From: Candidatus Rokuibacteriota bacterium
GTDB lineage: Bacteria; Methylomirabilota; Methylomirabilia; Rokubacteriales; CSP1-6
Direction of reading: 5' to 3'
Assembly (NCBI GenBank): GCA_016193045.1
Contig: JACPSW010000073.1
Location: 1 to 64,000, forward strand
Length of the DNA stretch: 64,000 bases
Part shown: in pieces, positions 1-64,000 of the stretch
Layout: each line of letters starts with the position of its first letter
Position numbering within the stretch: the first letter of the stretch is position 1
Translations under genes and position numbers: made by a program
Notes under the pieces: model-generated
What the model was told of the DNA's origin: nothing
Seen by the model: only the letters and a program-made list of their open reading frames with translations
Database searches by the model: none

Positions 1-1047
<1,047 letters not shown>

Positions 1048-1050
1048 CCT

Positions 1051-1072
1051 GTTACCTCCTGGTTACCTCCTG
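1051..1072 (-). promoter_or_regulatory. Tandemly duplicated Shine-Dalgarno site of rho
   Basis: Two perfect head-to-tail copies of the 11-mer GTTACCTCCTG (plus strand, 1051-1061 and 1062-1072) place two AGGAGG sequences in the rho leader, 7 and 18 nt before the ATG. The proximal one has ideal spacing and fixes the start codon. The distal one is redundant or could act as a standby site. Confidence 0.7.
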
Positions 1073-1226
1073 GCCTGCGGGCATCGCCCTCGGGCGGCGG
1101 GGCCTGATCGAAACGGACCGCCGGCATCCCATGACGTAGCGTCACGGCTCGCTCAAGGAATGCTCTGCGAGATTATTTCCACCGGTGGGTTCTGATCTTT
1201 GCGCGGCACTACGAACGTTACACCGT

Positions 1227-1256
1227 ATGCTCCCACAGGGCCCGCGGGCTTGTCAA
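1227..1256 (-). promoter_or_regulatory. Candidate sigma-70 promoter of rho
   Basis: Read on the minus strand, a perfect TTGACA (1256-1251) lies upstream of a weak -10 (GAGCAT, 18-nt spacing, preceded by TGG). It leaves an untranslated leader of about 180 nt before rho. Long leaders are usual for rho genes, which often autoregulate. The -10 match is poor, so the call rests mainly on the -35 and its position. Confidence 0.35.
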
Positions 1257-1266
1257 CTTATTTCCC

Positions 1267-2385
1267 TCACAGGCGGATGTCGATGATGGCCCGCTTCCTG
1301 ATCTCCGCGAGCCAGGCCTCCAGCCGGGCAGCATATTTCTGGCGGAAGAGGATGTCCCGGATCTGCTGCTTGGCCTGCGCCAGCGTCTCGCCGGTGAGCC
1401 CCTCCCTCCACTCCAGCTTGAAGATGTGGAAGCCCAGCCGGGAGCGGAAGGGAGCGGAGGCTTCCCCGGGGCGCAGCCGTAGAATCTGCCGCTCCACCTC
1501 GGGCGTCAGCTCTCCCTGCTTGAGGACCCCCAGATCGCCTCCATCCTTCCCCGTCGGATCCTCCGAGTGCCGCTTGGCCAGCTCGACGAAATCCTCGCCC
1601 GCGCGCACACTGGCCCACACCTCCTCGGCCCGGCCGCGCGCCGCGTCCCATGCCGCCTCGCTCCCCGGCGGGGTCGGCGCGAACAGAATGTGGCGCGCCT
1701 GATAGGAAAGGCCCGTCTCCAGCTTCTCTCGATTTTCGACCAGGTACTGCTCGATCTCCTGCTCGGTCACGGAGATCCGGAACGCCACCTTGCGCCGGAT
1801 TACTTTTTGGATCAGGACCTGGTCCCTGGCCCGCTTCCTGATCCCCTCCAGGGTGGCCCCCTGAGCCTTGACGATCTGCTCGAACTCCTCCGGCGTCCGG
1901 GCGTTGACCCGCTTCCTCACCTCGGCCAGCTGCTCGTCGACCTCCGCGTCCTCCACGATGATTTGGTCGCGGCTCGCCTCCTGGAGCTGGAGCCGGTTCT
2001 CGATCATCCGGTCGAGCAGCCGCTGCTTGAGCGCTCCCTCCTCCCCGGTTTTCACCGCCTCTTTCGTCTCGGAAAGGTAGAAGGCGAGGGTGTCCTGGAG
2101 CTCGCTCAGCGTGATGACGTCGTTGTTCACCACGGCGATCACCCGGTCCAGGACATCCGGAGCATCGCGCCGGGGGAGGGGGGCCGGGGCCGACGCCGCC
2201 ACCGGCTGCGGCGGGGTCGGGGTCCGGCGGTGCCTCGGCTCGGCATCCCGGGCGGCCTCCGAGGTGGAGAGCGCGGGCCCGGGGGGAGCGGCCTTCGACC
2301 GGGAGAACCACCCGCATCCCCCCGAGAGGAAAGAGAGGAACAGGAGCAGGACCGAGAGGCGGCGGAGACTCGGACGAGGGCTCAT
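1267..2385 (-). CDS. SurA/PpiD-like parvulin peptidyl-prolyl isomerase, probable lipoprotein
   Basis: A 372-residue periplasmic foldase. The start at 2385 overlaps the mfd stop as ATGA; a longer upstream reading would begin inside mfd. Residues 1-25 are a signal with a lipobox-like LSGGC, followed by a Pro/Ala-rich linker. A SurA_N segment (LDRVIAVVNNDVITLSELQ) starts near residue 75, and one parvulin domain lies at about 220-320 (ARHILF, FVELAKRHSEDPTGKDGGDLG, GFHIFKLEWR). Only one PPIase domain is seen, as in many non-enteric SurA relatives. Substrates are probably outer-membrane proteins (inference). The placement after mfd looks like a shared transcript rather than a functional link. Confidence 0.88.
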   Translation of the reverse strand: MSPRPSLRRLSVLLLFLSFLSGGCGWFSRSKAAPPGPALSTSEAARDAEPRHRRTPTPPQPVAASAPAPLPRRDAPDVLDRVIAVVNNDVITLSELQDTLAFYLSETKEAVKTGEEGALKQRLLDRMIENRLQLQEASRDQIIVEDAEVDEQLAEVRKRVNARTPEEFEQIVKAQGATLEGIRKRARDQVLIQKVIRRKVAFRISVTEQEIEQYLVENREKLETGLSYQARHILFAPTPPGSEAAWDAARGRAEEVWASVRAGEDFVELAKRHSEDPTGKDGGDLGVLKQGELTPEVERQILRLRPGEASAPFRSRLGFHIFKLEWREGLTGETLAQAKQQIRDILFRQKYAARLEAWLAEIRKRAIIDIRL

Positions 2386-5300
2386 CGGAGGGTTCCCAGA
2401 AACTCGGCGAGGGCCCCTCGCACGGCCGACCACGGCCCGTGCGGCATCGGGGCCTCCACGACGAACTCCTTCCTGAGGCGCAGCCGGCCGGGCCCGGCGC
2501 TGGCGGCGCGCACCAGCCGCTCCGCCGACACCGGCGTGGACGGCGCGAACGTGACGACCGCCCTCCCGCCGACCGCCTCCAGCCGCTCGATGCCCAGCGC
2601 ACGCGCCGCGATCCGGACCTCCACGACCTCCAGGAGGTGGACAACCGGGGGCGGGAGAGGGCCGAAGCGATCCCGGAGCTCGGAGCGGACCTCGGCGACC
2701 TCCTCTACGCGCGTCATCCCGGCGAGCCGCTTGTACAGCGCCAGCCGCTGGGCCACCTCCGGCACATAGCTTTCGGGCAGCAGCGCTTCGACCTCAACGG
2801 TCACCACGGGCTCGGGTGCCTCCGGGGGCGCTTCCCCCGTCAATTCTCTCACGGCCTCGGCCAGGAGCTTCGAATACAAATCGAATCCGACGGCCGCGAT
2901 GTGCCCGTGCTGCTGGGCGCCCAGCAGATTGCCGGCCCCGCGGATTTCGAGGTCCCGGAGCGCCAGCCGGAAGCCCGAGCCGAGCTGGGTGAGCTCCTGG
3001 ATCACGCGGAGCCGCTTCTGGGCCGTGTCGTCGATCCGGCCGTCGGCGGGGATCAACAGGTAGGCGTACGCCTGCTGGCGCTCCCGACCCACGCGCCCCC
3101 GCAGCTGGTAGAGCTGGGCGAGGCCGAAGCGGTCCGCCCGGTTGAGGATGATGGTGTTGGAGGCCGGGATGTCGAGACCGGACTCGACGATGGCCGTCGA
3201 AACCAGCACGTCGGCCTGGCCGCCGACGAAGCGCAGCATGACATCCTCCAGGTCCTTTTCCCGCATCTGGCCGTGGGCCATCACCACGCAGGCCCGCGGG
3301 ACCAGGCGCTGGATGAACGCCGTCATGGAGGGCAGGGACTGCACGCGGTTGTGGACGAAGAAGACCTGGCCCCCCCGGGCCAGCTCGCGCTCGAGCGCCT
3401 CGCGGATCAGCTGTCGGCTGAAGGGGGCCACCACCGTTTCGATCGGGAGCCGGTCCGGAGGAGGCGTCTCGATGACCGAGAGATCCCGGATCCCCGACAG
3501 GGACATGTAGAGCGTCCGCGGAATCGGGGTCGCCGTCAGCGTCAGGACATCCACGGATTTTCTGAGCTGCTTGATCCGCTCCTTGTGGGCCACGCCGAAG
3601 CGGTGCTCCTCGTCCACGATGAGGAGCCCCAGGTCCAGGAAGGCGACGTCCCGGGAGAGCAGGCGGTGGGTCCCGATCACCACGTCCACCGTTCCCTGGC
3701 GGAGCCCCGCCACCACGGCCTTCTGCTCCTTCGACGAGCGGAAGCGCGACAGCAGCTCCACCCGCAGCGGGAACGGGGCGAACCGCTCCGTGAAGGTCGC
3801 CCAGTGCTGCTGGGCCAGGATCGTCGTCGGCGCCAGGAGAGCAACCTGCTTGCCGTCCATCGCGGCCTTGAACGCGGCCCGGAGGGCGACCTCGGTCTTG
3901 CCGTACCCCACGTCGCCCGCCACCAGGCGATCCATGGGGCGGGGCTTCTCCATGTCGGCCTTGACCTCCTCGATGGCGCGGAGCTGATCGGGGGTCTCCT
4001 CGAAGCGGAACGCCGCCTCGAACTCCCGCTGCCAGGGGGCGTCCGGACCGAAGAGATGACCGTCCAGCACCGAGCGTGCCGCATAGAGCCGGAGCAGCTC
4101 CTCCGCCATCTGGCGGAGCGCCGCCCTCACGGACTCCTTCACTCGCTGCCACGAAGCCCCTCCCAGCCGGTCCAGCCGCGCAGCGGCGCCGTCGGCCCCC
4201 GCGTACTTGGAGATGACGCTCAGGCGTTCGACCGGCAGGTAGAGACGGCTCCCCTCCGCATATTCGAGGAGGAGAAAATCACCCTGCCGGTCGTCCACGG
4301 GAAGGGTCTTCAAGCCGAGGTAGCGGCCGATCCCGTGCTCTTCGTGAACCACGAGATCGCCCACCTCGAGGTCCGTGAATGCCGTGAGGGCGGTCCCCCG
4401 CTGGAACCGCGGCCGGCGCAGGGTCCGCCGCCGGGCGCCGAAGAGCTCCTCCTCGGTGAGAATGATCGAGCCGAGGGCAGGGACCGCGAACCCCTGAGAG
4501 CACTCCCCGACCAGGATGCCCAGCCCCTGAAGGCTCCCCAGCGACGCGTCGGCGGCGGCCTCGAGGCCGTGCTCCCGGAGGATCTGCTTCAGGCGGTGGG
4601 CCTGGGCCTCATCCTGAACCACCAGCCGGACCCTGAAACCCTCCCTCAGCCACTCGGTGAGGTCCGCCGCCAGCTGGCGGAACTGTCCGCGGAAGCTCCC
4701 GACCGACCGCGCGTCGAGGGTGAAGCGCCTCGCCGAGGGGTCGGGCGCGGCGACGGGCAGAAGGCCCAGCTCGATCCGCTGACGCCCGGCCAGGAGCTCG
4801 GCGAGCGGGATGGCGGACGGCGCCTCGTCCCGCGGGCCCTCCAGGAGGGCCGGGTCGTCCAGGATCGCCGGCGCGTCCGCGCCGAGGTACGTCAGCAGCG
4901 TGGCCCCCCCGCCCTGCCCGTCGAGCAGCGGCAGCACCTCGAGGGACTCGAGCGTCTCAAGCGATCGCTGGGAGGTGGGATCGAAGAGACGGACCGACTC
5001 GACCTCGTCCCCGAAGAACTCCACGCGCCCGGGCCGCTCCCGCGCGGGGGAGAAGATGTCCACGATGCCGCCACGGAGGCTCCACTGCCCCACCTCGACG
5101 ACTGTTTCCACCCGGTCGTACCCCGCGGCCTCCAAGCGCTCCAGCAACTCGTCTCGCGCCATCTCCCCGCCCATGGTGATGCCGAAGGTGAGGCGGCGGA
5201 AGTCGTTGGGCGGCGGAAGCGGCGAGGTCAGCGTCGCGGGAAGCGTGACGACGGTCAGCGGCTCTCCGCGGAGCAAGCGGTGGCACACCCACGCCCGCTC

Positions 5301-5621
5301 CCCCGCCTCTTCCCGCTGGGGACGACCCCGCCAGAACGCGGGCTGCCCTGGCGGGAACTCCACCGCGCGCCCGGAAGGAACTTCCAGGGCCCGCTCGAAG
5401 AACCGGAGGTCCCGGCACATCCGGTCGAGCCCGGAGCGGTCCCCGACCAGGACGAGGGCCGGGCGACGAGTGTCCCGAAGGAGCGCCGTGGCCACCAGAG
5501 AGCGGGACGATCCCCAGAGGCCGTCCACGCGAAGACATGGATCTCCCTCGGCGAAGGCCCCGGCGAGCGCCTGAAACGGGGCCCACTGGGCGAGCAGGAA
5601 GGGTTGAACGGGCACACCCAT
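2382..5621 (-). CDS. mfd: Transcription-repair coupling factor Mfd
   Basis: A DNA translocase that removes RNA polymerase stalled at lesions and recruits UvrA. It has about 1079 residues, which is normal. Visible in order: UvrB-like N-terminal module, RNA-polymerase-interacting domain (LEVGDLVVHEEHGIGRYLGL, about residue 420), helicase motor with Walker A GDVGYGKTEVALRAAF and DEEH-type Walker B (LLIVDEEHRFGVAHKE), motif VI-like QLRGRVGRERQQAYAYL, and the C-terminal TRCF domain. ATG 5621 is preferred because AGGTG lies about 8 nt upstream; an in-frame GTG at 5630 is the alternative. The stop overlaps the parvulin start by 4 nt, so the two are translationally coupled. Confidence 0.97.
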   Translation of the reverse strand: MGVPVQPFLLAQWAPFQALAGAFAEGDPCLRVDGLWGSSRSLVATALLRDTRRPALVLVGDRSGLDRMCRDLRFFERALEVPSGRAVEFPPGQPAFWRGRPQREEAGERAWVCHRLLRGEPLTVVTLPATLTSPLPPPNDFRRLTFGITMGGEMARDELLERLEAAGYDRVETVVEVGQWSLRGGIVDIFSPARERPGRVEFFGDEVESVRLFDPTSQRSLETLESLEVLPLLDGQGGGATLLTYLGADAPAILDDPALLEGPRDEAPSAIPLAELLAGRQRIELGLLPVAAPDPSARRFTLDARSVGSFRGQFRQLAADLTEWLREGFRVRLVVQDEAQAHRLKQILREHGLEAAADASLGSLQGLGILVGECSQGFAVPALGSIILTEEELFGARRRTLRRPRFQRGTALTAFTDLEVGDLVVHEEHGIGRYLGLKTLPVDDRQGDFLLLEYAEGSRLYLPVERLSVISKYAGADGAAARLDRLGGASWQRVKESVRAALRQMAEELLRLYAARSVLDGHLFGPDAPWQREFEAAFRFEETPDQLRAIEEVKADMEKPRPMDRLVAGDVGYGKTEVALRAAFKAAMDGKQVALLAPTTILAQQHWATFTERFAPFPLRVELLSRFRSSKEQKAVVAGLRQGTVDVVIGTHRLLSRDVAFLDLGLLIVDEEHRFGVAHKERIKQLRKSVDVLTLTATPIPRTLYMSLSGIRDLSVIETPPPDRLPIETVVAPFSRQLIREALERELARGGQVFFVHNRVQSLPSMTAFIQRLVPRACVVMAHGQMREKDLEDVMLRFVGGQADVLVSTAIVESGLDIPASNTIILNRADRFGLAQLYQLRGRVGRERQQAYAYLLIPADGRIDDTAQKRLRVIQELTQLGSGFRLALRDLEIRGAGNLLGAQQHGHIAAVGFDLYSKLLAEAVRELTGEAPPEAPEPVVTVEVEALLPESYVPEVAQRLALYKRLAGMTRVEEVAEVRSELRDRFGPLPPPVVHLLEVVEVRIAARALGIERLEAVGGRAVVTFAPSTPVSAERLVRAASAGPGRLRLRKEFVVEAPMPHGPWSAVRGALAEFLGTLR

Positions 5622-5673
5622 GAACGACACCTAACGAATACCATCCCGACGCCACCACGTCAACGAAGGGGGG

Positions 5674-5800
5674 TCGAACGCGGGCTTTGCCACGACCCGC
5701 CTTCGGCGGGTGCCCGCAAAGGAGCGGCTTCGCCGTCGTGAGGGCTCGCCTTCGCTCGCGCTTGCGTCGAGGGGGAAGGGAGGCGGAGCCCCCCTCCGAG
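5674..5800. repeat. G/C hairpin intergenic repeat, copy R1 (3' of rex)
   Basis: Lies between rex and mfd. The right part (5774-5800) carries the family core, a near-perfect inverted repeat GGGAGGC-GGA-GCCCCCC followed by TCCGAG, three bases from the rex stop region. The left part starts with the family motif GCGGGCTTTGCC but is interrupted by extra sequence containing a strong hairpin with a TTCG loop (CCGCC-TTCG-GGCGG type, about 5696-5710). Related copies lie at 44211-44283, 59326-59396 and 60321-60413. Confidence 0.75.
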
Positions 5801-5803
5801 CTA

Positions 5804-6454
5804 TTAGCGGGCGACCTGGGCGAGGTAAAAAGAAAGCGTCTCGAGCTCGATGGACAGGTCCACGTTCTGCAGGCGAACGTCCTTGGGAACCTTGAGCCGG
5901 GCCGGCGCGAAGTTCAGAATGGCCTTGATCCCGGCCGTGACGAGCCGGTCGGCGACGCCCTGGGCCGCCTCGGCCGGCACGGCCACGATCCCGATCTGGA
6001 CGTTGCGCCCCTTGGCCTCCTGGGCCAGCTCCTGGAGCGGGAGGATCTGCACGCCGTCCACCGTGCGCCCGGCCTTCCGGGGATCGTCATCGAAGATCAC
6101 CGAGATCCGGAACCCCTGGTGGCCGAACCCCTTGTAGTTGAAGAGGGCCGACCCGAGGTTGCCGAACCCCACCAGCGCCACCTGCCACTCGCGATCGAGC
6201 CCCAGGATTCGCTGGAGCTCGGCCTTCAGCCCCGACACGTAATACCCGATGCCGCGGACGCCGAACTCGCCGAAGTAGGCCAGATCCTTCCGCACCTGGG
6301 CGGAGTTGAGGTTGAAGCGCTCCGCCAGCTCCTCCGAGGAGACGGTCTTGACGCCGTCCTCCTCCAACTGGAGCAGGCACCGGGTATAGACCGAGAGACG
6401 ACGGATGGTCATCTCCGGGATCTTGGGAATCTTGAAGCTCGGCCGAGGCGTCAT
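5804..6454 (-). CDS. rex: Redox-sensing transcriptional repressor Rex
   Basis: A 216-residue repressor that senses the NADH/NAD+ ratio and normally controls respiratory and fermentative genes. The N-terminal winged helix (SSEELAERFNLNSAQVRKDL, about residues 38-58) is followed by a Rossmann NAD(H) domain with GxGxxG (VALVGFGNLGSAL, about residue 90) and the conserved PAEAAQGVADRLVTAGIKAI segment. Length and domain order are canonical. It lies 48 bp downstream of atpE and upstream of mfd, so it probably shares the ATP synthase transcript, which would place the redox sensor with the respiratory genes. I found no clear Rex operator (TTGTGA-type palindrome) near it. Confidence 0.96.
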   Translation of the reverse strand: MTPRPSFKIPKIPEMTIRRLSVYTRCLLQLEEDGVKTVSSEELAERFNLNSAQVRKDLAYFGEFGVRGIGYYVSGLKAELQRILGLDREWQVALVGFGNLGSALFNYKGFGHQGFRISVIFDDDPRKAGRTVDGVQILPLQELAQEAKGRNVQIGIVAVPAEAAQGVADRLVTAGIKAILNFAPARLKVPKDVRLQNVDLSIELETLSFYLAQVAR

Positions 6455-6502
6455 AGAGGTTCCCCGCGGGCATCCGGCTGGAGGCCCGCGCGCCGCGCTA
6501 CC

Positions 6503-6826
6503 CTACGCGGGCCACTTGACGAACAGCAGCAGGATTCCCATCACGAGCACGTACAGCGCGAGGGACTCGATGAGCGCCAGACCGATGATCATTGCGGTCT
6601 GAATGCGCCCGGCGGCGCCCGGCTGGCGCGCCATGGCATCCACGGCGCTGGCGGTCGCCCGCCCCTGCCCGAGACCGCATAATCCGGAGGCAATCGCCAT
6701 GCCGATCCCCGCCGCGATCGCCGCGAACGGTTTAAGCCAGTTCTCGCCGCCTGTCGGCTCAGCCGCCAGAGCCACCCCGGGGATCGCCAGCACGGTCATC
6801 AACGCGAAGACGAGTGAGCGTCGCAC
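6503..6826 (-). CDS. atpE: ATP synthase F0 subunit c, with N-terminal leader
   Basis: Proteolipid of the membrane rotor ring. The start is a GTG with AGGAGG about 7 nt upstream. Its 107 residues exceed the usual 75-90 because residues 1-22 look like a cleavable signal (LVFALMTVLAIPGVALAAEP). Two transmembrane helices flank the polar loop ARQPGAAGR, and the carboxylate is the Glu in LALIESLALYVL. The Gln in helix 1 (GLGQGRA) and Ser after the Glu are two of the side chains that coordinate Na+ in sodium-type c-rings, but the Thr found at the next position in Ilyobacter is Leu here, so ion choice is open. A MITE-like element separates it from atpB. Confidence 0.96.
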   Translation of the reverse strand: MRRSLVFALMTVLAIPGVALAAEPTGGENWLKPFAAIAAGIGMAIASGLCGLGQGRATASAVDAMARQPGAAGRIQTAMIIGLALIESLALYVLVMGILLLFVKWPA

Positions 6827-6861
6827 GGACTGCCCTCCTTCTGTGATGGGATGTCCATTAG

Positions 6862-7020
6862 CGCGGATTATTCATGAACGCACATCGGCGTGGTGGGCGG
6901 GTCCTGTCGCGGGGTGCAGCCCCGCTGGCCGCGCTCCGTCACCCGCTCGCCCGAACGCAGCTCAGGTGAGCTGCGGACGGGCCGAGGGGGTCCCACTCCG
7001 CCGTTCGTGAATAGGCCGGG
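6862..7020. mobile_element. MITE-like element, copy 1 (159 bp), between atpB and atpE
   Basis: Flanked by 4-bp direct repeats TTAG (6858-6861 and 7021-7024). The ends are imperfect inverted repeats: left CGCGGATTATTCATGAACG, and the complement of the right end is CCCGGCCTATTCACGAACG. There is no ORF. The interior holds a hairpin GCAGCTCA-GG-TGAGCTGC. The right target duplication supplies the TAA stop of atpB, and the RBS of atpE lies outside the element. The interior matches the inverted copy at 53720-53929, e.g. the shared CCTGTCGCGGGGTGCAG and CTCGCCCGAACGC. Confidence 0.85.
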
Positions 7021-7773
7021 TTAGTGATGCTCGGCTTCCTCAATGGCGCCGGCAATGTAGAGCATCGAGAGCATGACGAAAATGAACGCCTGCAGGAACG
7101 CGACAAGGATCTTCAACGGGTACAGGAACCCGACCGTGAACACCACCATGATCAGCGCCGCGGGAGCGCCGAGCAGGATGCCCCCCAGCGAGCCCGTCAG
7201 CGCCCAGCCCAGCATGCCGTCGAACCCCATGAGAAAGAAGAAGACCGCGAGCAGAATATGCCCGCCGGTCATGTTGCCAAAGAGCCGGAGCGACAGCGAG
7301 AGCGGCCGGGCCAGATGGCTGACGATCTCGATGGGGATCATCAGCCAGGCGAGCCAGACCACCGGTCCCATGAAGTGCCTCGCATACGCGCGAATGCCCT
7401 GTTTCTGGATGCCGATCCAGTGGTAGGTGATGAAGACGATCAGCGCGCACGCCGCCGTGGTGTTGAGATTCGCGGTGGGCGCCACCAGCCCCGGCACGAG
7501 ACCCATCAGATTCGAGGTGACGATGAACAGCCCGAGCGTGGCCAGAAGGGGAAAGTACCGGCGCCCTTCGTGCCCAAGCACGTCGTCGATGAGGGTCAGA
7601 AACTGCTCCAGCACAATCTCCATGAAGTTCTGGACGCCCCGGGGAACCATCTCGAGGCGCCGGGACGCGATCAGCGTCAGGACCCCCAGGAGGACCATCG
7701 CGATCCACGTGTACGTCAGGTGGTCGGGGACGCCGGGGATCACAAAGATCGGCGGATGCTCGAGGCTTCCCAT
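7021..7773 (-). CDS. atpB: ATP synthase F0 subunit a
   Basis: Stator membrane subunit that forms the proton or sodium half-channels against the c-ring. It has 250 residues with about six transmembrane helices. The essential Arg sits in LSLSLRLFGNMTGGHILLAV, and the C-terminal PLKILVAFLQAFIFVMLSMLYIA is typical. The start at 7773 lies 4 bp after atpI. The stop codon TAA is part of the target duplication of the adjacent MITE-like element. The F1 genes and b subunits are not in this window, so the F0F1 genes are split over at least two loci. Confidence 0.97.
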   Translation of the reverse strand: MGSLEHPPIFVIPGVPDHLTYTWIAMVLLGVLTLIASRRLEMVPRGVQNFMEIVLEQFLTLIDDVLGHEGRRYFPLLATLGLFIVTSNLMGLVPGLVAPTANLNTTAACALIVFITYHWIGIQKQGIRAYARHFMGPVVWLAWLMIPIEIVSHLARPLSLSLRLFGNMTGGHILLAVFFFLMGFDGMLGWALTGSLGGILLGAPAALIMVVFTVGFLYPLKILVAFLQAFIFVMLSMLYIAGAIEEAEHH

Positions 7774-7777
7774 GAGC

Positions 7778-8152
7778 TCAGTCCGCTACCCGTGCGGCGC
7801 GCAGACCGTGGGCGACCAGGACCGGCGGCAGGACCGAGAGGCCCACGATCACCGCGAGCGGGTGGGTCCAGCCGCTCCCCAGGAGCAGGCCCAGGGCGCC
7901 GACCGTCGAAAGGTGGCGAAGCCAGGCGCCGTGAAGGGCCGCTCTGCCCGAGCCGCCGTCGCGCACGAGCGCGACGGCGTTCGCGACGCTCCCGGCGAGC
8001 CAGCGGAAATTCAGCAGCGCGACCGCGCCCCCCCCGGCCACTCCCGCCGCGCCCTCGACGCCGGCCGCCCAGCCGGCCACCGCGCCGAGCGCGACGACGG
8101 CCGCGAGGCCGCTCCACGTCACGCGGCTCGACAGATCACCGTGCCTCATCAT
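7778..8152 (-). CDS. atpI: ATP synthase subunit I (AtpI-like) membrane protein
   Basis: A 124-residue hydrophobic protein with about four transmembrane segments (LAAVVALGAVAGWAAGV, VAGGGAVALLNFRWLAG, TVGALGLLLGSGW, LAVIVGLSVLPPVLVAHGL). The pattern GGGxxxxLNFxWL fits PF03899, a chaperone-like factor for c-ring assembly that is poorly conserved in sequence. It overlaps the end of atpZ by 17 nt and lies 4 nt upstream of atpB, so it belongs to the atpZ-I-B-E unit. Identification rests on context and membrane pattern. Confidence 0.8.
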   Translation of the reverse strand: MMRHGDLSSRVTWSGLAAVVALGAVAGWAAGVEGAAGVAGGGAVALLNFRWLAGSVANAVALVRDGGSGRAALHGAWLRHLSTVGALGLLLGSGWTHPLAVIVGLSVLPPVLVAHGLRAARVAD

Positions 8153-8369
8153 CGGATCCGCTCAAATGTTTGACCGCGCGAAAGAGATTCACGAACCCTG
8201 CGGCGATGCCGACCCCCAGGCCGAGCAACAGCAGCCACGGTTGGGTCCCCAGCCATCGATCCGCCCAGTACCCGCCCGCCAGACCGACCACGACGCACAT
8301 CACGAAGGTCGTCCCGACAAAGGCGTAGGACCCAAGCCCTCGCCATGACGAGTCGCCTCCCGGAGCCAT
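8136..8369 (-). CDS. atpZ: AtpZ/AtpQ-type F0F1 accessory protein
   Basis: A 77-residue protein with two transmembrane helices (FVGTTFVMCVVVGLAGGYWAD and WLLLLGLGVGIAAGFVNLFRAV) around a short WLGTQP turn. This is the pattern of the PF09527 family encoded first in many atp operons and implicated in Mg2+/Ca2+ handling or ATP synthase assembly. It is the first gene of the unit. No Shine-Dalgarno precedes the ATG, and a candidate -10 lies only 11 nt upstream, so the message may be leaderless. Confidence 0.85.
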   Translation of the reverse strand: MAPGGDSSWRGLGSYAFVGTTFVMCVVVGLAGGYWADRWLGTQPWLLLLGLGVGIAAGFVNLFRAVKHLSGSDDEAR

Positions 8370-8379
8370 GTGAAGAGGA

Positions 8380-8408
8380 ACACTATCACACCTCTATCCG
8401 GGTGGCAA
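8380..8408 (-). promoter_or_regulatory. Candidate sigma-70 promoter of the atpZIBE-rex unit
   Basis: On the minus strand, TTGCCA (8408-8403) and TAGTGT (8385-8380) are separated by 17 nt, predicting a transcript start within a few bases of the atpZ ATG at 8369. It lies in the 116-bp gap after the ABC permease gene. The -10 matches only three of six consensus positions. Confidence 0.45.
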
Positions 8409-8485
8409 GGGGCTGAAACTTCCTGATTCTGCATCGATTTTCGGCTTTCTCCGCTCATTGGTCTGGTACAAAGGGGGGCGATCGC

Positions 8486-10198
8486 TCAGCCGAACATGCC
8501 GCCCATGCGGGTCCCGGCCACCTTGTTGATCACGATCAGGGACGCGGCCGCCACCACGATGAGGATGAAGCCCAGGGCGGCCGCCTCGTTGGCGCTCCCC
8601 GCGATGTAGAAGTTGAAGATCCCGACGGTCATCATCTCCCAGCCCCCCAGGGACAGAAACAGGGTGGCCGAGGCCTCCTGGAGCGACGTCATGAACGAGA
8701 AGAGCCCGCCCACCAGGACCCCTTTCCAGATCAGCGGCAGCGTGATGTCCCTGAACGTGCGGAACCCCGTGGCCCCGACGTTGGCCGCCGCCTCCTCCAT
8801 GGAGGTATGGACCAGCAGGAGGGAAGCGTAGCTCCCGCGGACCGTGTAGGGCAGGCGGCGCACCGCCAGCACCAGGGGCATGATGATCCAGACGCTCGTG
8901 AGGGCGACTCCGAGCCCCGGGATCTCCACGTGGAAGGCGCGGATGTAGGCGATGCCGATGGCGGTGCCCGGGATGGCCAGGATCAGCGTGTTCAGGGCGT
9001 CCAGGGCGGCGTTCCCGCGCAGCCGGGTTCGCGCCAGCATCCACGCGATCGGCACCCCGACCAGGATGCAGAGCCCCACGGCGATGCCCGAGTACAGGAA
9101 GCTATTGAGGATGTACTTCGGCGTCTCGACGATGACCCGCTCGAAGTACTGGAGCGTGTACTGGAGGGGGACCAGGGTCAGCGACCATCCCCTGCCAAAG
9201 GCCGCCAGCGTCACCCCGATGTAGGGGATGAAGGAGAGGAGCATCACGAACGAGAGCCCTGCCACGACCAGGATCTGCTTCACGGGGGACAAGCGCCGCC
9301 GCTCCACCTTGGAGTAGGCGAGCGAGGAGTAGTCCTTGATGGCCACGTACTGCTTGGCGGCGATCAGGAAGAGCACGGCGAGGAGCACCATGAGGGCCGA
9401 GATCACGATCCCCATCCGGAAGAGGCGCCGGTCCACGAACTGGACGATGTTCAGGTACGCCTGCGAGGCGAGCAGGTCGTGGACGCCGAGGATCAGGGGG
9501 GTGGCGAAGTCGGCGAAGGTCCAGATGAAGACCAGGAGGGCCCCGGCGATGTAGCCGGGGGTCGTCAGCGGCAGGGTGATGGTCCAGGTCTTCCGCCAGC
9601 CCCGCGCCCCCACGCTCTCCGCGGCCTCCTCCAGCGACGGGTCCACCTTGCCAAGGGCGTCCACGACGTTCAGGGTGATCATCGGAAACAGGTGGAGGGT
9701 CTCCACCAGGAGGACACCGTGGATCCCGTAGACGAAGTTGATCGGCGTCAGGAGGTCGAAGTAATCCATCAGGAAGACGTTGACCGTGCCGGCCCGCCCC
9801 ATGATGAAGGTGAACCCGAGCACTCCCACCAGCGGCGGCGAGATGATCGGGATCAGCGTCAGGTAGGAGAAGAGGCTCCGCCCCCAGAAGTCGTACCGGA
9901 CGAGCAGAAACGCGATGCCGACGCCCAGCACCGAGGTCGCGACGACGGTCCCGACCCCGAGGAGGACGGAGTTCCAGAGCGAGCGGAGGTAGAACCGGTC
10001 GGTGAAGAACTCGTAGAAATTCAGCAGCGTCACCCGCCCCGCATCGTCGGTGAAGGCGTCGTAGAACAGCCGGAGGAGCGGATAGACGAGGAAGACGAGC
10101 AGGAACGCCCAGATGAGCGCCACGCCAAGCGCCGGCAGGGCTTTCGCCCACGGCCGGGGCTGGAGAAGGACGGCGGCGCGGCCCTCAGGCGGAGTCAT
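8486..10198 (-). CDS. ABC transporter permease, fused double permease (FbpB/ThiP type)
   Basis: An integral membrane component of a binding-protein-dependent importer, 570 residues, with two consecutive permease modules in one chain. Each module has a coupling EAA loop: EEAAESVGARGWRKTWTITLP (first half) and EEAAANVGATGFRTFRDITLP (second half). Fused double permeases are usual for iron(III), thiamine, phosphonate and some sulfate/polyamine-type importers. Its start overlaps the ATPase gene by 14 nt. The substrate cannot be read from sequence; neighbours suggest iron or a phosphorylated organic compound. Confidence 0.9.
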   Translation of the reverse strand: MTPPEGRAAVLLQPRPWAKALPALGVALIWAFLLVFLVYPLLRLFYDAFTDDAGRVTLLNFYEFFTDRFYLRSLWNSVLLGVGTVVATSVLGVGIAFLLVRYDFWGRSLFSYLTLIPIISPPLVGVLGFTFIMGRAGTVNVFLMDYFDLLTPINFVYGIHGVLLVETLHLFPMITLNVVDALGKVDPSLEEAAESVGARGWRKTWTITLPLTTPGYIAGALLVFIWTFADFATPLILGVHDLLASQAYLNIVQFVDRRLFRMGIVISALMVLLAVLFLIAAKQYVAIKDYSSLAYSKVERRRLSPVKQILVVAGLSFVMLLSFIPYIGVTLAAFGRGWSLTLVPLQYTLQYFERVIVETPKYILNSFLYSGIAVGLCILVGVPIAWMLARTRLRGNAALDALNTLILAIPGTAIGIAYIRAFHVEIPGLGVALTSVWIIMPLVLAVRRLPYTVRGSYASLLLVHTSMEEAAANVGATGFRTFRDITLPLIWKGVLVGGLFSFMTSLQEASATLFLSLGGWEMMTVGIFNFYIAGSANEAAALGFILIVVAAASLIVINKVAGTRMGGMFG

Positions 10199-11267
10199 CG
10201 GCGATGGCCAGCGTCACCGACGGGGGAAAGGAGACCGCGACCGCCTGCCCCAGCGCGAACGGCTCGTGGTGCCAGGGGTCACGGATGTCGGCCTTGACCA
10301 TCTGCCCGCCCTCCACCTCCACATCGTACCGGAGGGTGTTGCCCAGATAGGAGGCGAAGGCCACGCGCCCCCGGATGACGTTGCCGTCGGGAGCCGCCGC
10401 CGGCCCACCCCCGATCGCGACGTTCTCGGGGCGGATCGCCAGCACGCAGGCGGCGCCGAGGGCGATCCCGCTGTTGGGCATCGCGCGGAAGGAGCCCAGC
10501 GCCGTCTCCACGAGGAGCTCCGCCCCTCGCCGGTCCCTGACGGTGCCCTGGAGGAAGTTGTTCGTCCCCACGAAATCGGCGACGAATCGCGTCAGCGGCC
10601 GCTCGTAGAGCTCCTTGGGCGCGCCGACCTGCAGCACCTTGCCGTCGCGCATGACCGCCACCCGGTCGGAGAGGGAGAGCGCCTCCTCCTGGTCGTGCGT
10701 GACGTACAGGGCGGTGATGCCGAGATCCTTCTGGAGCTTGCGGATCTCGGCCCGGACCTGCACGCGGATCTTCGCGTCCAGATTGGAGAGCGGCTCGTCC
10801 AGAAGGAGGAAATCCGGGTTCAGCACGAGGGCGCGCGCCAGGGCGACCCGCTGCTGCTGGCCGCCCGAGAGCTGGCCCGGATACCGCCCCTCCAGGCCCG
10901 AGAGGTTGACCTTTCTCAGCCCCTCCATGACGCGGGATTCGATCTCGCTCCGGCGGAGCCGCCGGAGGCGGAGCCCATAGGCCACGTTGGCGAAGACCGT
11001 CATGTGGGGCCACAGGGCGTAGTTCTGGAAGACCATGCCGATATTCCTCTCGTGCGGAGGAAGCGCGTTGACGACACGGTCCCCGAACACGACCTCGCCC
11101 GCATCCGGCCTGTAGAAGCCGGCGACCAGACGCAGGAGAGTCGTCTTCCCGCAGCCCGACGGTCCGAGCAGCGTGAAGAGCTCCCCGTCCCCGACGTCGA
11201 GGCTCGCCCGCTCGACAGCGGTGACGCTCCCGAACCTCTTGACGACCTCGCGCAGGACGATCTTCAT
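10185..11267 (-). CDS. ABC transporter ATP-binding protein (PotA/FbpC/UgpC superfamily)
   Basis: A 360-residue importer ATPase. Walker A is GPSGCGKTTLLRL, the signature is LSGGQQQRVALARAL, Walker B is FLLLDEPLSNLDAK, and the switch His is in YVTHDQEEAL. A C-terminal TOBE-type regulatory domain (about residues 240-355) is typical of the PotA/FbpC/MalK group. It lies between the binding protein and the fused permease, with which it overlaps. It is the only ABC ATPase in the whole region, and the nearby Ugp permeases lack one, so it may energise both systems (inference). Confidence 0.95.
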   Translation of the reverse strand: MKIVLREVVKRFGSVTAVERASLDVGDGELFTLLGPSGCGKTTLLRLVAGFYRPDAGEVVFGDRVVNALPPHERNIGMVFQNYALWPHMTVFANVAYGLRLRRLRRSEIESRVMEGLRKVNLSGLEGRYPGQLSGGQQQRVALARALVLNPDFLLLDEPLSNLDAKIRVQVRAEIRKLQKDLGITALYVTHDQEEALSLSDRVAVMRDGKVLQVGAPKELYERPLTRFVADFVGTNNFLQGTVRDRRGAELLVETALGSFRAMPNSGIALGAACVLAIRPENVAIGGGPAAAPDGNVIRGRVAFASYLGNTLRYDVEVEGGQMVKADIRDPWHHEPFALGQAVAVSFPPSVTLAIADDSA

Positions 11268-11277
11268 GTCCCCGCGG

Positions 11278-12408
11278 CTAGTACTTCTTCTTGAGGTCGC
11301 CCCATACCGCTTCGATGTCCTTCCGGTACTGCTCGTTGACCTCTTTGTAGCGCTTCTGGGCGATGTCGTCGTCGTAGATGTTCGAGACCGGCGCGTCGAA
11401 GTAGGAGCGCACCCCGCCGGTGAACTCGACCGCCAGCTCCGCGGTGGAGCCGGGCGGGCCCTGGACCTTGTACTTGGGGGTGATGGGGAAGAGACCGCGC
11501 TCCATGAACACCCGCTGCCCCTGCTCGGTCAGGAGGAACTCCACGAAGGCCCGGGCGGCCTTCGGATGCTTGGCGCCCGCCAGGATCCCCATGGGCTCCG
11601 GGGTCACGAAGGCGTTCTTCGGCGCCACGAACTTGATGTCGAAGCCCGCCAGCTTCTCCTCGAACGCCATATACGACGGGACCGCGAACCCGACGGCGAA
11701 CTCGCCCTTGGCCACCACCGACGGCACGTCCCGGCTCCGGGCGGTGAAGATGCCCGAGTTGGCGGCCAGCCGCTGCAGCCACTCCCATCCCTTGGCGTCC
11801 CCCTTCTCCTGGAGGATGATCTCGTAGGTGGCGTGGGAGGAGGACGAGCGGGTCGGGGCGCACTGAGCGATGTTGCCCTTGAGCTTCGGGTTCAGCACAT
11901 CCTCCCACTCCTTGAGCTCGGCCACCCCGAGCCGCTTCAGGAGCCGCGGATGGTAGACCAGGCCGTACGGCTCGAGCGCCGTCCCGACCCAGAAGCCGTT
12001 GGGGTCCTTGAGCGGGACCGGCTTCGGCTTGCCGATGGAGGCCGGGATCGCGTCCCAGGCCGCTTTGGAGATCTCGACCTTCACGAGGAGCTTCTGCTGG
12101 GCCAGCTTGTCGAAGAGCGCCGACTCTCCGCCCCAGAAGATGTCTACTTCGGGCTTGCCCTTCCACTCCACGATCCTGCCGTAGGAGACCGGGGTCCCGG
12201 CATGGAGCGCGCTGGTCTTGAGGTTCACGTTCCACTTCTCCTTCGCGTGCTGGGCGAAGGCCTTCAGCGCCGCGTCCACAATGAACTTGGAGACCGGCGT
12301 CTGAAGCACCAGCTCGTCCTCGATGGGCGCCTGGGCCCGGGCGAGGCCGACGCCTCCCAGCAGAGCCACCAGCACCAGCGCCGCGGCCGTCAACGTCGTA
12401 CGCTTCAT
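11278..12408 (-). CDS. ABC transporter substrate-binding protein, family 1 (AfuA/FbpA-like)
   Basis: A 376-residue periplasmic receptor with a clear signal peptide (TLTAAALVLVALLGGVGLARAQ). ATG 12408 is supported by AGGAG upstream. The mature part follows the bilobed iron/hexose-phosphate-type fold: DIFWGGESALFDKL, WEDVLNPKLKGNIA, TPEPMGILAGAKHPKAARAFVEFLL and QRVFMERGLFPITPKY. It starts the importer block, 62 bp after glpK. A serine run (TRSSSSHATYE) falls in the ligand-binding region. The Tyr pair typical of ferric-binding proteins is not evident at the expected place, so iron is not certain. Confidence 0.85.
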   Translation of the reverse strand: MKRTTLTAAALVLVALLGGVGLARAQAPIEDELVLQTPVSKFIVDAALKAFAQHAKEKWNVNLKTSALHAGTPVSYGRIVEWKGKPEVDIFWGGESALFDKLAQQKLLVKVEISKAAWDAIPASIGKPKPVPLKDPNGFWVGTALEPYGLVYHPRLLKRLGVAELKEWEDVLNPKLKGNIAQCAPTRSSSSHATYEIILQEKGDAKGWEWLQRLAANSGIFTARSRDVPSVVAKGEFAVGFAVPSYMAFEEKLAGFDIKFVAPKNAFVTPEPMGILAGAKHPKAARAFVEFLLTEQGQRVFMERGLFPITPKYKVQGPPGSTAELAVEFTGGVRSYFDAPVSNIYDDDIAQKRYKEVNEQYRKDIEAVWGDLKKKY

Positions 12409-12470
12409 GATTGTTCTCCTTTCATTTATCCGAGCACGGGCACCCCGGGCTGTCGCCACGCCCGCGCCCA

Positions 12471-13963
<1,493 letters not shown>

Positions 13964-13967
<4 letters not shown>

Positions 13968-14782
13968 CGGCCGAGCAGCCCCTTGGCCACGGCGGGGCGA
14001 TCGGTGATGAGGATGCCCACCCCCATCTCGATGAACCGCTTCATGACCGCCGCGTCGTTGACGGTCCACACGCCCAGGAGAAGCCCCGCCTGCTCGGCCT
14101 GCCTGACCACGTCGGAGGTGACCAGCCCCTGGTGGAGCCCGATGAAGCGCGCTCCCGCGTCCCGGAGCCTCTCGAGCTCCCGTCCGACCGTGGACCGGAC
14201 TTCGGCGAGATCCCGCTTCTCGTACAGTCCCCCGACCGACACCGCCGGCCGCAGCTCCCGGATCCGGTTGACCGTCTCTTGCTCGAAGGCCATGACGATC
14301 GTCCGGCTGGCCATGCCGTGGCTGTCGAGGATCCGGAGGACCTTTTCTTCGATCCCATGGTATCGCCGGCGCTTCGCGTCCACTTTGATCTCCAGCAGGA
14401 GCCGGAGGGAGGTCGGCGCTGCCTGCCCCACCACCTCGTCCAGGGTGGGGATCGTCTCCTCCGTTACCTTCCCGTCCCTCCCCTTCAGGCGGAGCGCCTT
14501 GAGCTCGGCGAGCGTCCGGTCGCTCACAGCCCCCACCCCCGTGGTCGTCCGCTCCAGGGTCGGGTCATGGATCACCACCGCCTCACCATCTTTGCTCAGG
14601 TGGACATCGAACTCCAGGAAGTCGGCGCCGAGAGCGATGGCGTTGCTGAAGGCGAGGAGGCTGTTCTCGGGACAGAGCTGCGCGCCCCCTCGGTGAGCCG
14701 CCAGGAGCGTCCCCGCTGCCCGCGCCCCGGCGTGCCCGCCGAGGGTGGCCACGAAACCGAGGCTCAGCGCCAGCACGAGCAT
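13964..14782 (-). CDS. Glycerophosphodiester phosphodiesterase, exported (UgpQ/GlpQ family)
   Basis: Hydrolyses glycerophosphodiesters to glycerol-3-phosphate and an alcohol. The GDPD motifs are [18 protein letters not shown] (catalytic His, Asn) and [20 protein letters not shown] (metal ligands, second His), then LLLEIK and a C-terminal [13 protein letters not shown]. The N-terminus [24 protein letters not shown] is a signal peptide, so it acts outside the membrane, unlike cytosolic E. coli UgpQ. An in-frame GTG at 14797 overlaps the ugpE stop as GTGA and is the alternative start. The context argues for supply of glycerol-3-phosphate to the adjacent Ugp importer. Confidence 0.93.
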
Positions 14783-14793
14783 GATCCCCGCGT

Positions 14794-15645
14794 TCACTTC
14801 TCCGTCTCGATCAGGCCCTTCACGAACCAGTGTTGCATGAAGACGACCACGGCCACCGGCGGCAGCATGGCGAGCATCGTCGTGGCCATGATCAGGTTCC
14901 AGTCGGTCTGAGCATCCCCGGTGCCGATCATCTTGACAATGCCGATGACGATCGTGTCCATGCTGCGGCTGGTGGTGATCAGGAGCGGCCACAGGTACTG
15001 GTTCCAGCCATAGATGAAGAGAATCACGGACAGCGCCGCGATGTTGGTGCGCGACAGGGGCAGCACCATGTGACGGAAGAACCGGAGCGGCCCCGCGCCA
15101 TCGATCTTGGCCGCCTCCACCAGCTCGTCCGGGATTGTCAGGAAGAACTGCCGGAAGAGGAGCGTCGCCGTGGCCGACACGATCAGGGGCACGGTGAGGC
15201 CCGCGAACGTGTTGACCATGCCGAGGTCGGACACGACCTTGAAGGTCGGGATGATCCTCACCTCCACGGGGAGCATCAGGGTGAGGAAGATCATCCAGAA
15301 GAAGAACATCCGCAGGGGGAAGCTGAAGAACACCACGGCGTAGGCCGAGAGGATCGAGACCGCGATCTTTCCGGCCGTGATGACGACGGCCATCACAAAG
15401 CTGTTGAACATCATCCCGGCGACCGGCACGGCCTTGACGCGCTGGCCGCTGCCCTGCTCCCAGGCCTGCGCGTAGTTCTCGAGGGTGAACTCCCCCGGAT
15501 AGAGAGGGAGGCTACCGCGGCCGATGGTCCCCGCGTCATGGGTCGAGCCGATCAGCGCCATGTAGATGGGGAAGGCGAAGACCACCACCCCGATCACCAG
15601 CAGAAAGTGGACCCGCCACGCCGTCCCCGCCCGCGCTTCGATCAT
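14794..15645 (-). CDS. ugpE: sn-glycerol-3-phosphate ABC permease UgpE
   Basis: A 283-residue inner-membrane permease with about six transmembrane helices and an EAA loop DELVEAAKIDGAGPLRFFRHMVLPLSR. The C-terminal end QHWFVKGLIE is typical of UgpE/MalG-type carbohydrate permeases. Its start and the ugpA stop overlap by one base (15645), so the two are coupled. Specificity is assigned from the flanking UgpB and glycerol genes. No UgpC gene follows. Confidence 0.93.
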   Translation of the reverse strand: MIEARAGTAWRVHFLLVIGVVVFAFPIYMALIGSTHDAGTIGRGSLPLYPGEFTLENYAQAWEQGSGQRVKAVPVAGMMFNSFVMAVVITAGKIAVSILSAYAVVFFSFPLRMFFFWMIFLTLMLPVEVRIIPTFKVVSDLGMVNTFAGLTVPLIVSATATLLFRQFFLTIPDELVEAAKIDGAGPLRFFRHMVLPLSRTNIAALSVILFIYGWNQYLWPLLITTSRSMDTIVIGIVKMIGTGDAQTDWNLIMATTMLAMLPPVAVVVFMQHWFVKGLIETEK

Positions 15646-16526
15646 CAGTAGTGGACCCGGCGCTCGATGTAGCGGAACTGGATCGCCGTCAGTCCGATGA
15701 CGATCGCCATCAAAATGACCGACTGCGCCGAGGACCCCCCGAGGTCGAGGTTGATGACCCCGTCCACGTAGACCTTGTAGATCAACGTCTCCGTGGCCTT
15801 CCCGGGGCCCCCGCCCGTCAGCGCGTGGATCGTTCCGAAGGTGTCGAAGAACGCGTACACGAGGTTGACCACCAGCAGGAAGAACGTGGTCGGCGAGAGA
15901 AGGGGGAACACGATGCTCCAGAAGCGCCGGTTGGGGCCGGCGCCGTCGATCGCCCCGGCCTCGATCACCGACTTCGGGATCGACTGGAGCCCGGCGAGGA
16001 AGAAGAGGAAGTTGTAGGCGACCAGCTTCCAGGCGGCGGCGAGGATCACGATGAGCATGGCCTGGGCCCCGTTGAGCTTGTAGTCCCAGGGCACCCCCAC
16101 CCGGCGGAGCGCCTGGCCGAGGAGCCCGATGGACGGATGGAAGATGAAGAGCCAGAGCACCGCCGCCACCGCGGGGGCGACCGCATAGGGCCAGATCAGC
16201 AGCGTCTTGTAGGCGGTGGCGCCGCGGATGCGGCGGTCGGCCATCACGGCCAGCAGGAGGGCCGAGACCATCGCCAGGGCGGTGACCGAGGTGCTGAAGA
16301 CCAGGGTGCGGCCGGCCGAGTCGAGGTAGAGGGGGTCGGCGAGAACGACCCGGAAGTTCTCGAGCCCCACGAAGGTCTGGCGCAGACCGAAGGCGTCCTG
16401 GAGCAGGAAGGACCAGTAGATCGCCTGGCCCGCCGGCCAGAAGAAGAAGACGAGCGTGATCGCGATCTGCGGGGCGAGGAGGAGGTAGGGGAGCAGCTTG
16501 TTGTCGAAGATCACCCGCCGGCGCAT
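15645..16526 (-). CDS. ugpA: sn-glycerol-3-phosphate ABC permease UgpA
   Basis: A 293-residue permease with about six transmembrane helices. The N-terminal [27 protein letters not shown] and the coupling loop [28 protein letters not shown] match the UgpA/MalF group. It heterodimerises with UgpE. It lies 60 bp downstream of ugpB in the normal ugpB-A-E order. Confidence 0.94.
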
Positions 16527-16586
16527 GCCCCTGCCCCTCCGGGCGCCCCCGCCCGCGTCCCGGCGACGGGGGCGCCGCCGGGCGGA

Positions 16587-17933
16587 TTAGCGGTTGGCCC
16601 GCTCGAAGCTGCGCAGGACGACGTTACCACGCTGCACCGCGCTGTCGAGCGCCTGCTGAGCCGTCTGCTGGCCCTGGAAGGCCTTCTCGATCTCCTCCTG
16701 GATGATGTTCCGGATCTCGGGCATGTTGCCGAGACGGAGGCCGCGCGAGTTCTCGCCCGGCTGGGTGCGCGTCATCTGGAGGAACGGGATGTCCGCACCG
16801 GGGTTCTGCTGGTAGTAACCCGACGCCTTCACTCGCTCGAACCCCGCGAACGTGATCGGGAGAAACCCGGTGTCCGTGTGCCACTTGGCCACCACTTCGG
16901 GGCGGCCGAGGTAGCGGAATAACTCGGCGACGGCCTTGTATTCCTCGGGCCGGCGGTTGGGGGCGGTCATCACCCAGAAGCTGGCGCCACCGATGATCGA
17001 GTTCTTCGGCGCGCCGGGCACGTCCGGGTAATAGGGCAGCATCGCCGCGCCCCACTCGAACTTCGCCTCGCGGATGATCCGCGCTCTCACGCCCGAGGAG
17101 GCGTGGAGGATGGCGCACTCCCCCGACGGAAACAGGGCATCGCCCGCCGCATCGCGGCCGCCGTACTTGAAGCTGCCCTCGCGCTGCATGCCGATGAGCG
17201 TCTGGACATGGCGGACGTGCACGGGGCTGTTGATCTTGAGCTCGGCGTCCAGCCCCTCCATGCCGTTGGCCCTGGTCGCCAGGGGCACGTTGTGGATGGC
17301 GCTGAACTGCTCGAACTGGGTCCAGGTCGGCCAGGCCGTGCTGAACCCGCAGGGGGTCGCGTTGGCCGCGCGGATCTTGCGCGCCGCCTCCCGCAGCTCG
17401 GGCCAGGTCTGGGGCGCTTTGCCGGGGTCGAGCCCCGCCTTCTTGAAGGCGTCCTTGTTGTACCACATGATCGCCGTCGAGCTATTGAACGGCATCGACA
17501 TCATCCGGCCGTCCGGCAGGCTGTAGTAGCCGCGCACCGCGGGCAGGTAGGCGTTGGGGTCGAAGGGCACGCCGGTCTCGCGCATCAGCTCGTGGACGGG
17601 CTTGATGGCCCCCCGCGCGGCCATCATGGTCGCGGTGCCGACCTCGAACATCTGCACGACGTGGGGGGCCTTCCCCGCCCTGAACGCCGCGATCGCCGCC
17701 ACCATCGTCTCGGGGTAGGACCCCTTGAACGTGGCGTTGACCTGGTACTGCGTCTGCGAGGCGTTGAAGTCCGCCGCGATCTTCTCGAGGATGCCGCCCA
17801 GGGGCATAGCGAGACCGTGCCAGAACTCCACCTGGACGCGCTGCTGGGCGCTGCCGGTGCCGACGACCCCGAGGAACGCCAGACCGACGATGGCGCCGGT
17901 CAGGCCTGCGGTGAGAGCTCTGCGTGCGCTCAT
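16587..17933 (-). CDS. ugpB: sn-glycerol-3-phosphate-binding protein UgpB
   Basis: A 448-residue periplasmic receptor. The signal peptide is residues 1-29 (ALTAGLTGAIVGLAFLGVVG, cut after SAQ). The mature start VEFWHGLAMPLGGILEKIAADFN, then TFKGSYPETMVAAIAAFRAG and FEVGTATMMAARGAIKPVHE follow E. coli UgpB closely, including the Tyr/Glu/Trp-rich ligand region. The ATG at 17933 was chosen over longer in-frame extensions because those run into glpD in another frame and would lack a signal peptide. It starts the ugp transport block 74 bp after glpD. Confidence 0.95.
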   Translation of the reverse strand: MSARRALTAGLTGAIVGLAFLGVVGTGSAQQRVQVEFWHGLAMPLGGILEKIAADFNASQTQYQVNATFKGSYPETMVAAIAAFRAGKAPHVVQMFEVGTATMMAARGAIKPVHELMRETGVPFDPNAYLPAVRGYYSLPDGRMMSMPFNSSTAIMWYNKDAFKKAGLDPGKAPQTWPELREAARKIRAANATPCGFSTAWPTWTQFEQFSAIHNVPLATRANGMEGLDAELKINSPVHVRHVQTLIGMQREGSFKYGGRDAAGDALFPSGECAILHASSGVRARIIREAKFEWGAAMLPYYPDVPGAPKNSIIGGASFWVMTAPNRRPEEYKAVAELFRYLGRPEVVAKWHTDTGFLPITFAGFERVKASGYYQQNPGADIPFLQMTRTQPGENSRGLRLGNMPEIRNIIQEEIEKAFQGQQTAQQALDSAVQRGNVVLRSFERANR

Positions 17934-18007
17934 GGCTGGGTTCCCTCCCGAACGGGCGTGGTTATGAGTTGTGCCGCATTCTACTCCAGGCGTCGAACCG
18001 CGCGCAA

Positions 18008-19636
18008 TCACCTGCCCTGGCGGAAGCGGTGGCTCTGATTCACCTCGTCGTGGAAGGCGGCGAGCTCCGCCTCCCGCCGCCGGGCGTTCCACCCCAGGAG
18101 ATCCGCCATGCGGGCCGCGATGGGCCCGGCGCAGTCGAGGCCCTGGCAGGAACTCGTGCCGATACCGGTGCGGCGGAGGAGGAAGTCCTGGAGGGAGATC
18201 GTCAGCTCGTCCGCGACGGCGTGATGCAGTTGCGCGACGATCTCCGGGTTGCGCGGGCAGAGCCGCTCGGCGCCGTCGGGGAGCTTCCGGGCGAGGTCCA
18301 GGATGCGGACGTAGCTGCGCCCGTAGGTCTCGACGAGCCGCTCGAGCGTTTCCCGCCGGAGCCCCGTCGTCGCCATCTCCCCCGAGACGTCCATCCACGC
18401 CCGCGCCTCCAGCCGCCCCGCGCTCTGATCCGCCCCGTCGAGGGTGAGCATCGCGGTGCGCGCGGGCGCGCGGCGTCCCAGCCGCTCCATCGCGAGGTCC
18501 GACGCCTCCTCGGCCAGGCTCCTGAAGCACGTCAGCTTGGTGCCCGTGATCGTGAGAAACTTTCCTCCCGGACCCTCCACCCACACCCGGTGCTGGCGGG
18601 ACACCTTCGAGGGCGACTTCCCCGGCTCGTGGGTCAGCGGCCGAACCCCCGCGTAGGTGTAGAGCACGTTGCCGGCCGTCACGCGCGGGTCCGGGAGCAC
18701 GCGCCGGACCTCCTCCAGCAGGTACGTCACCTCGTCCTTCGTGGCCCAGAGGCGGTCCAGGTTGCCGTCGAAGTCGGTGTCCGTCGTGCCCACGAGGGAG
18801 AACTCGCGCCAGGGGATCACGAAGATCATCCGCTCGTCCTGCGCCGGCAGGTACACGGCGCGCTCGGTCAGCCGCGGGAGGAGACAGTGAACGCCCTTGG
18901 TGGTCCGGATGACGTGGGCGCCGCGGTCCTGGACGCCGGCCAGCGCCCGGATCCGGTCCACCCAGGGGCCGGCCGCGTTGACGATCACCTGACCCCTCAC
19001 GCGGGCCACCCGCTCGGTCAGGAGGTCGCGCACGGCCAGGCCCTCGATGCCCTGGGGGCCCCTGAGGACCTCCTCGACCGCCACGTAGTTGAACGCCCGG
19101 GCCCCGTGACGGCAGGCCGAGAGGACGTTCTCCAGGCACAGGCGCTCGGGAGAGAGCAGGAGATCGTCGAAGTAGTACCCCGCGCCCCGGAGGTCCTCGG
19201 CGCGGATCTCGGGTTCCAGCGCCAGCGCGGCCTCCGGCCGGATCACCCCGTAGCGGTCCGTCGCCTTGCCCGGCGTGAGCCAGTCGTAGAGCGCCAGCCC
19301 GATCCGCACCTTGATGAGGCCCCGGCGCGCCCCGCGATAGATCGGGATCAGGAACGGCAGCGGGCGGATCAGGTGGGGCGCCAGACGGCTCAGCGTCTCC
19401 CGCTCCCTGAGCGACTCCCGCACCAGCCTGAAGTCGAAGAGTTCCAGATACCTGAGGCCGCCGTGGATCAGCTTGGAGGACCGGGACGTGGTGCCGTAGG
19501 CGAAGTCGCTCTTTTCGAACAGCGCCACGCTGGCCCCCCGCAGGGCGAGGTCCCGCGCCACTCCCGCTCCGGCCATGCCACCGCCGATGACGAGGACGTC
19601 GAACTGCTGGTTTTCGATCCCGGCCAGCCGACTCAT
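18008..19636 (-). CDS. glpD: Aerobic glycerol-3-phosphate dehydrogenase
   Basis: An FAD enzyme that oxidises glycerol-3-phosphate to dihydroxyacetone phosphate and passes electrons to quinone at the inner membrane. It has 542 residues. The N-terminal dinucleotide fold VLVIGGGMAGAGVARDLALRG is followed by the GlpD signatures SSKLIHGGLRYLE and VNAAGPWVDRIR, then DTDFDGNLD and the C-terminal DAO_C domain. It overlaps the HAD phosphatase stop as ATGA. Together with GlpK, the phosphodiesterase and Ugp it forms a complete route from phosphodiesters and glycerol to triose phosphate and quinol. Confidence 0.97.
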   Translation of the reverse strand: MSRLAGIENQQFDVLVIGGGMAGAGVARDLALRGASVALFEKSDFAYGTTSRSSKLIHGGLRYLELFDFRLVRESLRERETLSRLAPHLIRPLPFLIPIYRGARRGLIKVRIGLALYDWLTPGKATDRYGVIRPEAALALEPEIRAEDLRGAGYYFDDLLLSPERLCLENVLSACRHGARAFNYVAVEEVLRGPQGIEGLAVRDLLTERVARVRGQVIVNAAGPWVDRIRALAGVQDRGAHVIRTTKGVHCLLPRLTERAVYLPAQDERMIFVIPWREFSLVGTTDTDFDGNLDRLWATKDEVTYLLEEVRRVLPDPRVTAGNVLYTYAGVRPLTHEPGKSPSKVSRQHRVWVEGPGGKFLTITGTKLTCFRSLAEEASDLAMERLGRRAPARTAMLTLDGADQSAGRLEARAWMDVSGEMATTGLRRETLERLVETYGRSYVRILDLARKLPDGAERLCPRNPEIVAQLHHAVADELTISLQDFLLRRTGIGTSSCQGLDCAGPIAARMADLLGWNARRREAELAAFHDEVNQSHRFRQGR

Positions 19637-20415
19637 GCTTTCAGCAGTCCCCGTATAGACGCTAGCACGTGGTCGGGCTTGAGCTCGGCGATCCGCGGGT
19701 CGGTGGCGGCGGTGACGCCGGAGAGGACCAGGACCGTGCCCAGTCCCAGGGCCTTTCCCATGGTCACGTCCGTTTCGATCCTGTCGCCCACGATCACCGT
19801 CTCGGAGGCCGGGAGTCCCAGCACCTCCAGCGCCACCTCCAGCATGAGGCGGGACGGCTTGCCGACGATCAGCTCGACCGTCTTGCCGGTGACGGCCTCC
19901 ACGGCCGCGATCATCCCCGCGCAGTCGGGGATCTCGCCGCCGGCGACGGGGCAGGTCCGATCGGGGTTCGTGGCGATGAGCCGCGCCCCGCCCTTCACCG
20001 CCTGGAGCGCGGTGTTGAGCTTGGCGTAGGTGAACGTCCTGTCGAAGGCGATCACCACCCAGCCCACCCGCTCGTCGTCGCGGACCTCCAGGCCGTGAGC
20101 CCGGAGCTCCTCGATCAGCGGGGGCTCACCGATGACGAAGCAGGCGGCGCCGGGATCCGTTCGCGCCAGGTGGCGGGCCAAGACCAGGGACGAGTTGACG
20201 ACGTCCCCGGCCCGGGTGGGGATGCCGAGGCGCGTCAGCTTGGCCGCGTAGTCGTCCCGGGTCTGGATGGGCTTGTTGGAGAGAAACGCCACGCGCCGGC
20301 CGGCCGCGCGCAACGCCGCGATGACCGGAGCGGCGCCCTCGATCAGGGCCTCTCCCCGATACACCGTGCCGTCCAGGTCGAAGAGCCAGCCGCGGTACGG
20401 GAGGCGGACGGCCAA
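19633..20415 (-). CDS. HAD superfamily IIA phosphatase (NagD/PGP-like)
   Basis: About 260 residues. Motif I is GWLFDLDGTVYRGEALIEGA, motif II FLSNKP, then the C2A-type cap and the late motif ETVIVGDRIETDVTMGKALGLGTVLVLSGVT. This is the HAD-IIA group that includes NagD, 4-nitrophenyl-phosphatase-like proteins and phosphoglycolate/glycerol-3-phosphate phosphatases. No ATG or GTG is available in frame after nuoN; TTG at 20415 is the best start, just after the nuoN stop (20421). The stop overlaps glpD as ATGA, which suggests a role in glycerol phosphate balance (inference). Confidence 0.85.
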   Translation of the reverse strand: MAVRLPYRGWLFDLDGTVYRGEALIEGAAPVIAALRAAGRRVAFLSNKPIQTRDDYAAKLTRLGIPTRAGDVVNSSLVLARHLARTDPGAACFVIGEPPLIEELRAHGLEVRDDERVGWVVIAFDRTFTYAKLNTALQAVKGGARLIATNPDRTCPVAGGEIPDCAGMIAAVEAVTGKTVELIVGKPSRLMLEVALEVLGLPASETVIVGDRIETDVTMGKALGLGTVLVLSGVTAATDPRIAELKPDHVLASIRGLLKA

Positions 20416-20420
20416 AGTCT

Positions 20421-21848
20421 TCAGCGCAACAGCGGGGCCACCGCCGCCTGGGCGAGGTCCAGGACGGGCGCGGGCATCACCCCGAGCTGGAAGACGCCCC
20501 AGAGCGCGACCGCCAGGGCCAGGCCCCCGGCGAAGGACGGCGCCGGCCCGGTGGGAGCGCCCTCGGCCTCGCGCATGTACATGTAGACAACGACCCGGAG
20601 GTAGTAGTACGCGGCCACAGCCGAGTTGAGGACCGCGATGATCGCCAGCCAGATGTAGCCCGAGCGGACGGCGGCCCCGAAGAGGTAGAACTTGCCGGCG
20701 AAGCCCGCCGTGGGCGGCATCCCGACGAGCGAGAGGAGGAAGAGCGCCAGCACGAGCGACAGCAGGGGATGCCGCGCGGCCAGCCCCGCGTAGTCGTCCA
20801 GCTCCACCGCCTCCTGGCGCCCCCGCTCGAGGAGCAGGATCGCCCCGAAGGCCCCCACCGTCGTGAAGGTATAGACCAGCAGGTAGAAGAGCACGCTTCC
20901 CACCCCGAGCGCGCCGCCGGCCACCACCCCCACCAGCATGTACCCGACGTGCGCGATGGAGGAGTAGGCGAGCATCCGCTTGAGGTTGGACTGGGCGATG
21001 GCGATCACGTTCCCGAGGGTCATCGTCAGGACGGCGACCACCAAGAGGAGCAGGGTCCAGTCCGGCTGGTTGACCTTGAACGTCGAGAACAGGACGCGCA
21101 GGAGGGCGGCGAACCCTGCCGCCTTGGAGCCGGTGGCGATCAGCGCCGTCACGCTCGTCGGCGCGCCCTCGTACACGTCCGGCACCCACATGTGGAACGG
21201 CACCGACGAGATCTTGAAGCCGAACCCGACGAGGAGGAGGCCGAATCCGATCAGGAGCAGCGGATCCAGCTGGAGGCCGCCCGACGCCGCCGCGATTCGA
21301 TCCAGCGCGGTGGTGCCGGTGGCGCCGTAGATCAGCGCAATCCCGTACACGAAGAAGCCCGTGGCGAAGGCACCCAGGAGGAAGTACTTCATCGACGACT
21401 CGGCGGACGTGAGTCTCGCCTGGAAGAACCCGGCGAGGACGTAGAGCGACAGCGACATCAGCTCCAGGGCCAGAAAGATCACGATCAGGTCGGCGGCCTG
21501 GGCCATCAGCATCATGCCCAGCGTGGCGAGTAACACCAGGACGTAGTACTCCCCCCGCTCAATCCCGTTGCGGCGGAGGTAATCGATGGACAGGAGGAGG
21601 ACCAGCGCCGCCGCGTAGCAGATGACCACGTCGAGGAACACGGCGAAGTCGTCCAGCAGGAGCATCCCCCCGAAGGCGCGCCCCTCCCGCCCCCAGAGGA
21701 GCAGGGCGGCAAAGAGCGCGGCCACGACCCCGACGAGCGCCACGACGGCGAGGTGCCCCTTCCGCTCCCGGGGCGGGAGCAGGTCGAGCAGGATCACCAG
21801 GGCGGCCGTCGCCGCCACCAGCAGCAGCGGGACCAGGGGGCCGGGCAT
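20421..21848 (-). CDS. nuoN: NADH-quinone oxidoreductase subunit N
   Basis: A 475-residue antiporter-like proton-pumping subunit of complex I with about 14 transmembrane helices. Typical pieces are LELMSLSLYVLAGF, VPFHMWVPDVYEGAPTSVTALIATGSKAAGF, NLKRMLAYSSIAHVGYMLVG and MPPTAGFAGKFYLF. The key helix residues (Glu in LELMS, Lys in GSKAAG and LKRML) are present. The start overlaps the nuoM stop as ATGA. It is the last of the nuoLMN trio, followed at once by the HAD gene. Confidence 0.97.
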   Translation of the reverse strand: MPGPLVPLLLVAATAALVILLDLLPPRERKGHLAVVALVGVVAALFAALLLWGREGRAFGGMLLLDDFAVFLDVVICYAAALVLLLSIDYLRRNGIERGEYYVLVLLATLGMMLMAQAADLIVIFLALELMSLSLYVLAGFFQARLTSAESSMKYFLLGAFATGFFVYGIALIYGATGTTALDRIAAASGGLQLDPLLLIGFGLLLVGFGFKISSVPFHMWVPDVYEGAPTSVTALIATGSKAAGFAALLRVLFSTFKVNQPDWTLLLLVVAVLTMTLGNVIAIAQSNLKRMLAYSSIAHVGYMLVGVVAGGALGVGSVLFYLLVYTFTTVGAFGAILLLERGRQEAVELDDYAGLAARHPLLSLVLALFLLSLVGMPPTAGFAGKFYLFGAAVRSGYIWLAIIAVLNSAVAAYYYLRVVVYMYMREAEGAPTGPAPSFAGGLALAVALWGVFQLGVMPAPVLDLAQAAVAPLLR

Positions 21849-23382
21849 CAGCGCCCTCCCGGCGTCGCGGCGACCTTGGCCTGGACCTGGGTGATGAGCG
21901 CCTGGACGCTCGCCTCGGTCATCCCCGTGAAGGGACGCGGGTACACGCCGATCCAGACGATGAAGAGGAGCACCGGCAGGAGGACCGCCCACTCGCGCCG
22001 CGTCAGGTCGGCCAGCCCGCGGTTCGCCTCGCTCGTGATCTCCCCGAAGCAGACGCGCTGGTACATCCAGAGCATGTAGACCGCCGTGAAGATGATGCCG
22101 CTGGTCGCCAGGACCGGCACCAGGTAGGCGGCCGGAGCGGCGGACGGGCCGGCCGCCCACGCGAAGGCGCCGACCAGGATCAGAAACTCGCCGACGAACC
22201 CGTTGAGGCCGGGGAGCCCCAGCGAGGAGAGGGACACGATCATGAAGAGGACGGAAAAGGCCGGGATCGCCTTCCAGAGCCCGCCGAAGTCGGCGATGAG
22301 CCGCGTGTGGCGCCGCTCGTAGAGGATTCCCACCATGAGGAAGAGCGCCCCCGTGGAGAGCCCGTGGTTCACCATCTGGATGATGCCGCCCACGATCCCC
22401 TGCGGGGTGAGGGTGAAGAGGCCGAGCACGACGAAGCCAAGGTGGCTCACGCTGGAGTAGGCCACGAGCTTCTTCAGATCCGGCTGGACCATGGAGACCC
22501 AGGCGCCGTAGACGATGCCGACGAGCGCCAGGAGGAAGATCCAGGGGACGAAGGCCAGGCTCGCCTGCGGAAACAGCGGCAGGCAGAAGCGGAGGAAGCC
22601 GTAGGTGCCCATCTTCAGGAGGACGCCCGCGAGGATCACGCTGCCCGCGGTCGGCGCCTCCACGTGGGCGTCGGGGAGCCAGGTGTGGAACGGGAACATC
22701 GGCACCTTGATCGCGAAGGCCACCGCGAAGGCGAGGAAGAGCCAGACCTCGGCGCCGGGCGGGACGAGGTAGCCCGCGAGGGTGGGAAGGTCGAAGGTGT
22801 ACGTCCCCGTGGCGGCGCCGTGCTGGAAGTAGAGCGCCAGGATCGCCACCAGCATGAGGACGGAGCCGGTCAGGGTGTAGAGGATGAACTTGATTGCGGC
22901 GTAGATCCGGGCGGGCCCGCCCCAGACCCCGATGATGAGGTACATGGGGATCAGCATGGCCTCCCAGAAGATATAGAAGAGGAAGAGGTCCAGGCTGACA
23001 AACACCCCCAGCATCCCCGTTTCGAGGAGGAGCATGCTGATCGAGAACTCCTTGACCCGATCTTCGACCGCCCGCCAGGAGGAGAGCAGCGCGAGCGGCG
23101 AGAGGAAGGTCGTCAGGAGCACCAGGAGCAGGCTGATGCCGTCGATCCCGAGGTGGTAGGAGATCCCGAAGGACGGCATCCACGGGAGCCGCTCGCGGAA
23201 CTGGTAGCCGGCGCTCGCGGCGTCGAAGCCGGCGTAGAGGAGGAGGGAGACGGCGAAGGTCGCCACGGCGACGAGGAAGGCGAACCAGCGGACGAGGGCC
23301 GCCTGCCCCCGCGGGAGGAGGGCGAGGACGACGGCCCCCAGCACCGGGAGAAAGGTCACCGCCGAGAGGATCGGCCAACCAC

Positions 23383-23386
<4 letters not shown>
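21848..23386 (-). CDS. nuoM: NADH-quinone oxidoreductase subunit M
   Basis: A 512-residue proton-pumping subunit with about 14 transmembrane helices. It carries FYIFWEAMLIPMYLIIGVWGG (conserved Glu), FPFHTWLPDAHVEAPTAGSVILAGVLLKMG (conserved Lys), DLKKLVAYSSVSHLGFV and LPGLNGFVGEFLIL. The start at 23386 overlaps the nuoL stop as ATGA. Longer in-frame extensions upstream belong to the nuoL region in another frame and are rejected. Confidence 0.97.
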
Positions 23387-25260
<1,874 letters not shown>

Positions 25261-25266
25261 CGACCC

Positions 25267-25296
25267 ACTCTAGCGAAACGCCCCCGGGGGTGTCAA
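25267..25296 (-). promoter_or_regulatory. Candidate sigma-70 promoter of nuoLMN
   Basis: On the minus strand a perfect TTGACA (25296-25291) and TAGAGT (25272-25267, four of six matches) are spaced by 18 nt, and the spacer contains CCCCCGGGGG. The predicted start falls at or next to the GTG at 25260. No Shine-Dalgarno is visible. Confidence 0.55.
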
Positions 25297-25393
25297 GGCG
25301 CGGCCCGCCCCATGCTGATCTCCGTCATAGCGCCCGGCTCCCCGATCTGGCATCCTGGATAGAGATGTCTCCAGAATCGGAAAGGGGACCACA

Positions 25394-25975
25394 ATGAGCC
25401 ATATGCACCATCAGCATCACCACGGGAAAACGCGCACCGCCGCCGAGGATCTCAGGGAGGAGCACGTGATCATCGAGCGGGCCCTCTCGGTCCTCGAGGC
25501 GTTCGCCCTCGGGGTCGACGCCGGCAAGACCGTCCAGAAAGAGCGGGTCGCGTCGCTCCTCGACCTCCTCAAGACCTTCGCCGACAAGTGCCACCACGGG
25601 AAGGAGGAGCAGATCCTCTTCCCCGCCCTGCTCGCGACCAAGGCGGACGAGGCCAAGGCGACGGTGGACGAGCTCCTGAAAGAGCACGAGGTGGGGCGGG
25701 CCGCCGTCCGCCGGATGAGCGACGGGATCGCTGGCTGGGAGAAACCGGAGGCGCGCCGCCTGTTCGCCGCGGCGGCCCACGACTACGTGGACCTGCTCCG
25801 CCGCCACATCGCCAAGGAGACCGAGGGGCTGCTGCCACTCTCCGAGCGCCTCCTCTCCCAGCCCGAGCAGCTGGGGCTCGCGGGAAAGTTCGAGGCGATG
25901 GAGGAGCAGGTGATCGGCCACGGGGTCCACGAGCGCCTCCTGAAGACACTGGAGAGCCTCGAGCGGGCCGTCTAA
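25394..25975 (+). CDS. Hemerythrin HHE domain protein
   Basis: A 193-residue soluble four-helix protein with diiron-type ligands: His in REEHVIIERAL, HHGKEEQILF, HEVGRAAV and RHIAKETEGLLP. The helical spacing matches PF01814, which binds O2, NO or iron depending on member. The N-terminal HMHHQHHHG stretch is a possible extra metal-binding tail. The start is supported by AAAGGGG about 6 nt upstream. It is divergent from nuoL, and a role in oxygen or NO sensing or in iron handling near respiratory genes is possible but not shown. Confidence 0.9.
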   Translation: MSHMHHQHHHGKTRTAAEDLREEHVIIERALSVLEAFALGVDAGKTVQKERVASLLDLLKTFADKCHHGKEEQILFPALLATKADEAKATVDELLKEHEVGRAAVRRMSDGIAGWEKPEARRLFAAAAHDYVDLLRRHIAKETEGLLPLSERLLSQPEQLGLAGKFEAMEEQVIGHGVHERLLKTLESLERAV

Positions 25976-26091
25976 GACAGGAGGGCTACACGAGAAGGCC
26001 TTAGAAGCCGCGTCCCGCCTTCCGCGAGCCTCTTCCCCTCGTAAAGCGCTTTGTCGGCCGCCGCCACGAGGTCGGCGCCCGCGGCGACATC
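25972..26091 (-). pseudogene. GGDEF (diguanylate cyclase) C-terminal remnant
   Basis: The minus-strand reading ADLVAAADKALYEGKRLAEGGTRLL matches the last helix and strand of GGDEF domains (xADxALYxxKxxGxNR). No catalytic GGDEF/GGEEF motif or earlier domain part lies upstream; the frame only extends into unrelated Arg/Pro-rich sequence. It ends overlapping the hemerythrin stop. Most likely a relic of a lost cyclase gene. Confidence 0.55.
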
Positions 26092-26385
26092 CAAGTACCG
26101 CCTGTTGGGAGGGGAACGACGATGGATCGATCGGGTCCGGTCGCCGTTCCTGCCGTCGACCGGTCGGCTGAAGGTATTGGGCCGATCCGGAGGAATCAAG
26201 ACCGCGCCCTCCGTGAGGGTCATTCGCACCGGCATCATGCGACAGGCTCGTCCACAGTGAGTGCCAGTCTGGCCATCTCGCGAGATAACGGGGGATGTTG
26301 TCCTCCTCGAAAGACTTCATGCACTCAATATTTTCCCCAAGCCTGGTGCAGTGTTAGACCAGCGAAGGGGGCGAGACGGCGAGGC
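26092..26385. other. Non-coding stretch between GGDEF relic and sigma-54 promoter
   Basis: About 290 bp with mixed base composition and no ORF with recognisable similarity. A sigma-54 activator site would be expected here. I could not find a convincing paired upstream palindrome by eye. Confidence 0.4.
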
Positions 26386-26401
26386 TGGCACCCGGGTTGC
26401 A
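26386..26401 (+). promoter_or_regulatory. Sigma-54 promoter (-24/-12)
   Basis: TGGCACCCGGGTTGCA matches the consensus TGGCAC-N5-TTGCW at every defined position. The predicted start is near 26412, about 45 bp before the ATG of the next gene, in the right orientation. Confidence 0.8.
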
Positions 26402-26458
26402 GGATTCAGGGAGGTCAGAGGGTGAAGCCGTGGACCATGCCACAGGAGTGAAGTGAAG

Positions 26459-27331
26459 ATGAGTCCGAATCTCTTCCTCGTCGGGTTGGGCCTGGTCGCG
26501 CTCGGTCTCTTCCTTGTCGGCTCGGTCCAAGCGTTTCAGGAGTCACGTGGCCGTGGTCGGGGCCGGCTCCGGCGCTCATCGAGACCCGTCGTGGCGGAGC
26601 TCGTGGTTCAGCTGGTGAAAACGATCGAGCGGTTAGACTCGCTGACGAACCGCGTGGAGAACGTGGAGAATTCAATCCAGCGAACCACTGGGACAGCGGT
26701 GCCAGTCACGCTTCCGTGCCCTGACGTCCCGACGGCGCCCCAAGACTCCCGCTCGTCACGAGGTCGCGCCTCTGTCCCCACCCTGGTGGCGGCTCAGGTC
26801 GCATGGCCAGCCCCCCCTTCCGCTCCAGCAGCGGTTCTTCAGCCGGCGCCTGTCGAGGCCCCGAAACCGGACACTCCTCTGAAAGACGCTCGGCCGTCGG
26901 GATTGGAGCCTCCCCCACTGGATGACTTGGAGTACGGGAAAATCGTCGCGCGCTACGCCGACGGCCGGATTCTCAAAGGGTTCACCTACGACTTCTACCC
27001 CAACAAACCCCGCTTTCACCTCATGCCGGCCGCCGGGGCGCCCTCGGGGAAGGCGGCCGAGATACGGACAAAGGATCTCAAGGCGGTGTTCTTCGTGCGG
27101 GACTTCGGGGGGAACCCTCACTACCAAGAACGGAAGGAGTTCACCGAGGACGACCGGCCCGTTGGCCGGAAAGTAGAGGTAACCTTCAAGGACGGTGAAA
27201 TCCTGGTCGGATCCACCGTCGGGTATGATCCCAGGCGCCCCGGGTTCTTCTTCATCCCCGCCGATCGAAAAAGCAATAACCACAAGGTATTCGCCGTTTC
27301 CGCCGCGGTGGCCGACGTCCGCTTCCTGTAA
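26459..27331 (+). CDS. Membrane-anchored protein with tandem repeat of a small beta-rich domain (DUF6982-like)
   Basis: About 290 residues; function unknown. ATG 26459 has AGGAG 10 nt upstream (an in-frame GTG at 26453 is too close). One N-terminal transmembrane helix (FLVGLGLVALGLFLVGSV) is followed by a basic stretch, a short coiled segment (LVKTIERLDSLTNRVENVENSI), a Pro/Ala linker, then two related units at the C-terminus. Unit 1 (KIVARYADGRILKGFTYDFYP...FHLMP...LKAVFFVRDFGG) and unit 2 (KVEVTFKDGEILVGSTVGYDP...FFFIPA...VADVRF) share the DGxIL.G.T..Y.P pattern. I associate it with DUF6982 from memory. Driven by a sigma-54 promoter; likely cytoplasmic C-terminus. Confidence 0.75.
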   Translation: MSPNLFLVGLGLVALGLFLVGSVQAFQESRGRGRGRLRRSSRPVVAELVVQLVKTIERLDSLTNRVENVENSIQRTTGTAVPVTLPCPDVPTAPQDSRSSRGRASVPTLVAAQVAWPAPPSAPAAVLQPAPVEAPKPDTPLKDARPSGLEPPPLDDLEYGKIVARYADGRILKGFTYDFYPNKPRFHLMPAAGAPSGKAAEIRTKDLKAVFFVRDFGGNPHYQERKEFTEDDRPVGRKVEVTFKDGEILVGSTVGYDPRRPGFFFIPADRKSNNHKVFAVSAAVADVRFL

Positions 27332-27547
27332 GACCGGACCCTTTCAGGGAAACGAAACCCTGTCCCCACACATATGAACCAGCTTACCCCTCTGGAAGGT
27401 TGATCTGACGCCCCCGCCGGTGCCGGGTAAGTAAAAGTTATTACTCCTACCTTGTAAAGTTTACACGTCTGGCGGCTCTTGGGCCCGGTTTTGCCGATCC
27501 GGCCTACCGACCCCACGCATTTCCATCAGTTACAGTCCGGTCTTTCT

Positions 27548-27563
27548 TGGCACGGGCATTGCT
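27548..27563 (+). promoter_or_regulatory. Sigma-54 promoter (-24/-12)
   Basis: TGGCACGGGCATTGCT is a full match to TGGCAC-N5-TTGCW. The predicted start is near 27574, giving a leader of about 85 nt before the bactofilin gene. The 330-bp intergenic region is more AT-rich than its surroundings (e.g. AAAAGTTATTACTCCT, 27426-27441), which leaves room for activator sites. Confidence 0.8.
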
Positions 27564-27659
27564 GCTCTTACGAGGAAAACCAACAGTCACTGACCCATCC
27601 ACCCACTTTTAGGCCCGGAGCGGTCAGGAGACGTCAAGGGAAAACGAGAGAGATCCAGG

Positions 27660-28067
27660 ATGTGGTGCCACTGGAGGCGGAAATCGCCGATTCGTCGCCG
27701 AAGGATCATCGCCTTCATTGGCGAGGGCTCCGAGCTCGAGGGCAAGTGCACGTTCAGCGGCACCGTCATGCTGAGTGGGAAGTTCAAGGGCAATATCACA
27801 ACGACAGACACCCTGATCGTTGGCGAGCGAGCGGTAGTGCATGCCACGGTTCGGGCCGGGACAGCAATTGTCAACGGGGAGTTGTCCGGCACGGTGGAAG
27901 CCACCGAGAGAGTGGAGCTGAAGAAGGGTGCCCGGGTCTTCAGTGACCTCCAGGCCCCTGTACTGCTTGTCGAGGAAGGGGTCCTCTTCGAGGGGCACTG
28001 CCGCAGTACCAAGTCGGAGCCACGCGAGGGAACCCGTGATGATTCGGTCGTGCCGCTACGACAGTAA
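27660..28067 (+). CDS. Bactofilin
   Basis: A 135-residue cytoskeletal polymer-forming protein (PF04519). The right-handed beta-helix repeats are clear: FIGEGSELEGKCTFSGTV, LSGKFKGNI, TLIVGERAVVHATVRAG, TAIVNGELSGTVEATERVEL, KKGARVFSDLQAPVLLVEEGVLFEG. A basic N-terminal segment (KSPIRRRR) could contact membrane or DNA, as in other bactofilins; the C-terminal tail is polar. The start is less certain, since no strong Shine-Dalgarno precedes ATG 27660. It probably forms a transcript with the degenerate GGDEF gene 36 bp downstream. Confidence 0.92.
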   Translation: MWCHWRRKSPIRRRRIIAFIGEGSELEGKCTFSGTVMLSGKFKGNITTTDTLIVGERAVVHATVRAGTAIVNGELSGTVEATERVELKKGARVFSDLQAPVLLVEEGVLFEGHCRSTKSEPREGTRDDSVVPLRQ

Positions 28068-28103
28068 TCCAGTTGGGGGCTGAATGAGGGACGAGACCGA
28101 GCG

Positions 28104-28577
28104 GTGGCAATGAGAAACTCGAACACGATCGTCGACGAGTGGACTTTCAAGGTTGTCACCGAGCTGGAGATTCGCAAAGCGTCCCGCTTACAATACCCTG
28201 TATCCCTCTTGGCCCTCCGTCCCGAGCCGGATAGCAAGACGCCCGCAGCGCCGCTCATGGAGCAGCTCGCCCAAGTGATCAGCCAAGTTATCCGGAGCAC
28301 CGATCTCGTGCGCCTCCCCGCCGCTTCGTCCACTCTGCACGTCCTGCTCGTCGGTGCTTGTTCGGAGCATCTCCCCAGCGTCATTCGGCGGATCGTGGAG
28401 GAAGTTGGTCGGCACCGGCTCCGGATCGACGGAGGGAGGCGGCCGGTGGCGCTTAGCGTGGGAGCGTCCTGCTTCCCGACCACCGCCGCCACCGTGCAGG
28501 ATCTCTCGACCCAGGCAGAACGTTTAGCACATTTTGGGCACAGTCGGCGGGAGCGGCTCAGTCGCACGGTCCGGTAA
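28104..28577 (+). CDS. Degenerate GGDEF-fold protein
   Basis: A 157-residue protein. The fold of a GGDEF domain can be followed (RLQYPVSLLALRPE, then LAQVISQVIRSTDLVRLP, TLHVLLVGACSEHLPSVIRRIVEEV, VALSVGASCFPTTAATVQDLSTQAERLA), but the GG(D/E)EF catalytic loop is absent: the place where it should lie reads LPAASSTLHVLL. It therefore cannot make c-di-GMP and may bind nucleotide or act as a protein partner. The start is GTG 28104 (ATG 28110 alternative). It follows bactofilin in the same transcript. Confidence 0.7.
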   Translation: MAMRNSNTIVDEWTFKVVTELEIRKASRLQYPVSLLALRPEPDSKTPAAPLMEQLAQVISQVIRSTDLVRLPAASSTLHVLLVGACSEHLPSVIRRIVEEVGRHRLRIDGGRRPVALSVGASCFPTTAATVQDLSTQAERLAHFGHSRRERLSRTVR

Positions 28578-28820
28578 GCGGTTGCTGCTCCTGGGTTATG
28601 TACGTTAGGTAGCAGGCACCCACCTCTTCCTGGCCTCCCTCGCTCACGCCCAGAGGGACCGCGAAGCCGCTGATTCCGCCCTCCGATTGGATGGCCTCCC
28701 GACACGAGCGGCCGTCATTTCATGACATGTTGGCACCCCCCGCCCGCGCGGAGCGCCTTGGCAAGGTGCCCGGCTCAGGAACCGCTCACCGAGTCAACGA
28801 GTTGCCGCACCGGTGCCACC

Positions 28821-28836
28821 TGGCACAAACTCTGCT
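28821..28836 (+). promoter_or_regulatory. Sigma-54-like promoter (-24/-12), one mismatch
   Basis: TGGCACAAACTCTGCT fits TGGCAC-N5-TTGCW except C for the first T of the -12 box; the invariant GG and GC are correctly spaced. The predicted start is near 28847, before the leader ORF and the GAF sensor gene. Confidence 0.6.
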
Positions 28837-28859
28837 TGTGGACAAGCGGGGAGATCTCT

Positions 28860-28943
28860 ATGCGGAAGGTCTGGACGAAGCCGAGCGGATCCGGGCGGAC
28901 GCCCCCGGCCACCCTCAGGAGCCGGCCCGGGACGGGGCCATGA
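28860..28943 (+). CDS. Possible 27-codon leader peptide coupled to the GAF sensor
   Basis: A short ORF (MRKVWTKPSGSGRTPPATLR, then seven more residues) starts 6 nt after a strong GGGGAG. Its TGA overlaps the ATG of the GAF sensor as ATGA. The sensor itself has only a weak Shine-Dalgarno (ACGGGG), so the short ORF may deliver ribosomes by coupling. The peptide is basic and Pro-rich and resembles nothing I know. Confidence 0.4.
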   Translation: MRKVWTKPSGSGRTPPATLRSRPGTGP

Positions 28944-29863
28944 AACTCCGACGTCGAATCTATCGGACCGTGAGTCTCCGACAGGCCGGTGCGGTGATTC
29001 TTGCTCTGACGACAATTCTCCCGCTGCTCCTTTTCCTCTACCACCTCAACCGATTCGAACTCCTATCCAGGACGGAGACTCAGGCGGGCCTCTTCCTCGC
29101 GCTCCTCACCGCCGTGCTGGGATTCATCCTGTTCCGACTGATCGTCAATCGAATCGCGCACCTCGCCCGGACCGTGGGGGCGCAGGGCGCCGAACCCGTG
29201 CCCGGGATCGGCCCGGTCACCGAGATCGTCCAGATCCGCGGGGCCTTCAAGAACTTGCTCAGGGACTTGGGAGGATCCCGGGAGGACCTCAGGGAGCTTA
29301 TGGTGAAGCTGGTGAGCCTCAACGAGATCGTCGAGCTGGGCGCCCCGATCCTCCAAAGTCAGAACCTCTTGGATCGCGTCCTCGATCGGACCATGCGGGC
29401 GGTCCGTGCCACCATCGGCTCCATCATGCTCCTCGACCCCGAGCGGCCGATACTTCGGATTGCGGCGGCACGCGGGTTACCCGATGAAGTCCTCGACGCC
29501 GAGGTGAAGGTGGGGGAAGAGATCGCCGGGAAAGTCGCGAAGTTGGGCGTGCCGGTCCTCGTCGAGGATATCGAGAAAGACCCGAGGTTCGCAAAGCCCA
29601 ACGATCCCAGGTACGGTGCGGGTTCCTTCATCAGTGCTCCCATCCGGGTCGGTGATCGGATCCTCGGCGTGATCAACCTGGCCAGAAAGAAACCCGACTC
29701 AGCCGGGCCGCCGGGCACGGCTCCATTCACCGCCATTGACCTGCGCTTCGTCACCGCCCTCACGAATTACGTAGCGTATGTCCTCGACAACGCCCGGTTG
29801 CGCCGGGAAACTAGCCGCCTGGCTAAGCGGCCAATCCGACCCTCCAAGGCGGCCCTCAACTAG
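28940..29863 (+). CDS. Membrane GAF-domain sensor without output domain
   Basis: A 307-residue protein. Two transmembrane helices lie near the N-terminus (AGAVILALTTILPLLLFLYHL and LFLALLTAVLGFILFRLIV) with almost no periplasmic loop, followed by a linker helix (HAMP-like or coiled) and one GAF domain (about residues 135-290: ATIGSIMLLDPERPILRIAAARGLP, GVPVLVEDIEKDPRF, SFISAPIRVGDRILGVINLARK). There is no kinase, GGDEF or HTH part, so it may sense and signal through a partner such as the degenerate GGDEF protein. ATG 28940 is preferred to 28691 because the sigma-54-like promoter lies between them. Confidence 0.8.
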   Translation: MKLRRRIYRTVSLRQAGAVILALTTILPLLLFLYHLNRFELLSRTETQAGLFLALLTAVLGFILFRLIVNRIAHLARTVGAQGAEPVPGIGPVTEIVQIRGAFKNLLRDLGGSREDLRELMVKLVSLNEIVELGAPILQSQNLLDRVLDRTMRAVRATIGSIMLLDPERPILRIAAARGLPDEVLDAEVKVGEEIAGKVAKLGVPVLVEDIEKDPRFAKPNDPRYGAGSFISAPIRVGDRILGVINLARKKPDSAGPPGTAPFTAIDLRFVTALTNYVAYVLDNARLRRETSRLAKRPIRPSKAALN

Positions 29864-29984
29864 AGGGCGCGAAGGCCGGCGCAGTCGGCGCGCTGGGCCG
29901 CTTCTGGAGAAAGGTGTCCAAGTGGGCGCGGACGACGGCGTGGAGGACACCGGGCTCCGCGTCGCGTGGGCGGTAAGCCGGACG

Positions 29985-30758
29985 CTACTTCTGGCAGGGC
30001 TGCCGAACCGACTCGCCCTCCTCGATCATGCGTGAACTGGCGTGCGTGACGGAGAGAAGCCGGCGGAAGCGGCGGGCGTCGGAGAACATCTCCGTGTTGT
30101 TGAAGAGGACGTAGACGGACCGGCGCCCCCGGCAGAAGCCGCGGAGCTCCTCCAGCTCGGCCTCCGAGTAGCGGTAGTGGTACCCAGCCCGGCCGTGGAG
30201 GCGGTAGTACGTCGGGGCGCCCCACACCGAGGGGCGCTGGAAGGGATCCACGCAGTGGATCAGGTCGAGCCGCCGGCAGAGCCCCCGGATCTCGGCATCC
30301 GTCCACTTTCCCCGGGGCTCCCATGCCAAGGCCAGACGCCCCCGCTCCACTGTTTCGAAGAACGTCTGGAGGTTCACTGTGTGCTCCGGCGTCGGAGTGA
30401 AAGACGCCGGGCACTGAAAGAGGACGATCTTCGAGCGGAGGGCGGTGGCAAGGGCCAGGGTGGCGCGCCACGCGTCGAACACCTCTGCCGTCGGCGTGAA
30501 TGCCCCGTAGCGGCGCTTCTGCCGCTCGGAGAGCCTCATCCTGAGGCGGCGGTAGGTGGGCGACGTCGCCTCGTGGGTGACGAGCTGGGGGGCCTTCAGC
30601 ACGAACTCGAAGCGGGCGGGGGCCGCCTCCCGCCACCGCTCCACCGTCGAGGGGCGGGGCAGGTTATAGAAGCTCTCCTGGATCTCGACCAGGCCGAAGG
30701 TCTTGAAGTACCTGGTCTGCGCCACCGGCCAGCCGCAGCAACCCACCGTGATCGCCAC
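29985..30758 (-). CDS. DUF72 family protein (YecE-like)
   Basis: A 257-residue TIM-barrel-like protein of unknown biochemical role (PF01904). Family features: N-terminal ITVGCCGWPV, VEIQESFYNLPRPSTVERWRE, FEFVLKAPQLVTHEA, LFQCPASFTPTPEH, LAWEPRGKW, YYRLHGRAGYHYRYSEAELEEL and a late VYVLFNNTEM. Length is normal. It is divergent from the M23 peptidase gene with only 23 bp between the two starts, so their promoters overlap each other's coding sequence. Confidence 0.92.
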   Translation of the reverse strand: MAITVGCCGWPVAQTRYFKTFGLVEIQESFYNLPRPSTVERWREAAPARFEFVLKAPQLVTHEATSPTYRRLRMRLSERQKRRYGAFTPTAEVFDAWRATLALATALRSKIVLFQCPASFTPTPEHTVNLQTFFETVERGRLALAWEPRGKWTDAEIRGLCRRLDLIHCVDPFQRPSVWGAPTYYRLHGRAGYHYRYSEAELEELRGFCRGRRSVYVLFNNTEMFSDARRFRRLLSVTHASSRMIEEGESVRQPCQK

Positions 30759-30768
30759 CGGACTATGC

Positions 30769-30782
30769 TATCATTCACGTCG
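30769..30782 (+). promoter_or_regulatory. Candidate -10 element of a leaderless peptidase message
   Basis: TATCAT (30769-30774) ends 7 nt before the GTG of the M23 gene. The -35 region is poor. If real, transcription starts at or next to the GTG, and there is no Shine-Dalgarno. Confidence 0.35.
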
Positions 30783-32197
30783 TGCCCCGATCCCCCTGGA
30801 AGACTTGGCTTGTCGTCGTCCTCATCCTGTCGGTCCTCATCGTCGGGACGATCTCGTTCCTCGGCTGGCGTCAATCGGTGCCCGGCGTGCGCGCGACATT
30901 CGTGCCGCCTCCCGCCTATATCGGCCTCAAGACGCCGCTGACGCTGACGCTCACCGCCGCGCGCGGGGGCGTCGCGTCCTTCGAGCTGAGGCTCGTCCAG
31001 GGGACCCAGAAGGCCACCGCCGTCCAGCAGACCTTCCTGCCGCCGCGGCAGACCGAGCAGCGGCTGTCGCTCACCGTCGAGGGGCGCTCGCTGGGCCTCC
31101 GGGAGGGGAGCGCGACGCTGGAGGTGTACGGGAGGGACGGCTTCTGGCGCCCGATCCGGGTCGATGACCGCCCTATCCTCACCCAGCCGGTCACGCTGGA
31201 CCTGACCCCACCGAACCTCGACCTCCTGGCCGCCACGCAGTACCTGGCCCAGGGGGGCGGCGGGCTCGTCGTCTATCGCGCCAAGGGCGCGGCGCGGACC
31301 GGCGTGAACGTGGGCGGGATCTTTTTCCCGGGCTTCGCGGCGGGGGCCCCAGACGCGGGGACCCACGCGGCCATGGTCGCCGTGCCGTTCGACTTCCCGG
31401 TCGCCTCGCCGGTCGTCCTGTCCGCCCAGGACGAAGCGGGCAACAGCGTGTCACGGAGCGTCTCGAGCGAGATCAAGCCGCGGAAGTTCCCGACGGATAG
31501 CGTGGAGATCAAGGAGGAGTTCCTCCAGCGAAAGCTCCCGGAGCTGCTGCCCGAGCGGGGGAGCGTCCCGCCCGATCAGCTGCTCGAGGCGTTCCTCGTC
31601 GTCAACCGCGACAAGCGACGCCAGGCCGAGGAGACCAAGCGCGCCGTCTCGGCCAAGACCCAGGGAAAGCCCCTCTGGCAGGGCGCCTTCCTCCAGCCCC
31701 GGAACACGAAGGTCTTCTCCAACTTCGCCGAGACGCGGAGCTACCGCTTCGGCGGCCAGGACGTGGACACGCAGGTCCACTTCGGCTACGACCTGGCCTC
31801 GGTCAAGGAGAGTCCGGTGCCCGCCGCCAACCGGGGCACCGTGGTCTTCGCCGGCCCGCTCACGATCTACGGCAACACCGTGGTCCTGGACCACGGGCTG
31901 GGCCTCCAGACGCTCTACGCCCACCTCTCGCGGATCGACGTGAAGGAGGGCGAGACGGTGGACAAGGGCGCCATCCTCGGCCGGACCGGGACGTCGGGCC
32001 TGGCCATCGGCGACCACCTGCACTACGAGGTGCTGATCCACGGCATCTCGGTGACGCCGCTCGAGTGGTGGGACGGCCGGTGGATCCGCGACCACATTCT
32101 GAAGCCGCTGCGGGAGGCCAACGTCGCCCTGATCGAGGGCGACCAGATCAAGGACGAGCCAGCGACCTCTCCGCGCCACTCGCGCCCGGCCCGCTAG
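30782..32197 (+). CDS. M23 (LytM-type) peptidoglycan endopeptidase, membrane anchored
   Basis: A 471-residue protein. One N-terminal transmembrane anchor (LVVVLILSVLIVGTISFLG) is followed by a long beta-rich periplasmic region (about residues 35-300) and a C-terminal M23 domain (about 330-450). The Zn ligands are visible: HFGYD (H...D), then HLHYE (HxH), with YGNTVVLDHGLGLQTLYAHLSRIDVKEGETVDKGAILGRTG between. An active metallopeptidase is therefore expected, unlike EnvC/NlpD-type activators that have lost ligands. Start GTG 30782. Confidence 0.93.
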   Translation: MPRSPWKTWLVVVLILSVLIVGTISFLGWRQSVPGVRATFVPPPAYIGLKTPLTLTLTAARGGVASFELRLVQGTQKATAVQQTFLPPRQTEQRLSLTVEGRSLGLREGSATLEVYGRDGFWRPIRVDDRPILTQPVTLDLTPPNLDLLAATQYLAQGGGGLVVYRAKGAARTGVNVGGIFFPGFAAGAPDAGTHAAMVAVPFDFPVASPVVLSAQDEAGNSVSRSVSSEIKPRKFPTDSVEIKEEFLQRKLPELLPERGSVPPDQLLEAFLVVNRDKRRQAEETKRAVSAKTQGKPLWQGAFLQPRNTKVFSNFAETRSYRFGGQDVDTQVHFGYDLASVKESPVPAANRGTVVFAGPLTIYGNTVVLDHGLGLQTLYAHLSRIDVKEGETVDKGAILGRTGTSGLAIGDHLHYEVLIHGISVTPLEWWDGRWIRDHILKPLREANVALIEGDQIKDEPATSPRHSRPAR

Positions 32198-32660
32198 CGA
32201 CTGCGCGGGTAGCGAGCGCACCGTCCCAATTCGGGACCCGCCCTGGATGACCCGACCCCGAACCGGCTAGAGACCAAAATGGATAAATAGCCGACAACTT
32301 ACGCAGCGGTCTCCCCAGGGTTTCCCAGGTAGAGCCTTCCGCCTTTGCGGTCCGTGTCACCCGATCCGACCCCGGTTGACCCCCAGCCGGGGGGTCATCA
32401 CGCCCCTGTCGGAGCCCCAAAATACCTCCGCGAGATGGTAGACAGCCTGCTGGACGCGTTTCATTCTGCATCCAAAATCTTGAGGAGTGTGGCAGGCGAG
32501 CATTCTCACAAGCCCGACGCAAGCGGGCGGACGCCGGGCCCCGCGTGGCAGGTGCTCGCGAAGGGAGGTGAAATCCTAAACGTACCCTGCTCGCTGCGAT
32601 GGCGCGCTGCGACGCAGAAAGCGGCGGCGGCACGGAAAGAGCGAAGGTTGACTGATCGTT
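32198..32660. other. Intergenic region before the copper oxidase gene
   Basis: About 460 bp without a credible gene; its base composition and codon-like periodicity differ from the flanks. It holds a palindrome GTCCC-AATTC-GGGAC (32223-32237) and an imperfect G/C hairpin near 32374-32401 (GACCCCGG...CCGGGGGGTC) without a T tract. A plus-strand frame at 32345-32755 lacks similarity and runs out of frame into the oxidase gene, so I did not call it. Confidence 0.4.
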
Positions 32661-32680
32661 GGTGTCCCAATTTAGACACC
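32661..32680. promoter_or_regulatory. Inverted repeat just upstream of the oxidase RBS
   Basis: GGTGTC-CCAATTTA-GACACC, a 6-bp perfect inverted repeat with 8-nt centre, ends 16 nt before ATG 32697 and touches the Shine-Dalgarno region. It shares GTCCCAATT with the palindrome at 32223-32237. It may be an operator or an mRNA hairpin. Confidence 0.4.
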
Positions 32681-32696
32681 CATGGGGGAAAGGCTT

Positions 32697-34586
32697 ATGA
32701 CACCATTCGCGCTGCTTCTCGCTCTCCTGGCGACTGGGGGACTGGTGCTCGGTGACGCTGCGTTCCCGCCAGCCGCCGGGGCCAACCATACCCACCTCGA
32801 GATCACGGCGCCTTGCGTCGGAGGTCCGTCTGTCTGCGGCGAGTGGTCGGCGCCGTTCTACCCGTCGCCTGTTGTGGCGGATGCCACATGCATCGACAAC
32901 CACGGTCAGAACGCGTTTCGAGAGATTGCAACGGGGCTCTGTGTCTCACACCCCGACGCCGTGAGCCAGGCCGCCGTCAACGCGGCTCTGCTGAAAAACG
33001 GCAAGGTGTTCTTCTATAGCGGCGTCGATGCGGCCAACACCGACTGGCCGCAGGAGGATCCGAACCTCGCAAAGTCTCGCGTGTGGGACCCGGTGACGGG
33101 CGCGATGGCGATCCCGACGCCCGAGGGTGGCGGGGGCGGAGACATGTTCTGCTCTGCCAACTCCATCATGGCCGACGGCCGTCTCCTCGTGGTCGGGGGC
33201 ACAGAGTGGGTGGCGCCCCCCGCCTCGGACACCCCTCCCACTCAGCCCCAGGTTCTCGTGAAGGGGTTGAGCCAGGCCCGGATCTACGACCCCGCCACCA
33301 ACAGCTGGAGTCAGGCAAAGTCCATGGCGACCAACCGCTGGTATCCGTCCCTCTACCTTCTGGGCGATGGGCGAATGCTGGCGGTCTCGGGGACAGGGGA
33401 CCTGGGTGACGTGACGACCATGCGGACCACGCTGGAGGCTTACACACCGGCGGGGCCATCCCCCCAGAAATCTGACCCGTTCCTTCAGCCAGATAGTTGG
33501 GATCTTGAGACCAACCGCCTCCTGCCGCTCTACGCCCGCATGCACGTCCTCCCCGGCGGGAAGATCTACTACTCCGGCGTCGGCGCCCTTTGGGCCCCAT
33601 TCGGAGAGGAGTCGGCGGTCGCCGAGAACTTTGGCCAGTACTATGACCCGGTGACCAGGCAGTGGCGGAATGTGGGACCGATGCTCGGTGGCTCCCGCCA
33701 GCACGGGTGGTCGATCCTGTTGCCTTTGAGACCCCAGGATGATTACCGGACTGAGGTTGTGATCACCAACGGGACCCTCAACCGGGACCTCGTCGCCTCC
33801 AACACAGGGGAAGTCGCCGACTTCGGCGTCGCGCCCGGAGGCGTCCTTGTAGGCGATTTCGACTGCTGCGGGCCGGTGAGCAACCCGGTCCCGAGGCAGC
33901 TCATCGCAACTTCAAACATTGGGCGGTGGTTTTCTCACTTCACCCACCTGCCCGACGGTACCTTCGCCCTTACGGCGGGAGGCACGTCCGACGACGTCCT
34001 GCTCATTGGTGGTGCGCAGTACATCTTGACGACGGAGGTCTTCGATCCCAACGGCACGACCGGTGGGCTCCGCGGGCAGTGGGGCGTGATGGCCTCTCAA
34101 CAGGTTCCTCGCGCGTATCACTCCACGGCGCTTCTCCTTCCCGACGCAAGAGTCCTCTCCATGGGCCATGTCCCGATCGCGGTCGGCCTCTTTAACCAGG
34201 TCGGGCCGGCGGCGGTGGAGCTGGGTGTGGTCGAGAAGCGCATGGAGATCTTCAGCCCACCGTACCTGTTCCGCGGTCCCCGGCCGACCCTGAAGAATGT
34301 CCCCAAGTCGGCAGCTTACGACAGCACGTTCAAGGTCCAAACCCCGCAGGCGAGCGTGGTGGAGTCTGCTGTGCTGATCCGGCCAGGGTCGGTGACTCAC
34401 GCGACCGACTTCGACCAGCGGTTGGTGGAGCTGGAGATCGTCGCGCGCACAGGAGACACCCTGACCCTTAAGGCGCCGCCGAACAGCACCGTGGCGCCGC
34501 CTGGAGCCTACATGCTTTTCATCAACAAGGGTACGGTGGACGGGGCGGTCCCGTCGGTGGCGCAATTCATCAACATCGGGAGCTAG
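32697..34586 (+). CDS. Secreted galactose/glyoxal oxidase-type copper radical oxidase
   Basis: About 629 residues with a signal peptide (TPFALLLALLATGGLVLG), then a seven-bladed Kelch propeller and a C-terminal DUF1929-type beta domain (SPPYLFRGPRPTL ... PPGAYMLFINKGTVDGAVPSVAQF). All residues that build the galactose oxidase centre are present: Cys152 (DMFCSANS) and Tyr216 (NRWYPSLY) for the Cys-Tyr cofactor, axial Tyr474 with His475 (RAYHSTALLLPDARV), and His568 (GSVTHATDFDQR). So it should oxidise a primary alcohol or aldehyde with O2 to H2O2. ATG 32697 follows GGGGGAAAGG; an in-frame ATG at 32682 lacks this. Followed by a parvulin and a di-haem gene. Confidence 0.9.
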   Translation: MTPFALLLALLATGGLVLGDAAFPPAAGANHTHLEITAPCVGGPSVCGEWSAPFYPSPVVADATCIDNHGQNAFREIATGLCVSHPDAVSQAAVNAALLKNGKVFFYSGVDAANTDWPQEDPNLAKSRVWDPVTGAMAIPTPEGGGGGDMFCSANSIMADGRLLVVGGTEWVAPPASDTPPTQPQVLVKGLSQARIYDPATNSWSQAKSMATNRWYPSLYLLGDGRMLAVSGTGDLGDVTTMRTTLEAYTPAGPSPQKSDPFLQPDSWDLETNRLLPLYARMHVLPGGKIYYSGVGALWAPFGEESAVAENFGQYYDPVTRQWRNVGPMLGGSRQHGWSILLPLRPQDDYRTEVVITNGTLNRDLVASNTGEVADFGVAPGGVLVGDFDCCGPVSNPVPRQLIATSNIGRWFSHFTHLPDGTFALTAGGTSDDVLLIGGAQYILTTEVFDPNGTTGGLRGQWGVMASQQVPRAYHSTALLLPDARVLSMGHVPIAVGLFNQVGPAAVELGVVEKRMEIFSPPYLFRGPRPTLKNVPKSAAYDSTFKVQTPQASVVESAVLIRPGSVTHATDFDQRLVELEIVARTGDTLTLKAPPNSTVAPPGAYMLFINKGTVDGAVPSVAQFINIGS

Positions 34587-34698
34587 CGCGAGCGGGCTCG
34601 GCGCCCGATGCCTGCCGGTCAGGTCTGGCGTCCGACCAGGCCTGGCCGGCGGTTGCTTCTCCGCAAACCGACCCTGTCGGACGGAGGAGGAAGCGGTT

Positions 34699-35598
34699 AT
34701 GAGGATCATAAACCGATTGGCTCCGCTGTTCGGCCTTGCCGTCGCGTGGTCTGTTACGGCGCTCCTGCTGGCGGCGACTTCCGTGACGGCTCATGACGAG
34801 AGACAGCCCTTAAAGATGCCGTCGGACTTGGACGTTCGCGTTCTCGCCCGGGTGAACGGCACGTTCATCACCGGAGAGGACTTTCATGCCGCATTTGACT
34901 CCATTCCCGTGGAGAGCCAGCTGCCGGCGCGAGCGAACCCGAGGGTGTTTCTTCGGACGCTGATCCGCCGGGAGCTTCTCTACCAGGCAGCCGTCCGTGC
35001 CGGGCTCGACAAGGACCCGGCAATCATCCGGAAGCTGGACCGGCTCAAGCGGGAATTCTTGACCACGGAAATGGCCAATCGGGAGCGCCAGAAGGCGACC
35101 ACAGAGATCACGGACGAGGCGATCCGGGGTTACTACGACGCGAACCCTCAGCTCTTTGCGTCTCCGGAGCGCGCGAGTGCGAGTCACATCCTCCTCAAGG
35201 CCTCAGAGGAAGCCGAAACGATCCTGGCCAGGCTCAAGGATGGTGCCGATTTCGCGGGGCTTGCCCGTGAACACTCCCAGGATGCCAGGACTAGGGAGCT
35301 GGGCGGGCGGATTTTCCGCATCGTACGCGGGCAGATGACGCCCGAGTTCGAGCGGGCTGTGTTCGGCCTGAGGACGGGAGAGATCAGCGGCGTCGTCGAG
35401 GACAAGGACGGCTATCACATCATCCTGCTCCATGAACACGTCGCCGCCTCGGTGATTCCCTTCGAGGCTGCTAGGGAGAAGCTCCGGCCGCGAGTCGCCT
35501 TCGAGCGCGGGCAGGAGAGGCTGAAAGCGCTCCTCGCCGACCTGGAGCGGCAAGGCACGGTCGAACTCTTTGACGAGGCGCTGGAGGGCATCAAGTAG
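34699..35598 (+). CDS. Periplasmic parvulin-type peptidyl-prolyl isomerase (PrsA-like)
   Basis: A 299-residue exported foldase. The signal peptide is residues 1-31 (LFGLAVAWSVTALLLAATSVTAH). A SurA_N-like helical part (VRVLARVNGTFITGEDFHAAF, then FLRTLIRRELLYQAAVRAGLD) precedes one parvulin domain at about 150-250 (ASHILLKASEEAETILARL, FAGLAREHSQDARTRELGGRIFRI, GYHIILLHEH). Start ATG 34699 is preceded by GGAGGAAG. It lies 112 bp after the oxidase and 50 bp before the di-haem gene; it is a plausible dedicated foldase for the secreted oxidase (inference). Confidence 0.9.
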   Translation: MRIINRLAPLFGLAVAWSVTALLLAATSVTAHDERQPLKMPSDLDVRVLARVNGTFITGEDFHAAFDSIPVESQLPARANPRVFLRTLIRRELLYQAAVRAGLDKDPAIIRKLDRLKREFLTTEMANRERQKATTEITDEAIRGYYDANPQLFASPERASASHILLKASEEAETILARLKDGADFAGLAREHSQDARTRELGGRIFRIVRGQMTPEFERAVFGLRTGEISGVVEDKDGYHIILLHEHVAASVIPFEAAREKLRPRVAFERGQERLKALLADLERQGTVELFDEALEGIK

Positions 35599-35648
35599 CT
35601 GAAGCGCCCCCGCCGTGACCCGGGGTGCCGGTGAGAGGAGGGAGCCCA

Positions 35649-36684
35649 ATGGACCGGAAAAGGAGAGCTCTGGCGAGAATCCTTGTCGGAGCCGGCTTCG
35701 TTCTCGGGATGACGTCGGGGGCCCACCCCGGGCAACCATCAGGGTTCGGAGATCCTCTTCCCGGGCTGACCGCCGACGAAGAAGCCAGGTTCCACGCAGG
35801 CAAGGCGCTGTTCGAGAAGGTGTTCACTCCCCGCACGGGGCTTGGCCCGCTCTTCAACGGGGTGAGCTGCGCTGAGTGCCACAGCCATCCCACCGCGGGC
35901 GGCTCGAGCACGGTGGGGCTCGGCTCGGATATCTTCGAGACCCGCTTCCGCGTCACAACATCGACGACCTTTCTGGTGGACGTCGTGCTCCAGCCGGAGG
36001 GAGCGCCGGTGATCATGAACCGCACTGTCGCCGACGAGTTTCCGGCGGAGGTTCCCGGCTGCGCGCTCAGACCGGAGGTTCTGCCGCCGAGCACGGTGGC
36101 GGTTAGTTTTCGGAATACTGCGCCCATCTTCGGTGGCGGCCTGATCGAAGCGATCCCCGACGAAACCATCCTCGCCAACGCGGAGGCGGAGGACGCCGGG
36201 ATATGTGGCAGCGGACCCGGAGGACGACGGAAGCATGGCGGCCCTGATCGCCGACTTTCAGCGGTTTCTGGCCCCACCCCCCCGGGGGAAGATCACCGAA
36301 CAGGTGCTCGAGGGCGAGGTCATCTTCAAACGGATTGGCTGTGCCGCCTGCCACATCCCGGTGCCGAGGACCGGTCCCCATCCGGTTGCCGCCCTCGCCT
36401 TCAAGGATGTCCCCCTCTTCTCAGACCTGCTGATCCACGACATGGGGCCGGAACTGGAGGATGGAGTGGCCGAGGGGTCAGGGACGTCGCGCGAGTGGCG
36501 GACCACACCCCTATGGGGGGCCGGGACCTCCGGCAGACAGTTGCTTCATGACGGACGGGCCGGGCACGACTTCAGGAAGGCGATCATGTTTCACGGTGGT
36601 GAGGCGGCTGCCGCGCGCTCGAGGTTCCAGCAGTTGCATGCCGGCGACCGCGAGAAGCTCATCGCGTTTCTGGAGTCATTGTGA
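35649..36684 (+). pseudogene. DUF1111 di-haem oxidoreductase (MauG/CcpA-like), internal deletion with frameshift
   Basis: Two frames must be joined. Frame 1 from ATG 35649 (Shine-Dalgarno GAGGAGGGAG) gives a signal-like start, a first haem site SCAECHSHP, and the family stretch VAVSFRNTAPIFGGGLIEAIPDETI up to about 36200. Frame 2 resumes at about 36205 with DPEDDGSMAALIADFQRFLAPPPRG, the second haem site GCAACHIP, LIHDMGPELEDGVAEG, RTTPLWGAG and LHDGRA, ending at 36684. Compared with DUF1111 proteins roughly 75-85 residues between the two parts (including GRFGWKA-type sequence) are missing. Disabled unless this is an assembly error. Confidence 0.8.
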
Positions 36685-36774
36685 TGAGGGCGGAGCGGTC
36701 TCTTGCTGGACCTTGAGGAACTGGGCTGGGCGGGACTTGGGGCTGCCTAGTACAAGCTCTGGCCCGCTCGCAAC

Positions 36775-37440
36775 TCAGAGCAGTCCCTGCTTGGTTGCCT
36801 CCGCCCCGATGGCGGCTCGGGTACTGACGTCCAGGTACTCCATGATCCGCCTGACATGGTCTTTCACGGTATGGGGGCTCAGGTTGACCCGCTGGCCAAT
36901 CTCCTTATTCGTGAGCCCCTCCGAGATGAATCCGAGGATCTTCAGATCCAGGTCCGACAGGAGGCCACCGGCAGCACCTAGCTTGAACCCGCCCTTGCCT
37001 CCCGAGGGATCGCTCTTGAACTTGGAGATGACCCGTTCGGCCACTCTGGGATCCAGGACCGATCGACCCTTCGCGACCGCGCGGATCATTTTCTTCAGTT
37101 CGGCAAGCTCCACATCCTTGATGACATACCCCTTGGCCCCGGACATCAGGCTCCTGAAGACCAAGCCATCGTTCAGGTAGCTCGTCAGCATGATCACAGA
37201 CGTGTTCGGACAACTGGTGAGGATCTGCTGACAGACTTCGGGGCCGTCGATGTCGGCGAGCCGCACATCTAACAGAACGATGTCAGGCTGCTTCGCCTTC
37301 GCCAGAGCGATCGCGTCGGCTCCGGCGCCGGCTTCGGCCACGACGAGCATATCCGGCTCTAATTCCAGGCTGAGTTTCAATCCGTGGCGCACCACTTCGT
37401 GATCGTCGACGATGCACAGCCGTATTTTGTTCGTGATCAT
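36775..37440 (-). CDS. LuxR/NarL-type response regulator
   Basis: A 221-residue protein. The receiver domain (1-120) has the acidic pair DD (CIVDDHEV), the phospho-acceptor Asp in IVLLDVRLADIDG, Thr/Ser switch MLTSY and Lys in GYVIKD. A linker leads to the C-terminal LuxR HTH (about 155-215: GLTNKEIGQRVNLSPHTVKDHVRRIMEYLDV). The start overlaps the kinase stop as ATGA, so the two form a pair. Targets are unknown; it lies convergent to the oxidase cluster. Confidence 0.95.
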   Translation of the reverse strand: MITNKIRLCIVDDHEVVRHGLKLSLELEPDMLVVAEAGAGADAIALAKAKQPDIVLLDVRLADIDGPEVCQQILTSCPNTSVIMLTSYLNDGLVFRSLMSGAKGYVIKDVELAELKKMIRAVAKGRSVLDPRVAERVISKFKSDPSGGKGGFKLGAAGGLLSDLDLKILGFISEGLTNKEIGQRVNLSPHTVKDHVRRIMEYLDVSTRAAIGAEATKQGLL

Positions 37441-40400
37441 CGTGCTATCTCGTGGCGGGCAACCGCTATCGGGAGCGTCCCGATCAGCCGGAGGCCTCTT
37501 GGGGTATTGTCCTCGATGGAAAGGGTGCCACCGCCCTCCGCGAGGCGTTCGCGCATCTGCTGGAGCCCGAAGCAGTCCGGCATTTGGGCAGCCCGCTTTC
37601 CGACTTGAGCGGCGCGCCCGTGCCCGTCGTCCGCAACTTCGAAGCGCAGCACGCCGTCCAGCGCCTGCACCGCGAGCAAGGCCTGCGTGGCGTTCGAATG
37701 CTTCACGACATTCACCAGCGCCTCTTGGATTGATCGGTAGAGTATCGTCATGGTCTTTGGATCAATCCCGTGGAATGCGCCCTTCAGCTCAACCTGTCCA
37801 CTCATGCCGCTCAACCGCTTGAAGTCGTCGACCAGGGCACGGAGAACGCTTGACGGATCTCCCTTCCGTAGGGTGTCCCCCTCTTCCGAGAACTCATAGA
37901 TCAGCTTTCGCACCTGGGCCATCACTGATCCCACAAGTTGTTTGGCGTCGCTAATTCTTTTGATCACATCCGCGGGTCCTGGAAGGTGGTGTAAGCACCA
38001 GTCCAGGTTGAGTCCGAGCGAGAAGAGGGTCTGAGCCAAACTGTCGTGCAGGGTGCCCGCCAGGCGGTTCCGCTCTTTGTGGGCCGCGAGCTCGGCCGCC
38101 CGTTTGACCGACTCCTCCCTTGCGGTCTTCTCATTCTCGTAAAGGCGCGCGTTCTCGATAGCCGTGGCTGCATGGTTAGCGAAGATCGGAAGTAACTCGA
38201 GGTTTTGCGGGAGAGGCCGTCGGCTTGACTTGTTGTCCATCGCGATGACACCGATAGCCTTGTTGCGAGAGATCAGCGGGAGAACCAGAAAGCTTCTCGA
38301 TCTCAGCCACTTGATGTGGGAGTAAGGTGAAGAAAGGCGGAGCTCCGGGGGCAACGGTCCCTCCGGGTCCACGCGGATCGCCCGTCTGTCGAGGAAGACC
38401 TTCGCGAGGGTGCCTCCACGCGAGTCGAGGGGGACCCAGACTCTTTCCAACGGCTCGTCAACGTCTCCGACGCTCGCAACGGCCCTCAGGTAGCAGTCTT
38501 GGGTATCCGCCAGAAACAGGAGGATCCGATCCAAACCCGCGACCTCGTGGGCCCCTCTCAGGATCAGATCCAGCCGTTCCGAGGGGCTGGAGGATTCCTG
38601 GAGCGCTGCGCTGAGACGGTAGAGCTCCTCCACCGTCCGTGTTGACTCTTCCAGGGTAGTATTAGACCGCTTCAGCTCCGAAAAGAGGCGGGCGTTCTCG
38701 AGCGCCATGCCGGCCTGCCGGGCGATACCGTCGACCAACCGCAGCTCCGCTGAGGTGAACCGGTGCTCCCGTTCCCACCAAAACAGGAACAGGCCGCCCA
38801 TAATCTCCTCCTTGACCACCATGGGGACGAAGAGCGTCGACCTCTGCGGGAACCGACGGAGCAGGCGAGACTCGCATCGGCGGTCGCGGGGGGTATCGTT
38901 GGAGAAGACCGCTTGCTTCGTTCGCCAGGCCTCCTCGAGGAAGGGGAATCCCTTCACGGCGACAGGTACCTCCCGCATCGCCGAGCGAAGCGCAGCGGGA
39001 AGATGGTACGCCGCCAGCGGGTGGAGGACTTCGCGCTCGGGGTCATACCGATACGCAGCCGCCGAATCGGCTCCTAACGCTCGGGTTGCCTCTCGCGCGA
39101 CCAGCCTGATGAGTTCAGTAATGTCGAGGGTCGAGCTCATTGACCGACTGACCCCCAGGAGCGTTTCGCTCTCCTGAAGCCTTCGCCGCGTTACTTGAAA
39201 GAGCCGGGCGTTCTCGATCGCCAGGGTGATCTGGCTAGCGATGGTGCTGGCCAGCTGGACCTGTTCGTCCTCGAAGGACCGCCTCCCATACGTGTTATCG
39301 AGCATGAGCGCCCCGACCACTTGATCGTGCCGAAGCAGAGGAACCACGAGGAGCGACTTGAGCTGGAAAACCTCCACCCACTCGCGCGGCACTAGGGGGA
39401 TCTCGGTCACGTTATCGATGACGACGGCGTCGCGCTGCTCGATAGCCTGAGCGAAGGCGGGTACATCCTCGACCCGGTACCGTTTGAGGTCTTTGAACGC
39501 CGCCCACAGCCCGCTGTCAGGCACAGCCGACGCGAACTGGGACATCAGCGGGTCGACCCGACCATCTTCCGACCAGTAGAAGACCGAGCATCGATCAGCG
39601 CGGCAGGCAGCGGCGGTTTTGTGGGCAACGATCTTGAGAAGCTGCTCCAAATCCAAGGTAGAACTGATCGCCCGGCCGATTTCAAGGAGCGAGGCTCCGG
39701 CTAAACTCATTTGCTCTTGCTTCGAGATGAGCCGGGTGTTTTCGATGGCGGCCGCTGCGCAGTCGGCCAGCTTGTGAAGGAGCTCCCGATCCTCCTTAGA
39801 GAAGGGGACGTCACGCCGGCTAAAGACAGCGAGAGCGCCGACGACCTGCGTCGCGACCGTCAGCGGAACCGCCAGCATAGAGCGGACGCCGTACCCCTTC
39901 AAGATGGCATCGGCGTCAAGGTCGCGGAAGGCGATCGAGCGGAAATAGTTAGGGACGTAGACGGTCTCGCGGGTCTGTACGAGCTGGCTTGACAGCCCGA
40001 TCGGAAGGCGCAGCTCGACGCCCTTGAGGGCCTTGCTCGCTTCTCCTGAAATGGCCAGGAGGAAGTATTTCCCCGATTCCTCGTCAAGCAGGCTGAGGCA
40101 TGCCAGATCACTGTGTAGGAGCCTTCGGGATCGCTCTACGACGGAGTTCAAGAGGAACTCCTCGTTCGCCGAGCGGGATAGCTCCTTCCTGATCTTCTCC
40201 ACGATTTCGGTTCGCTTTCGCTCGGTGATGTCTCTGAGGACGAGAAGGAGGGCGGGTCGACCCTTGTAGTCGATCGGCTTGAACCTCGCTTCCACGTTCA
40301 CGGTCTTTCCGCCCTTGCCGGTAAGTCGGTACTCCACCTGCTCCCGGGAGTTGGAGCCGTGCAGCGCGGCTTCGATCCCCTGCTGAACGTCCACCCTGAA

Positions 40401-40631
40401 CTCAGGAGGGACCACGCTCAGATAGGCGTTGGGCTTCGACCTGAATTCTAGTTGTTGGGCTTCCTCTGGCGTATAGCCGAGAACGCGAGCCGCTTGGAGG
40501 TTGGCGAATTGGATTTTCGCGTCCTGAAGAACGACGATGGCGTCAAAGGATTTTTCCACCAGACTCCGGTAGATCGCTTCGGAATGTATCGGCCTTTCAC
40601 TCCGCGCTTGGAGATCTTCTATGCGAGCCAT
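37437..40631 (-). CDS. Soluble multi-GAF sensor histidine kinase (HisKA_3 type)
   Basis: About 1064 residues, no transmembrane segment. Order: PAS (about 20-145, LVEKSFDAIVVLQDAKIQFANLQAARVLGYTPEE), four GAF domains (about 165-305, 325-485, 500-660, 690-850), then the NarX/DesK-type dimerisation helix with the phospho-acceptor His in LAGTLHDSLAQTLFSLGLNL and an HATPase domain (IQEALVNVVKHSNA, VADDGHG, FGLQQMRERL). ATG 40631 has GGAGGGGG about 7 nt upstream; the in-frame ATG at 40655 does not. With the LuxR regulator it forms a cytosolic sensing pair. Ligands are unknown. Confidence 0.95.
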   Translation of the reverse strand: MARIEDLQARSERPIHSEAIYRSLVEKSFDAIVVLQDAKIQFANLQAARVLGYTPEEAQQLEFRSKPNAYLSVVPPEFRVDVQQGIEAALHGSNSREQVEYRLTGKGGKTVNVEARFKPIDYKGRPALLLVLRDITERKRTEIVEKIRKELSRSANEEFLLNSVVERSRRLLHSDLACLSLLDEESGKYFLLAISGEASKALKGVELRLPIGLSSQLVQTRETVYVPNYFRSIAFRDLDADAILKGYGVRSMLAVPLTVATQVVGALAVFSRRDVPFSKEDRELLHKLADCAAAAIENTRLISKQEQMSLAGASLLEIGRAISSTLDLEQLLKIVAHKTAAACRADRCSVFYWSEDGRVDPLMSQFASAVPDSGLWAAFKDLKRYRVEDVPAFAQAIEQRDAVVIDNVTEIPLVPREWVEVFQLKSLLVVPLLRHDQVVGALMLDNTYGRRSFEDEQVQLASTIASQITLAIENARLFQVTRRRLQESETLLGVSRSMSSTLDITELIRLVAREATRALGADSAAAYRYDPEREVLHPLAAYHLPAALRSAMREVPVAVKGFPFLEEAWRTKQAVFSNDTPRDRRCESRLLRRFPQRSTLFVPMVVKEEIMGGLFLFWWEREHRFTSAELRLVDGIARQAGMALENARLFSELKRSNTTLEESTRTVEELYRLSAALQESSSPSERLDLILRGAHEVAGLDRILLFLADTQDCYLRAVASVGDVDEPLERVWVPLDSRGGTLAKVFLDRRAIRVDPEGPLPPELRLSSPYSHIKWLRSRSFLVLPLISRNKAIGVIAMDNKSSRRPLPQNLELLPIFANHAATAIENARLYENEKTAREESVKRAAELAAHKERNRLAGTLHDSLAQTLFSLGLNLDWCLHHLPGPADVIKRISDAKQLVGSVMAQVRKLIYEFSEEGDTLRKGDPSSVLRALVDDFKRLSGMSGQVELKGAFHGIDPKTMTILYRSIQEALVNVVKHSNATQALLAVQALDGVLRFEVADDGHGRAAQVGKRAAQMPDCFGLQQMRERLAEGGGTLSIEDNTPRGLRLIGTLPIAVARHEIAR

Positions 40632-41040
40632 GGTGTTCCCCCTCCGCCGACCCATCCAGACACCTTCTTGCCTGCTTCCATGGAAGACCCACTAGGCGGA
40701 CGTCCTATATGCCAAAAGACTATGAAATACCAATCTAGACGGCTCTATACCGCCACTTTCCCTAGAGGCTGTCAACCACCATTTGGATGTCGATTCCCCT
40801 CCGGCGGGATGGCCAAACGCCTCCATTAGGGGGGGAGACAAGACCAGGCTGTCCTTCGGAGACCGATCTTGCGATCATCCGCGACATCTAGCCCGGAATT
40901 GACCCGACAAACAACCTCCGTCCGGAGAGGGAGACCCCGACGACGGGTGGACAGGCAAACCGGGAGGGCTCGGCTGATGGCAGTTCCCCGGTTCCAAGAC
41001 AGCGAAAGACTGTTGAGCCACGAGGCATACAGCGCCAAAA
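40632..41040. other. Intergenic region upstream of the kinase gene
   Basis: About 400 bp, less GC-rich than average near the kinase start (ATATGCCAAAAGACTATG). No gene or clear promoter was recognised. It grades into a decayed transposase-like segment on the minus strand. Confidence 0.4.
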
Positions 41041-41130
41041 ATCCCACCGGACACGCCCCTGCGGCTTAAGTTCGGCCTTGCTCAGCCATCGGTGCACCGT
41101 GCTCTTGCTGATCGACCGGACTGGGGGAAA
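41040..41130 (-). pseudogene. Possible transposase HTH remnant
   Basis: The minus-strand reading SISKSTVHRWLSKAELKPQG resembles the HTH stretch of IS630-type transposases (STVxRxLxxAxLKPH). The match ends within about 30 residues and no inverted ends were found. A chance resemblance is possible. Confidence 0.3.
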
Positions 41131-41169
41131 CCGAGCGGGCCGCCCTGGGTTGTGGAGTGCGACAGTGCA

Positions 41170-41964
41170 CTAGCGGCCGCGGAAGACGGGCTCGCGCTTC
41201 TCCACGAAGGCCCGCGCCGCCTCCTTGTGGTCGGCGGTCTCCCCGCAGCGGGTGTGGTGCCAGGCCTCCAGGTCGAGCTGGTCCTTGAGCGTGCCGCCCT
41301 CGGCAGCGTTCAGGTTCCGCTTCATGTAGCGGTAGGCGATCCGCGGCCCCCGGGCGAGGCGGGACGCCAGGGCCAGGGTTTCCTCCTCGAGCCGCGCATC
41401 CGGTACGACCTTGTTGACCAGGCCGAGCCGGAGGGCCTCCTGGGCGTCGAGCAGGTCGGCGGTGAAGTAGAGCTCGCGCGCCTTCGCCGTCCCCACCAGC
41501 CGGGTGAGGAAGAAGCTCCCGCCGAAATCGCCCGAGTAGCCGACGCGGGCGAAGGCGGTGCCGAAGCGGGCCGTGTCGCCCGCAATCCTCAGGTCGCACG
41601 CCAGGGCCAGCGAGAGGCCGGCCCCGGCCGCGGCGCCCCGCACCATGGCGATCGTCGGCTTCGGCATCTCGTGGAGCCAGCGCGAGACCTCCATCCGCGC
41701 GCGGAGCTCCTGGGCCTTCTGCTCGAGCGGCGCCCCGCCGAACTCCGTCCCCTCCGCCATGGCCTTGACGTCCCCGCCGGCGCAGAAGCCGCGGCCCGCG
41801 CCCGTCAGGACGACGACGCCCACGTCGGCGTCCCCGGCGAGCCGCTCCAGGGCCTCCTCGAGGGCCGCGAGCATCGCCCGGGACATGGCGTTCAGCCGGT
41901 CGGGGCGGTTCAGCGTGAGCACGGCGACCCCGTCCTTGACGACTTCGAGCAGATCATCGCTCAT
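41170..41964 (-). CDS. Crotonase-fold acyl-CoA hydratase/isomerase family protein
   Basis: A 264-residue enzyme with the CoA-binding oxyanion pieces GRGFCAGGDVKAM and AAAGAGLSLALACDLRIAGDTARF. The two glutamates of true enoyl-CoA hydratases are absent: the CE of GGGCE is replaced in GAGLSLA, and the second Glu is lost in FGTAFARVG. An Asp in GYSGDFGGSFFLTRLVG could be the acid/base residue as in isomerase-type members. ATG 41964 follows GGAGG. It stands alone, divergent from the membrane protein gene. Confidence 0.85.
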   Translation of the reverse strand: MSDDLLEVVKDGVAVLTLNRPDRLNAMSRAMLAALEEALERLAGDADVGVVVLTGAGRGFCAGGDVKAMAEGTEFGGAPLEQKAQELRARMEVSRWLHEMPKPTIAMVRGAAAGAGLSLALACDLRIAGDTARFGTAFARVGYSGDFGGSFFLTRLVGTAKARELYFTADLLDAQEALRLGLVNKVVPDARLEEETLALASRLARGPRIAYRYMKRNLNAAEGGTLKDQLDLEAWHHTRCGETADHKEAARAFVEKREPVFRGR

Positions 41965-42032
41965 GGCTGTCCTCCGGAGGCGCGATTTGACTTGCGTCAC
42001 AGCAGCATATAATAGCGCGGGGAGGAACCGCC

Positions 42033-42512
42033 ATGGATAGCTTCCAGATCTTCGGCCTCCAGTTCCTGCTGAGCCTGGTGGTCTACGGGCTTCTCGCGAA
42101 GTGGTACGTGGCGCCGGCGCTGGCGCGGCTCTCCCTCCACGACGCGCTGATCCCGCTGCTCGTCCCCCACGCCTTCCGCCACCTCGGCCTGGTCTTCCTG
42201 GTCCCCGCCGTCGTCGCGCCTACGCTGCCCCCGGCGTTCGCGCGTCCGACGGCCTACGGCGATCTCCTGGCGGGCTTGCTCGCCCTCCTGGCCATGGTCG
42301 CCCTCCGGGGCCGGTGGGCGCTGGCGCTCCCCCTGATGTGGCTCTTCAATATCGTCGGGACGCTGGACTTGCTCTACGCCTTCTACCAAGGCATCCCGCT
42401 CAACGCGGGTGTCCACATGGGCTCGGCGTGGTACATCCCCACCTTCATCGTGCCGGCCCTGTACGTCACCCACTTCATGATCTTCGCCATGCTGCTCAAG
42501 CCCTCCCGCTGA
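42033..42512 (+). CDS. Small integral membrane protein, unknown function
   Basis: A 159-residue hydrophobic protein with about five helices (LQFLLSLVVYGLLAKWYVAP, LGLVFLVPAVVAPTLP, LLAGLLALLAMVALRG, LPLMWLFNIVGTLDLLYAFY, YIPTFIVPALYVTHFMIFAMLL). I do not recognise a family. A Shine-Dalgarno (GGGGAGG) supports the start. It is 13 bp upstream of a thioesterase gene, with which it probably shares a transcript. Confidence 0.8.
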   Translation: MDSFQIFGLQFLLSLVVYGLLAKWYVAPALARLSLHDALIPLLVPHAFRHLGLVFLVPAVVAPTLPPAFARPTAYGDLLAGLLALLAMVALRGRWALALPLMWLFNIVGTLDLLYAFYQGIPLNAGVHMGSAWYIPTFIVPALYVTHFMIFAMLLKPSR

Positions 42513-42525
42513 GGAGAACCCCTTC

Positions 42526-43026
42526 ATGGCCAAGCTGCTCGATCTCATCCGGATGTCCATGCGCGGGGAGCTGCCGCCCCCGCCCGTCGCCACCCTCATC
42601 GGCTTCAGGCCTACCTCCGTCGAGCCCGGCCGGGCCGTTGTCGAGTTCGAGGCCGCCGAGCGCCATGCCAACCCCCTGGGGACGCTCCACGGCGGCATCC
42701 TCTGTGACATCGCCGACGCGGCCATGGGGATCGCGTACGCCAGCACGCTGGAGGAGGGGGAAACGTTCACCACCCTGGAGCTGAAGATCAACTTCCTGAA
42801 ACCGGTGTGGAACGCCAGGCTCCGGGCCGTCGCCGACGTCGTCAACGGAGGCCGGACGGTCGGCCTCGTGGCGTGCGACGTCTTCGACGAAAAGGACCGC
42901 CTCGTGGCCCGGGCGACGAGCACCTGCCTGACGCTCCGGGGCGAGCAGGCGGCCGGGCGCGATTCCTGGGCCGTCAGCGGCGGCCGAGGAGAAGCCGGGG
43001 GGAGAGCAGCGCGCGGGGCGGGATGA
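42526..43026 (+). CDS. PaaI-type hotdog acyl-CoA thioesterase
   Basis: A 166-residue thioesterase. The hotdog signature ANPLGTLHGGILCDIADAAMGIAYAS carries the Asn/His/Gly loop and catalytic Asp-type residue of the PaaI group, followed by TTLELKINFLKPVW and RTVGLVACDVFDEKDRLVARATSTC. The last 30 or so residues are Gly/Arg-rich and overlap the 3' end of the convergent FAD oxidoreductase gene by 53 bp. It may hydrolyse acyl-CoAs of the local catabolic pathway. Confidence 0.9.
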   Translation: MAKLLDLIRMSMRGELPPPPVATLIGFRPTSVEPGRAVVEFEAAERHANPLGTLHGGILCDIADAAMGIAYASTLEEGETFTTLELKINFLKPVWNARLRAVADVVNGGRTVGLVACDVFDEKDRLVARATSTCLTLRGEQAAGRDSWAVSGGRGEAGGRAARGAG

Positions 43027-44185
43027 AGTCGCCGATCACTCCCATCAGGAGGCTCAGCAGGTCCGGTCGCCGGGCCAGCCTGCGGGCCACGAGGTTGGCC
43101 AGCCACCGCCGCGCGATGACCGCCTGCAGGATGCGCGTCACCCGTTCCTTGTCTCTGAAGGCGTCGCGCCGCGCGCGCCAGTAGGGCGCCAGGGCGGCCT
43201 GCGAGCAGTTCCCCCGCGCGAGGGCGCCGTGAGCGATCTCCGCGGCCAGCTCGGCGGAGCGGAGGGCCGTGTAGATCCCTTCGCCGGTGAACGGATCGTA
43301 GAAGCCGGCCGCGTCGCCCACCAGGAGCACCCCCGCATGACGGGGCGGCCTCACGCGGTAGGCCAGGGGCCCGAGCGCCATGACCGGTCCCAGGGGGCGC
43401 ATCGCCGCGATCCGGGGCCGGAGGCGATCGAGCTGCTTGAGCCGGGCGTGGAAGAAGGTCTCGAGCCTCCCCGAGAACGGGGCGGCGTGGGCCAGGGGCA
43501 CCACCAGGCTCAGGCTGACCACGCCGGCGGCCACGGGATTCAGGATGGCGTAATCCGGCGGGTCTACGTAGATCTCGCCCGAGTCGCCGAAGTCGTCGAC
43601 CCCCTCCACGTAGGCGATGAGCGCCATGCGGCGGAGCGGGTGGGCCTCCATGAGGTCCAGCCGCCGGGCCACGAGTGACTGGCGCCCGTCGGCGCCGACC
43701 ACCAGCGGGCTCCTCACGTCGAGCGCGACACCGTCGGGGCCCACGGCGCGGACTCCCACCACGCGGTCGCCCTCGACGAGAAGATCCTCCACGCGGTGGC
43801 GTTCGCGCACGTCAACGGGGAGCGCCTTGACCCGCTCCACGAGGATCTGGTCCAGCCCAAGCCGCGAGATCGCCAGCGCGTGATCCCGGTAGCCGCGATA
43901 GGGTCCCTCGGTCGGGTAGCGTCCCGCCAGCACCGTGCCGTCGGGGACGGTGATCCGCATCCCGCGGAGCGGCACTGCCGCCGCGTCCACCGTCTTGAGC
44001 ACGCCGAGCCGGTCGAGAATCCGCGAGGCCTCGGGGCTCAGGTACTCGCCGCAGATCTTGGGACGGGGGAAGGCCGCCTTGTCGAGGAGGAGGACCGAGT
44101 GGCCATACTCGGCGAGCAGAATAGCGGCCGCGCTCCCCGCCGGACCTGCGCCGACGACGATGACGTCGCAGGTCACTTGGCGCAT
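42974..44185 (-). CDS. Geranylgeranyl-reductase-family FAD oxidoreductase of the PKS cluster
   Basis: A 403-residue flavoprotein. The N-terminal FAD site is VIVVGAGPAGSAAAILLAEYG, followed by the family mark PRPKICGEYLSPEA, the mid motif VVGADGRQSLVARRL and the late FAD loop GVLLVGDAAGFYDPFTGEGI. It is the third gene of the type III PKS - methyltransferase - flavoprotein row; its start lies inside the end of the methyltransferase ORF. By analogy with srsABC of Streptomyces it may hydroxylate or oxidise the aromatic polyketide to a quinone, although this family also reduces isoprenoid double bonds. Confidence 0.9.
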   Translation of the reverse strand: MRQVTCDVIVVGAGPAGSAAAILLAEYGHSVLLLDKAAFPRPKICGEYLSPEASRILDRLGVLKTVDAAAVPLRGMRITVPDGTVLAGRYPTEGPYRGYRDHALAISRLGLDQILVERVKALPVDVRERHRVEDLLVEGDRVVGVRAVGPDGVALDVRSPLVVGADGRQSLVARRLDLMEAHPLRRMALIAYVEGVDDFGDSGEIYVDPPDYAILNPVAAGVVSLSLVVPLAHAAPFSGRLETFFHARLKQLDRLRPRIAAMRPLGPVMALGPLAYRVRPPRHAGVLLVGDAAGFYDPFTGEGIYTALRSAELAAEIAHGALARGNCSQAALAPYWRARRDAFRDKERVTRILQAVIARRWLANLVARRLARRPDLLSLLMGVIGDFIPPRALLSPRLLLGRR

Positions 44186-44991
44186 GGTAGTCCTCGTTTG
44201 GCTCCGCGCCCGTTCGAGCGCGGGCTTTGCCCGCGCAATCTCAGGGGGGAGGGATCGGAAGGGGGGCGGAGCCCCCCTCCGAGATATCCTACGACGGCCA
44301 GCCTCAGCCAGAGCGGATGGCGCACGATCCGGAGGGGAGAAACCCCCGCCCGCTCAGCCAGCGACCTTATCTCGCGCGCGCTGTAGGCGCGACGGACCGA
44401 GAGCGGGCCGTCGTGCCGAGACATGCGGTTCCAGGCGAAGAGCCGCGTGGCGAGCCAGACGAGCCCGTAGGCGACACGGCTGCGCATCAGATCGTTCACC
44501 ACGAACCCGCGCCGCGACACCCGGCCCATTTCGGCGAGGAGGCCCGGGGCGACGTCGGGCTCCAAATGGTGGAGCGTGAGCGACGAGATCGCGGCGTCCA
44601 CCCCGCCTCCCCGCACCGGCAGGTGGAGCGCGTCGGCCTGGACGAAGGAGATCTCGGGATACGCCGCGGCGCGCCGCCGCGCGACCTCCAGGATCCGGCG
44701 CTCCCGGTCCAGGGCGATCACGCGGAAGGAAATCCCCCGCCGGCGCGCCCAGCGCACGAGTCGAATCGGAATGTCGGCTCCGCCGCTTCCGACGTCGAGC
44801 ACGGTCACGCGCTCGGCCCGGGGCGCTCCCAGGAGCCGGACCAGGTGGAGGCGCGTCACCCGCGCGCCGCCGAACCAGTGATTCAGCCGCGAGATGTCGC
44901 TCAGGGTCTCCTCCAGATCCGGCGTGGATGGAGGCGCATCGAGAAGCTCAACAGCGTTCTCGGCTCGGGGCAGCTGGCGGAGCAGCGGCAT
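44173..44991 (-). CDS. SAM-dependent methyltransferase of the PKS cluster, 3' end extended by a repeat
   Basis: A class I methyltransferase: glycine motif VTVLDVGSGGADIPIRL (about residue 60), acidic VIALDRERRILEVA, QADALHLPVRGGGVDAAISSLTLHHLEPD. It starts 3 bp after the PKS stop. The natural fold appears to end near AVVGYL (about residue 236). From there the frame reads through intergenic repeat R2 (GGGLRPPSDPSPLRLRGQSP...) for about 36 residues and stops 13 nt inside the next gene. Expected to O- or C-methylate the PKS product. Confidence 0.88.
   Translation of the reverse strand: MPLLRQLPRAENAVELLDAPPSTPDLEETLSDISRLNHWFGGARVTRLHLVRLLGAPRAERVTVLDVGSGGADIPIRLVRWARRRGISFRVIALDRERRILEVARRRAAAYPEISFVQADALHLPVRGGGVDAAISSLTLHHLEPDVAPGLLAEMGRVSRRGFVVNDLMRSRVAYGLVWLATRLFAWNRMSRHDGPLSVRRAYSAREIRSLAERAGVSPLRIVRHPLWLRLAVVGYLGGGLRPPSDPSPLRLRGQSPRSNGRGAKRGLPCAK
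44211..44283. repeat. G/C hairpin intergenic repeat, copy R2 (inside the methyltransferase 3' end)
   Basis: Left hairpin GCGCGGGC-TTT-GCCCGCGC (44217-44235) and right hairpin GGGGGGC-GGA-GCCCCCC (44261-44277) followed by TCCGAG, joined by a short purine-rich spacer. Same orientation as R1, R3 and R4. Here the repeat is translated as the tail of the methyltransferase ORF. Confidence 0.85.
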
Positions 44992-44994
44992 GAG

Positions 44995-46026
44995 CTACCA
45001 GCGCAGGAGCGCCCCCTCGGCGGCGAAGCCCGGCCCCAGCGCCATCATGACACCCCAGTCGCCCGGGTCGGGCCGCGTCCGCCTGAGCAGCTCCTCGAGG
45101 ACGAAGATCACCGTCGCCGACGACATGTTGCCGTAGCGCCGGAGCACCGCGCGCGAGACGGCGACGTCCTCGTCGCTCAGCGCCAGGAGCCTCCGGGCCT
45201 GATCGATGACCTTGCGGCCCGCTGAATGGAGGACCCAGTGGGCGACGTCCTCCTGTTTGAGGCCGTGGGAGGCGAGGAGGGTCGCCGTCATCTCCTTCAT
45301 CATCGCCGCGCCGATCCGCCTGACCTCCTTCGAGAGGATGACGCGGGGCCGCCCGCCGGGATAGCTGAACCCCATGGCGTCCAGATGTTCGGGGCGGAAG
45401 AGCGTGCGGTGCTCGATGACGCTCGGGCCCTCGCCCGCGCTCCCCAGCGCGAGCGCTCCGGCGCCGTCGGCGAAGATGGCGTGGGCCACCGCGCTCTCGA
45501 GCCGGTGGTCCAGGTAGTAGGCCGCCGAGCAGATCTCCACCGCCACGACGAGGGCCCTGTGGCCTGGGAACGCGGCCAGATGATTCGAGGCTTGCTGGAA
45601 GGCGACCATGGCGCTCGCGCACCCGCTGTCCCCGACATGGACCCGCTGGACGTCCGAGCGACAGCCCAGGTCGTGGATCAGGTGGGCGTCGAGGCTGGGG
45701 CAGAGGCGCCCCGTGCACGTCGTGGTCGCGAGGAAATCGAGATCCCCGGGCGACCAGCCCGCGCGCTCGAGGCATGCGAGGGCCGCGCCGCGCGCCAGCT
45801 CGCGCGCGCCCTCCTGGAAGCGGTCGTTCAGTTCCTCGGCGCTCTCGTCGGTGCGCACGTGGGCGGGATCGAGCCAGAGGTGGCGCCCCTCGATGTCGCT
45901 GTTGGCGAAAAAGCCGCGGCGCTGCGTGTCCAGGTAGCCGGCCAGCTCGGCGAGGCGCGACTGCGAAAAATAATGGGGTGGCGTGGCGGTGGCGACGGAG
46001 AGAATCTTCGGCTTCCCGGGCGCCAT
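44995..46026 (-). CDS. Type III polyketide synthase (chalcone/stilbene synthase superfamily)
   Basis: About 343 residues from ATG 46026 (an in-frame ATG at 46038, after GGGGCG, is the alternative). The catalytic triad is readable: Cys in VGDSGCASAMVAFQQA, His in HWVLHSAGRKVID and Asn in RYGNMSSATVIFVLEELL, as in bacterial alkylresorcinol/alkylpyrone synthases; the C-terminal WGVMMALGPGFAAEGALL is typical. It would condense a fatty or other acyl starter with malonyl-CoA. It is first of a three-gene row with methyltransferase and flavoprotein, divergent from a gamma-carbonic-anhydrase gene. Confidence 0.93.
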   Translation of the reverse strand: MAPGKPKILSVATATPPHYFSQSRLAELAGYLDTQRRGFFANSDIEGRHLWLDPAHVRTDESAEELNDRFQEGARELARGAALACLERAGWSPGDLDFLATTTCTGRLCPSLDAHLIHDLGCRSDVQRVHVGDSGCASAMVAFQQASNHLAAFPGHRALVVAVEICSAAYYLDHRLESAVAHAIFADGAGALALGSAGEGPSVIEHRTLFRPEHLDAMGFSYPGGRPRVILSKEVRRIGAAMMKEMTATLLASHGLKQEDVAHWVLHSAGRKVIDQARRLLALSDEDVAVSRAVLRRYGNMSSATVIFVLEELLRRTRPDPGDWGVMMALGPGFAAEGALLRW

Positions 46027-46234
46027 GGGGTGGAGCATACGCCCCGTCCCATCCCCTGTCCAGCGATTGACTCCTGCCGGCGCCAAGTGCTACGGTTTGC
46101 CGGATTCCAGGCACGAACTGAAGGGCCGGCGGATGTCATGTCCGGTTTGCGATAGCGAAGACGGAAGCGACGGAGTAGAACTTACGCACGGCAAGATTCC
46201 GGCGGGGGCGGGCGTGACGGCCGGGCGAGTCGCA

Positions 46235-46264
46235 GGACGTCGCGGGGCTGGGGCCCCGCCGTCC
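46235..46264. other. Strong hairpin between the PKS and carbonic-anhydrase-like genes
   Basis: GGACG-TC-GCGGGGC-TGGG-GCCCCGC-CGTCC: 12 pairs with a 2-nt bulge and 4-nt loop. It lies 58 bp upstream of the plus-strand start in the divergent region. No T run follows, so a terminator role is unlikely; it could be an mRNA leader structure. Confidence 0.5.
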
Positions 46265-46321
46265 GAGACGAGCAGGTGAAGACAGCCCGGGGTGCCCGCC
46301 CCAGGTGAAGGAGAGAGCGTT

Positions 46322-46846
46322 ATGCCCCTGTTCAGCTTCGAGGGAAAGGCCCCGCGCGTCCACCCGACCGCCTTCGTCGCCCCCACCGCCACCCTCGTCG
46401 GCGACGTCGTCGTGGAGGAGCGCGCCTCGGTGTGGTACGGCGCGGTGTTGCGGGGCGACTTCAACCCCGTCGTCGTTCGCGCCGGCGCCAACGTCCAGGA
46501 CAACGCGGTGCTCCACACCACCCCGGCCGCCGGGGTCGAGATCGGCCCCGGGGCCACGGTGGGCCACCTCTGCCTCATCCACGCCGCCAGCGTCGGCGAG
46601 GAGGCCCTCATCGGCAACTGCGCCACGGTGCTCGACGGCGCGAAGATCGGGGCCCGGGCGATGATCGGAGCGGGCGCCGTCGTCACGCCCGGCACCGAGA
46701 TCCCGTCGGGCATGCTGGCCCTGGGTGTGCCCGCCAAGGTCACGGGCGAGCTGGCCGGCACGCCGGCCGAGCGGTGGGTGAAGATCAACCCCCAGGGCTA
46801 CCAGGCCCTGGCCCAGCGCCACAAGACTGGAGTCGCCCCGGCGTGA
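46322..46846 (+). CDS. Gamma-carbonic-anhydrase-family hexapeptide protein (1)
   Basis: A 174-residue left-handed beta-helix. The Zn-type positions are NVQDNAVLHTT (His), GHLCLIHAASV (two His), and the Arg/Asp/Gln features VLRGDFNPVVV are present. ATG 46322 follows GGAGAGAG. The stop overlaps the next gene as GTGA. In acyl-CoA contexts such proteins are often annotated as PaaY-like; whether it is a true carbonic anhydrase cannot be told. A second family member is at 51945-52457. Confidence 0.9.
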   Translation: MPLFSFEGKAPRVHPTAFVAPTATLVGDVVVEERASVWYGAVLRGDFNPVVVRAGANVQDNAVLHTTPAAGVEIGPGATVGHLCLIHAASVGEEALIGNCATVLDGAKIGARAMIGAGAVVTPGTEIPSGMLALGVPAKVTGELAGTPAERWVKINPQGYQALAQRHKTGVAPA

Positions 46847-47907
46847 GCCCTGCCCGCGCCGCGCACATCCCCGAGAAAGTCCCGGTGCTCGAGACGCACC
46901 GGATCGACGAGGATGTGCTCCGCGGCTACCTGGAGGCCCACGTCCCGGGCTTCGCGGGCCCCATCCGAGTCCAGCAGTTCCTGGGGGGGCAGTCCAACCC
47001 GACCTACCACGTCGCGGCGGGGGACAAGGCGTACGTCGTCCGCAGGAAGCCGCCGGGGAAGCTTCTGCCCTCCGCCCACGCCGTGGACCGGGAGTACCGG
47101 GTGATCACCGCGCTCGGACGGACCGACGTGCCCGTCCCCCGGACCTACGCGCTCTGCGAGGATCCCTCGGTGCTCGGCACGCCCTTCTACGTGATGGACT
47201 ACGTCTACGGGCGCGTCCTCGTGGACCCGATGCTCCCCGATCTGCCGCCCGCTGAGCGCGCCCGGATCTACGCGGACATGATCGACGTCCTCGCGCGCCT
47301 GCACCGGGTGGACTGGCAGGCGGTCGGTCTCGCCGACTTCGGCCGGCCCGGCAACTACTACGCGCGCCAGATCCACCGGTGGAGCCAGCAGTACCGGGCC
47401 TCCGAGACGGAGCGGATCGAGGCGATGGAGGCCCTGATCGAGTGGCTCCCCGCCCACATCCCGCCGGACGACGAGACGAGGCTCGTCCACGGCGACTATC
47501 GCCTCGGCAACACCATCGTCCATCCGACGGAGCCCAAAATCCTGGCGGTGCTGGACTGGGAGCTCTCGACCCTCGGCCACCCCCTGGCCGACTTGGCCTA
47601 CAGCTCGGTGACCTCGCGCTGGGGACCGGAGGGGCTCTACAGCTTCAAGGACCGGAACGCCGTCCCGGCCGGCATCCCGACCGAGGAGGAGTACGTCGCG
47701 GCCTACTGCCGTCGCACAGGGCGCGCCGGAATCCCCGACTGGCATTTCTACCTGGCTTTCGCGCTCTTTCGCCTGTCGGCCATCGCCCAGGGGATCATGG
47801 GGCGGGTGCGCGACGGCACCGCCAACGATCCCGGCGCCGCCGAGCGCGGCCGCCGCGCCCGCCCCCTCGCCGAGGAAGCCTGGTCCGTCGTCACGCAGCG
47901 CCCCTGA
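46843..47907 (+). CDS. Aminoglycoside-phosphotransferase-fold kinase, ACAD10/11 N-domain type
   Basis: A 354-residue protein. APH motifs: FLGGQSNPTYHV (nucleotide loop), YVVRRKPPGKLLPSAHAVDREYRV (Lys and Glu), RLVHGDYRLGNTIVH (catalytic HGDxxxxN) and ILAVLDWELSTLGHPLADL (metal Asp). GKLLPSAHAVDREY and the DWELSTLG stretch are hallmarks of the kinase half of ACAD10/11 and of LvaA, which phosphorylates 4-hydroxyacyl-CoA. Start GTG 46843 overlaps the upstream stop. The matching dehydrogenase half is encoded separately at 49564-50772. Confidence 0.88.
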   Translation: MSPARAAHIPEKVPVLETHRIDEDVLRGYLEAHVPGFAGPIRVQQFLGGQSNPTYHVAAGDKAYVVRRKPPGKLLPSAHAVDREYRVITALGRTDVPVPRTYALCEDPSVLGTPFYVMDYVYGRVLVDPMLPDLPPAERARIYADMIDVLARLHRVDWQAVGLADFGRPGNYYARQIHRWSQQYRASETERIEAMEALIEWLPAHIPPDDETRLVHGDYRLGNTIVHPTEPKILAVLDWELSTLGHPLADLAYSSVTSRWGPEGLYSFKDRNAVPAGIPTEEEYVAAYCRRTGRAGIPDWHFYLAFALFRLSAIAQGIMGRVRDGTANDPGAAERGRRARPLAEEAWSVVTQRP

Positions 47908-48064
47908 GGGCGTATCTCTTTCTGGACGTTGACTCCCGATCGTTGGTGCGGGCAATCTCCGTCCAGTGGACGCCGGGCCGGTAAGTGAGGGTTAAGCAGA
48001 ATCACTTTGGGCTCTGGACCACCGTAGCCAATTGGAACGTCTAGGCCGTAGCCCGGTCTTGGGG

Positions 48065-48070
48065 TATACT
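48065..48070 (+). promoter_or_regulatory. Candidate -10 element of hicBA
   Basis: TATACT lies 18 nt before the hicB ATG, which is preceded by GGGAGG. No convincing -35 is visible. The 180 bp upstream hold no other gene. Confidence 0.35.
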
Positions 48071-48087
48071 TCAAATGGGAGGTTTCA

Positions 48088-48285
48088 ATGAAGTACAAAA
48101 TTGCGCTGCGCAAAACAGACGAAGGCTACAGCGTGTCCGTTCCGGGCCTGCCGGGTTGTTGGTCACAGGGCGCAACTGAGCAGGAAGCCCTGGAGAACAT
48201 CCAGGACGCGATTCGCGAGTATCTCGCCGCTCGGGAGGAATTGCTGGAGGGCGCGGTCGTCCGCGAGGTTGAAGTCGTCCCCTAG
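48088..48285 (+). CDS. hicB: HicB-family antitoxin
   Basis: A 65-residue protein with the HicB_lk_antitox pattern: YKIALRKTDEGYSVSVPGLPGCWSQGATEQEALENIQDAIREYL, a partly degraded RNase H-like fold. No C-terminal DNA-binding domain is present, so this is the short form. Good Shine-Dalgarno GGGAGG. It precedes the toxin gene, the reversed order seen in many short-HicB pairs. The antitoxin frame is intact while its partner is frameshifted. Confidence 0.9.
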   Translation: MKYKIALRKTDEGYSVSVPGLPGCWSQGATEQEALENIQDAIREYLAAREELLEGAVVREVEVVP

Positions 48286-48287
48286 AC

Positions 48288-48499
48288 GTGCCGAAGATCC
48301 CCGGCGTCAACCATCAGGACGCAGTCCGGGCGCTGGAAAAGGCCGGTTTCCGCGTCGTTCGACAGGGCAAGCACATCGTCATGAGCACGGTGTCCGCATT
48401 CTCACCGTTCCGCGACACAATCCCGTGAATGCCTACACGATGGGTGGCATCGTTCGAGATGCTGGCCTTTCGGTTGAGGAATTTCAGAGACTTTTGTAG
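48288..48499 (+). pseudogene. hicA: HicA toxin gene, frameshifted by one base
   Basis: GTG 48288 starts VPKIPGVNHQDAVRALEKAGFRVVRQGKHIVMS, which is the HicA dsRBD-like fold with the catalytic His (GKHIVM). The frame then breaks. After the ATGAGCAC stretch near 48380-48387 a one-base insertion restores GVRILTVPRHNPVNAYTMGGIVRDAGLSVEEFQRLL to the stop at 48499. So a single-nucleotide deletion (probably AAC to AC) inactivates the toxin. Confidence 0.85.
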
Positions 48500-48505
48500 A
48501 GGCCT

Positions 48506-49537
48506 TCAACGCGGGGCGATCGGGCGGGTGGGGTCGGCGCCGGCTTTAACGAGAAGCTTGCCGAAGTTTTTGCCCTGGAAGAGCCCGAGGAAGGCGCCCG
48601 GCGCGTTCTCCAAGCCCTCCACGATGTCCTCGCGGTACTTGAGTCTCCCGTCACGGACCCAGCCGGTGCAGTCGGGAAGGAAATCGCCGAGCCGGTCGAA
48701 GTGGTCGGAGACGATGAAGCCCTTGATGAGGGCGCGGTTGAAGAGCAGCGGCCGGAGGTTCGGCCCCGGCGGGGGCGTGGCGGCGTTGTACTCGGAGATG
48801 AGGCCGCAGAGCGGGATCCGCGCGTTCGGGTTGATGAGCCGGAGGACCGCGGCGAGCACGCCGCCGCCGACGTTTTCGAAGTAGATGTCGATGCCTCGGG
48901 GACAGGCCTTCTCCAGGGCCGCGACGAGGTCCTCGGCCCTGTGGTTCACGCAGGCGTCGAACCCCAGCTCCTTCACGACGTAGTCGCACTTCTCCGCGGA
49001 CCCCGCCACGCCCACCACCCGGCAGCCCTTGATCTTCGCGATCTGACCGACGGCCGAACCCACCGCCCCGGCCGCCGCCGAGACGACGACCGTTTCGCCC
49101 TCCTTCGGCTTTCCGATGTCGAGCAGACCCACGTACGCGGTCAGCCCCGGCATCCCGAGCACGCCGAGGGCGGTCGAGATCGGCGCCTGCCGGGGGTCGA
49201 GCTTGCGCGCGCCGGCGCCTCCCGAGACGGCGTAGGCCTGCCAGCCGTCATAGCCGAGGACAACGTCCCCCTTGGCGAAGCCGGGATGCCGGGACTCGAC
49301 GACCTCGCTGACCGTCCCGCCGACCATCGGCTTGCCGACCTGGGCCGGGGTGGCGTACGACCGCCCTTCGTTCATGCGCCCCCGCATGTAGGGATCGAGC
49401 GACAGGTAGATGGTGCGGCAGAGGACCTCGCCCTCGCCCGGCACCGGCATCGGGGCGTCCACGACCTCGAAGTCCCCGACCTGCGGCGCCCCGCTGGGCC
49501 GGTTGCGGAGCAGGACTTGCCGGTTCATCACGCCCAC
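48506..49537 (-). CDS. Zinc-free medium-chain NADP-dependent oxidoreductase (CurA/PTGR-like)
   Basis: About 343 residues. The N-terminal part VLLRNRPSGAPQVGDFEVVDAP and YLSLDPYMRGRM are typical of leukotriene-B4/prostaglandin-reductase-type quinone and enone reductases. The nucleotide site is VVVSAAAGAVGSAVGQIAKIKG, then IDIYFENVGG and CGLISEYN. No structural or catalytic Zn ligands. GTG 49537 has AAAGGAGC 7 nt upstream; ATG 49528 is the alternative. It convergently abuts hicA and lies 27 bp after the acyl-CoA dehydrogenase gene. Confidence 0.92.
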   Translation of the reverse strand: MGVMNRQVLLRNRPSGAPQVGDFEVVDAPMPVPGEGEVLCRTIYLSLDPYMRGRMNEGRSYATPAQVGKPMVGGTVSEVVESRHPGFAKGDVVLGYDGWQAYAVSGGAGARKLDPRQAPISTALGVLGMPGLTAYVGLLDIGKPKEGETVVVSAAAGAVGSAVGQIAKIKGCRVVGVAGSAEKCDYVVKELGFDACVNHRAEDLVAALEKACPRGIDIYFENVGGGVLAAVLRLINPNARIPLCGLISEYNAATPPPGPNLRPLLFNRALIKGFIVSDHFDRLGDFLPDCTGWVRDGRLKYREDIVEGLENAPGAFLGLFQGKNFGKLLVKAGADPTRPIAPR

Positions 49538-49563
49538 GACAACAGCTCCTTTCGAGCGATGCT

Positions 49564-50772
<1,209 letters not shown>

Positions 50773-50788
50773 CCCCGTCCTCCTCCGA

Positions 50789-51931
50789 TCAGGTTCCGAG
50801 GAGCCCGACGTCGAGCTCCGTGCCGGCCTGGCGCGCGGCGGCGGCCGGACCCGCGGGGCGCGCCTCGCGCCCGAGCTTCTGAAGGGCCGGCATCACCTCG
50901 CGCGCGAACAGGCGCATGCTCCGCTCCGCCTCGTCGTACGGCATCCCCGCGTAGCTGAAGACGCCGACGAAGGTCTCGTTGCCCACCCGGTCCCGGACGT
51001 CCAGGATCTTTTGGCAGCATTGCTCGGGCGTCCCCCACACCTGGAGGTCCGTGAAGAAGTCGGTCACCGTGCCCGCGCCGTACTGGGCGATCTTCTCGGC
51101 CATCTTGCCGTAATACTCGTAGCCCTTCGTCTTCGCCAGGTGATCGCCGGCGAAGTTGTAGTGGTCGAGGACCGTCTGGAAGTAGCCGCCGATCCAGCGG
51201 TGCGCCAGCTCGCGGGCGCGGTCGCCGCTCTCGTCGCAGAAGGTCCAGCCGGCGGCGATGGGCGGGGGCGCCTCGGCCGTGTTCACCTCGCGGTAGATCG
51301 TCCGGTAGGCCTCCAGTTCCTTCGCCACCTCGTGCCAGGGCTTCTGGGGGATGATCAGGATACCGACGCCGAGCTCGGCCATCACGCGCGCCGACTCCGG
51401 CGACACCGCGGCGGCGTAGGTGCGGCCGCGGAAGCTCTTGAAGGGCGCGGGGCGGATGGCGGCCCGCGGCTGCTTGACGAAGGTGCCGTCGTGCTCGCAG
51501 TAGCCCGTCTCGAGCCCCCGCAGCAGCATCTGGGCGCTCTCGACGAAGCGCTGGCGCGATTCGTCCATCGCCAGGCGGAAGCCGTCGAACTCGACCCGGC
51601 CGGCGCCGCGGCCGAGCCCCAGGATCAGCCGGCCGCCGGAGATGTTGTCGAGCATCGACACTTCCTCGGCCACCCGCATCGGATCGTGCCAGGGCAGGAC
51701 GACCACCATGGAGCCGAGCTGGCAGCGCGCGGTCCGCCCCGCCATGTAGGTCAGGAACTGGAGCACGTCGGGGCACATGGTGTAGTCGGTGAAGTGGTGC
51801 TCGACCCCCCAGATCGACTCGAAGCCGAGCGGCTCGGCGAGGTCCGCGAGCCTCAGCTCGTTCCGGTACACCTCGAGGTCGCTCCGGGCCTTCTTCGGAT
51901 TCTGGAAGACGGTCGCCAGTCCGACGTGCAT
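50789..51931 (-). CDS. LLM-class (luciferase-like) flavin-dependent oxidoreductase
   Basis: A 380-residue TIM barrel: [82 protein letters not shown] and [18 protein letters not shown]. The family uses FMNH2 or reduced F420 and acts as monooxygenase or dehydrogenase. It lies in a run with acyl-CoA genes. A C-terminal Ala/Gly-rich extension of about 25 residues follows the fold. The substrate is unknown. Confidence 0.92.
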
Positions 51932-51944
51932 GGACGCCTCCCGG

Positions 51945-52457
51945 CTACTTCTCCCCGTAGTCGCGGCGCCAGAGCGCCACGTACTCGCGGGCATTTCGGA
52001 GAATATCCTCGATCTCCTCGGGGCTCATCTGCCTCACCGGGGCGGCCGGCACCCCCATCACCAGCCAGCCCGCGGGCACCACCTTCCCGGGGGGAACCAG
52101 GGCGCCGGCCCCGACCTGCGCGCCTTCCTCCACGACCGCGCCGTTCAGGACCACGGCGCCGATCCCGATCCGGGTGTTGTCCCGGATGGTGCACGCATGC
52201 ACGACGCAGCGGTGGCCGATCGTCACGTTGTCACCCACGAGGCAGGGGAACTCGGGTGTCACGTGCAGCACCGAGCCGTCCTGGACGTTGGTGTTCCTGC
52301 CGATCCGGACGTAGTTGTCCTGGTCGCCGCGCACGATGGCCCCGGGCCAGATGCTCGATCCCTCACCGATCTCGACGTCCCCGATGACCTGGGCCGAGGG
52401 ATCCACCCACGCCCCGGGATGGATGCGCGGCCGGCGGCCGGGCACCTCGCGGATCAT
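51945..52457 (-). CDS. Gamma-carbonic-anhydrase-family hexapeptide protein (2)
   Basis: A 170-residue beta-helix with NVQDGSVLHVT, GHRCVVHACTI (His ligands) and IVRGDQDNYVRIG. It ends in a helical tail MSPEEIEDILRNAREYVALWRRDYG. Related to but distinct from the copy at 46322. It lies 14 bp upstream of the LLM gene and 15 bp after the thiolase gene, so it is inside the catabolic operon. Confidence 0.92.
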   Translation of the reverse strand: MIREVPGRRPRIHPGAWVDPSAQVIGDVEIGEGSSIWPGAIVRGDQDNYVRIGRNTNVQDGSVLHVTPEFPCLVGDNVTIGHRCVVHACTIRDNTRIGIGAVVLNGAVVEEGAQVGAGALVPPGKVVPAGWLVMGVPAAPVRQMSPEEIEDILRNAREYVALWRRDYGEK

Positions 52458-52472
52458 CGGACCCGGATCGGC

Positions 52473-53657
52473 TCAGGCCACCTCGAAGAGCCCCGCGGCG
52501 CCCATGCCCCCGCCGATGCACATGGTGCAGACGACGTACCTGGCGCCGCGGCGCTTGCCCTCGATCAGCGCGTGGCCGACCAGGCGCGCGCCGCTCATGC
52601 CGTACGGGTGGCCGATCGAGATCGCGCCGCCGTCCACGTTCAACCGCTCCATGGGAAGCCCCAACCGGTCGCGGCAGTACACGACCTGCACCGCGAAGGC
52701 CTCGTTCAGCTCCCAGAGGTCGATCTGATCCATCCTGAGGCCGAAGCGCTCCAGCAGCCGCGGGACGGCGAAGACCGGCCCGATCCCCATCTCGTCGGGC
52801 TCGCACGCCGCGACGGCCAGCCCGCGGTAGATGCCGAGCGGCTGGAGGCCGCGGCTCTCCGCCAGCTTGGCGTCCATCACCACGCACGCCGAGGCGCCAT
52901 CGGAGAGCTGGCTCGCGTTGCCCGCCGTGATATCGCCCTTCTCGCCCGTCACGGGCTTGAGGGCCGCCAGTCCTTCCGCGGTCGTGTCGGGACGATTCCC
53001 TTCGTCCTGCTTCAGCGTAACCTCTTCCTCGCGGACCTCGCCGGTCGTCTTGTCCTGGACGAGCTTCCGCGTGGCGAGCGGCACGATCTCGGCGTCGAAG
53101 CGCCCGTTCCGCTGCCCCGCCGCCGTCCGCTGCTGGCTCGCCAGCGCGTACTCGTCCTGGGCCTCGCGCGTGATGTAGTAGCGCTTGGCCACGACCTCCG
53201 CGGTGTCGATCATGGTCATGTAGATCTCCGGCTTGTGCGCGTCGATCCACTCCTCGTGGAGGCGGTGCTTGTTCTGGTGCTCGTTCTGGACCAGGCTGAT
53301 CGACTCGAGGCCGCCGGCGACCATGATGGGCACCTTGTCCACGATGACGCGCTGGGCCGCCATGGCGATCGCCTGCATCCCCGACGAGCAGAACCGGTTG
53401 ACGGTCACGCCTGCCGTGGTCACGGGCAAGCCGGCGCGCAGCGCGGCCTGGCGGGCGATGTTCTGGCCGGTGGCGCCCTCGGGCATGGCGCACCCAAGGA
53501 TCACGTCCTCGACCTCCGCCGGGTCGAGGCGGGCGCGCTGCACGGCGTGGCTGATCACATGGCCGGCGAGGGTCGCGCCGTGGGTGTTGTTGAAGGCACC
53601 ACGGTACGCCTTGCCGATGGGGGTGCGGGCGGTCGAGACGATGACGGCGTCTGCCAT
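52473..53657 (-). CDS. Acetyl-CoA C-acyltransferase (thiolase)
   Basis: A 394-residue thiolase. Nucleophile Cys in [26 protein letters not shown], the His in [19 protein letters not shown], and the second Cys in [16 protein letters not shown] are all present, so it is catalytically complete. The sequence [31 protein letters not shown] is typical of degradative thiolases. ATG 53657 follows GGAGG. A MITE-like element separates it from the upstream CoA-transferase gene. Confidence 0.96.
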
Positions 53658-53719
53658 GTCAGCCTCCTTTGGTGTGTCGCCGATCATACCGCCGGCCGGG
53701 CGGGTTGTCGAGAACCTAG

Positions 53720-53929
53720 CGGGCATTGTTCACGAACGGCGATCGCGCGAGCGGGCGGGTGGCGCAGGGTGCAGTCCCCACGGGGCCGCGCGCAGTGGGC
53801 CCCCCTCGTCCCGTCCGCCGCGCGCGGCGCGGCGTTCGGGCGAGTGGGTGACGGAGCCGGCCCCAGGGGGGCTGCACCCCGCGACAGGCCCCGCCCGCTA
53901 CACTCACCGTGGTTCGCGAATAATGCGGG
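53720..53929. mobile_element. MITE-like element, copy 2 (210 bp), between CoA-transferase and thiolase genes
   Basis: Flanked by 4-bp direct repeats CTAG (53716-53719 and 53930-53933). Left end CGGGCATTGTTCACGAACG; the complement of the right end is CCCGCATTATTCGCGAACC. The interior is the reverse complement of copy 1 with insertions, and contains a G/C palindrome (CCGCGC...GCGCGG) where copy 1 has a different hairpin. The right CTAG supplies the TAG stop of the CoA-transferase gene. No ORF of note. Confidence 0.85.
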
Positions 53930-55123
53930 CTAGGCGATGACGCCGACGCTGCGGAGCCGCGCGATCTCGACCGCCTCGAGCCCGGCCTCGCGCAGCACCG
54001 CCTCGGTGTGCTCGCCCAGGGCCGGCGCGGGCGTGCGGATCCCCCCCGGCGTCTTCTCCAGTCTGACCGGCGTGTTCAGCGTGCGAAACCGCCCGGCGCG
54101 CGGGTGCTCCTCCTCCACGATCATCCCGCTGGCGCGGACTTGGGGATCGTCGGGGAGGTCCGCGTAGCGGTTGACCGGCGCGCAGAGGACATCCTGAGCC
54201 TCGAGGCTCGCCATCCACTCCCCCACCGTCCGCTCGCGGAAGATCCCCTCGAGGAAGCCCACCAGCTCCTTGCGGTTGGCCAGGCGGCTTTCGCGGGTGG
54301 CGAAGCGCGGATCCGCCGCCAGCGCGGGCCGCTCGATGGCGGCGCAGAAGGGCTGCCACAGCCTGTCGACCCAGACGGCGACGTAGATCCACCCGTCCCG
54401 GGCCGCGAAGGCCTGGAAGGGAACGATGTAGGGGTGCGCGCTACCGTGGCGGCCGGGGTCCTTGCCGGTCTGAAGGAAGACGCTCAAGCGCGCCGCGTGG
54501 GCCAGGAGCGCCCCGTCGAGCAGGGACACGTCCACCCGCTGGCCTTCGCCCCTGCGCTCGCGATCGAGTAGGGCCGTGACGATCCCCAGCGCGGCCAGGA
54601 GGGCGCCGATGGTGTCCACGACGGGGGCGCCGCAGAGGACGGGGCCGCCGTCGGGCTCGCCGCTGATCGCCATCAGCCCCCCCATGGCCTGCACCAGCAT
54701 GTCCACGCCCGGCTTGTCCCGCCACGGCCCGGAGGGCCCGAAGGCCGAGAGCGAGCAGTAGACCAGACGAGGATTGACCATCGCCAGCCGCTCGTAGTCG
54801 ATCCCGAGCCGCTCCGCGACGCCCCCCCGATATGCCTCGATGATCACATCGGCGCGCTCGGCCAGGCGCGCGAAGATCGCCAAGCCTTCCGGACGCGAGA
54901 GGTCCAGGGCCACGCTCCGCTTGTTCCGGTTGACGGTGAGGAACACGGGGCTCTCGCCGTCGGGGCGCCGCTCGTAGACCGCGCGCGCGGCGTCGCCCCC
55001 GACCGGGTGCTCGATCTTGACGACGTCCGCGCCCATGTCGGCCAGGTACATGCCGCAGACCGGCCCCGCGATCAGGTGGGCCAGCTCGAGCACCCGGTAG
55101 CGAGCCAGCGGTGGCGGCGTCAA
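53930..55123 (-). CDS. Class III (CaiB/BaiF) CoA-transferase
   Basis: A 397-residue enzyme that moves CoA between carboxylic acids. Signature YRVLELAHLIAGPVCGMYLADMGADVVKIEHPVGGD, NRNKRSVALDLSRPEG, the catalytic Asp in DKPGVDMLVQAMGGLMA, and the C-terminal GEHTEAVLREAGL. It may activate an acid for the thiolase/dehydrogenase pathway downstream. The stop codon TAG is shared with the right target duplication of the MITE-like element. The start overlaps the TtcA-like stop as ATGA. Confidence 0.94.
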   Translation of the reverse strand: MTPPPLARYRVLELAHLIAGPVCGMYLADMGADVVKIEHPVGGDAARAVYERRPDGESPVFLTVNRNKRSVALDLSRPEGLAIFARLAERADVIIEAYRGGVAERLGIDYERLAMVNPRLVYCSLSAFGPSGPWRDKPGVDMLVQAMGGLMAISGEPDGGPVLCGAPVVDTIGALLAALGIVTALLDRERRGEGQRVDVSLLDGALLAHAARLSVFLQTGKDPGRHGSAHPYIVPFQAFAARDGWIYVAVWVDRLWQPFCAAIERPALAADPRFATRESRLANRKELVGFLEGIFRERTVGEWMASLEAQDVLCAPVNRYADLPDDPQVRASGMIVEEEHPRAGRFRTLNTPVRLEKTPGGIRTPAPALGEHTEAVLREAGLEAVEIARLRSVGVIA

Positions 55124-55872
55124 CGCAGGGCCTGCGCCGGATCGGGGAGCGTTCGGAAGTTGACGCCGGTCAGGGCGGCAGCGATCGATTCGGGGATCCG
55201 GGGATGCCGGCGCCGCATGTCGGCGAGAAACTCACGGATCTCGCGCCGGACGCCCTCGCGGTCACTGCACACGCAGCCGACGAGGAGAAGGCCGTGAGCC
55301 CGTGCATACTCTGTCGTAAGGTCCTCTGTCACGTAGACCAGCGGCCGGATGAGCCGGATCGAGCCCCGGCGCGACGCCGCCACCGGCGGCAACGAAGCGA
55401 CCCGGCCGTTGAACATGACGTTCCGGAAGAGCGCCTCGGCGCAGTCGTCGGCCGTGTGACCGAGCGCCAGCACGGTGCACCCCAGGCGATCGGTGATCCG
55501 GTAGAGGGAGCGGCGGCGGTGGCGGCTGCACACATCGCATCCATGGACGATGCCTTCGGTCACCAGCCGTAGGGTGGCGCGATCGTCCTCCACCACCCAG
55601 TCCACGCCCAGGCGCCGGATCTGCTGCTCGACCACATGGATCGACGCTTTGAACTTGCCCTGGTCGAGCGTCACCGCCACGAGGTCGTAGGCGAAGGGCG
55701 CCCGCCGCCGGTACGCCGCGAGGGCGTGCAGGAGACAGAGGCTGTCCTTGCCGCCCGAGACTCCCACCGCGACCCGGTCGCCCGGGCGCAGCATCTGGTA
55801 TTCGCCCATCGCGCGGCCGACCGCGTCCAGCACCTGCTGATCGACGTGAATGTCGTCCATCGGCTCGCTCAC
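55120..55872 (-). CDS. TtcA/TilS-family PP-loop protein, probable tRNA thiolase
   Basis: A 250-residue N-type ATP pyrophosphatase: PP-loop VAVGVSGGKDSLCLLHALA, then CDVCSRHRRRSLYRI (CxxC), GHTADDCAEALFRNVMFNGRVASLPPV and a late Cys pair GCVCSDREGVRREIREFLADM. This is the TtcA arrangement for a [4Fe-4S]-dependent 2-thiolation of cytidine 32. The last Cys motif is CVC instead of CxxC, so another thiolation substrate cannot be excluded. It is coupled by ATGA to an unrelated CoA-transferase gene. Confidence 0.85.
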   Translation of the reverse strand: MSEPMDDIHVDQQVLDAVGRAMGEYQMLRPGDRVAVGVSGGKDSLCLLHALAAYRRRAPFAYDLVAVTLDQGKFKASIHVVEQQIRRLGVDWVVEDDRATLRLVTEGIVHGCDVCSRHRRRSLYRITDRLGCTVLALGHTADDCAEALFRNVMFNGRVASLPPVAASRRGSIRLIRPLVYVTEDLTTEYARAHGLLLVGCVCSDREGVRREIREFLADMRRRHPRIPESIAAALTGVNFRTLPDPAQALR

Positions 55873-55894
55873 GCTGAACCCTCCCAGGAAAAGC

Positions 55895-56260
55895 TCACCG
55901 CCCCGGCCGGAGCTCGACGACCAGCCCCTCGCCCCAGCCGTACTTCTCGCGGGACCGTGCCTGCACGGTCCGGCTCAGCTCGGGCTCTGCCCTGGCGTCC
56001 ACCACCCGGGCCCGGCCCGTAAACCGGCGACGGCCCACCCGGACCCGGACCCGCGGGTCGGCCAGCAGATTCCGCACCCACCGCGACCCGCGGCGGCGCT
56101 CGGAGATCACGTAGTAGCGTCCGCGCCGCCGGGTGAACCAGATCTCGATCTCCCGGAGCAGGCCGCTCCGCCGGCCGGTCGTCGTCAGATAGAGGAACTC
56201 GGGCTCCCGGCGCGGCCTCACAAGGGTTTCCCGCTGGAGCTCCCCGAGCGCGTCGCTCAC
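55895..56260 (-). CDS. Deazaflavin (F420)-dependent nitroreductase-family protein (DUF385)
   Basis: About 121 residues. The split-barrel signature FLYLTTTGRRSGLLREIEIWFTRRRGRYYVISERRRGSRWVRNLLADPRVRVRVGRRRFTGRARVV is that of the Ddn/PF04075 family, in which the TTGRRSG loop binds F420 or FMN. GTG 56260 overlaps the crotonase stop as GTGA. Unusually Arg-rich. It suggests F420 use in this organism. Confidence 0.82.
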   Translation of the reverse strand: MSDALGELQRETLVRPRREPEFLYLTTTGRRSGLLREIEIWFTRRRGRYYVISERRRGSRWVRNLLADPRVRVRVGRRRFTGRARVVDARAEPELSRTVQARSREKYGWGEGLVVELRPGR

Positions 56261-57045
56261 CGGCCGGTGAACTTCGGCGGGCGCTTCTCCTTGAAGGCCT
56301 GCACGCCCTCCTTGTGGTCCTCGGTCTCGCGCACCACCGCCATATGAGAGGAGACCAGGTCGAGGTGCGTGCGGACGTCGAGCCTCAGGCTCTGGTGGGC
56401 GACTCGCTTCATCATGCGGATCGCGATCTGGGGCCCGTCGGCGATGCGGCGCGCCAGCTCGGAGGTGTACTGGCGGAGATCCCCCGCCGGCACGACCTTG
56501 TTGACGATCCCGAGCCGCTCGGCCTCCCGCGCCTCGACGAAATCCCCCGTCCAGAGCAGCTCGAGCGCCTTCGCGATGCCGACCAGCCGCGGGAGGAAGA
56601 ACGCGTCGCCGTCGCCGGGGACCAGGCCCACCTTCACGTAGCCCGTCGAAAACCTCGCCTCCTCGGAGGCGATGCGCAGATCGCACTGGAGCGCCATCCC
56701 CATCCCGGCGCCGACGGCCACGCCGTTGACCATGGCGATGACGGGCTTGTCCATCAGGTCCAGCGTCTTCGGGATCTGGTGGATCCGCTCCCAGAGGACG
56801 TTCTTGTGATCCAGCGGGGTCGGCTCGCCCTCGCCCATCCGCCCCACGTCGCCACCGGCGCAGAACGCCCGGCCGGCGCCCGTCACGACGACCACGTTCA
56901 CCTCCGGGTCGCGCTGGGCTTCGGTGAGCGCCCACGCCCAGCGCTCGATCATCGGGCCGGTGAAGGCGTTCAGCTTGTCCGGCCGGTTGAGCGTGAGCGT
57001 CGCGATCCGGTCTTTGACTTCGTAGAGCAACTCGCTGTCGGTCAT
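56257..57045 (-). CDS. Crotonase-fold acyl-CoA isomerase/hydratase family protein
   Basis: A 262-residue enzyme: LTLNRPDKLNAFTGPM, GRAFCAGGDVGRM, NGVAVGAGMGMALQCDLRIASEEARF and VKVGLVPGDGDAFFLPRLVGIAKALELL. Both hydratase glutamates are replaced (GAGMGMA for GGGCELA; FSTGYVKVG for FGQPEI), and the PGDGD loop carries acidic residues as in PaaG/isomerase-type members. So isomerase or another crotonase reaction is more likely than hydration. Coupled to the F420-type gene downstream. Confidence 0.88.
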   Translation of the reverse strand: MTDSELLYEVKDRIATLTLNRPDKLNAFTGPMIERWAWALTEAQRDPEVNVVVVTGAGRAFCAGGDVGRMGEGEPTPLDHKNVLWERIHQIPKTLDLMDKPVIAMVNGVAVGAGMGMALQCDLRIASEEARFSTGYVKVGLVPGDGDAFFLPRLVGIAKALELLWTGDFVEAREAERLGIVNKVVPAGDLRQYTSELARRIADGPQIAIRMMKRVAHQSLRLDVRTHLDLVSSHMAVVRETEDHKEGVQAFKEKRPPKFTGR

Positions 57046-57094
57046 CGAATGTCCTCCGCCCCCTCACCCACTCAGATGCCTCTTGCCTCTTCTC

Positions 57095-57113
57095 CTCTCC
57101 CCTCGGGGGAGAG
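57095..57113. repeat. Short perfect hairpin (CTCTCCCC/GGGGAGAG)
   Basis: Eight-base stem with TCG loop in the 100-bp gap between the acyl-CoA dehydrogenase and crotonase genes, embedded in CCCTCACC/GGTGAGGG-type sequence. This pattern is a widespread extragenic palindrome in many GC-rich bacteria. No T run. Confidence 0.6.
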
Positions 57114-57144
57114 GTAGGGTGAGGGGGGTTCAAGATGAGGGGGC

Positions 57145-58335
57145 TCAGTCCTTCGGGAGCCCCAGGACGCGCTCCCCCAGGATGTTCTTCAAGATCTCGG
57201 ACGTGCCGGCCCGGATCGTGCTGGCCCGCGCAAGGAGGCAGTTGTACGCCCACTGCCCCTCGTCCGGCGCCCAGGCGCCCTCGGTGATCTGGGTGGCGGG
57301 TCCCAGGATCTCCGCCGCCAGCTCGGCCAGCTCCTGGTCCACCTGGCTCCAGGCGAGCTTGGAGGTGGATCCCTCGGGCCCGGGCGCCTTGCCCTGGATG
57401 AGGCGGGTGAGGCTCCGGTAGCCGCCGAGCTGGAGGCACTTCTCCCCGATGAGGACCGAGACGATCTTCTGGCGCACGAGCGCATCGTCGGCCGCCCTTC
57501 CCCCGTTTCGCGTCGTCTTCTTCGCCAGCGCGACCAGCCGCTCCGCCGCCATCCGGAGCGAGACGTTCCTGATGAAGGTCAGGAGGTCCCGCTCGTAGGC
57601 GAGCGTGGTCATCGCGACCTCCCACCCCCGGTTCACCTCTCCTATGACGTTGGCCGCGGGAACTCGCACGTTTTCGAGGAACACCTCGTTGAACTCAGAT
57701 TCGCCCGTCATCTGGCGGAGCGGCTTGACGGCGATCCCCGGGCTCCGCATGTCCAGCAGGAAGAAGCTGATCCCCTTGTGCCTGGGCGCGGCCGGGTCGG
57801 TCCGCGCGAGGAAAAACCCCCAGTCGGCCACGTGGGCGAGGCTCGTCCAGACCTTCTGGCCGGTCAGGATGAACTCATCGCCGTCGCGAACGGCCCGGGT
57901 CTGAAGGTTCGCCAGGTCGGAGCCCGCGTCGGGCTCGGAGAACCCCTGGCACCAGAGTTCCTCGGCGGTGAGGATCTTGGGAAGGAAGCGCTGGACCTGG
58001 GCCTCGGTGCCGTGGGCCATGAGGGTGGGGCCGAGCATGCTGAGGCCGCCGCGGTTGACGGGCGGCGGCGCCTCGGCCCGCGCCAACTCCTCGTAGAAGA
58101 TGATCTGCTCCACGAGCGAGGCGCCGCGGCCGCCGTACCTGACCGGCCAGTTGAGCCCGACCCAGCCGCTCTCGTAGAGCGTGCGCTGCCAGGCGCGGAG
58201 GCGGTCCACGTGCTCGCGGTCGGCGCGGGAGAAGGCGAAGGACCCGAGCTGGAGGTCGCGCGGAAGGTGGGCCCGGAGCCACGCCCTCATCTCCTGGCGG
58301 AACGCTTGCTCCTTCGGGGTGAACTCGAAGTCCAT
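57145..58335 (-). CDS. Acyl-CoA dehydrogenase (FadE/actinobacterial-type)
   Basis: A 396-residue flavoenzyme: MDFEFTPKEQAFRQEMRAWL, WPVRYGGRGASLVEQIIFYEELARAEAPPPVN, CQGFSEPDAGSDLANLQTRAVRDGDEFILTGQKVWTS (FAD binding), [38 protein letters not shown] and the C-terminal ASTIRAGTSEILKNILGERVLGLP. The TIRAGTSEI end is that of the steroid/branched or aromatic acyl-CoA group. It heads a row with the crotonase and F420-type genes, 4 bp after the DUF4864 gene. Confidence 0.94.
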   Translation of the reverse strand: MDFEFTPKEQAFRQEMRAWLRAHLPRDLQLGSFAFSRADREHVDRLRAWQRTLYESGWVGLNWPVRYGGRGASLVEQIIFYEELARAEAPPPVNRGGLSMLGPTLMAHGTEAQVQRFLPKILTAEELWCQGFSEPDAGSDLANLQTRAVRDGDEFILTGQKVWTSLAHVADWGFFLARTDPAAPRHKGISFFLLDMRSPGIAVKPLRQMTGESEFNEVFLENVRVPAANVIGEVNRGWEVAMTTLAYERDLLTFIRNVSLRMAAERLVALAKKTTRNGGRAADDALVRQKIVSVLIGEKCLQLGGYRSLTRLIQGKAPGPEGSTSKLAWSQVDQELAELAAEILGPATQITEGAWAPDEGQWAYNCLLARASTIRAGTSEILKNILGERVLGLPKD

Positions 58336-58339
58336 GGCG

Positions 58340-58771
58340 CTAGATCGCGCCGGAGGCCGGCCGGGTCACGACGCCGTTGATGCGCCAGCGCGACTCGTCC
58401 CAGACCATCTCGTACAGGGCCTCGATGAAGACGCCGTCGGCTCCGCGGATCCTGAGCCGGACGTAGAGCCGGCCGTCCGGGGCCAGGCTGGCCTCAGTGA
58501 CCCACGCGTCCGTCGAGCGCGCGATCTGGGGGTACCCGCCCTTCACCATCCGCTCGAAGCCGGAGAGGTCGAAGAGGGACTGGATCTCCTCGGAGGCGAA
58601 GGAGTAGGCAGTTCGGTAGTCGCCCGCCCTGAACGCCGCCAGCTGGCGCATGATCACCTCTCTCGCCTCCGCCTCGGGGCGCGGCTGGGCGGCGGCCGCC
58701 CCGGCGAGCCAGACGGCTGCCGCAAGGAGGAGAGCGAGACTCTTGCTAAGCCTGCATGAAGTCCTGCTCAT
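58340..58771 (-). CDS. Exported DUF4864 protein
   Basis: A 143-residue protein with a signal peptide (SLALLLAAAVWLAGAAAAQP) and one SnoaL-like domain: VIMRQLAAFRAGDYRTAYSFASEEIQSLF, FERMVKGGYPQI, RLYVRLRIRGADGVFIEALYEMVW, WRINGVV. This matches DUF4864 (PF16156), for which no function is known. It lies upstream of the acyl-CoA dehydrogenase and is divergent from the small proline-rich exported protein. Confidence 0.85.
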   Translation of the reverse strand: MSRTSCRLSKSLALLLAAAVWLAGAAAAQPRPEAEAREVIMRQLAAFRAGDYRTAYSFASEEIQSLFDLSGFERMVKGGYPQIARSTDAWVTEASLAPDGRLYVRLRIRGADGVFIEALYEMVWDESRWRINGVVTRPASGAI

Positions 58772-58772
58772 T

Positions 58773-58785
58773 TGTCAGCCTGACA
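58773..58785. promoter_or_regulatory. Short palindrome in a divergent promoter region
   Basis: TGTCAG-C-CTGACA, perfect, 1 bp upstream of the DUF4864 ATG and about 90 bp from the divergent exported protein gene. Possible operator. No partner site was found. Confidence 0.35.
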
Positions 58786-58878
58786 GGCCTGGCAGGTCAT
58801 AGGATGCCCCATATCTTACACCGTGAATAGGTCCGCCCCCCTCCCCCGTCTTAGTGGCAAGAAAGTGAGGTGAGCGGA

Positions 58879-59307
58879 ATGCGTCGGCTGATCGCTCTGC
58901 TTCTGGTCGCAGCGCTTCTGGTCGGATTCACGGCCCCGGCGGCCTATGCTGGGGGCAGGGGCCATAGAGGGGGCAGTACGGCCACCAACGTGGCCCTCGG
59001 GCTGGCCTCCTTCGCCGTCTTCAACCAGCTCGTGGGCCCCCTGCTTCACCCCAGGCCGGTCTACGCCGGGCCCGTGTACGTGTCCCAGCCGGTCTACGTC
59101 GCGCCACCCCAGCCGGTGGTCTACACCCAGCCGTCTCAGGTGGTAGTGGTCCAGCCGCCTCCGCCGCCGGCCCCGTCCGTCGTGTACTACCCTCACGGCC
59201 GGTACGAGCTCCACTACAACGGGAGCCAGTACTACTGGGCCTGGATTCCCAACTCCCCGCCGCCTCCCCCGGCTGTGCCGCCGCCCCCGTTGACGCCGGG
59301 CTCCTAG
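58879..59307 (+). CDS. Small exported Pro/Tyr/Val-rich protein
   Basis: About 142 residues. The signal peptide LIALLLVAALLVGFTAPAAYA is followed by GGRGHRGG, one hydrophobic segment (ATNVALGLASFAVFNQLVGPLL), and a low-complexity part rich in PVY/QPVYV repeats and poly-Pro. A short WAWIPNS unit (HYNGSQYYWAWIP) resembles the YXWV pattern of small surface proteins. ATG 58879 follows GAGGTGA; GTG 58870 is possible. Unknown function; likely cell-envelope associated. Confidence 0.75.
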   Translation: MRRLIALLLVAALLVGFTAPAAYAGGRGHRGGSTATNVALGLASFAVFNQLVGPLLHPRPVYAGPVYVSQPVYVAPPQPVVYTQPSQVVVVQPPPPPAPSVVYYPHGRYELHYNGSQYYWAWIPNSPPPPPAVPPPPLTPGS

Positions 59308-59325
59308 GCGGCTAGTCACCGGAGG

Positions 59326-59396
59326 GTTCGAGCGCGGGCTTTGCCCGCGCAACCCTGGGGGGAGGCATCGGAAGGGGGGCGGAGCCCCCCTCCGAG
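59326..59396. repeat. G/C hairpin intergenic repeat, copy R3 (at the murQ stop)
   Basis: GCGCGGGC-TTT-GCCCGCGC (about 59332-59350) and GGGGGGC-GGA-GCCCCCC (59374-59390) with TCCGAG ending at 59396, directly against the murQ stop codon (59397-59399). Nearly identical to R2. Confidence 0.85.
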
Positions 59397-60296
59397 TCAA
59401 TCAAGACAGCGCCTGAGCGAGCCTCCCGCTTCCCGCAAGAGACGGGAGGCCGCTCGGGCGCTGAGCTTTCTGCGGGCCATGACGATGGCGACTTTCGCCT
59501 GCCCGCCGGCAACCCTCAGATGGCGCCGCGCTCGGGCGCGCGAGACCTTCCCGAGGATCTGAACCAGCCGCTCGGCCCGGGCCCGGAGCTTCCGCGATCG
59601 CGGCTGGAGATCCACCATCCAGTTGCCGTACACCTTCCCGAGCCTGACAAACGCTGCCGTCGTGAGGCTGTTCAGGATCAGCTTGGTGGCCGTGCCCGCC
59701 TTCAAGCGAGTGGAGCCCGTCAGGACCTCGGGCCCGACGCGCGGGACGATCACGACGTCGGCCAGCCGGCCCAGCGGGCTGCGGCGGTCCATCGCGATCA
59801 GGACCGTGCGCCCTCGCCGGCGCCGGGCCTCGGCCAGCGCCGCCCTCACGAACGGCGTGACGCCGCTCGCCGCGATCCCGACGACGACGTCCCCCGCCCT
59901 CACCCGCCGGGCGACGGCCCGCTTCCCCTCCCCCGCTCGATCCTCGGCCCCTTCGCGCGAGCTAAAGACGGAAGCCCGGCCACCCGCCACGATGGCTTGC
60001 ACGAGTGACGGCGGCGTGTTGAACGTCGGCGGACACTCCGCCGCCTCCAGCACTCCCAGTCGCCCGCTCGTGCCGGCCCCCACGAAAAACAGCCGGCCGC
60101 CCGATTGAAGCGCGCCGGCCACCAGGGTAACCGCCAGGGCGATCTCCCGCCGGACACGACCCACGGCGACGGCGACCCGGCGGTCCTCTTGGTTCATCAG
60201 CGTCACGATCTCGATGGGGGCGAGGAAGCCGAGGCGACGGCTGCGGGGGTTGGGCTTTTCTGTGGGGAGGACGTCGTAGCGGGGGCGCTCGGCCAT
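59397..60296 (-). CDS. murQ: N-acetylmuramic acid 6-phosphate etherase
   Basis: Cleaves the lactyl ether of MurNAc-6-phosphate to GlcNAc-6-phosphate in peptidoglycan recycling. It has 299 residues, which is normal. A SIS sugar-phosphate isomerase fold: FFVGAGTSGRLGVLEAAECPPTF (with a catalytic Glu), VVGIAASGVTPFVRAAL, KAGTATKLILNSLTTAAFVRLGKVYGNWMVDLQP, and a C-terminal helical part. Start ATG 60296; longer in-frame readings run through repeat R4. It is flanked on both sides by copies of the hairpin repeat. The nearby namZ and nagZ complete the recycling theme. Confidence 0.96.
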   Translation of the reverse strand: MAERPRYDVLPTEKPNPRSRRLGFLAPIEIVTLMNQEDRRVAVAVGRVRREIALAVTLVAGALQSGGRLFFVGAGTSGRLGVLEAAECPPTFNTPPSLVQAIVAGGRASVFSSREGAEDRAGEGKRAVARRVRAGDVVVGIAASGVTPFVRAALAEARRRRGRTVLIAMDRRSPLGRLADVVIVPRVGPEVLTGSTRLKAGTATKLILNSLTTAAFVRLGKVYGNWMVDLQPRSRKLRARAERLVQILGKVSRARARRHLRVAGGQAKVAIVMARRKLSARAASRLLREAGGSLRRCLD

Positions 60297-60320
60297 GACG
60301 CTTCCGAAGATAGCACGTGT

Positions 60321-60413
60321 CTTCGGGGGGAGGCAGCCCCCGAAGCCCCGAGCGAAGCGAGCGGGGCGGCTTTGCCCCGGGGCGTCGGAAGGGGGGCGGA
60401 GCCCCCCTCCGAA
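60321..60413. repeat. G/C hairpin intergenic repeat, copy R4 (composite, murQ/namZ divergent region)
   Basis: The right part (60387-60413) is the family core GGGGGGC-GGA-GCCCCCC followed by TCCGA. The left part carries a different hairpin, CTTCGGGGG-AGGCAG-CCCCCGAAG (60321-60344 region), and CCCCGAGCGAAGCGAGCGGGG. It lies in the divergent region, so any murQ or namZ promoter must work around it. Confidence 0.75.
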
Positions 60414-60434
60414 GATGATAGATTGGGATACGCC

Positions 60435-61470
60435 ATGGCGCGCGTCCTGACGGGCCTCGACCGGCTGCCGGCTACCCACCTCTCCCGCATCAGGGGCCGC
60501 CGCCTCGGCCTCCTCTGCCGCCGGCGCCACCGTCCGCGGGCGCCCGGTGCACAGCCTCTACGGGCGACGACGCGCGCCGACCGCTCGCATGCTCGGCGGG
60601 CTCGACACCCTCGTCTGCGACCTCCAGGACGTGGGCGCGCGCTACTACACCTTCGTCTGGACCATGGCCCTCGCGATGGGCGCCTGCGCGCGGGCCGGCG
60701 TCAGGATGATCGTCCTCGACCGGCCGAATCCCCTGGGCGGCGCCCGCGTCGAGGGCAACGTCCTCGATCCGCGCTTCGCCTCGTTCGTGGGCCTCTATCC
60801 CCTACCGGTTCGCCACGGGATGACCATCGGGGAGCTGGCGCTGTACCTCAACTCGCGACACGGCCTCCGCTGCGACCTCGACGTGATCCCCATGAGCGGC
60901 TGGCGGCGCGCCATGCTCTGGGAGGACACCGGGCTGCCGTGGGTGCCGCCCTCCCCCAACATGCCGACGCCCGACACGGCCCGCGTCTATCCCGGCGCCT
61001 GCCTCATCGAGGCCACGAACCTGTCCGAGGGGCGCGGGACCACCCGGCCGTTCGAGTGGGTGGGCGCGCCGTTCATCGACGCGAAGGACCTGGCCGGGGC
61101 CCTGAACGCCGAGGGCCTGCCCGGGGTCCGCTTCCGTCCGTGCCGGTTCCGGCCGACGTTCCACAAGTGGAAGGGGCGCGCCTGCGGCGGCGTCCAGCTC
61201 CACGTGATCGACCGCAGCCGCTTCAAGCCGTACCTGACGGGGCTCGCGCTGATCGCGACGGCGCGCCGCCTCTACCCGCGCCGCTTCGCGTGGCGGCGAC
61301 CCCCGTACGAGTTCGAGAAGCGCAAACTACCGATCGACATCCTCTGCGGCACCGACCGGATCCGCCGCCAGATCCATGCGAACCACTCGCCCGCCCAGTT
61401 CGAAGCGTCATGGCAGCCCGCCCTCCGTGCGTTCGTGCGATCCCGCCAGCCGTATCTCCTCTACCGATGA
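60435..61470 (+). pseudogene. namZ: NamZ-type exo-beta-N-acetylmuramidase (DUF1343), internal deletion with frameshift
   Basis: Frame 1 from ATG 60435 gives MARVLTGLDRLPATHLSRI and GRRLGLLC, the family N-terminus. The frame then switches: from about 60520 a second frame reads GATVRGRPVHSLYGRRRAPTARMLGGLDTLVCDLQDVGARYYTF, DRPNPLGG, NLSEGRGTTRPFEWVGAPFID and HKWKGRACGGVQLHV to the stop at 61470. About 50-55 residues between GLLC and HSLYG, including the conserved FGPEHG-type segment, are missing. The remaining 300 residues look intact, so decay is recent, or the assembly is wrong here. Confidence 0.8.
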
Positions 61471-62981
61471 CGCTCGAGGAGCTGGTCGGCCAGCGGCTCA
61501 TGTTGGGGCTCCCCGGCCCCACCCTCAGGCCCCAGGACGTCCGCCTCTTCAACGAGACCAAAGCGGGTGGGCTGATCCTGTACCGCCGGAACTTCCAGTC
61601 CGCCGCTCAGCTGCTCGGCCTCCTGACCCAAGTCGAAGAGGCCCTCGGCCGCCGGCTGCTGATCGCGACGGATCACGAAGGCGGACGCGTCATCATGCTG
61701 GGAGAAGGCGTGACGGTCTTCCCCGACAACCTCGCCGTGGGAGCCAGCCGCGAGGTAATCTCGGCCGAGCGCCAGGGCCGGATCGAGGCGCTCGAGCTGC
61801 GCCGATTGGGCATCGACCTCAACTTCGCCCCGGTGCTCGACGTCCTGACGGAGGCCCCGAGCCCCAACATCGGCATCCGCTCCTACGGCAAGGACCCGGC
61901 GCTCGTGGCGCGCTTGGGCGCCGCCCGCATCCGGGGCATGCAGTCCCGCGGCCTCTCGGCCTGCGCCAAGCACTTCCCCGGCAAGGGCCACTCCTCGCTG
62001 GACGCCCACCTCCGGCTCCCCACGATTCCCTCCACGTGGGCCGAGATGAAGCGCGCCCACCTGCCGCCGTTCCTCGCCGCCATCGAGGCCGGGGTGGACG
62101 CCGTCATGACCTCGCATCCACTCTACCCGGCCCTCGATCCGGCCCCGCTGACCCCCGCGACCTTCTCAAAGCGGATCGTGAGGGACTACTTGCGGGGCGA
62201 GCTGTCCTATGGCGGCGTGATCGTGAGCGATGATCTCGAGATGGGAGCCATCGCCGAGCTCTGCCCGGTGGGAGAGGCCGCCGTCAAGGCCGCCGAGGCG
62301 GGGCACGACCTCCTGCTGGTCTGCCACACCGAGGCGGCTCAGCGCCAGGCCTGCGCCGCGCTGCGTGACGCCTATCGAGGAAACCGCCTCGCCGTGAACG
62401 AGCTGGAGGCGAGCGTCGAGAGGATCCAGGGGCTCAAGGCCAAGCGACCGCTGCGCTTCGAGGGAGGACCGCCGCGCTGCGAGGTGGGGGGACCGCCGCT
62501 CGCGAAGGCGATCGCCACCCAGGCGGTCACGCTGCTCCAGCCGGGATCCACGGATCTCAGGAGGCGCTTCAACGGGACGGTCGGCGTGATCTTCCCGCGC
62601 TTCTCCTGGCTGGCCGACCGCATCACGATCGAGCCGCTGCTGCTCGACGAGGCGGCCTATCTCCAGGGGGCGCTCGGCCGCTTCGGGGTGAGGCCGGAGA
62701 TCCTGATCGTGGGGATCGAGCCCACCGACGCCGACATCGAGCGGGCGGCGGCGCTCGCGACTCGCTCGGACGTGGCGCTCCTCTTCCTGGTCGACGCCCA
62801 CCTCTACCCGTCCAACCGGCGGCTCCTGGACCGGCTCCAGGAGACGGGGCGGCCCCTCGCCGTGGCCCTCCTCAGAGATCCCTACGACGCGGCCTTTTTG
62901 AGACCCGGCGTGCTCGGCGTGACCGCGTTCGGCTTCCGGATCTGCCAGCTCGACGCCGTCATCGCCCGCCTCCTCGCCTGA
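61467..62981 (+). CDS. nagZ: Glycoside hydrolase family 3 beta-N-acetylhexosaminidase (NagZ-like)
   Basis: A 504-residue GH3 enzyme releasing terminal GlcNAc from muropeptide sugars. LIATDHEGGRVIML, DLNFAPVLDV, CAKHFPGKGHSSLDAH (His of the catalytic dyad and KHFPGxG) and VIVSDDLEMGAIAE (nucleophile Asp) are all present. Longer than E. coli NagZ (341) because a C-terminal domain of about 160 residues follows, as in many Gram-positive-type NagZ proteins. ATG 61467 overlaps the namZ stop as ATGA. No signal peptide, so probably cytosolic. Confidence 0.93.
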   Translation: MTLEELVGQRLMLGLPGPTLRPQDVRLFNETKAGGLILYRRNFQSAAQLLGLLTQVEEALGRRLLIATDHEGGRVIMLGEGVTVFPDNLAVGASREVISAERQGRIEALELRRLGIDLNFAPVLDVLTEAPSPNIGIRSYGKDPALVARLGAARIRGMQSRGLSACAKHFPGKGHSSLDAHLRLPTIPSTWAEMKRAHLPPFLAAIEAGVDAVMTSHPLYPALDPAPLTPATFSKRIVRDYLRGELSYGGVIVSDDLEMGAIAELCPVGEAAVKAAEAGHDLLLVCHTEAAQRQACAALRDAYRGNRLAVNELEASVERIQGLKAKRPLRFEGGPPRCEVGGPPLAKAIATQAVTLLQPGSTDLRRRFNGTVGVIFPRFSWLADRITIEPLLLDEAAYLQGALGRFGVRPEILIVGIEPTDADIERAAALATRSDVALLFLVDAHLYPSNRRLLDRLQETGRPLAVALLRDPYDAAFLRPGVLGVTAFGFRICQLDAVIARLLA

Positions 62982-63015
62982 CGGAATGGTGCCTTGCCGG
63001 CAACCGCGCTTCGTT

Positions 63016-63065
63016 GTAGCATGGTTGCTACTAGCAAGGTTGCTACTAGCGGAGATGCTACAAAC
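63016..63065. promoter_or_regulatory. Overlapping palindromes and 15-bp iterons upstream of the ATPase gene
   Basis: GTAGCA-TGGT-TGCTAC (63016-63031) overlaps TTGCTA-C-TAGCAA (63025-63037), and the 11-mer TTGCTACTAGC recurs at 63040-63050 with a degenerate third copy (TGCTACAAAC) at 63056-63065, a period of 15 bp. It lies 18-67 bp upstream of the ATPase start. Probably an operator array for a repressor. Confidence 0.6.
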
Positions 63066-63082
63066 GTAATACCCTGCGGCAT

Positions 63083-64000
63083 ATGGTAAAAATGGCCTCC
63101 AACCCATTCCGCATCGGTGTGCCGGTTACGGGGGAAGAACTCGCCGATCGGGAGACCGAACTCGGAACGATCCTCAAAGAGGTCCTGGGAGGAAGCCGCC
63201 TCTTTCTCATCTCCCCCCGTCGCTACGGAAAGACGTCCCTCCTCCTCGAGTCCCGAGCCCGACTCCAGGCACGAAAGATCCCCGTCGCCTACGTCGATCT
63301 GTACCAGGCCACCTCGCTCGCTCATTTCCTGGATCTCTTCGCCCGAGCGGTGCTGGAAGCGGCGGAGGGAACAGTAGAAAAAGCGTTTCGCATCGCGGGG
63401 GAGTTCCTCAGGGCACTCCGACCCACCATGACGGTCAACGCCGAGGGCCAGCCGGAATGGACCCTGGGTTTTTCCCAGCAGCAGCCGGACCTCCTGAAGC
63501 TCCGGGATCAGATCCTCGCGCTGCCTCAGCGGCTGGCGGAACGGAAGAAAGGCCGGCTGGCCGTCTTCATCGACGAGTTTCAAGAGGTACGGGCGCTCGA
63601 CGGATTGGCCCTCGAAAAGGCCATGCGAGCGGCGTTCCAGCAACAGCCGCGTGTCAGTTATGTCTTCGCCGGTTCCAAGGAATCCCTCATGTGGGAAATG
63701 GTTCGATCACGGAGATCCCCCTTTTTTCGCAGTGGCCCGACACTCTCCCTGGGTCCGATTCCATCCCGGGAGTTCAAGATATACCTCTCCAACAAGTTCA
63801 GGGAATCAGGTATGCGCATTGTCCCAGCTCGCCTGGACGACATCCTGACGGTGGGGGATGAAGTTCCCTTTAACGTCCAGTACCTCTGTCACGCCCTCTG
63901 GATCGTCAAGGGTGGGACGGGTGACGTGTCCTCGCAGGACATCTCCCAGGCCCTGGACTATATCCTGGCTTCGGAAGGCGAGTATTACACGACTCTCTGG
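63083..64000 (+). CDS. AAA-type ATPase (archaeal ATPase/ATPase_2-like), C-terminus beyond window
   Basis: The first 306 residues are visible. Walker A variant LISPRRYGKTSLLLESRARL (about residue 45), Walker B LAVFIDEFQEVRAL (about 160), sensor-like SYVFAGSKESLMWEMV, then FFRSGPTLSLGPIPSREFKIYLSNKF and PFNVQYLCHALWIV. The N-terminal NPFRIGVPVTGEELADRETEL is the standard entry of this STAND-like ATPase group. ATG 63083 or 63092. Members occur as stand-alone ATPases of unknown role. Preceded by a palindromic array, so likely autoregulated. Confidence 0.88.
   Translation, partial: MVKMASNPFRIGVPVTGEELADRETELGTILKEVLGGSRLFLISPRRYGKTSLLLESRARLQARKIPVAYVDLYQATSLAHFLDLFARAVLEAAEGTVEKAFRIAGEFLRALRPTMTVNAEGQPEWTLGFSQQQPDLLKLRDQILALPQRLAERKKGRLAVFIDEFQEVRALDGLALEKAMRAAFQQQPRVSYVFAGSKESLMWEMVRSRRSPFFRSGPTLSLGPIPSREFKIYLSNKFRESGMRIVPARLDDILTVGDEVPFNVQYLCHALWIVKGGTGDVSSQDISQALDYILASEGEYYTTLW

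Follow-up and report, generated by a model that had tools for sequence, protein, structure and literature searches.

Predicted sigma-54 promoters of a probably young gene assembly and a putative dispersed sensory regulon in Rokubacteria

The DNA analysed, called the window throughout, is a stretch of 64,000 nucleotides (positions 1 to 64,000 of contig JACPSW010000073.1, assembly GCA_016193045.1) from a Candidatus Rokuibacteriota bacterium whose 3.86-Mb draft genome (G000) is 94% complete. Two relatives belong to the same genus, one of them Candidatus Rokubacteria bacterium CSP1-6 (G002). Four genes, three sigma-54 promoter sites and three palindromes make up the island under study, where UAS denotes a shared enhancer palindrome and EBP an enhancer-binding protein:

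26262..26274, forward strand: UAS-1, putative EBP-binding palindrome TGCCAGTCTGGCC (consensus TGCCA-N3-TGGCA), 124 nt upstream of the -24 element of P1
26386..26401, forward strand: P1, predicted sigma-54 promoter, perfect TGGCAC-N5-TTGCA, TGGCACCCGGGTTGCA, found by pattern scan, with equivalents upstream of a DUF6982 paralogue on contig C62 and of a CSP1-6 gene
26453..27331, forward strand: membrane-anchored DUF6982 protein with one N-terminal transmembrane (TM) segment, a basic stretch, a Pro-rich linker and tandem Sm/SH3-like barrels (about 26939-27325)
27453..27465, forward strand: perfect palindrome TGTAAAGTTTACA, putative P2 operator, unlike UAS-1 and UAS-3; the single match in the window, with 0.00 expected
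27548..27563, forward strand: P2, predicted sigma-54 promoter, perfect TGGCAC-N5-TTGCT, TGGCACGGGCATTGCT, found by pattern scan
27660..28067, forward strand: bactofilin (PF04519, E=3e-26), a paralogue that has diverged from the second member of a conserved bactofilin pair
28104..28577, forward strand: degenerate GGDEF protein, a weak GGDEF match, with an ATG at 28110 as alternative start
28723..28735, forward strand: UAS-3, putative EBP-binding palindrome TGACATGTTGGCA, 98 nt upstream of the -24 element of P3, with counterparts at homologous promoters
28821..28836, forward strand: P3, predicted sigma-54 promoter with one mismatch, TGGCAC-N5-CTGCT, TGGCACAAACTCTGCT, found by pattern scan; CTGC also occurs in GAF-kinase promoters elsewhere
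28940..29863, forward strand: 2TM-GAF protein, a kinase-less stub of the 2TM-GAF histidine kinase family (GAF_2, E=3e-17)

Rfam and tRNA scans gave no matches. A supposed GGDEF remnant on the minus strand at 25975-26110 was dropped, as Pfam gave no support.

The initial annotation had placed two perfect sigma-54 sites and one with a single mismatch at the heads of three units, and our scan recovered the same sites, with start codons 51, 96 and 103 nt beyond P1, P2 and P3, respectively. When up to one mismatch was allowed the window held four matches against 1.0 expected, a count reached in 2 of 100 shuffles. P3 taken by itself falls within chance expectation for the window, as it should if the matches were chance words, but that explanation is extremely improbable in view of the genome-wide count, the gene-proximal placement of the sites, and the shared enhancer palindromes and conserved footprints described below. 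Genome-wide, G000 contains 18 perfect TGGCAC-N5-TTGCW words (two of them in the island) versus 2 for a reversed control pattern, and nearly all 18 lie shortly 5' of a plausible gene. RpoN is encoded in G000 and a profile scan found 22 strong EBP AAA+ domains. The excess over the control, the placement of the sites and the presence of RpoN and EBPs argue that these sites are real as a class. The genes behind perfect sites, named by reading of their translations, include lpxC and genes for multihaem cytochromes, a universal stress protein, a CBS protein, a lytic transglycosylase, an MlaC-like protein, kinases and secreted proteins. We predict that P1, P2 and P3 are genuine sigma-54 promoters, and sigma-54 control of all three units is supported.

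The product of the P1 gene matched DUF6982 (PF22478) in Pfam with E=2e-28 and differs from that family in its added N-terminal membrane anchor. DUF6982 proteins, mostly of ~138 aa, occur in Deltaproteobacteria, Nitrospirae, Coriobacteriia and other groups, and among the best 80 relatives only that of CSP1-6 had a convincing N-terminal anchor, which is also present in the paralogues within G000. The protein had been described as having two repeats, rightly so: an AlphaFold model built with 44 relatives in the alignment gave two five-stranded barrels (pLDDT 92, pTM 0.86). Foldseek searches with the single barrels returned Sm/Lsm proteins (probability close to 1.00, target TM scores 0.5-0.7), but no match to the model had an E value below 0.001, and thus the designation tandem Sm/SH3-like barrels describes a fold rather than a homology. 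No sequence relatives were found in the PDB. Under the positive-inside rule a basic stretch marks the cytoplasmic side of a TM segment. As such a stretch follows the TM segment of this protein, the DUF6982 part is predicted to be cytoplasmic, and the tethered protein would most likely act as a scaffold or adaptor. Three of the four membrane-DUF6982 genes of the genus have a UAS and a sigma-54 site, the latter 43-51 nt before the start codon; upstream of the paralogue on contig C86 no recognisable site was found. When DUF6982 genes of other phyla were scanned up to 420 nt upstream at a 6-of-7 threshold, 4 of 80 loci had a sigma-54 site (control, 1), and one of the four was CSP1-6 itself. Hence sigma-54 control of DUF6982 genes seems mostly a feature of the genus.

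The UAS motif was read by eye from the DNA upstream of P1, of the C62 paralogue and of the CSP1-6 gene, and was tested afterwards. A UAS with no more than one mismatch stood 78-124 nt upstream of 7 of 24 sigma-54 promoters, whereas 0.056 were expected and the maximum in 1000 shuffles was 2. Three of these seven promoters are the source of the motif; P3, a divergent pair on contig C64 and a promoter on C82 are independent of it. In 248 kb of G000 there were 9 distinct UAS-like words, and 8 of them had a sigma-54-like site 78-124 nt downstream (entries L020 and L122 represent one stretch of DNA, and the count uses distinct words). A strict joint pattern of UAS plus sigma-54 site matched 10 times across the 60 genomes scanned, and its reversed control not once. 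With a relaxed joint pattern there were 11 matches versus 1 control match in G000 and 3 versus 0 in G002, and in more distant family members matches approximated controls, so that clear enrichment by this pattern is confined to the genus and close genera. The putative UAS recurs with sigma-54 sites before paralogues and orthologues, namely membrane-DUF6982 genes, full-length GAF kinase genes and a receiver gene described below.

The P3 gene starts at 28940, not at 28691 as in the longest open reading frame. Its product had been called a GAF sensor without output domain. The output is indeed absent, but the protein is actually the N-terminal half of the 2TM-GAF histidine kinase family: it aligns over its full length with these kinases at 49-57% identity, and homology stops after the GAF domain. 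Intact homologues have ~540-700 aa. The HisKA and HATPase domains are absent and no kinase remnant was found downstream of the gene. A full-length GAF kinase gene is located at 95 kb of the window contig (C30, about 94.5-96.3 kb), where TGGCATCCATCCTGCT is preceded by a UAS 91 nt upstream, and its G001 orthologue has the identical TGGCATCCATCCTGCT with the same 91-nt spacing although the rest of the upstream DNA differs. At the corresponding promoter in G022 the sigma-54 site is the same and the UAS is weaker; in G037, a genome from another family, two perfect copies of the UAS stand upstream of a GAF-kinase gene. In 18 of 22 GAF-kinase homologues the UAS/sigma-54 promoter was absent upstream, at least one of these loci ending near the gene start. 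P3 looks like a promoter of the GAF-kinase type because of its CTGC element and its UAS at -98, and UAS-3, although among the weaker UAS copies, together with the homologous promoters of the GAF family supports this weakest of the three sites. The initial annotation had looked to conservation of the promoters in orthologous positions; the P1 and P3 types proved to be kept by gene family and not by genomic place. The stub would most likely modulate its full-length paralogue.

A candidate activator comes from a receiver gene that adjoins an NtrC-type EBP gene (contig C54 in G000). This receiver gene is preceded by TGGCATCCTCCCTGCA with a UAS 88 nt farther upstream in G000, G001, G002 and G016; in G018 the arrangement recurs, at 101 nt, before a homologous receiver gene. 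As the adjoining receiver gene has this type of promoter in four species, the C54 EBP (447 aa) is the best candidate for the activator of P1 and P3, a proposal that follows from adjacency. The protein is of REC-AAA-HTH (HTH_8) architecture and its best NCBIfam match is AtoC, below cut-off. Like NtrC/AtoC systems, the proposed one has a REC-AAA-HTH_8 EBP, a palindromic enhancer ~100 nt upstream and a GG/GC promoter, but the score under the AtoC cut-off and a different operator set it apart, and no cognate kinase was identified among the C54 EBP neighbours. The PrsK/PrsR regulon of PEP-CTERM proteins consists of dispersed single-gene operons behind an activator motif and a sigma-54 motif; it is governed by an NtrC-type response regulator and a membrane histidine kinase, and its activator motif 1 has 17 nt, ends in TTTACA and is followed by the sigma-54 motif at a distance of 32-92 nt (Haft et al. 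2006, PMC1569441). Our putative regulon resembles it in having dispersed targets with activator and sigma-54 motifs, an NtrC-type regulator and a membrane histidine kinase, and in G000 one UAS target is followed by the gene of a 7TM histidine kinase that matches PrsK below cut-off. It differs in that TGCCA-N3-TGGCA is unlike the published motif 1, in that the window targets are not PEP-CTERM proteins (the domain was absent in Pfam and NCBIfam scans), and in that the C54 EBP, the one EBP scanned with the PrsR model, scored 363 versus a cut-off of 502.6 bits.

P2 is of another kind. The TGCCA-N3-TGGCA UAS was not found at P2, where only TGCCGATCCGGCC at -56 was seen, and the palindrome TGTAAAGTTTACA lies ~82 nt upstream of the -24 element, a place compatible with an enhancer. 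Alternatively it could be a repressor site. The other genomes searched within the class had no such palindrome with a sigma-54 site at that spacing; the palindrome plus sigma-54 pattern had two matches in distant genomes, where gene calling gave no clear downstream gene. Of the palindromes, only that of P2 resembles PrsR motif 1, with which it shares the TTTACA end and the spacing, but it has 13 bp versus 17 nt, and because of this difference in length we do not assign it to the PrsR regulon.

The first gene behind P2 is a bactofilin, as the initial annotation had it, with 91.9 bits for PF04519 against a cut-off of 27.9, and its product shares 69% identity with the second of two paired bactofilins on contig C28 of G000. 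The gap to the degenerate GGDEF gene is 36 nt, and the two genes are likely cotranscribed. The GGDEF match is weak (E=7e-4, under the gathering score) with the outline of the domain kept. The description of this protein as a dead GGDEF holds beyond the window, since the GG(D/E)EF active-site motif is absent from it and from all 14 aligned homologues; degeneracy across the whole family argues that the protein was not recently broken. An EBP gene lay within about 1.5 kb at 12 of 18 degenerate GGDEF loci, versus 0 of 29 bactofilin loci and 0 of 22 GAF-kinase loci, from which it follows that the family may serve as an EBP accessory. Four of 16 family genes had their own TGGCGC-N5-TTGCT upstream (control, 0). 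The likeliest role is that of an EBP accessory rather than an enzyme, perhaps in exopolysaccharide control. Several degenerate GGDEF loci also hold polysaccharide-export-like genes, as read from translations. Among the titles and abstracts searched, none linked bactofilin with sigma-54 or RpoN and none naming DUF6982 described a sigma-54 link.

Bactofilins often work with M23 peptidases. An M23 peptidase gene is located 2.7 kb downstream of the island, and the three sigma-54 promoters point in the same direction within 2.5 kb, an arrangement that fits the earlier view of one island and one system, in which all four proteins build an envelope or surface structure under signal control, the bactofilin polymer recruiting the membrane proteins. 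We consider such a functional module unlikely. No two of the four families occurred together in any locus fetched outside the window, including those of two same-genus species, and these sister species hold other genes in the interval between nuoL and the M23 gene. Conserved four-gene synteny, and with it the conserved neighbourhood that had been anticipated, is therefore ruled out for the relatives examined. P2, moreover, lacks the activator site common to P1 and P3, and the M23 gene is tied to nuoL rather than to bactofilin: nuoL and the M23 gene are ~90-220 bp apart in G003, G005 and G011, and the gap is filled with different genes in G000, G001, G016 and G022. The fillings (some named by reading of translations) comprise hemerythrin, a CDF-type transporter, substrate-binding paralogues, toxin-antitoxin-like genes, DUF72 and, in G000, the island. 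Behind a conserved TGGCAT-N5-TTGCT, the genus does have a bactofilin pair with an M23-type protein encoded next, and in this the locus recalls bactofilin-M23 operons; the window bactofilin, however, is paired with the degenerate GGDEF protein and its promoter has another operator.

The locus is thus a variable interval with a young, species-specific filling. The island genes have a GC3 of 0.74-0.79 versus 0.90 and a codon adaptation of 0.02-0.22 per codon versus 0.33, and the GAF stub has a branch length of 0.93 in the tree against a median of 0.34. Together with the variation of the interval between genera, these values would also be expected of a decaying insertion scar, in which acquired or duplicated fragments such as the stub and the degenerate GGDEF gene persist with their promoters and have no function. 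Against decay, all four reading frames are intact, family-conserved residues are retained in the DUF6982 and GAF domains, the GGDEF degeneracy is family-wide and so not recent, and the promoters and enhancer sites are intact. Hence we regard a scar as improbable, to much the same degree as a single module.

The explanation that we think probable for the locus as a whole is that genes with sigma-54 control of their own came together recently, and in this species only, without forming one conserved system. The best reading of the sites is a dispersed, as yet unnamed sigma-54/EBP sensory regulon in the CSP1-6 genus with a separate sigma-54 operon beside it. In this scheme a sensory signal would be relayed by histidine kinases to an NtrC-type EBP, which would bind TGCCA-N3-TGGCA ~80-125 nt upstream and activate sigma-54 polymerase at P1 and P3. 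The same EBP would also drive roughly a dozen dispersed targets: the GAF kinase with a receiver, another kinase with a receiver, single receivers, a STAS/GNAT gene, a methyltransferase, FecR and secreted proteins. P1 would supply the tethered protein with its two Sm-like barrels on the cytoplasmic side, most likely a scaffold or adaptor, and P3 the kinase-less membrane GAF sensor, most likely a modulator of the full-length paralogue. P2, with its own operator, would express the bactofilin and its degenerate GGDEF partner, the latter an EBP accessory by family association. Whether this amounts to a new Rokubacteria sigma-54 regulon (TGCCA-N3-TGGCA, with tethered Sm-like proteins and a GAF decoy) beside a bactofilin and a non-catalytic GGDEF protein of a new EBP-partner family is nearly an even question, on which we lean slightly to doubt.

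On this reading a regulon in an uncultured lineage gains a concrete putative operator and a candidate activator. DUF6982 is suggested to be a tandem Sm-like barrel that can be membrane-tethered, and the degenerate GGDEF family to be a type encoded beside EBPs. The locus also indicates that adjacent sigma-54 sites need not mean one regulon.

The neighbourhood of the nuoL and M23 peptidase genes is ancestral (window 23383-32197; loci L175, L177, L178 and L180-L182), and the interval between these genes, which holds the four-gene sigma-54 island in the genome under study (G000), is a hotspot in which the insertions differ. Three relatives carry a CDF-type transporter inside the interval, which is absent from that interval in G000. 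Downstream of the island lie, on the minus strand:

36775-40655, minus strand, a histidine kinase (HisKA_3) that combines PAS with four GAF domains, and a LuxR-type regulator, genes that also have low GC3.

Degenerate GGDEF genes at loci L071, L072, L074 and L082 have their own TGGCGC-N5-TTGCT site close upstream, and genes encoding enhancer-binding proteins (EBPs) adjoin. The window contains a further GGDEF-like frame:

25975-26110, minus strand, translation similar to how GGDEF domains end at the C-terminus (ADLVAAADKALYEGKRLAEGGTR).

Pfam gave no support for this frame, which is perhaps a pseudogene remnant.

A TGGCAT-N5-TTGCT site precedes the bactofilin pair in three species of the genus (L118-L120). 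As the spacer bases vary between these copies of the site, sigma-54 control may extend to the ancestral bactofilin operon as well.

The candidate genome-wide regulon of G000, defined by the putative EBP-binding palindrome TGCCA-N3-TGGCA plus a sigma-54 promoter, spans contigs C7, C30, C54, C62, C64, C66, C77, C82, C85 and C172 (loci L024, L025, L272-L275, L280 and L293-L298), the C77, C85 and C172 entries being based on weaker sites. Candidate members include kinases with receivers, single receivers, a STAS/GNAT gene, a methyltransferase, a FecR-like protein, secreted proteins and small membrane proteins. In relatives, the same palindrome and promoter arrangement stands ahead of a gene for a PilZ-like EBP fusion and of genes with a PilZ domain (L284, contig C44 of G022; L266 and L267, from G049 and G055), hinting at a c-di-GMP connection.
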